Shown one piece after another: positions 1 through 20,770 of a DNA stretch of 20,770 bases. Each line of letters begins with the position of its first letter. Position 1 is the stretch's first letter. The notes below the pieces were generated by a model. The model did not search any database and was not told the origin of the DNA. It saw nothing but the letters and a program-made list of their open reading frames with translations. The position numbers and the translations under genes were made by a program. This DNA comes from a virus: positions 1 through 20,770 of IMG/VR virus record IMGVR_UViG_3300032241_000523; one strand, written 5' to 3'.

Positions 1-261
1 CTACGCCAGCTACAAGCTGAATACTATTCTTTACTTGTTAATCACGACAAACTTTATGCAAAAGTAGTAGAGCAACAAGCTGAAATTGATACCTATAAGT
101 TACAAAATAATAGTCAAATTGATGCCCATAGGTATAAACCAGTAGCGTTTATGTGTCTAACAGATGAGGAAATAGCAAAAGTTGCTAAAGATTTTTTCTT
201 ATCTGAATATGTGCCATATGATTTTGTAAGAGCAATACTAAGAAAGGCACAAGAGAAATGA
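1..261 (+). CDS. C-terminal part of a coiled-coil protein (5' end outside the window)
   Basis: Reading frame 1 is open from the first base to TGA at 259-261 and gives 86 residues with no start in the window. The first half is Gln/Glu/Leu-rich (LRQLQAEYYSLLV, VVEQQAEIDTYKLQNN) and looks like a coiled coil. The tail (CLTDEEIAKVAKDFFLSEYV) resembles the short helical ends of phage replication or early-region proteins that I cannot name. Its stop overlaps the next start as ATGA, so it belongs to the same + strand operon. Function unknown. Confidence 0.7.
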   Translation, partial: LRQLQAEYYSLLVNHDKLYAKVVEQQAEIDTYKLQNNSQIDAHRYKPVAFMCLTDEEIAKVAKDFFLSEYVPYDFVRAILRKAQEK

Positions 262-431
262 ATATCTTAGTAAATACCCTTGTAGAGAATGAAGATGGAT
301 CTGCTGATGTAGAATTAGAATTAGATGAAGAAGCAAAAATTCTACTTATTGGCGAAGGATTTCTATCTATCGTAAAAGAATGGATAGAATTACATAAAAA
401 TGACAACAAAAAAGCAGAAAGAACAGTATGA
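258..431 (+). CDS. Small acidic hypothetical protein (57 aa)
   Basis: ATG at 258 overlaps the upstream TGA (ATGA) and reads 57 codons to TGA at 429-431. The protein begins MNILVNTLVENEDGSADVEL and is Glu/Asp-rich in the middle, with a hydrophobic patch (ILLIGEGFLSIVKEWIEL). The AAGAGAA just before the start is a modest ribosome binding site, so translational coupling is likely. It overlaps the next gene by 32 nt in another frame. No family recognised. Confidence 0.6.
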   Translation: MNILVNTLVENEDGSADVELELDEEAKILLIGEGFLSIVKEWIELHKNDNKKAERTV

Positions 432-738
432 TCGCATGGCGAGATTTGGCTGTGTCTTATGCTTCTTTCTCGGATTTGGGGGCGGTATTGATGGCAGCGG
501 AACACCAGCAGAAATACACCATATCAGAAGAACCAGACCCAGAAAAGACAGCCCTGCTATCCCACTCTGTCCAGAGCATCATCGAGGCGATACCGGCATT
601 CATGGACTTGGAAGAAAGCGATTCGAGGCTGAATACGATATTACGGAAGAAGATTTACTTGAGATCCTCACAGAATCACTAGATTACCATTGGGAAGTGG
701 TAGACGATGGTGTGATGATGGGGAGTCTTATACAGTAG
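400..738 (+). CDS. Ref-like HNH endonuclease
   Basis: A 112-aa protein whose C-terminal two thirds carry the pattern of the RecA-dependent nuclease Ref / DUF968-type HNH family: EIHHI, then PLCPEHHRG, then GIHGLGRKRFEAEY. The HHI and CPEHH residues would bind metal and cut DNA; Cys18 and Cys21 (CVLC) may add a zinc site. Phage P1 Ref is larger; this is the compact form common in phages, usually found among recombination genes. ATG 400 lies inside the previous gene and lacks a clear ribosome binding site; ATG 436 (MARFGCVLC) is an alternative in-frame start. Family assignment is good; its job here is inferred. Confidence 0.75.
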   Translation: MTTKKQKEQYDRMARFGCVLCFFLGFGGGIDGSGTPAEIHHIRRTRPRKDSPAIPLCPEHHRGDTGIHGLGRKRFEAEYDITEEDLLEILTESLDYHWEVVDDGVMMGSLIQ

Positions 739-755
739 TAAAAACCCTAGATTTT

Positions 756-764
756 GTGTAAAAT
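756..764 (+). promoter_or_regulatory. Weak candidate -10 element (TAAAAT) before the 39-aa gene
   Basis: TAAAAT at 759-764 preceded by TTTTGTG would place a transcript start near 771, in the 51-nt gap before the gene at 790, which has a good AAGGAG site. No convincing -35 box is present. A similar GTAAAAT element stands before the gene at 15763. Low confidence. Confidence 0.25.
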
Positions 765-789
765 GGTGCAATGCAACAAGGAGATAACC

Positions 790-909
790 ATGTACGATTA
801 CACCGAACTATTTGAAAACATTAGCTATTTTTGCAAAAGCGTTCAACAAGTTAATGAATTTTGGTATAACGCTATTGTTTCAAGCTACAAAGATTTGCTA
901 AAGCTCTAA
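790..909 (+). CDS. Short aromatic helical protein (39 aa)
   Basis: AAGGAG at 778-783 is 6 nt before ATG 790, and 39 codons run to TAA 907-909. The product (starts MYDYTELFENISYFCK, ends SSYKDLLKL) is rich in Tyr/Phe and looks like one amphipathic helix. It faintly recalls phasin-like peptides that coat hydrophobic surfaces, but this is only an impression. Its last 12 nt overlap the 3' end of the convergent SprT-like gene. The strong ribosome binding site is the main reason to believe it is translated. Confidence 0.55.
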   Translation: MYDYTELFENISYFCKSVQQVNEFWYNAIVSSYKDLLKL

Positions 910-1251
910 GCCATCGAACCCAAGCTCGTGTGCGACCATCTTGCATCGAGTACGAAACGGCTTACCATGTTGCGCCCATTTATCTCCTTTTAAGCGGTAA
1001 AAACTCATGTGTACCATTTCATGGGAAAGTGTTGTGAGCATCGTGTAATAGTGTCCGCAACGAGCCGATGAGATAGTAATTGTATGCTCGTATTCTTCGC
1101 CTGTATCATGCATATATGTGCCAAGGGCATCAGGATCTGGGATGATTTGAAAATCCACAGTTTCAGGCAAAGGCATATTCCATTTCGTAAATGGGTATAG
1201 GCAACATAAGCTACTGTATGCATGACGAATTGCCTGTGGAGTTAATTTCAT
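898..1251 (-). CDS. SprT-like zinc metalloprotease domain protein
   Basis: This 117-aa protein has the zinc-protease signature HEMVH at residues 77-81 inside a hydrophobic helix (MLTTLSHEMVHMSF) and a further His at 95 (WAQHGKPFRTRC), the layout of SprT-like/WSS1-type minigluzincins. Such phage proteins are a single protease core; in cells relatives cut proteins crosslinked to DNA, but the phage substrate is not known. It starts at ATG 1251, which overlaps the stop of the phosphoesterase gene as ATGA, so the two are translationally coupled. Confidence 0.8.
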   Translation of the reverse strand: MKLTPQAIRHAYSSLCCLYPFTKWNMPLPETVDFQIIPDPDALGTYMHDTGEEYEHTITISSARCGHYYTMLTTLSHEMVHMSFYRLKGDKWAQHGKPFRTRCKMVAHELGFDGLEL

Positions 1252-2246
1252 ACCTTGTTAATACATCCTCTGAATTCAAACTCATCCTCACCAGATACCA
1301 TGACTAGCTCTGGCATTAACATTCTGCCATTTTCCCATGACAATAAAACAAATCCAGATCGCCAATCCACAGGCGCATCTTCTGTATAATGGACAAAGGC
1401 ATCAGAATGAATATCAGCCAAAGTACCAGTTTGAACACCCCATCTTGTACCCATGTTAAAAGCAGGGGAAAGATCGGTAATCGGAAAAGCGGATAAATTG
1501 TGGGTATGACCACAGATATAGTTGATACCCGAATTCAGGGCATTGCTCCTTGTAGCCCCAAATCCACCCTTCCATCGGTGTTTGATACAGGTATCTTCAT
1601 TGACCCAGAATGACCAGCATGATTTCCACATTGGGAAATGGTCTTTGAGGGAAAATCCTAGTATGCCTTCGTATGTCGCTGCACCAGAGTTTGACAGAAA
1701 TGTTTCAAAACGAGCATCATGATTGCCAAGACACCAAATTAGAGGAGTATCTTTACGAGCAGCCTTTTCAATTCCTGTCATAAATTCCTGACAAGCCTCA
1801 AGTTCTTCTTTGACTGTAGGAGTTTGCGACCAATTGATTCGCTTATGTGCGCTATTCTGAGATCCATCAAACATATCACCATTCGCCACAATCGCCTTGA
1901 GTTCACCTTTGAATGCTTTAATCATGACTAAAAGTGCTTTATAAGCGGTAGTCACTTCTCCGGGTTGAAAGTGTGCATCAGAGAATACTATGACTCGACC
2001 TTTATCTGGAATCTCAATTCCTCTACGAACATGACCTGAGGTTTGGTCAATCTTCTTAATATTGGTTCTACCAGTAGACTGTGGATTAAAGGTAGGAAGT
2101 TCTATTTCATATTTGAGTTCCAAAGCCCTTCTTCTAGCATGAACAGATCGGATGCCCATCTTCAATGCTCTTGATACTCTGTCAGGACTACCTAATTCTT
2201 TCCAACAACTAATAAACTGCTCATCTGTAGCAAGGTAATTAGACAT
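1248..2246 (-). CDS. Calcineurin-like metallophosphoesterase with N-terminal HTH
   Basis: I choose ATG 2246 (MSNYLATDEQF, 332 aa) because AGGAG lies just upstream; an in-frame GTG at 2270 has no ribosome binding site. Residues 1-50 look like a helix-turn-helix (FISCWKELGSPDRVSRAL then SVHARRRALEL), common at the front of phage phosphoesterases. All metal motifs of the calcineurin-like fold follow: FSDAH near 88-92, NGD near 122-124, GNHD near 174-177 and GHTH near 246-249. The enzyme probably hydrolyses a phosphodiester or phosphomonoester; the substrate is unknown. The HTH suggests nucleic acid contact. It is the first gene of a two-gene - strand operon with the SprT-like protease. Confidence 0.8.
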   Translation of the reverse strand: MSNYLATDEQFISCWKELGSPDRVSRALKMGIRSVHARRRALELKYEIELPTFNPQSTGRTNIKKIDQTSGHVRRGIEIPDKGRVIVFSDAHFQPGEVTTAYKALLVMIKAFKGELKAIVANGDMFDGSQNSAHKRINWSQTPTVKEELEACQEFMTGIEKAARKDTPLIWCLGNHDARFETFLSNSGAATYEGILGFSLKDHFPMWKSCWSFWVNEDTCIKHRWKGGFGATRSNALNSGINYICGHTHNLSAFPITDLSPAFNMGTRWGVQTGTLADIHSDAFVHYTEDAPVDWRSGFVLLSWENGRMLMPELVMVSGEDEFEFRGCINKV

Positions 2247-2269
2247 ATAGCTCCTATTAGAAGTAAGCA

Positions 2270-2336
2270 CATCTTAATGTATTTATATTTAAATTCAATG
2301 TCTTATTGATGAAAAATCGTAATATATGTTAAGATG
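2270..2336. promoter_or_regulatory. Divergent promoter region with mirrored TTAAGATG boxes
   Basis: The gap between the phosphoesterase (-) and small terminase (+) carries CATCTTAA at 2270-2277 and its exact inverse TTAAGATG at 2329-2336. Each can be read as a -10 box (TAAGAT) on the strand leading out. For the + strand, TTGATG 2306-2311 lies 18 nt before TAAGAT 2330-2335. For the - strand, TTGAAT lies 16 nt before its TAAGAT. The mirrored boxes could instead be two half-sites for one regulator. Confidence 0.45.
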
Positions 2337-2359
2337 CCCACAAAAGATGTAGGTTCATT

Positions 2360-2803
2360 ATGGAGAAAACTCAAAAGAATTCAGTAGGCAGACCTTCAGA
2401 CTATTCAGAAGAATTGGTCGAGGAAATCTGTTTACGCATTTCTTTTGGAGAAGGACTCGTCAAGATTTGTAAGGATGAGCATATTCCGTCAAGAAGTACA
2501 GTAATGCGATGGTTGCTCAACAATAAAGAATTTCAAGACAAATACGCACAGGCACGAGAAGCTCAAGCGGATTATCTTCTGGAAGAACTATTAGACATTG
2601 CGGATGATAAATCTGGTGATACCTATGAAGATGCCAAAGGTAATATCAAAGTAGATCATGAGAACATCAATCGTTCTCGCCTAAGAGTTGACACAAGGAA
2701 ATGGGTTATTGCTAAACTTGCACCGAAGAAGTATGGTGACAAGGTTGCTTTAGATCCTGAACAAATTGTGCAATATATTACAAAAGGCACTCTGCCCGAA
2801 TAA
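2360..2803 (+). CDS. terS: Terminase small subunit (Sf6-like)
   Basis: A 147-aa protein resembling the Sf6 gp1-type small terminase: after GRPSDYSEELV comes a helix-turn-helix (GEGLVKICKDEHIPSRSTVMRWL, residues 32-54) and then the family phrase YAQAREAQADYLLEELLDIADD, followed by a C-terminal oligomerisation part (VIAKLAPKKYGDK). It recognises the phage packaging site and delivers DNA to the large subunit. It is the first gene of the packaging operon, and its stop overlaps the next start as TAATG. The length is usual for the family. Confidence 0.88.
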   Translation: MEKTQKNSVGRPSDYSEELVEEICLRISFGEGLVKICKDEHIPSRSTVMRWLLNNKEFQDKYAQAREAQADYLLEELLDIADDKSGDTYEDAKGNIKVDHENINRSRLRVDTRKWVIAKLAPKKYGDKVALDPEQIVQYITKGTLPE

Positions 2804-4092
2804 TGATCGAAATCGTTGAGTTAAATTTGCCCATCTTACATAAAGGGCAAGAAGAACTATATGCTCAACGAAAGCAATTGAATGCGGTTCGTTGCGGTAG
2901 ACGATGGGGCAAGACTAAATTTCTTGAAAGACTCGCTGGCGATGGAGTCATGAAGGGTAAGAAAGTTGGAGTATTTGCTCCTGAAAACAAACAGTTACAA
3001 GAACCTTGGGAACATATCAGGGATGCGCTAAATCCCATGCTCAAGTCATTTAATCGTAATGAAGGGCGAATGACTGCCAAGAATGGTGGAATATGCGACT
3101 TCTGGATTCTCAATGACAATGAACTTGCTGGTCGTGGTCGAGAGTATGATCTTGTGCTGATTGACGAAGCAGCGTTTACCAAGACTCCTCAAATGATTGA
3201 CATCTGGCACATGGGCATAAAGCCAACCATGCTGACTACCAGAGGAAAGGCATGGATCTTCTCAACTCCGAATGGGGCTGATCCTGATAACTTCTTCTAT
3301 AGGATTTGCAATGACCCAGAAATGGGCTTTAGTACTTTCCATGCGCCCACGATTAATAATCCTTATGTCCCTGCGGATGAGCTAGAGAAAGAAAGACAGC
3401 GTAACCATCCAATGGTATTTCGTCAGGAATATTTGGCTGAGTTCGTGGATTGGTCTGGTGAGGCATTCTTCCCAATTGATAAGTTGCTCATAGATGGTAG
3501 ACCGATGCTCATGCCAGATGTTGTGGATGGTGTATTTGCTGTCATAGATACTGCTGTTAAGGGTGGATTAGAACACGATGGAACAGCGATCATATATTGC
3601 GGTGTGAATAAATTCTATGGTCAACCACTCATTATTCTGGATTACGACATCATTCAAATTGATGGTGCAATGTTGGAAAACTGGATGCCAAGCGTATTTG
3701 CACGATTAGAAGAACTCGCTGTCATGACTAAATCTCGTACTGGCACTCAAATTGGTGTGCATATCGAAGATGCTGCTGCGGGTGCAATACTATTACAACA
3801 AGGTAGGATCAGAGGATGGAATACCCATGCGATTGATTCGACTTTGACCTCGCAAGGTAAAGATGTCAGAGCCTTGGATGTTTCAGGTTATTACCATCAA
3901 GAGAAGATTAAAATCACCGAATATGCGTATGACAAGACTGTAACATTCAAAGGATCAAATCGAAATCATTTGCTTACACAGATCGCAAACTTTAGAATGG
4001 GCGATAAAGATGCGTACAAAAGACCAGATGACTTGCTTGATGCTTTTGTGTATAGTTTAGCCATTGGTGTCGGTGACAAATATGGCTATTAA
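2803..4092 (+). CDS. terL: Terminase large subunit (ATPase/nuclease)
   Basis: A 429-aa packaging motor. The Walker A-type loop is RCGRRWGKT (residues 30-38) and Walker B is LVLIDEAAF with the catalytic D121-E122. STPNG near 150 fits the coupling motif. The RNase H-like nuclease part begins near residue 244 (VFAVIDTAVKG), with later acidic residues at HIEDAAAG and at RPDDLLDAF (about 407-415). It translocates DNA into the prohead and cuts the concatemer. It follows the small subunit with overlap and precedes the portal, the standard order. The length is on the short side for the family but both domains look complete. Confidence 0.92.
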   Translation: MIEIVELNLPILHKGQEELYAQRKQLNAVRCGRRWGKTKFLERLAGDGVMKGKKVGVFAPENKQLQEPWEHIRDALNPMLKSFNRNEGRMTAKNGGICDFWILNDNELAGRGREYDLVLIDEAAFTKTPQMIDIWHMGIKPTMLTTRGKAWIFSTPNGADPDNFFYRICNDPEMGFSTFHAPTINNPYVPADELEKERQRNHPMVFRQEYLAEFVDWSGEAFFPIDKLLIDGRPMLMPDVVDGVFAVIDTAVKGGLEHDGTAIIYCGVNKFYGQPLIILDYDIIQIDGAMLENWMPSVFARLEELAVMTKSRTGTQIGVHIEDAAAGAILLQQGRIRGWNTHAIDSTLTSQGKDVRALDVSGYYHQEKIKITEYAYDKTVTFKGSNRNHLLTQIANFRMGDKDAYKRPDDLLDAFVYSLAIGVGDKYGY

Positions 4093-4101
4093 GGGAAACT
4101 A

Positions 4102-5508
4102 ATGTCTGATATATCAATTAATAGTACTTATTTAAACAACAGCCTGATGAACCTGTTGACCTCTGGCGAAATCCAACCGGGGGATCAAGCAGGCTATGAC
4201 CTATGCAAAGCACTCTGGGAATACCATCCATTGGGTGGCAAACTGGTCGAAAAGCCAGTAAGACTAGCATTATCTAAGCCTAGAGTATTAACGATTGATG
4301 CTCAACCAAAAGAAATTTTAATCGAAGCATTTCAGAAAGAATGGGACAAACTCGGTGCTACTAACCATATTCGTGATGTTATGTTTATTAATCGCACTTA
4401 TGGTGCTGGTGGAATTGTCGTTGGTGCTGACGAAATCCCAACGACTGAACCTATTGACCCTTGGACTCTGCCTGATCTTCATTTATATTTTAATCAGTTA
4501 GATCCGCTTAACATGGCTGGCTCGATTGTTACGAACCAGAACCCAAATGCGCCTGACTTCCAGAAACCTCTTGCTTATACTACTGTTGCTGGTCAGCCTT
4601 ACCATCCTAGTCGGTCTGTCGTGGTATTTAATGGAACACCTATTTATTTATCTTTTCAGTCCTCGGCATTCGGGTATACAGGGCGGTCTGTTTTCCAGAG
4701 GGCTGTCTATCCTCTGAAATCGTTCATTCAGTCTATGGTTACGGATGACTTGGTTACTTTCAAAGCTGGTCTATTAATCAGCAAACAGAAACCATCAGGA
4801 TCTATTGTTAATCGTCTGATGCAACAAGCTGCGGGAATTAAGCGCACCTACTTGCAAGAAGGCACAACAGGAAATGTATTATCCATTGATATTGATGAGT
4901 CAATTGAATCATTAAATTTGACCAATACTAATACAGCGATGACAACCGCAAGAGATAACATCATTGCCAACATTGCCGCTGCTTCTGATGTCCCCGCAAT
5001 GCTCCTAAAAGACGAAGCCTTTACTCAAGGATTTGGTGAAGGTACAGAAGATTCCAAAGCAATTGTTCAATATATTGATGGCATTCGTGAAGATATGCGG
5101 ACTTTGTTTGACTATTTCGACAGAATCGTAATGCATCGGGCATGGAATAAAGAGTTGTATGCTGGCATTCAGAATAAGTATCCAGATATTTATGGTTCGA
5201 TGAGCTATGAACAAGCGTTCTATAGTTGGAAAAACTCATTTAAACCTACATGGGAATCTCTCATGGAAGAACCACCTAGTGAAAAGGTGAAAGTTGAGGA
5301 CATTAAGCTCAAAGGTATTACAGAATTTATGCGTACCATGTTACCAGTAATTGATCCCGAAAATAGGGGTCGATTGATCCAATGGGCGCAAGATAATGTT
5401 AATGAAATGCCAGATATGTTCCAAAGCTCTTTGCAGTTGGATACGGAAGCTATTGGCGAATATGAGATTCCAGAAGCCGAACAAGGCAATCTGCCTAAAC
5501 TTGCTTAA
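4102..5508 (+). CDS. Phage portal protein (DUF1073-like)
   Basis: 468 aa directly after the large terminase, the usual place of the portal, which forms the dodecameric DNA entry ring at one head vertex. The sequence has the DUF1073 portal style: an N-terminal ALWEYHPLGGKLVEKPVRLAL segment, RDVMFINRTYGAGGIVVG, DPLNMAGSIV, the stem-like region IAAASDVPAMLLKDEAF near 290-306, and a C-terminal helical part. Database entries for this family are sometimes titled 'anti-CBASS Acb1-like' after a domain name; position and length argue for a plain portal here. It ends 2 nt before the Zeta-like gene, so they are cotranscribed. Confidence 0.82.
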   Translation: MSDISINSTYLNNSLMNLLTSGEIQPGDQAGYDLCKALWEYHPLGGKLVEKPVRLALSKPRVLTIDAQPKEILIEAFQKEWDKLGATNHIRDVMFINRTYGAGGIVVGADEIPTTEPIDPWTLPDLHLYFNQLDPLNMAGSIVTNQNPNAPDFQKPLAYTTVAGQPYHPSRSVVVFNGTPIYLSFQSSAFGYTGRSVFQRAVYPLKSFIQSMVTDDLVTFKAGLLISKQKPSGSIVNRLMQQAAGIKRTYLQEGTTGNVLSIDIDESIESLNLTNTNTAMTTARDNIIANIAAASDVPAMLLKDEAFTQGFGEGTEDSKAIVQYIDGIREDMRTLFDYFDRIVMHRAWNKELYAGIQNKYPDIYGSMSYEQAFYSWKNSFKPTWESLMEEPPSEKVKVEDIKLKGITEFMRTMLPVIDPENRGRLIQWAQDNVNEMPDMFQSSLQLDTEAIGEYEIPEAEQGNLPKLA

Positions 5509-5510
5509 TC

Positions 5511-6647
5511 ATGCGATTACTGAATAAATCAACTGGTCGTTTTATTAATGTACCATCCGCTAGATTAGCGGTAGCCCTGATTCGTTCTGACGAATATATG
5601 TTCATCAACGATGACTTTAAAGAGTCAGAGCATCCAAGGGATGAGGATGGCAAGTTTACATCTTCAGGTGGATCAAGTGGACATCATGATATTGAGCCTT
5701 ATGGAAAAAATACGGCTAAAGAAGAAACAGTAACAATTACCAAACCTAATGGAAAAGAAATTGTACAAACTAGAGCATCTGTAATAAATTCATTAAAGCC
5801 ATCAAAACAATTAAAAAATGGTGGTTATATTGACCATAATGGATTTGAACATTCACCTAATTTAAATGAATCACAAAGAGCCGTAGAGAATGGATTTTAT
5901 ACGGAGATCCTAAAAAATACTCCAAAGCTAATCGCTGACTACAAAGCTAAATTTAAAAACAAAATTGATCCAGATGATGTCAAGCGACTAGATCCAAACT
6001 TTGATAAAGATTCTTCGTTGGCTGCTGCGGTTCATGAGCCAAGCTCTTACTTATCCAAAGTAATTTGGAATCAAGCACTCAAAGAGAAAAAAGAAAGAGG
6101 TGATACTTCTCCAGTTCTCTTTACTGCTGGTGGATCTGGCTCTGGTAAATCTGAAGCTGGTGAGTTGGCTAAAGCAATCATTGGTGCTGAAGAAGATCCT
6201 TTAACTTTTGATTCTGTTCTGGGCAACTTTGATAAATCAACAAAAAAGATTGATGAAGCTCTACAAGCTCAAGACGGAAAGATTGATATTGTTTATACCA
6301 ATGCTCCATTAGAGTTAGCAGTATTACTCAATATGAAGCGTAGCCGAACTGTTAAGCTAGATACCCAGATTGAGGCGCACTTCGCTGCATCTGAAAATAT
6401 TCGCAAGTTGGCAGAGCATTACAAGAATAATGATCGTGTCAAAATTACTGTTGTCAACAATACAGGAGATCCACCCGATTTAGCAGAAGGATCTCTAGCT
6501 GATGTTCCAACCTACAGCGACAGAGAAAGCATTCGTAAAAGGTTAGTTGCCCATGCTGAACATTTAGTTAAGAATAACTTAATCAAAGACAAAGAGGGCA
6601 ACCTGATTCCAGACCCAGAGAAGCGACTCAAACTTCTTCTGGGCTAG
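5511..6647 (+). CDS. Zeta-toxin-like P-loop kinase in the portal operon
   Basis: A 378-aa protein. Residues 1-40 are unknown; residues 38-50 carry SEHPRDEDGKF, a short motif frequent in phage head-associated and polyvalent proteins. From about residue 200 there is a P-loop kinase: VLFTAGGSGSGKSEAG with Walker A GGSGSGKS at 207-214, followed by LTFDSVLGNFDKSTKKIDEAL and IVYTNAPLELAVLL as in Zeta/UNAG-type kinases. Zeta toxins phosphorylate UDP-N-acetylglucosamine, but many phage members have unknown substrates. No Epsilon-like antitoxin is adjacent. It lies 2 nt after the portal, and its stop TAG interlocks with that of the convergent gene in one CTAG. Fold is well supported; function is inferred. 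Confidence 0.72.
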   Translation: MRLLNKSTGRFINVPSARLAVALIRSDEYMFINDDFKESEHPRDEDGKFTSSGGSSGHHDIEPYGKNTAKEETVTITKPNGKEIVQTRASVINSLKPSKQLKNGGYIDHNGFEHSPNLNESQRAVENGFYTEILKNTPKLIADYKAKFKNKIDPDDVKRLDPNFDKDSSLAAAVHEPSSYLSKVIWNQALKEKKERGDTSPVLFTAGGSGSGKSEAGELAKAIIGAEEDPLTFDSVLGNFDKSTKKIDEALQAQDGKIDIVYTNAPLELAVLLNMKRSRTVKLDTQIEAHFAASENIRKLAEHYKNNDRVKITVVNNTGDPPDLAEGSLADVPTYSDRESIRKRLVAHAEHLVKNNLIKDKEGNLIPDPEKRLKLLLG

Positions 6648-6835
6648 TACCGATTACGCAACAACCGCTTTGCTGCTGACAACCGCAACTCATCCTCTGG
6701 AGTATTTAGCATCGGAAGGATTGACAAGGCTTTGACCATCATCTTTAAAGCAAACTTGTCAGAGTTGCCAGCAATGCATAAATCAGCATACTTCTTTGGA
6801 TTATTTTTTTTCAAATCCTGATAATAAGTTCCCAT
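6644..6835 (-). CDS. Small basic hypothetical protein (63 aa)
   Basis: The second of two adjacent ATGs (6835) is chosen because the motif ACGAAAGGA (6842-6850, - strand) then stands exactly 6 nt upstream, as before the + strand genes of this region. The product (MGTYYQDLKKNNPKKYADL...) is Lys/Arg-rich and helical, with KMMVKALSILPML in the middle. It is the last gene of a three-gene - strand operon and its stop shares CTAG with the Zeta-like gene. No family recognised; a role as partner of the kinase is possible but has no support beyond position. Confidence 0.6.
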   Translation of the reverse strand: MGTYYQDLKKNNPKKYADLCIAGNSDKFALKMMVKALSILPMLNTPEDELRLSAAKRLLRNRY

Positions 6836-6849
6836 CATAGTTCCTTTCG

Positions 6850-7092
6850 TTATCTCGCTACATTACCAACTAAATTACCATCCATAATTTCAAACAAAAC
6901 GGCTTTGGCTCTGTTTAGCGTTTGTCTAGCTCTTTCATTCGCACCCACAGCCAGTTCTTCTTGAGCATCACTCATCAAACCAGCAACAACCATATTTGCA
7001 CCAGAAAGCTGATAGCTAATATTTTGTTGGATCTGAGCAATGAACTCTTGAATGTCACAGCCATAACATTGCTGATCGAATTCTGAAATCAT
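6850..7092 (-). CDS. Hypothetical helical protein (80 aa)
   Basis: ATG 7092 overlaps the stop of the upstream gene (ATGA), with GGGGG nearby as ribosome binding site. The protein starts MISEFDQQCYGCDIQEF, with Cys9 and Cys12 (CYGC), and continues as a long Ala/Glu/Arg-rich helix (GANERARQTLNRAKAVLFEIM). Small phage proteins of this look are common in accessory regions; I cannot assign a function. Its stop lies inside the leader motif of the next gene. Confidence 0.6.
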   Translation of the reverse strand: MISEFDQQCYGCDIQEFIAQIQQNISYQLSGANMVVAGLMSDAQEELAVGANERARQTLNRAKAVLFEIMDGNLVGNVAR

Positions 7093-7247
7093 GCTGCACC
7101 CCCAATCAAGACACCATAGTTACGATCAAGACCTGCCATGATTCTTTCTGCACGAACCGCCCCGAACACACGCTGCAAAAATGGGAATGGTTCGCATGGG
7201 ATCTGCACTCTGTTTCCGAACCCACGAACTACCAAAACTGCTTCCAT
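7089..7247 (-). CDS. Small hypothetical protein (52 aa), first gene of the - strand operon
   Basis: AAAGGAG stands 6 nt before ATG 7247 on the - strand, and 52 codons lead to TGA overlapping the next ATG. The protein starts MEAVLVVRGFGNRVQIP and ends GVLIGGAA. It is a short, mixed sequence with Arg-rich middle (RVFGAVRAERIM) and no recognised family. The excellent ribosome binding site and the coupled downstream gene make it a likely real gene. Confidence 0.6.
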   Translation of the reverse strand: MEAVLVVRGFGNRVQIPCEPFPFLQRVFGAVRAERIMAGLDRNYGVLIGGAA

Positions 7248-7290
7248 GATTAACTCCTTTATTGATGATTAACACTACATTTATATGTTA

Positions 7291-7309
7291 ATGCTTATTA
7301 GGTATAGAT
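7291..7309 (+). repeat. Promoter-motif copy A (no gene at the usual distance)
   Basis: ATGCTTATTAGGTATAGAT matches the core of three promoter copies further on (ATGCTAWATAGGTATA). It lacks a TTGACA box and a start codon about 40 nt downstream, so it may be an operator copy or a degenerate promoter in the divergent region between the - strand operon and the + strand island. Confidence 0.4.
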
Positions 7310-7329
7310 GCAAATATATTTGATGGGTT

Positions 7330-7353
7330 TGTTGTTTGTGTGCAAAAACAACA
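7330..7353. repeat. Inverted repeat in the divergent control region
   Basis: TGTTGTTT (7330-7337) and AAACAACA (7346-7353) form a perfect 8-bp dyad around an 8-nt centre, 16 nt before the -35 box of the island promoter. It could bind a regulator such as the small HTH protein at 9569, or form a weak hairpin. It has no T-tract suited to a terminator. The 186-nt gap (7248-7433) otherwise holds only promoter elements. Confidence 0.4.
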
Positions 7354-7369
7354 CTTTAAGTAAATAGAT

Positions 7370-7398
7370 TTGACACTTATGCTATATAGGTATAATAT
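7370..7398 (+). promoter_or_regulatory. Island promoter, copy B
   Basis: A full TTGACA at 7370-7375 is followed by ATGCTATATAGGTATAATAT; the -10 is TATAAT 7391-7396 (15-nt gap) or TAATAT 7393-7398 (17-nt gap). GGTATA ends 40 nt before ATG 7434. Two more copies of the same promoter stand at 7962-7990 and 8669-8696. Confidence 0.7.
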
Positions 7399-7433
7399 TA
7401 AATTGTTCATTAACTCTCACGAAAGGATAAAAA

Positions 7434-7634
7434 ATGAACCTATTGATCGCTGAAAAAGTTGGCGGTTCTTTCCAAAAAATCGGTGTCATGAATGGCGATG
7501 AGTTGCTTACAGATTGTTTGCTTGCTGTCGGTCTTGCCTACAATGCCAAAAGGTTTTTTGAAGGTGATTCGGCAGCAGTTTCTCTCGACTACCAGTTAGA
7601 GGGCATTGAATACAGAGTTTCTAAGTTTTTTTAG
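7434..7634 (+). CDS. Island protein 1 (66 aa, hypothetical)
   Basis: Preceded by promoter copy B and by ACGAAAGGA exactly 6 nt before ATG 7434. The product (MNLLIAEKVGGSFQKIGVM...) ends YQLEGIEYRVSKFF, has alternating hydrophobic strands and two Cys-free halves, and looks like a compact beta/alpha fold. No family recognised. The position first in the island, behind the strongest promoter copy, suggests early expression. Confidence 0.65.
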   Translation: MNLLIAEKVGGSFQKIGVMNGDELLTDCLLAVGLAYNAKRFFEGDSAAVSLDYQLEGIEYRVSKFF

Positions 7635-7659
7635 TAGTTCAACCACGAAAGGAGTTGTT

Positions 7660-7911
7660 ATGAATGATGTAAAAACTGGCGGTGAAACTGGTTTTGGTAT
7701 CGTCAATGGAAAATGGTTTGGCGATAGTCGGATTTGTTTATCAGTTTTATATTTTGATAATCCTGATGATGCTGATGCTGTAGCTCTCAAAGTCAAAGAA
7801 CAGGGTAGATCCTACAATGGTGGATGGTTTGATGGAATGCCTTGTGGCAGAGAGCCAGCCAGAGATTACAAGGATAGTCAGGGCATTCAATGGTATGCGG
7901 TAAGTTGTTAA
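7660..7911 (+). CDS. Island protein 2 (83 aa, hypothetical)
   Basis: The frame is open from 7606, but ATG 7660 (MNDVKTGGETGFG) is chosen because ACGAAAGGA is exactly 6 nt upstream. The protein contains SVLYFDNPDDADAVALKVKEQG, like a strand followed by a helix, then Gly/Trp-rich YNGGWFDGMPCGRE and ends YAVSC. Function unknown. It is cotranscribed with the gene before it and followed directly by a terminator, so genes 7434 and 7660 form one short transcript. Confidence 0.65.
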   Translation: MNDVKTGGETGFGIVNGKWFGDSRICLSVLYFDNPDDADAVALKVKEQGRSYNGGWFDGMPCGREPARDYKDSQGIQWYAVSC

Positions 7912-7913
7912 AC

Positions 7914-7940
7914 AAGCCCCTTCGGGGGCTTTGCGTTTTT
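7914..7940 (+). terminator. Rho-independent terminator after island protein 2
   Basis: AAGCCCC, loop TTCG, GGGGCTT form a 7-bp stem right after the stop codon, followed by TGCG and five T. The UUCG-type tetraloop and GC-rich stem are typical; the T-tract is slightly displaced. Confidence 0.8.
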
Positions 7941-7961
7941 ACAACACTTTATAAAATAAAT

Positions 7962-7990
7962 CTGTACTGTATGCTAAATTGGTATATACT
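7962..7990 (+). promoter_or_regulatory. Island promoter, copy C
   Basis: ATGCTAAATTGGTATATACT (7971-7990) repeats the copy B core. The -35 is weaker (CTGTAC, 7962-7967) and TATACT 7985-7990 follows after 17 nt. GGTATA ends 40 nt before ATG 8026. It stands directly behind the terminator, so it restarts transcription for the next genes. Confidence 0.65.
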
Positions 7991-8025
7991 GAAAGTGTAA
8001 TAAATAACTCTCGAAAGGAAACAAA

Positions 8026-8112
8026 ATGATCTTCGCACTAATCGCCCTCGCTGTCTTGGTCTTGGTTGTTTATCCAATGTATATGGAATCAATCGAAGGT
8101 TTGGTAATCTAA
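8026..8112 (+). CDS. Single-pass membrane peptide (28 aa)
   Basis: TCGAAAGGA is 6 nt before ATG 8026; 28 codons end at TAA 8110-8112. The first 17 residues (MIFALIALAVLVLVVYP) form an uninterrupted hydrophobic helix, followed by the short acidic tail MYMESIEGLVI. It must sit in or at the membrane. Peptides like this in phages act as small membrane effectors or accessory factors, but no specific role can be read. Promoter copy C and the fixed leader support real expression. Confidence 0.65.
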   Translation: MIFALIALAVLVLVVYPMYMESIEGLVI

Positions 8113-8130
8113 TCCACGAAAGGAAAAATC

Positions 8131-8463
8131 ATGAAAGAAGTCGAAGTTTGGGGTGGCAAAAAAGTAATGGCATTTCAGGATGCTGACTTGTTTGACAAAG
8201 CTCCGATCCTAGCTGCTGCCGAGCAAATCTGGTATCAGGAATGGATCAAGTCTGGTGTTGGTGATGTCGGTACTTGCTGTGGTGGTAAAGGCATTCAGGT
8301 TTATTACATTGGCAAGGGTAAAAGAAATTACAGCCAGAAACTTGTAGTGCCTTGCAGTTTTGTACAGGGTAATGTGGCTGCTGCGGTATCAGTCAAACCA
8401 GTACTAGAGTTTTTAGCTAGAAATGGCATCGAAGGTTCGTATTACGATGGTTGGATGGATTGA
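8131..8463 (+). CDS. Island protein 3 (110 aa, hypothetical)
   Basis: ACGAAAGGA stands 6 nt before ATG 8131. The protein starts MKEVEVWGGKKVMAFQD, has a predicted helix (PILAAAEQIWYQEWIKSG), a TCCGGKGIQVYYIGKGKR segment with paired Cys, and ends EGSYYDGWMD. The basic patch GKGKRNYSQK after a strand could contact nucleic acid, but this is a guess. No family recognised. It follows the membrane peptide by 18 nt in the same transcript. Confidence 0.65.
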   Translation: MKEVEVWGGKKVMAFQDADLFDKAPILAAAEQIWYQEWIKSGVGDVGTCCGGKGIQVYYIGKGKRNYSQKLVVPCSFVQGNVAAAVSVKPVLEFLARNGIEGSYYDGWMD

Positions 8464-8465
8464 TT

Positions 8466-8672
8466 ATGGAATATCCAATTGGTACAAAATACAAAACTAG
8501 GGGCAAAGCCCCTAGGCTTTGTGAAGTTGTAGATATTTTAAAAACCTACAACTCCAAGGGCGAACTGGTGAAAACTCGATATGTTGCAACTCACAGTTTT
8601 ATGGGTCAAACAGTTACGGATTACGATGTTGTAAAAACAACAATAGCAATGGGAATAGAAATAAATAGTTGA
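8466..8672 (+). CDS. Small basic hypothetical protein (68 aa)
   Basis: ATG 8466 (MEYPIGTKYKTRGKAPRL) is preferred over an in-frame TTG at 8451 that lies inside the previous gene. This is the one island gene without the ACGAAAGGA leader; it begins 2 nt after the previous stop and is probably coupled. The sequence reads like a small beta barrel (GTKYKTRGKAPRLCEVVDIL, then VKTRYVATHSFMGQTVTDYDV), reminiscent of KOW or SH3-like folds in phage proteins, without a firm match. A strong hairpin lies within its codons 11-17. Confidence 0.55.
   Translation: MEYPIGTKYKTRGKAPRLCEVVDILKTYNSKGELVKTRYVATHSFMGQTVTDYDVVKTTIAMGIEINS
8497..8515. repeat. Perfect hairpin inside the start of the 8466 gene
   Basis: CTAGGGGC and GCCCCTAG form an 8-bp perfect stem around AAA. 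It lies about 30 nt after the start codon and has no T-tract behind it. Such a stable hairpin could slow ribosomes, mark an RNase processing site or protect the mRNA end. Confidence 0.55.
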
Positions 8673-8696
8673 CATTATTCTAAATAGGTATATTAT
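8669..8696 (+). promoter_or_regulatory. Island promoter, copy D
   Basis: TTGACA 8669-8674 and the core ATTCTAAATAGGTATATTAT (8677-8696) repeat copy B; TATTAT 8691-8696 is the -10 with a 16-nt gap. GGTATA ends 42 nt before ATG 8734. The -35 box overlaps the stop codon of the previous gene. Confidence 0.7.
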
Positions 8697-8733
8697 TAAG
8701 TTGTAGTCTTAATCAATCACGAAAGGATTAAAG

Positions 8734-9222
8734 ATGGAAAAGCAAATTAGTCGTCATGCTGGTGCTGCCAAAATGATTCGTCAGTTTATGAAGTCAAAAG
8801 GCATCGCTGGTAGTGTGCGTAGCAAAAGCTACAGTATGGGCAGTAGCATTAATGTTGATGTGATGGATCTGCCACCAGCGCAGTATGCTGAGTTGGTTGC
8901 GTATGTTGCTCAGTTTGAGTATGGTCATTTTGATGGAATGATTGACTATTACGAAATGGACAATGTTCGGGATGACATTCCACAAGTCAAGTATGCCTTT
9001 GTTAATAACAAAATGAGTGATGAGTTGGGCGAGAAGATTTACCAGTTCATCAAAGGTTATTACGCTGGCATGGAAGGTTCGCCAGATAGCTTTAAAGAAG
9101 CTCACAGCTTTTATAACCAGAATTTTAATGGTTATGCTAGTCATCTGGTTTACCAGTTGTTTGCTGGTGGTTATATGAGAAACCAGTACTATGATTTTGT
9201 AGCAGAACAAAAAGCAGCTTAA
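8734..9222 (+). CDS. LPD29-like domain protein (polyvalent-protein-associated)
   Basis: A 162-aa protein with ACGAAAGGA 6 nt upstream. Residues 8-75 (AAKMIRQFMKSKGIAG, then SVRSKSYSMGSSINVDVMD, then FDGMIDYY) match what I know of LPD29, a small domain found in polyvalent proteins of phages and conjugative elements, often next to ArdC-type antirestriction domains. The second half (FIKGYYAGMEGSPDSF, YNQNFNGYASHLVYQLF) is helical and aromatic. A role in counteracting host defence is possible by association only. It has its own promoter (copy D) and is the largest gene of the island. Confidence 0.6.
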   Translation: MEKQISRHAGAAKMIRQFMKSKGIAGSVRSKSYSMGSSINVDVMDLPPAQYAELVAYVAQFEYGHFDGMIDYYEMDNVRDDIPQVKYAFVNNKMSDELGEKIYQFIKGYYAGMEGSPDSFKEAHSFYNQNFNGYASHLVYQLFAGGYMRNQYYDFVAEQKAA

Positions 9223-9240
9223 TCCACGAAAGGAAAAAAA

Positions 9241-9465
9241 ATGCAGATCGAAAACTTAAAATGTGTAATAGAAGGTTACGAATGTGAATTAGATTTTTCT
9301 GAAGAATGGTCTGATTGCATTGTTGTAAAAGGTGACTATAGTGGTAGTTTGCAATTCTTAGAATCTTATGGATATTTAGAGAATTACAAAAATGAAATGC
9401 AAATTAAAGTACCAGAAAGAGTCATTAATAAGATTGAAAGTTGGGCTTTAGCTAACGGATATTAA
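9241..9465 (+). CDS. Island protein 4 (74 aa, hypothetical, acidic)
   Basis: ACGAAAGGA is 6 nt before ATG 9241. The protein begins MQIENLKCVIEGYECELDF, is acidic in the first half (SEEWSDCIVVKGDYSG), and ends with a helix (ERVINKIESWALANGY). The pattern of strands followed by a helix suggests a small alpha/beta fold; no family recognised. It is cotranscribed with the LPD29-like gene 18 nt upstream. Confidence 0.65.
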   Translation: MQIENLKCVIEGYECELDFSEEWSDCIVVKGDYSGSLQFLESYGYLENYKNEMQIKVPERVINKIESWALANGY

Positions 9466-9472
9466 TTAACAT

Positions 9473-9559
9473 ACGAAAGGAATTAAATCTTCTGATATTT
9501 ACTTAAAGGAACTAGAGGATAGTTCTGGTGGTGATCCCTCTAACAAGGACAGAAAATGA
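9473..9559 (+). pseudogene. Leader motif with a start-less reading frame
   Basis: A seventh ACGAAAGGA (9473-9481) has no ATG, GTG or TTG at the 6-nt spacing; the triplet there (9488) is TCT. Yet the frame from 9488 is open for 23 codons (SSDIYLKELEDSSGGDPSNK...) to TGA 9557-9559, which overlaps an ATG. This looks like an island gene that lost its start or most of its body by deletion. A non-canonical start (ATT 9482 or ATC 9487 in another frame) seems unlikely. Confidence 0.4.
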
Positions 9560-9568
9560 AATATTAAT

Positions 9569-9790
9569 ATGAGTATTACTAAGAAACGCAATAGGGGCAG
9601 CCTTGGGGTTGTCCCTTTACCTACCGAAATTATTGGTGCAAGGGGTGAATTATCACAATCTAAAGCTGCTAGTTTGATTTATACTACTCAAGCAAGATGG
9701 AGTAATTACGAAACTGGCAAGAGCAGAATGCATCCTTGTGCATGGGAATTATTCTTAATTAAAAGGAGTAATTATGGCAACATCATTTGA
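9569..9790 (+). CDS. Small XRE/HTH-type DNA-binding protein
   Basis: A 73-aa protein with a helix-turn-helix: LSQSKAASLIYTTQARWSNYETGKSRMHP, followed by AWELFLIK. This is the HTH_3/XRE pattern of a short phage and MqsA-like group in which the last helix reads MHP-x-AWELF. It probably binds operator DNA as a dimer; the repeated promoters of the island are natural candidates (inference). ATG 9569 has no near ribosome binding site; AAGGA at 9545-9549 instead serves a three-codon frame (ATG 9556, stop 9565-9567) that ends 1 nt before it. Its end overlaps the next gene by 17 nt. Confidence 0.65.
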   Translation: MSITKKRNRGSLGVVPLPTEIIGARGELSQSKAASLIYTTQARWSNYETGKSRMHPCAWELFLIKRSNYGNII

Positions 9791-9944
9791 AGAAGCAAAA
9801 AAGAAATGGCTTGAGAAAGTTGGTGACAAGTCATGGGATGAGCTTTACAACGAAGAAGAAGCCCGAAAAGATGCGAAGGTGAGAGAGCTTATGACACCTG
9901 AATACATTGACAATTGGGGCAAATTGCCTGAAGGCGATGAATGA
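9774..9944 (+). CDS. Small charged hypothetical protein (56 aa)
   Basis: AAAAGGAG lies 4-5 nt before ATG 9774, and 56 codons end at TGA 9942-9944 overlapping the MuF start (ATGA). The protein (MATSFEEAKKKWLEKVGDK...) is Lys/Glu-rich and helical with two Trp (KSWDELY, YIDNWGKLPEGDE). No family recognised. The overlap with both neighbours ties the HTH gene, this gene and MuF into one transcript. Confidence 0.65.
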   Translation: MATSFEEAKKKWLEKVGDKSWDELYNEEEARKDAKVRELMTPEYIDNWGKLPEGDE

Positions 9945-10741
9945 CATTTTTTGAAGTATTGACCGCTGCCGTCAATGACATTATTGAGCATGGGTTCGAT
10001 TCACAAGATCGAATTGATGAATGGCTCAAGAAAATCAAAGAGGCTGCTGAGAAAGAGCTAATTCCTGATTGGAAAATGAATCAGGAAATGGAAAAGGCTT
10101 TGACAACAGCATTTAATCGTCTGGTGGTTAAGGGCGGTCTTATTAACAAAAATGTTACAAGATTTACAGTAGATAGATTAAAGCCTACCCTACGATCTGA
10201 ACTGGATCGTAGGATCATGGCTTCCGCTAATCTGATTAAATTAAATAGAGAAAAGAATATCGCTGATGTATTACAGCGTTTTCAAGGATGGGCTACATCT
10301 ATTCCTTCTGGTGGCTCAAAGGCAGTAGATAAAGTAAAAGAAAAACAAGCTATTAAAAAATCATTAGGCAAAATGCCTTTTGAGCAACGCAGAGTGGTAA
10401 TAGATCAAACTCACAAATTAATTGCAAACATTAATGACATCGTAGCCGTTGATGGTGGCGCAATTGCTGGTCAATGGCATTCGCATTGGAAACAACCAAA
10501 CTATAACTATCGTAAAGATCACAAAGAAAGAGATAATAAAATTTATGTGATCCGAGGTAATTGGGCATCAGAAAAAGGTTACATAAAACCAATTAATGGT
10601 TATACCGATGACATTACAACCCCCGGTGAAGAAGTTTATTGTCGTTGTTCTTACAAATACATATATAATCTAAAAAAATTGCCAGTAGAAATGCTGACAA
10701 AAAAGGGTGAGGAAGCGTTACAATCCGAAAAACAACAGTAG
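9941..10741 (+). CDS. MuF-like head morphogenesis protein
   Basis: 266 aa. The N-terminal 100 residues are helical (FFEVLTAAVNDIIEHGFD, EKALTTAFNRLV). The C-terminal part has the SPP1 gp7/Mu gpF signature: W-H-S-H-W near 181, YRKDHKERDNKIYVIRG, then TTPGEEVYCRCSYKY (about 228-242), where PG-x-x-x-x-CRC is the hallmark. MuF proteins bind the portal inside the capsid and are often ejected with DNA. Normally MuF follows the portal directly; here the kinase gene and the accessory island have been inserted between them. Confidence 0.8.
   Translation: MTFFEVLTAAVNDIIEHGFDSQDRIDEWLKKIKEAAEKELIPDWKMNQEMEKALTTAFNRLVVKGGLINKNVTRFTVDRLKPTLRSELDRRIMASANLIKLNREKNIADVLQRFQGWATSIPSGGSKAVDKVKEKQAIKKSLGKMPFEQRRVVIDQTHKLIANINDIVAVDGGAIAGQWHSHWKQPNYNYRKDHKERDNKIYVIRGNWASEKGYIKPINGYTDDITTPGEEVYCRCSYKYIYNLKKLPVEMLTKKGEEALQSEKQQ
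10189..10213. repeat. Perfect 9-bp inverted repeat inside MuF
   Basis: CCTACGATC (10189-10197) and GATCGTAGG (10205-10213) frame a 7-nt centre, within codons for LRSELDRR. An 18-nt exact dyad is more than expected in coding DNA but may be chance. Confidence 0.4.
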
Positions 10742-10749
10742 GTTAGTCT

Positions 10750-13374
10750 ATGCCATTTCAATCTGAGCAACAAAGAAAAGCGATGTATGCTGCTGCTTCA
10801 GGCAAGAGCAATATCGGAATACCTCAGGAAGTGGCTAAAAAATTCATTAAGCATTCAGAAGATAGCGAAGAAGAATCAGCCGAACAATGGCTTGAAAGAA
10901 TATTACTCGCTGAAATGCTAAAGCAAGACAACTCTGGCGATTTCCCAGAAGAACCAACTTTACTGTCAACCCCAGAATTCAAGAAAGATAGCGAAGTTAC
11001 TGTTCGCAATGGTAGAGAGCAACTTAAACCTATTCAAAATGAAATAGCGCAAATTGCTCAACTTATTACCGAATACAAAAAAGACCAAAATATGGCAGTA
11101 CCTCGCTTTGGTGAAGATTCCGAAGCATGGGAAACCAAAGAAGGCAAAAACAAAAATGGTGGCTTAAATGAAAAAGGTCGTGAGTCATACAATAAAGAGC
11201 ATGGTGCACACTTAAAAGCACCACAGCCAGAGGGCGGTTCAAGAAAAGCATCTTTCTGCGCCAGAATGAAGGGCATGAAGGAAAAACTGACTTCTAGCAA
11301 AACAGCCCATGATCCAGATTCTAGAATCAATAAATCATTGAGAAAATGGAAATGCGATGATGATGTTGATACTTTGAAAGAAGGATTAATCAAAGTAATA
11401 GATGAATTAGAAAAATATGTTGATGCCGATCCTTGTTGGGAAGGCTATACCCAATATGGTATGAAAGAAAAAAATGGCAAGCAAGTGCCAAATTGCGTAC
11501 CAGATGCTAAAGATGATGCAGCGGATTTAGTGGCTAGTGAGCCTTTAGTCAAAATGCCAGTATCAAATAATGGTGGCGCAAAAGGTCGTGCGGCAGGAAT
11601 TATGTTTGTTACTGCTGAAGGCGAAACCCTATTAATTCGCAGAGGCAATGGCGGTGACTTCCCCGGTACTTGGTGTGTCCCCGGTGGTCATCAAAATGAA
11701 AAAGACAGTAGTTTAGAAGAAGCAGCTCGTAGAGAATGTTTTGAAGAAACAGGTCTTAAATACGATGGCAAGCTAGAAGTATTATATGACGATGGTCAGT
11801 TTTGCACCTATATCGCTAGAAATGTCAAAAAAGAAGCTGTTACTCTAAATTACGAGTCTACTGGCTATGATTGGTGTAACTTAGAATGCCCACCACTACC
11901 ACTTCACCCCGGTCTGGACATTGCTTGCCGAATTGCAAGTGCAAAAACAGAAACCGATGTAGCAAAATTGATGATGGAAGGCTTGATTCCAAGTCCTCAG
12001 ATGTATGCCAACATTATGTTATTGGCAATCCGTATTACTGGTACAGGTCTGGCTTACCGAGGTTCGATTGGTGAAAATGTTTGGAGAGATCCATCACTTT
12101 ATTTAAATCAACAATTTTTGGAAAGATGTAATGGCTTGATGGTCATTATGGATCACCCAGATACGCAAGTATTGACATCAAAAGAATTTAAAGATCGTGC
12201 AGTTGGAAGTATTATGCTGCCATATATCAAAGGCGATGAGGTCTGGGGCATCGCAAAAATATACGATCAAGATGCAGTAAACGAGATTTGTGAGGGCGAA
12301 ATAAGCACCTCACCTTCCGTAGTATTTGACAATACTGCGGGAAACACTACACTTACAACTGAGAATGGAGATCCACTCTTGATTGAAGGTGTGCCATTCC
12401 TTTTAGATCATATAGCTATCGTAACGAAAGCTAGAGGTTCTAAAGGGGTATGGGACAAGGGCGGAGATCCCGCTGGAGTATTACTAACTAACCCTGAGGT
12501 GTCTGATATGACTGAGAAAATGATTGAGCCAAAGGCAGATGCCCAAGGCGAAAAACTTGATGCAATTCTGGCTGCTCTTGGCAACTTGGCTGCTCGTGTT
12601 GATAGCATGGAAAAAGATTTACCTGCTGCTCCACTAGTAACCGCTGCTGACAAGAAAAAAGCTCGTAAAGATGATGATAAGATGGCTAAACATCGTAAAG
12701 ATGACGATGAAGAAGCTATGTGCGATGATGAAGAAGAAGAAGAAGCTAAGATGGATGATGAGTCTGAAGCTAAAGCTAAAAAATTCATGATGCGTAAAGC
12801 TAAAAAAGATGCTGAAGGATCTGATCCTGTTGAGCATGGTAAAGCTGGCGAAATTAAGCCAGATAACGAAGGCGAAGTTGAAATGCCTGCTGGCGAAATG
12901 AACTTCAAGAAAGATGATGACGAAGAAGCCATGTGTGACGATGAAGAAGAAGCTGCTAAAAAAGATGAAGAAGAAGCTAAATATGCTGATGCACAAGCTA
13001 AAGCTGATTCTGTCTATGCTGCTTTCGGTAAATCTGCTTCTCGCCCATTAGCTGGTGAAAGCCTCTTGTCATACCGCAAGCGTATGGCTCGTGGTTTACA
13101 AGCATATAGCGATGCTTATAAAGATGTTAGTTTGGCTTCTATCAAAGATGCTAAATTGTTGGCTATTGCTGAAAAACAGATTTATGCTGATGCTTTGATG
13201 GCTGCTAAGTCACCAACAATGTACGCTGCTGACCAATTGATTGAGATTCATGAGAAAGATCGTGCTGGTCGTACTATCACTAAGTTCAAAGGCTCTATGG
13301 AAGCATGGTTAGGTGACTTTAAAGTTCCTTCCCTTCGTGCCAAGTCTTTTAACCTTAACAACAATCAAAGATAA
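10750..13374 (+). CDS. Multi-domain fusion: DUF6321-like, Nudix hydrolase, DUF2213 prohead protease, acidic scaffold
   Basis: 874 aa in visible blocks. (1) 1-35: PFQSEQQRKAMYAAASG, a motif seen in phage head proteins. (2) About 120-202: DUF6321-like, with GGLNEKGRESYN, GGSRKASFCARMKGM and LRKWKC. (3) 227-251: PCWEGYTQYGMKEKNGKQ, another phage-head linker. (4) About 279-400: Nudix hydrolase; the box starts at GG 312-313 and ends RECFEETGL at 328-336. The catalytic EE pair is kept, but the loop has one extra residue and the first Glu of the box is Ser. (5) 418-567: DUF2213 protease region (GLMVIMDHPD, STSPSVVF). (6) 587-874: acidic scaffold with two copies of KDDDEEAMCDDEEE (near 652 and 721). 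Protease plus scaffold is a normal head-assembly pair; Nudix fused in front is unusual. Protease processing would separate the parts (inference). Confidence 0.78.
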   Translation: MPFQSEQQRKAMYAAASGKSNIGIPQEVAKKFIKHSEDSEEESAEQWLERILLAEMLKQDNSGDFPEEPTLLSTPEFKKDSEVTVRNGREQLKPIQNEIAQIAQLITEYKKDQNMAVPRFGEDSEAWETKEGKNKNGGLNEKGRESYNKEHGAHLKAPQPEGGSRKASFCARMKGMKEKLTSSKTAHDPDSRINKSLRKWKCDDDVDTLKEGLIKVIDELEKYVDADPCWEGYTQYGMKEKNGKQVPNCVPDAKDDAADLVASEPLVKMPVSNNGGAKGRAAGIMFVTAEGETLLIRRGNGGDFPGTWCVPGGHQNEKDSSLEEAARRECFEETGLKYDGKLEVLYDDGQFCTYIARNVKKEAVTLNYESTGYDWCNLECPPLPLHPGLDIACRIASAKTETDVAKLMMEGLIPSPQMYANIMLLAIRITGTGLAYRGSIGENVWRDPSLYLNQQFLERCNGLMVIMDHPDTQVLTSKEFKDRAVGSIMLPYIKGDEVWGIAKIYDQDAVNEICEGEISTSPSVVFDNTAGNTTLTTENGDPLLIEGVPFLLDHIAIVTKARGSKGVWDKGGDPAGVLLTNPEVSDMTEKMIEPKADAQGEKLDAILAALGNLAARVDSMEKDLPAAPLVTAADKKKARKDDDKMAKHRKDDDEEAMCDDEEEEEAKMDDESEAKAKKFMMRKAKKDAEGSDPVEHGKAGEIKPDNEGEVEMPAGEMNFKKDDDEEAMCDDEEEAAKKDEEEAKYADAQAKADSVYAAFGKSASRPLAGESLLSYRKRMARGLQAYSDAYKDVSLASIKDAKLLAIAEKQIYADALMAAKSPTMYAADQLIEIHEKDRAGRTITKFKGSMEAWLGDFKVPSLRAKSFNLNNNQR
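12496..13374 (+). CDS. Nested in-frame scaffold start inside the fusion gene (288 aa product)
   Basis: GAGGTG at 12496-12501, a 6-nt match to the anti-Shine-Dalgarno, stands 6 nt before ATG 12508 (residue 587), exactly at the border between the DUF2213 region and the scaffold part. The resulting 288-aa protein begins MTEKMIEPKADAQGEKLDAI, then a coiled-coil-like LDAILAALGNLAARVDSMEK, then the acidic repeats and a C-terminal helical part that would bind capsid protein. This repeats the lambda C/Nu3 and similar plan, where a protease gene contains an in-frame start for the scaffold. Coding starts at 12508. The site is seen; its use is inferred. Confidence 0.6.
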   Translation, partial: EVSDMTEKMIEPKADAQGEKLDAILAALGNLAARVDSMEKDLPAAPLVTAADKKKARKDDDKMAKHRKDDDEEAMCDDEEEEEAKMDDESEAKAKKFMMRKAKKDAEGSDPVEHGKAGEIKPDNEGEVEMPAGEMNFKKDDDEEAMCDDEEEAAKKDEEEAKYADAQAKADSVYAAFGKSASRPLAGESLLSYRKRMARGLQAYSDAYKDVSLASIKDAKLLAIAEKQIYADALMAAKSPTMYAADQLIEIHEKDRAGRTITKFKGSMEAWLGDFKVPSLRAKSFNLNNNQR

Positions 13375-13384
13375 GGAATAAATT

Positions 13385-14026
13385 ATGTCAGCACAAATTT
13401 CTATTCAACCAATGGTAACAACCAATGCGAGTGGTTTGTTTAACACAAACTCCGCTGGTTTTACCCAAGGCGATGCATTAGATGATCCAGCAGTTAAGTT
13501 CTACTTGGCAGGTGGTGTATTATCAACCGCTGCTTCTACCCCAATCTGGGGTGGTTTGCCAATCCAAGAATTTTCAACAACTGGTCAATCAGGTGTATTT
13601 TCTGGAAATGTTCAACCCGGTACTAATACACTAGGTTCAACAATCCTTTTGGCAACTGCTTCAGCAGTTCCAACAGGTATTTCTGTATTTAACCAAGCAT
13701 ATGCAGGTATCACTACTCCACAGAGTACTGCTCCTTTGTATAGCCCCGGTATGTCTGTAAACTTCTATCGTTTCGGTAGCGGTGCAAGAATCCCTCTCGT
13801 TCTTGATCCATCTTCATTGTCAATCAATGGCGAGTTGATTAGCACTACTGTTTATTTTGACTACACCAACAACTGGGTCACAGTAAACAACCCCGGCACT
13901 CAAGCAGCTTTCCCTGTGAAAGTATTGCAAGTAAGCACCAGCGGTAATAAGACAGTTTCGTACAATAGCGGAACTGGCAATGCCAACTGGATTTATAACC
14001 AAAATGTGGCTCTTTGCCTAATTTAA
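13385..14026 (+). CDS. Putative capsid accessory (decoration or fibre) protein
   Basis: 213 aa between scaffold and major capsid genes, with AAGGAATAAATT before ATG 13385. It is rich in Ser/Thr/Gly/Asn and low in charge, with many short strands (STPIWGGLPIQEFSTTGQSG, ALDDPAVKFYLAGGVLS, GMSVNFYRFGSGARIPL). This fits a surface beta-protein such as a head decoration or cement protein made in large amounts. No family signature recognised, so the role comes from position and composition. Confidence 0.6.
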   Translation: MSAQISIQPMVTTNASGLFNTNSAGFTQGDALDDPAVKFYLAGGVLSTAASTPIWGGLPIQEFSTTGQSGVFSGNVQPGTNTLGSTILLATASAVPTGISVFNQAYAGITTPQSTAPLYSPGMSVNFYRFGSGARIPLVLDPSSLSINGELISTTVYFDYTNNWVTVNNPGTQAAFPVKVLQVSTSGNKTVSYNSGTGNANWIYNQNVALCLI

Positions 14027-14041
14027 TAAAGGAATATTACT

Positions 14042-15067
14042 ATGTCAGGCTTTGCACCCTCATTTGTAACAGTAAATCCGCATTACATGATGCCTGAACT
14101 GATTATGCAGTACAGTTTGGCTTCTGGTGCTTTCACAACCCTCGCAACTGAAAATCCAATGCCTCGCCTTGGAGAAGCAGATTTGTATGTATACGCTAAG
14201 AAAGTTCAGTTGACAACGCAAGTTGCAGCTAACCAATCTCAGCAAAACCAATTGCCAAGCGCATCTGTTATCCCTTCGATGATTAGCACCGCTACTTATC
14301 GCTTACAGACTCGTGCCCAGTATGACAACTTCGATGAAGCTGCTACTGGCGCATGGGGCTACGCATTGCCACAAGCTATGCGTTTAGCAGCTCGTCAAGG
14401 TATTGCACAGCAATTGCGTAACGCACTTCTCTATGGCTACAATCCAGCTAATGGCGAAGGCTTGCTCAATACTTCTGGTGCTACTACTCAATCTTTAGGT
14501 TCTGATACCAATGGCAATACTGGTTACAGCACTTGGGATAGTGGTCAATTAGCTCAGTATTTGTTGAACATGATTGGCGCATTGAAGGTTCGTACACTTC
14601 AAATCGGTCAACCATTACGCTTAGTTTTCCTTGCTCCACAACGCTTCATTAGCCAAATCTCTTACTCTGGTGTAGTGTCATTGACACAATTCCAACGTAT
14701 CGGTGCAGGTGTTGAAACCGCTGCTGGCTTGGTAGAAACTGTTGCTCAATGGGCGGGTGGCGATGATGTTTCATTCGCTGCTGATGACACTTTGATTGGT
14801 CAAGGTGCTGGTGGTACTGATGCGATCATCTTGATTGCTCCAGAACTCAAGATTCCTAAGGCTAACTCACAAATCAATACCAACATTTTTGCATCTTTGA
14901 CACCAAATCAAACTGCAACTTCATTGATGTTGACTGATGTGTCTGCTCCTACAGAGATTCCTACTCCTATCGCTGATGGTGGTATTACTACCCTCTACAC
15001 GATGCGTAGCACCTCTGGTTGGGGTATTCGCCCAGAAGCATTGACAATTCTGTCCGCTGCTTACTAA
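14042..15067 (+). CDS. Major capsid protein (DUF2184-like, HK97 fold)
   Basis: 341 aa after the protease/scaffold genes, ribosome binding site AAGGAATATT before ATG 14042. The sequence fits the DUF2184 capsid family: VNPHYMMPELIMQYSLASGAF at the front, LYGYNPANGEGLLN near 136-149, RLVFLAPQRFISQIS, then a C-terminal APELKIPKANSQIN and the ending WGIRPEALTILSAAY. It forms the icosahedral shell. Without the N-terminal delta domain seen in HK97, it depends on the separate scaffold. A strong terminator follows, as often after the most abundant product. Confidence 0.8.
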   Translation: MSGFAPSFVTVNPHYMMPELIMQYSLASGAFTTLATENPMPRLGEADLYVYAKKVQLTTQVAANQSQQNQLPSASVIPSMISTATYRLQTRAQYDNFDEAATGAWGYALPQAMRLAARQGIAQQLRNALLYGYNPANGEGLLNTSGATTQSLGSDTNGNTGYSTWDSGQLAQYLLNMIGALKVRTLQIGQPLRLVFLAPQRFISQISYSGVVSLTQFQRIGAGVETAAGLVETVAQWAGGDDVSFAADDTLIGQGAGGTDAIILIAPELKIPKANSQINTNIFASLTPNQTATSLMLTDVSAPTEIPTPIADGGITTLYTMRSTSGWGIRPEALTILSAAY

Positions 15068-15084
15068 GTATTAAAAGTTTTGAA

Positions 15085-15111
15085 CAAAAGACCACCTTCG
15101 GGTGGTTTTTT
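15085..15111 (+). terminator. Rho-independent terminator after the major capsid gene
   Basis: ACCACC (15091-15096), loop TTCG, GGTGGT (15101-15106), then T run to 15111; the A-run before the stem can also pair with the T's. No clear promoter follows before 15157, so it probably lowers rather than stops expression of the neck genes. Confidence 0.85.
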
Positions 15112-15156
15112 GTTATAGTTATAAAACCTTTGTGTGATGCCAAAGATGCTTTAAAA

Positions 15157-15221
15157 GGGAGAGTCGGGTTTCTCAAAAGGAAACCGCATCATCGGCTCTC
15201 CCACCCTTTCGGGAGAATTTT
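15157..15221 (+). promoter_or_regulatory. Structured mRNA leader that can hide the ribosome binding site of the 15222 gene
   Basis: GGGAGAG (15157-15163) pairs perfectly with CTCTCCC (15196-15202), extendable by TCG/CGG. Inside, GGTTTC (15167-15172) pairs with GAAACC (15180-15185), leaving a 7-nt bulge on the 3' side. The same TCTCCC (15197-15202) can instead pair with GGGAGA (15211-15216), which is the ribosome binding site 6 nt before ATG 15222. The two structures exclude each other, so the first exposes and the second blocks translation. No known riboswitch or ribozyme family recognised. Confidence 0.55.
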
Positions 15222-15731
15222 ATGGAACTTTTTATAGCAAATTGCAGTAAACAAGAGCATGACTTTACCTATATGCTCATCGAAAATCCACGACCATTTC
15301 ACCATAAAATTCGTGCTGGCGCACAAATGGAAATTAATGGTAGCCAAGATGAAGTGGATCATATTATTAAGCAACATTCACTTTATGGCATGATGGAAGC
15401 AACAAAAGTCAAAAAGGGATTTGGTGGTATTTGTTATCGAATTGATAAGCCAGTTAGCGTTGAAGCTATTGAAAATGGTTTAGATCAACGAGATCAAGAA
15501 ATGATTGATCGTGCTTTGGAAGCTCGTAAAATCACCGCTGCTGCTGCCGATCAGATTTTGTCTAATAAAGCTCAAGAAATGGGTTTAAAGCAAAAAGCTG
15601 GTTTGGAAGTAGAAGTGGTAGAGGAAAAGAAAAATGCTGCTGATAATGAGCCTAAGTTCAACCAAACCATCGAAGTCATTCGTGATGGAGTTGAACCGGG
15701 TAAAAGTCGAGGCAGACCAAGAAAAGCATGA
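15222..15731 (+). CDS. Hypothetical structural-module protein (169 aa)
   Basis: Starts MELFIANCSKQEHDFTYML at ATG 15222. The first half (IENPRPFHHKIRAGAQMEING then DHIIKQHSLYGMMEATKVKKGF) reads as a beta-rich domain like small phage neck-region proteins; the second half is charged and helical (DQILSNKAQEMGLKQKAG). It ends with SRGRPRKA, an AT-hook-like basic tail that could touch DNA. It lies between capsid and connector genes, so a head-linked or internal role is likely. Translation appears controlled by the leader described just upstream. Confidence 0.65.
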   Translation: MELFIANCSKQEHDFTYMLIENPRPFHHKIRAGAQMEINGSQDEVDHIIKQHSLYGMMEATKVKKGFGGICYRIDKPVSVEAIENGLDQRDQEMIDRALEARKITAAAADQILSNKAQEMGLKQKAGLEVEVVEEKKNAADNEPKFNQTIEVIRDGVEPGKSRGRPRKA

Positions 15732-15743
15732 TTTTTATTTAAT

Positions 15744-15756
15744 TGTTGGGTAAAAT
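15744..15756 (+). promoter_or_regulatory. Candidate promoter giving a leaderless mRNA
   Basis: TTGTTGGGTAAAAT has a -10-like TAAAAT at 15751-15756. A transcript from it would start about 7 nt on, at or next to ATG 15763, whose gene has no good ribosome binding site. The -35 box is poor. A similar element lies at 756-764. Confidence 0.3.
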
Positions 15757-15762
15757 CCGCTT

Positions 15763-16221
15763 ATGAGTGATCCCATTACAAATCCCCCTTCATTAACAGG
15801 CTTTATTGCTTGGACTAGGGCTGTAATGGGAATCCCTAGTACTGCCATATCTGATACCGATCCCGGTTATGCTTATGCTTATGCAGTAGCTTTAGATTTA
15901 GTACCAACAGATTTTGCTAGTACTTCCCCTGATATTTATACATTGACTGTGTATAACTTTGGGGGAAGCAATCTATTACAATGGCAACAAGATTATGTTG
16001 GTCAGACATTTTTTGCGGATGCCAGAAAATCATATAACATTAATGGCTTCGTAGCAGGGGTTGTAACAAGCGCAGCGGATAGTTCAACTAGTGAGGCATT
16101 AGTCGTTGGAAAAGGCTTGCAGAACCTCGATTTAATCAGTTTACAAGCCATTAAAAACCCTTATGGTCGTCAAGCTATGGCTTTCATGCAAGCTCTTGGA
16201 ACTCTTTGGGGATTAACTTGA
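15763..16221 (+). CDS. Head-tail connector (neck) protein
   Basis: 152 aa starting MSDPITNPPSLTGFIAWTR. The pattern of short helices (IAWTRAVMGIP, YAYAYAVALDLV), then DIYTLTVYNFGGSNLLQWQQD, a basic FFADARKSYNINGFVAGVV and the ending GRQAMAFMQALGTLWGLT fits helical head-completion proteins placed right after the capsid region. It should dock on the portal under the head. It overlaps the next gene by a TTGA start/stop. The absence of an ordinary ribosome binding site is odd for a structural gene. Role by position and shape; no exact family name. Confidence 0.6.
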   Translation: MSDPITNPPSLTGFIAWTRAVMGIPSTAISDTDPGYAYAYAVALDLVPTDFASTSPDIYTLTVYNFGGSNLLQWQQDYVGQTFFADARKSYNINGFVAGVVTSAADSSTSEALVVGKGLQNLDLISLQAIKNPYGRQAMAFMQALGTLWGLT

Positions 16222-16688
16222 AATTGCATCTGGGGGTTGTGGATGTCCCAGAACCAGCAGGTGGAACAACTTACACAGTAGGTAAACAGTTAGAAGAAAA
16301 CTATGGTCTTTTCTCTGCTTTTTATGGTTTTGAAGAAAAGAAAATAGCATCTTTAATTGAGGAAGATATTGGTAATGCAATGGAATCTTATCTTTCTGGT
16401 AATGGCTTTCCAAAAAGTGTATTTGGCGATTCCACTAGCGAAATAGATCATTTATTTAAGGATTTTTTAAGTACACAGGAAGCTGAAAGAGTTTTAGAAC
16501 CCGGTTCGGAAAAGTTCCCTGTTCCAACAAAAGCTGCTCTTGAAGGCAAATCCTTACGCTTAAAAGGCGGTAAAAAAATCCGTAAAGTTAAAAAAGGTCA
16601 AGAATACGAAACTGTTACTGGAAATCGTAGACCTTCGTTTATTGATACTGGCATTTTTGAAGCATCTTTTAAATCTTGGATTGAATAA
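16218..16688 (+). CDS. Neck/tail-completion protein (HK97 gp10-like group)
   Basis: TTG 16218, overlapping the previous stop (TTGA) and 5 nt behind GGGGA, is a better start than an upstream TTG at 16206: it gives MKLHLGVVDVPEP, the beginning usual in phage relatives. The 156-aa product continues GKQLEENYGLFSAFYGFEEKKIASLIEEDIGNAMESYL, has GDSTSEIDHLFKDFLS, VPTKAALEGKS and ends RRPSFIDTGIFEASFKSWIE, where PSFIDTG marks this group of tail-joining proteins. It probably seals the head-tail junction. Its stop TAA overlaps the next ATG (TAATG). Confidence 0.65.
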   Translation: MKLHLGVVDVPEPAGGTTYTVGKQLEENYGLFSAFYGFEEKKIASLIEEDIGNAMESYLSGNGFPKSVFGDSTSEIDHLFKDFLSTQEAERVLEPGSEKFPVPTKAALEGKSLRLKGGKKIRKVKKGQEYETVTGNRRPSFIDTGIFEASFKSWIE

Positions 16689-17689
16689 TGGCAACAGTAG
16701 CGGAAAGTGCAGCATCTAAAACCGAACTAGGCTCTGGATTAGCGCAAGGAGTCAACACTCTATCGCTTAACCAAACTGTCACATTTACGCTTTATGTCAA
16801 ATTAGTATTACCTCTAGATGGTTATGTATTCTGGGTTAATGCCTCGTTGTTAACGGATTCTGCCCTTTATAACGCATCGCAATACAACAGATTGCTATAT
16901 AACAACTACCCTGAAGGCATTCCAGCTAGACAAGTCGTTGCTCAAGGTTCTTTCCATGTAAGTCAAGAAGTACATCAATTGGCTGAAAGAACAACTGTTT
17001 ACAACCATGTAATGTTCACCTCTTTACAGCCAATTCAGGATTTTAACCTTGTAAACCCACAATTTTTGTACATCGCAAATTACGATGGTTACAAATATGC
17101 GTTTAGCCGTAGAGATAGTTTTTATAAACAAGCTGATTTATATCATTATCGTGGAGATACTGTTTATTCAATAATGAGTAATCAGATTATTGATACGATG
17201 ACAGGATTTGATGCAAATAGCGTAATTGTGTCAAATAGCCTACCAATTTGGCTTGGTTTAAATCAATTTTTCCCAATGTATCCTTCATATTTGGTGGATC
17301 AAAATTTACCCCCTGTTTACGCTGCGGTGGATATAGACCCTGCAAAAACAACCGCTTTACAAGATTTTCCACTTTTAGATCCCGAATCTAATCCTTTTCA
17401 ACTTGTCAAAGATACAGTCAAAATTGACATTTTTGGCATCAGAAATCATGATGCCCTTAATTTTGTAAACTATGTTTTAGATTACAGTCGAAATACTGGA
17501 AATATTGGCTTGATGAATATGCCAGTAATACAAGACGAAAAAGTTACTCAACCAGAATTAGAAATTATTGCTCAGAAAAAAACCATTACTTTTGAGGTCA
17601 GTTATTACCAAACTACAGTCAATAATGTGGCTAGACAACTAATAGAACACGCATTTATTTCCCTTACCGAAGGGACTGTTCCAAGTTAA
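16688..17689 (+). CDS. Structural protein of the neck/tail region (333 aa)
   Basis: ATG 16688 overlaps the previous stop. The protein has a Gly/Ser-rich start (VAESAASKTELGSG) and then beta-rich segments such as SLNQTVTFTLYVKLVLPLDGY, QGSFHVSQEVHQLAERTT and YKYAFSRRDSFYKQADLYHYRGD, ending VARQLIEHAFISLTEGTVPS. Its place between the tail-completion gene and the sheath suggests a tail terminator or another neck component. I do not recognise a defined family, so only a structural role is offered. Confidence 0.6.
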   Translation: MATVAESAASKTELGSGLAQGVNTLSLNQTVTFTLYVKLVLPLDGYVFWVNASLLTDSALYNASQYNRLLYNNYPEGIPARQVVAQGSFHVSQEVHQLAERTTVYNHVMFTSLQPIQDFNLVNPQFLYIANYDGYKYAFSRRDSFYKQADLYHYRGDTVYSIMSNQIIDTMTGFDANSVIVSNSLPIWLGLNQFFPMYPSYLVDQNLPPVYAAVDIDPAKTTALQDFPLLDPESNPFQLVKDTVKIDIFGIRNHDALNFVNYVLDYSRNTGNIGLMNMPVIQDEKVTQPELEIIAQKKTITFEVSYYQTTVNNVARQLIEHAFISLTEGTVPS

Positions 17690-17740
17690 AATATCGTAGT
17701 AAGATGTTTTTATTTCAACAAGTGTAAAAAGGAGTCACAA

Positions 17741-18055
17741 ATGGCTATTACTTCAAATCCAGCAGTTATCAATGGTGCAGCTATTACAGCACAAGGCATC
17801 AATACTTTCCTAAATATTTCTGCTGCTACAGCTATCAAATCTAGCAAAGGTCGCATTGTTAATGTCAATGTAACTACTGCTGGTTCTGGCAATGGCGCAA
17901 TTTATGACCATGCTACTACTTCTGGTACTGGTGCAACTAACTTAGTTGCAGTTATTCCAGACACAATTGGTTCTTATTTAATCGACTTCCCATGCGCTAA
18001 TGGTATTGTTATTACTCCGGGTACTGGAATGGTTGTTTCTGTTAGCTTTAATTAA
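17741..18055 (+). CDS. Small beta-rich structural protein (104 aa)
   Basis: AAAAGGAGTCACAA precedes ATG 17741. The protein (MAITSNPAVINGAAITAQG...) is nearly all Ala/Gly/Thr/Ser/Asn/Ile with few charges, and includes GRIVNVNVTTAGSGNGAIYDH and NGIVITPGTGMVVSVSFN. This fits a single beta-barrel or jelly-roll unit as in phage decoration or fibre-tip proteins. It lies between the neck genes and sheath, an unusual place for a decoration protein. Function inferred. Confidence 0.6.
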   Translation: MAITSNPAVINGAAITAQGINTFLNISAATAIKSSKGRIVNVNVTTAGSGNGAIYDHATTSGTGATNLVAVIPDTIGSYLIDFPCANGIVITPGTGMVVSVSFN

Positions 18056-18068
18056 TTAGGGGGCTAAT

Positions 18069-19388
18069 ATGCCAAATATTGTCAATGTAGTTGTCACTCA
18101 ACAGGTGGCAAACACACCAAGTAATTTGCAACAAACTGGTGCGTTTGTTTCTCAAGGTGGTACAACTTTAAATACAGGAACTACTCAGCTTTTAACTAGC
18201 TTGAGCAGTTTAACAAGCATTCTTAGACCTAGCACTACTATTGCAGCAATCTCTTGGGAATCTAATTTTGTTACAGTTACAACAAGTGCGCCACATGGAG
18301 TTCCATCTGGCGATACTGTTCAAATAGTTATTTCTGGTGTAACACCATCTGGATATAACGGAACTTTTGCTGGTACATCTACAGGTACTAATAGCATTAC
18401 TTATCCTTTGACTAACAATCCCGGTAGTGAAACTGTACTTGGTACATTTCAGCTTTATGCAGCTATCGAATTGCAAGCAATGGCAAATACTTTTTTTGCT
18501 CAAGGCGCAACGACCCCAGTTTATGTTTTGGAATTGGGCGCAAATACTGTAGCTAATGGTGTAACTGAATTAGAAGCCTACATTACAGCTAATTTAGGAA
18601 ATACTACTTCTTCACCAACTCCACAGTTTTATAGCTATTTATTGCCTAACGAATGGGATGCTACCGATGCTCAAACAATGGCAAAGTTATATGAAGGTAC
18701 AACTGCACAAGTTTATTTTTATGTGACTACAACCCTAGCAACTTATACAGGTTGGGAAGGCATTAAATCTGTTTTAGCAACTGTACAAAGCCCTTCTGCC
18801 CCTATTACAGAGTTTAGCGCAGCAGCTCTTTTCTGGGCTTCTTTAAGCTATAACCCAAGCGCAACTAACTTGGCTCATCCTTTTGAATATACTTATTTAT
18901 ATTCTGTAACACCATACAGCACTTTAACTAATACGCAACAAACTCAGTTATTGGCTGCTGGTGTTAACTGGGTTGGTACTGGAGCACAAGGTGGAATTAG
19001 CAATACTTTAATTGTAGGCGGTACTTTTATGGATCTCAATCCATTTAATTACTGGTATTGCGTAGATTGGCTTGCAATTAATGTTTCTCAGTCTTTGGCT
19101 GCTGCAATCATTAATGGTAGCAACCTACCTACAAATCCTTTGTACTATAACCAAGCTGGTATCAATACCTTACAAAAGGTAGCCCAAGCAACAGTTAATA
19201 ATGGTATTTCGTTTGGATTGATCCTATCTCCTGCAACAGTTAATGCTGTTCCGTTTACTACTTATGTAGCACAACATCCCGGAGATTATGCAACTGGTAC
19301 TTACAATGGTTTAAGCCTGACATTTGTTCCATTGCGTGGATTTAACTCCATTACTATCTACTTAACTGCATCTAACATTCCAGTTTAA
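18069..19388 (+). CDS. Contractile tail sheath protein (DUF3383-like) with inserted FCCH-like domain
   Basis: 439 aa. The N-terminus (VNVVVTQQVANTPSNLQQTGAF) and central part (FFAQGATTPVYVLELGA, FYSYLLPNEWDATDAQTMAKLY, AALFWASLSYNPSATNLAHPF) fit the DUF3383 sheath family, ending SLTFVPLRGFNSITIYLTAS. Residues about 57-123 are a separate insert, VTVTTSAPHGVPSGDTVQI, then SGVTPSGYNGTFAGTSTG: the small beta domain often annotated as FCCH-like (named after ubiquitin E1) and seen in many phage tail proteins. It likely decorates the outer sheath. The sheath contracts to drive the tube through the cell envelope. The tube gene follows 11 nt after the stop. Confidence 0.82.
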   Translation: MPNIVNVVVTQQVANTPSNLQQTGAFVSQGGTTLNTGTTQLLTSLSSLTSILRPSTTIAAISWESNFVTVTTSAPHGVPSGDTVQIVISGVTPSGYNGTFAGTSTGTNSITYPLTNNPGSETVLGTFQLYAAIELQAMANTFFAQGATTPVYVLELGANTVANGVTELEAYITANLGNTTSSPTPQFYSYLLPNEWDATDAQTMAKLYEGTTAQVYFYVTTTLATYTGWEGIKSVLATVQSPSAPITEFSAAALFWASLSYNPSATNLAHPFEYTYLYSVTPYSTLTNTQQTQLLAAGVNWVGTGAQGGISNTLIVGGTFMDLNPFNYWYCVDWLAINVSQSLAAAIINGSNLPTNPLYYNQAGINTLQKVAQATVNNGISFGLILSPATVNAVPFTTYVAQHPGDYATGTYNGLSLTFVPLRGFNSITIYLTASNIPV

Positions 19389-19399
19389 GGAGAAAATAA

Positions 19400-19843
19400 A
19401 TGGCAAATCCACAAATTCAACAAGGTACATTAAATCGGCTACTAGCCAGCGTAGTTTATGCCAATTTCACAGCTTTAAATGTGACATCAGGCTATCTGGC
19501 TAGAGAAGCAATTAGTTTGTCTTTTGATGGCGATACTTCTCAACTTATTCCAACTCTGACAGGCGCAGTAACTAGCCCAGAGCCATATATTTTTGGGACT
19601 GTAACCATGCACTTGTTAAGAACTCAAGCTCTTGGCAATGCTTATAAGACTCAAATTGAAACAAACACTACTTTAGGTTCTGTAACTGTTTATCCAGATA
19701 CTCAAGTATTGTCACCATTTCAATTAAACAATTGCGTTTTAATGAGTGTTCAGGAAACAACTTTTGATGGCACACAAGCTGGTTTAGTAGTTCGCTTGCG
19801 TGGTGTATACAGTATCAACTCAACTCTATTTGCTGCATCTTAA
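19400..19843 (+). CDS. Tail tube protein
   Basis: 147 aa right after the sheath, with AAGGAG before ATG 19400. It starts MANPQIQQGTLNRLLASVV, contains VTSGYLAREAISLSFDGD and FGTVTMHLLRTQALGNAYK, and ends with a strand pair (QAGLVVRLRGVYSINSTLF), as in the small beta-barrel tube proteins of myoviruses. It stacks in hexamer rings as the rigid inner tube. Size and position agree with the family (DUF3277-like); the exact family is not certain. Confidence 0.75.
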   Translation: MANPQIQQGTLNRLLASVVYANFTALNVTSGYLAREAISLSFDGDTSQLIPTLTGAVTSPEPYIFGTVTMHLLRTQALGNAYKTQIETNTTLGSVTVYPDTQVLSPFQLNNCVLMSVQETTFDGTQAGLVVRLRGVYSINSTLFAAS

Positions 19844-19857
19844 TGAAGGAATAAAAA

Positions 19858-20442
19858 TTGAAAATTGATCGGAATCTGTCCCTTGTGATGCAGGTGCAGA
19901 CTGAGAAAAACGGAAAAGTTCACATTCATTCCACTTCTATCAGTCGTTCTGTATTTGAACAATTTTATTTAGAATTAGGTAAAGTATTTAGTCAATGTTT
20001 TGATAGTATCAATCAAGCGCATTTAGCTTTATCTGCACCCCAGTTAGCCTACCCTGCTTTGAAGTCAATAGCGCAGAAGGCGGGCAACTGGGATGGGGCA
20101 GGAGGAGTTAAATTCGGATTAGTTAATGAAATTATTCGATTAACTAATGTGGCAGTAAGTACCGAACATGGATGGGAAACCATCCCGTTCGATACGGCAG
20201 TAAAGAAAGAAATATTAAACGAGGATGAAGAAGCTGAAGCATTAAGCTCCCTAATTTTTTTTACAGCAATCTCCAAGGTTGCACCGAAAGACTTGAAAAA
20301 TTCTTTCTTGGAGATGGCAGGTGCATTGCGAAATTGGGAACTTACATACTCGGATTGTACGGAGTACATGAATGGTTTGCCGATATTGACCAAGAAAGAA
20401 ACTACTGGAAAGAAGGCGAAGGAATCATCCATAGTGTCCTAG
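19858..20442 (+). CDS. Tail assembly chaperone, short form
   Basis: AAGGAATAAAA precedes TTG 19858, giving MKIDRNLSLVMQVQTEKNG; no ATG start fits better. The 194-aa protein has a beta-like start and a helical body (SALIFF region, KVAPKDLKNSFLEMAGAL), and ends KKETTGKKAKESSIVS, a flexible Lys/Ser tail usual for this class. Between tube and tape measure genes, phages place two overlapping chaperones that coat the tape measure during tail assembly; the second form arises by ribosomal frameshift. A second open frame overlaps its last 205 nt. The family is judged from position and layout. Confidence 0.72.
   Translation: MKIDRNLSLVMQVQTEKNGKVHIHSTSISRSVFEQFYLELGKVFSQCFDSINQAHLALSAPQLAYPALKSIAQKAGNWDGAGGVKFGLVNEIIRLTNVAVSTEHGWETIPFDTAVKKEILNEDEEAEALSSLIFFTAISKVAPKDLKNSFLEMAGALRNWELTYSDCTEYMNGLPILTKKETTGKKAKESSIVS
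20256..20313 (+). promoter_or_regulatory. Candidate -1 ribosomal frameshift signal
   Basis: In the chaperone frame, codons ATT TTT TTT give the perfect slippery heptamer T TTT TTT at 20256-20262. After an 8-nt gap, CTCCAAG (20271-20277) pairs with CTTGGAG (20307-20313), and AAAGA (20287-20291) with TCTTT (20302-20306) extends the stem next to it. Slip site, gap length and stem all fit known -1 signals. Confidence 0.55.
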
Positions 20443-20564
20443 ACCATATTACTTACATAAATTTTGGCGAGTTTATGAAAGAAATAGGTTTTAAATGGGA
20501 AGATGCTTCAGAATATCGCCAAAGGTATTTAATTAGGGCTATTAAATCTAAGACTTTATTTTAA
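20262..20564 (+). CDS. Tail assembly chaperone, frameshift extension (second frame)
   Basis: The -1 frame is open from 20238 to TAA 20562-20564. It has no ATG at a sensible place and no ribosome binding site, only a TTG at 20334, so it is most likely reached from the upstream gene. A slip at 20256-20262 would give 135 + 100 = 235 aa. The last part (HEWFADIDQERNYWKEGEG, VLDHITYINFGEFMKEIGF, YRQRYLIRAIKSKTLF) is clearly protein-like; the first 25 codons after the slip look less so. A slip later, at TGGAAAG (20406-20412), would keep nearly all of the short form and is the alternative. Confidence 0.55.
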   Translation, partial: YSNLQGCTERLEKFFLGDGRCIAKLGTYILGLYGVHEWFADIDQERNYWKEGEGIIHSVLDHITYINFGEFMKEIGFKWEDASEYRQRYLIRAIKSKTLF

Positions 20565-20580
20565 TTACTAGGAACACAAC

Positions 20581-20770
20581 ATGACAGTAAAATCGGTAAT
20601 TGAAATAGATGTCTTAGACGAAAAGTTTAAAGCGTTTCAAGCCGCTTTTGAAAAGTACAAAAAGTCTGTTGATGAGCAATCCAAAAAATGGAAAGAAGTC
20701 AACAAAACATTAGAAGAAGCTGAAAAACGTCAAAAAGCGTTTAATAAAGCACTTCAAGATGGCGCACAAA
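20581..20770 (+). CDS. Tape measure protein, N-terminal part (runs out of the window)
   Basis: TAGGAAC precedes ATG 20581, 16 nt after the chaperone extension. The 63 visible codons (MTVKSVIEIDVLDEKFKAF...) form a Lys/Glu-rich coiled-coil helix (YKKSVDEQSKKWKEVNKTLE) typical of the front of tape measure proteins, and the gene after a chaperone pair is nearly always the tape measure. It is cut by the window end, so length and C-terminal features cannot be seen. Confidence 0.65.
   Translation, partial: MTVKSVIEIDVLDEKFKAFQAAFEKYKKSVDEQSKKWKEVNKTLEEAEKRQKAFNKALQDGAQ

Follow-up and report, generated by a model that had tools for sequence, protein, structure and literature searches.

Nested arrangements of protease and scaffold genes are known from lambda, Mu and the herpesviruses. 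In lambda C/Nu3, the protease carries a scaffold tail, and the scaffold is additionally made by itself from an in-frame start within the gene; C is an S49/SppA-like protease. Nu3 is described as the scaffold and C as the protease (PMC3224144). The scaffold is likewise nested in the protease gene in Mu I/Z and in gene 27 of the Mu-like Pseudomonas aeruginosa phage PaMx73; in both, as at the locus described here, it occupies the C-terminal part of the protease gene in the same frame and has a Shine-Dalgarno sequence and start of its own inside that gene, and, unlike here, no split clade is described in the accessible part of the source (PMC4378225). Herpesvirus UL26/UL26.5 resembles our locus in combining an assemblin-fold protease and a C-terminal scaffold with a nested in-frame scaffold gene that shares the 3' end (PMC4498786). 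It differs in that UL26.5 has its own transcript instead of a Shine-Dalgarno sequence, belongs to a eukaryotic virus and comes without a Nudix domain. Fusions of Nudix domains to MuF, portal or a capsid-processing serine peptidase have been published as well, for which packaging and injection were proposed; that source does not name DUF2213, and its accessible part mentions no internal scaffold start (PMC9503650).

The locus described here lies in a viral stretch of 20,770 nucleotides (the window; positions 1 to 20,770 of IMG/VR record IMGVR_UViG_3300032241_000523). The gene order is portal, MuF-like gene, Nudix-protease-scaffold gene and capsid protein, as in Pantoea phage PdC23. The nested scaffold gene is located shortly 5' of the major capsid gene with a phrog_6268 gene between the two, an order which is alike in PdC23. 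The features are listed in Table 1.

Table 1. Features of the Nudix-protease-scaffold locus (positions in the window).
Feature	Position	Strand	Basis
Whole ORF, Nudix - DUF2213 protease - scaffold fusion (long product, 874 aa)	10750..13374	+	ORF list; PHROG phrog_6216 over residues 281-868, E 1e-147
DUF6321 domain, optional module, residues 132-200	11143..11349	+	Pfam E 1e-20
Nudix domain, residues 279-379	11584..11886	+	Pfam E 1.7e-14
DUF2213 region, predicted gp21/assemblin-like maturation protease, residues 401-586	11950..12507	+	AlphaFold, T4 gp21 match, invariant columns
Internal Shine-Dalgarno GAGGTG	12496..12501	+	Sequence
Internal start codon ATG (Met587)	12508..12510	+	Kept in fused relatives; scaffold ORF start in split contigs
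Nested scaffold gene, putative short product, 288 aa	12508..13374	+	Separate ORF in split relatives
Tentative hairpin, 5' arm GGTGTCTG, pairs Shine-Dalgarno	12498..12505	+	Pairing tests for, one recoding test against
Tentative hairpin, 3' arm CAGATGCC, codons 596-598	12536..12543	+	Pairing tests for, one recoding test against
phrog_6268 protein, between scaffold and major capsid protein	13385..14026	+	PHROG E 9e-55
Major capsid protein, presumed partner of the scaffold	14042..15067	+	phrog_264 major head protein E 2e-8; phrog_6671 E 1e-138

The preliminary description of this locus had presented the two domains in front of the protease as an unusual feature. Both are present, and the Nudix match (PF00293) scores 54.4 bits against a curated cut-off of 21.1, with the Nudix-box residues R328, E329, E332 and E333 nearly invariant in the alignment of relatives. 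Among 53 scanned relatives, 48 carry the Nudix domain and 19 DUF6321. The combination is less unusual than implied, since Nudix-serine peptidase fusions are on record (PMC9503650). The first approximately 45 residues of the ORF (MPFQSEQQRKAMYAAASGKSNIGIPQEVAKKFI; window 10750-10880) correspond to phrog_16759 and recur N-terminally in relatives with and without DUF6321 (L034, L026, L132); this stretch is a small tag-like module.

For the DUF2213 region, whose Pfam match covers residues 443-563 of the 874-aa ORF, an AlphaFold model was built from 43 sequences (pLDDT 88.6). Compared with known structures it matched the T4 prohead protease gp21 over 131 residues (Z 10.5, 2.7 A), above the next rows, and the herpesvirus proteases with Z 5-7, a distant resemblance. 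Foldseek, weak by itself (best E 0.005), ranked the same families first, and a sequence search of the protease alignment against solved structures gave no match. His469, Ser519, Ser521 and His554 are invariant in the alignment of relatives and are putatively catalytic. We predict that DUF2213 has the fold of a gp21/assemblin-like maturation protease, and it would act as a protease. Because of this predicted likeness to T4 gp21 and assemblin, the layout appears to match the nested genes lambda C/Nu3, Mu I/Z and herpesvirus UL26/UL26.5. Lambda C, which is S49/SppA-like, differs from the predicted gp21/assemblin-like DUF2213, and lambda C/Nu3 is without a Nudix domain. We know of no Nudix or DUF6321 domain ahead of the protease in Mu I/Z, whose protease presumably belongs to another sequence family than DUF2213.

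The internal start signal was found exactly as first noted: GAGGTG is followed by TCTGAT and then by the in-frame ATG, which comes 586 codons after 10750, so the sizes of 874 and 288 residues hold. The site also lies at the domain border, 23 residues past the end of the DUF2213 match, where the acidic K/D/E-rich part begins. For the duplex of the site with the 16S 3' end an energy of -9.5 kcal/mol was calculated, rank 1 among the 98 ATGs of the gene and within the top 3 of the 545 plus-strand ATGs of the window, whereas the gene's own start at 10750 reaches -4.6 by the same calculation. Across 44 representatives less than 90% identical to each other, the junction site has a median of -7.2 compared with a mean of -2.3 at 793 other in-frame ATGs (Mann-Whitney p ~1e-24, kinship uncorrected). 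At the codon level, all 56 freshwater representatives encode Glu583 by GAG. Of 225 conserved degenerate columns this is the only one without codon variation, and GAA is favoured in most of the remaining conserved Glu columns of this set. The lowest synonymous diversity among 256 four-codon blocks belongs to 581-585, the Shine-Dalgarno sequence itself (30 representatives, <85% identity). The Shine-Dalgarno sequence is conserved beyond what the protein sequence requires. A short +1-frame ORF from GATGCC just past the internal start (32 codons in the window, hydrophobic) was considered and rejected as not conserved: among freshwater relatives retaining the motif its length ranges from 6 to 67 codons.

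All 32 viral contigs of the close relatives have the Met with GAGGTG or GAGGTA 6-7 bases upstream. The alignment was also inspected for relatives without both the Met and the upstream GAGG, and it did not refute the proposed internal start. Of the 132 fused loci in the alignment, 131 retain Met587; these loci represent 49 distinct junction sequences, include contigs that were fetched twice and count the window itself as one locus. Nearly all have a Shine-Dalgarno sequence at workable spacing. The distant relatives were fetched via alignment searches, and the peptide patterns for fetching lacked the Met. Fused relatives span many viral contigs and bacterial genomes and include annotated phages, namely Pantoea PdC23, Shewanella QDWS, Yersinia and Klebsiella phages, Actinobacillus pPE4 and E. 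coli Rac-SA53. Across distant phages the Shine-Dalgarno sequence is coded as GAG GTG, GAG GTA, GAG GCT, A GGT GA, CAG GAG or GAG GAG. It is weak at the Met in a few fused relatives, with approximately -4 in L125, L127 and L128 and -2.7 in L034, where a GGAG precedes another Met three residues earlier. The sole Met exception, L132 from an alphaproteobacterial metagenome-assembled genome, has an inserted domain with GAGG-ATG ahead of the insert. This domain (KYGDVKFADPANDKYPIDTDEHIRAAWDYI..., L132 2200-4030) directly follows the internal start and separates the protease from the scaffold.

A split form, in which protease and scaffold are encoded by two overlapping genes, was found in 40 distinct contigs (44 loci, four of them repeat fetches; the set was extended by a search with the split scaffold), and five of the 32 close-relative contigs carry the two parts as separate ORFs. 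The scaffold ORF starts at the same ATG with the same site upstream. In GAGGTGTCTGAAAATGACTGA the upstream ORF stops at TGA and the scaffold begins at ATG with an overlap of 8 bases; the overlap is 11 bases in another split contig (L180). The split sequence equals the fused one plus one base at the junction, GAAAATG as opposed to GAAATG in fused relatives such as L101, and the scaffold frame is +1 relative to the protease frame. Inspection of the split members by eye revealed no canonical -1 frameshift heptamer. Since its frame is closed just upstream, the Met must be the start codon in the 40 split contigs. In one metagenome-assembled genome (L129) the genes are fully separate, with GGAG ahead of the scaffold ATG. 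Two further candidates for the split form were rejected and excluded from the count, as L131 and L135 are prophage copies, one rearranged and one frame-disrupted.

In a quick tree of 75 representatives (protease plus scaffold, calculated without bootstrap), two changes between the fused and split states were counted, compared with three in a protease-only and two in a scaffold-only tree. The main split clade comprises 17 representatives (SH-aLRT 100). It lies nested among fused forms, and the outgroups, too, have the fused state, so that the tree is most simply read as fission of a fused ancestor. One locus, L032, may represent a second fission or a recombinant. From the existence of the split clade it seems that the protease can do without its scaffold tail in some lineages. 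The clade represents a natural experiment on the need for this tail, without which approximately 40 contigs apparently manage.

The conservation of the Met, a Shine-Dalgarno sequence kept beyond protein constraint and the separate scaffold ORF in split relatives support the nested scaffold start proposed in the preliminary description. Very probably one gene gives rise to a long Nudix-protease-scaffold protein and, from the internal start, to the scaffold alone, and hence is a nested protease/scaffold gene. Initiation at Met587 would presumably take place in vivo. Ribosomes starting at 10750 would produce the 874-aa protein with Nudix domain, protease and scaffold tail, and those starting from GAGGTG-ATG at 12508 the 288-aa scaffold alone. 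The short form would probably be in excess, because the internal start signal is much stronger. The scaffold would then co-assemble with the major capsid protein, while the tail of the long form would bring a minority of protease, along with the Nudix enzyme, inside the prohead, and the scaffold would be cut there by the DUF2213 protease.

Other readings of the site were weighed against this one. The internal start could be a relic of joined genes, so that only the long protein is made and proteolysis at the junction frees the scaffold. Herpesvirus assemblin-type proteases do self-cleave from their scaffold near the junction (PMC4498786). A scaffold freed by cleavage would need no start of its own; a relic, however, would decay, yet nowhere in the gene are synonymous positions more conserved than in the GAG codon and the Shine-Dalgarno sequence. 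Moreover, the tree, on its simplest reading, has the fused form as ancestral and fission as the later event, and autocleavage can coexist with an internal start; we regard the relic as very unlikely. Alternatively, Met and GAG GTG could be conserved because the protein needs them in a linker or at a cleavage site, or because they form a DNA or RNA element, and the resemblance to a ribosome-binding site would be incidental. Met587 at the domain border is plausible for a processing site, and its neighbours E583, V584 and S585 are conserved as residues inside the freshwater clade, too. Against this, the residues before the Met change completely among distant relatives while the Shine-Dalgarno sequence persists, Glu583 is never GAA in the freshwater set, and the Met necessarily serves as start codon in the 40 split contigs, which leaves an incidental resemblance extremely improbable.

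The internal start could also be used for a 288-aa product which is no scaffold, e.g., a protease regulator or a minor internal head protein. This part is without structural match to known scaffolds: a sequence search of its alignment against solved structures gave no match, and a fold search with the low-confidence model returned nothing meaningful and no known scaffold. In the model itself, a helix at the N-terminus is followed by a disordered acidic middle and by a C-terminal part that is helical and confidently modelled, and a protein of this charged, coiled and disordered kind with a folded C-terminus is typical of a scaffold. A place between protease and major capsid gene and nesting in a maturation-protease gene are furthermore the usual scaffold arrangement, and a non-exhaustive look at the head-gene region identified no other scaffold candidate. 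We consider a different function unlikely and infer that the 288-aa part acts as scaffold.

The Shine-Dalgarno sequence may furthermore be part of an RNA hairpin, as GGTGTCTG can pair with CAGATGCC, approximately 28-36 bases past the first base of the ATG. RNAalifold chooses this helix on 32 sequences. The hairpin cells pair in 92.7% compared with 27-50% with the arms slid, the covariation score lies above all but 4 of 500 shuffles, and the full 8-bp helix occurs in 58% of haplotypes compared with 4-10% in codon draws at each gene's own usage. When blocks are ranked by low synonymous diversity, the first separate one to follow the Shine-Dalgarno sequence is 595-598, the other arm of the hairpin. 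These tests are inflated by inherited codons. A U-A pair is replaced by A-U in L093, L106 and L119; the same hairpin is retained in split relatives, and it is broken in L026, L098, L057, L114 and L185. An ensemble test of Shine-Dalgarno base-pairing in 42 sequences against synonymous recodings showed no excess (Fisher p 0.17), and because of this negative result the hairpin stays tentative. It is conceivable, if rather doubtful, that the internal start of the freshwater clade is embedded in a conserved RNA hairpin. In that case initiation of the scaffold would depend on a ribosome already engaged in translation of the protease part upstream (translational coupling), which would fix the ratio of scaffold to protease. 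In a Rahnella prophage (L141, 2310-2389) a different strong hairpin pairs the Shine-Dalgarno sequence, with an unpaired probability of 0.00, below 98.5% of synonymous recodings. This hairpin is perhaps an independent version of the same control.

In the full-text literature searched, which covers few subscription journals, no description of an internal start in the DUF2213 protease/scaffold family was found. New here are the deep conservation of the site, the natural fission clade and the tentative hairpin between the Shine-Dalgarno sequence and codons 596-598, and of these the fission clade is the most useful new fact. The nested protease/scaffold design of lambda, Mu and the herpesviruses would thereby be extended to the DUF2213 family, for which a gp21/assemblin fold is predicted and which here is preceded by a Nudix domain, and the system offers a testable case for the balancing of scaffold and protease amounts. 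The examined annotated records of the family would accordingly overlook an entire gene. Public records (L033, L035-L038) label the gene as glycosyl transferase, TolA protein, NUDIX hydrolase or hypothetical protein, and the nested scaffold is annotated in none of these.

Two further observations concern the head-gene region upstream. Between the portal and the MuF-like gene a Zeta-toxin-like kinase ORF is encoded (window 5511-6647; Pfam Zeta_toxin E 3e-7), which carries a EHPRDEDGKFTS motif close to its N-terminus and is possibly a head-packaged effector. From this ORF to the MuF-like gene, approximately 3.3 kb (window 6650-9940) hold small ORFs only, those on the plus strand encoding 101-162 aa, and such a gap is unusual for a head-gene cluster.
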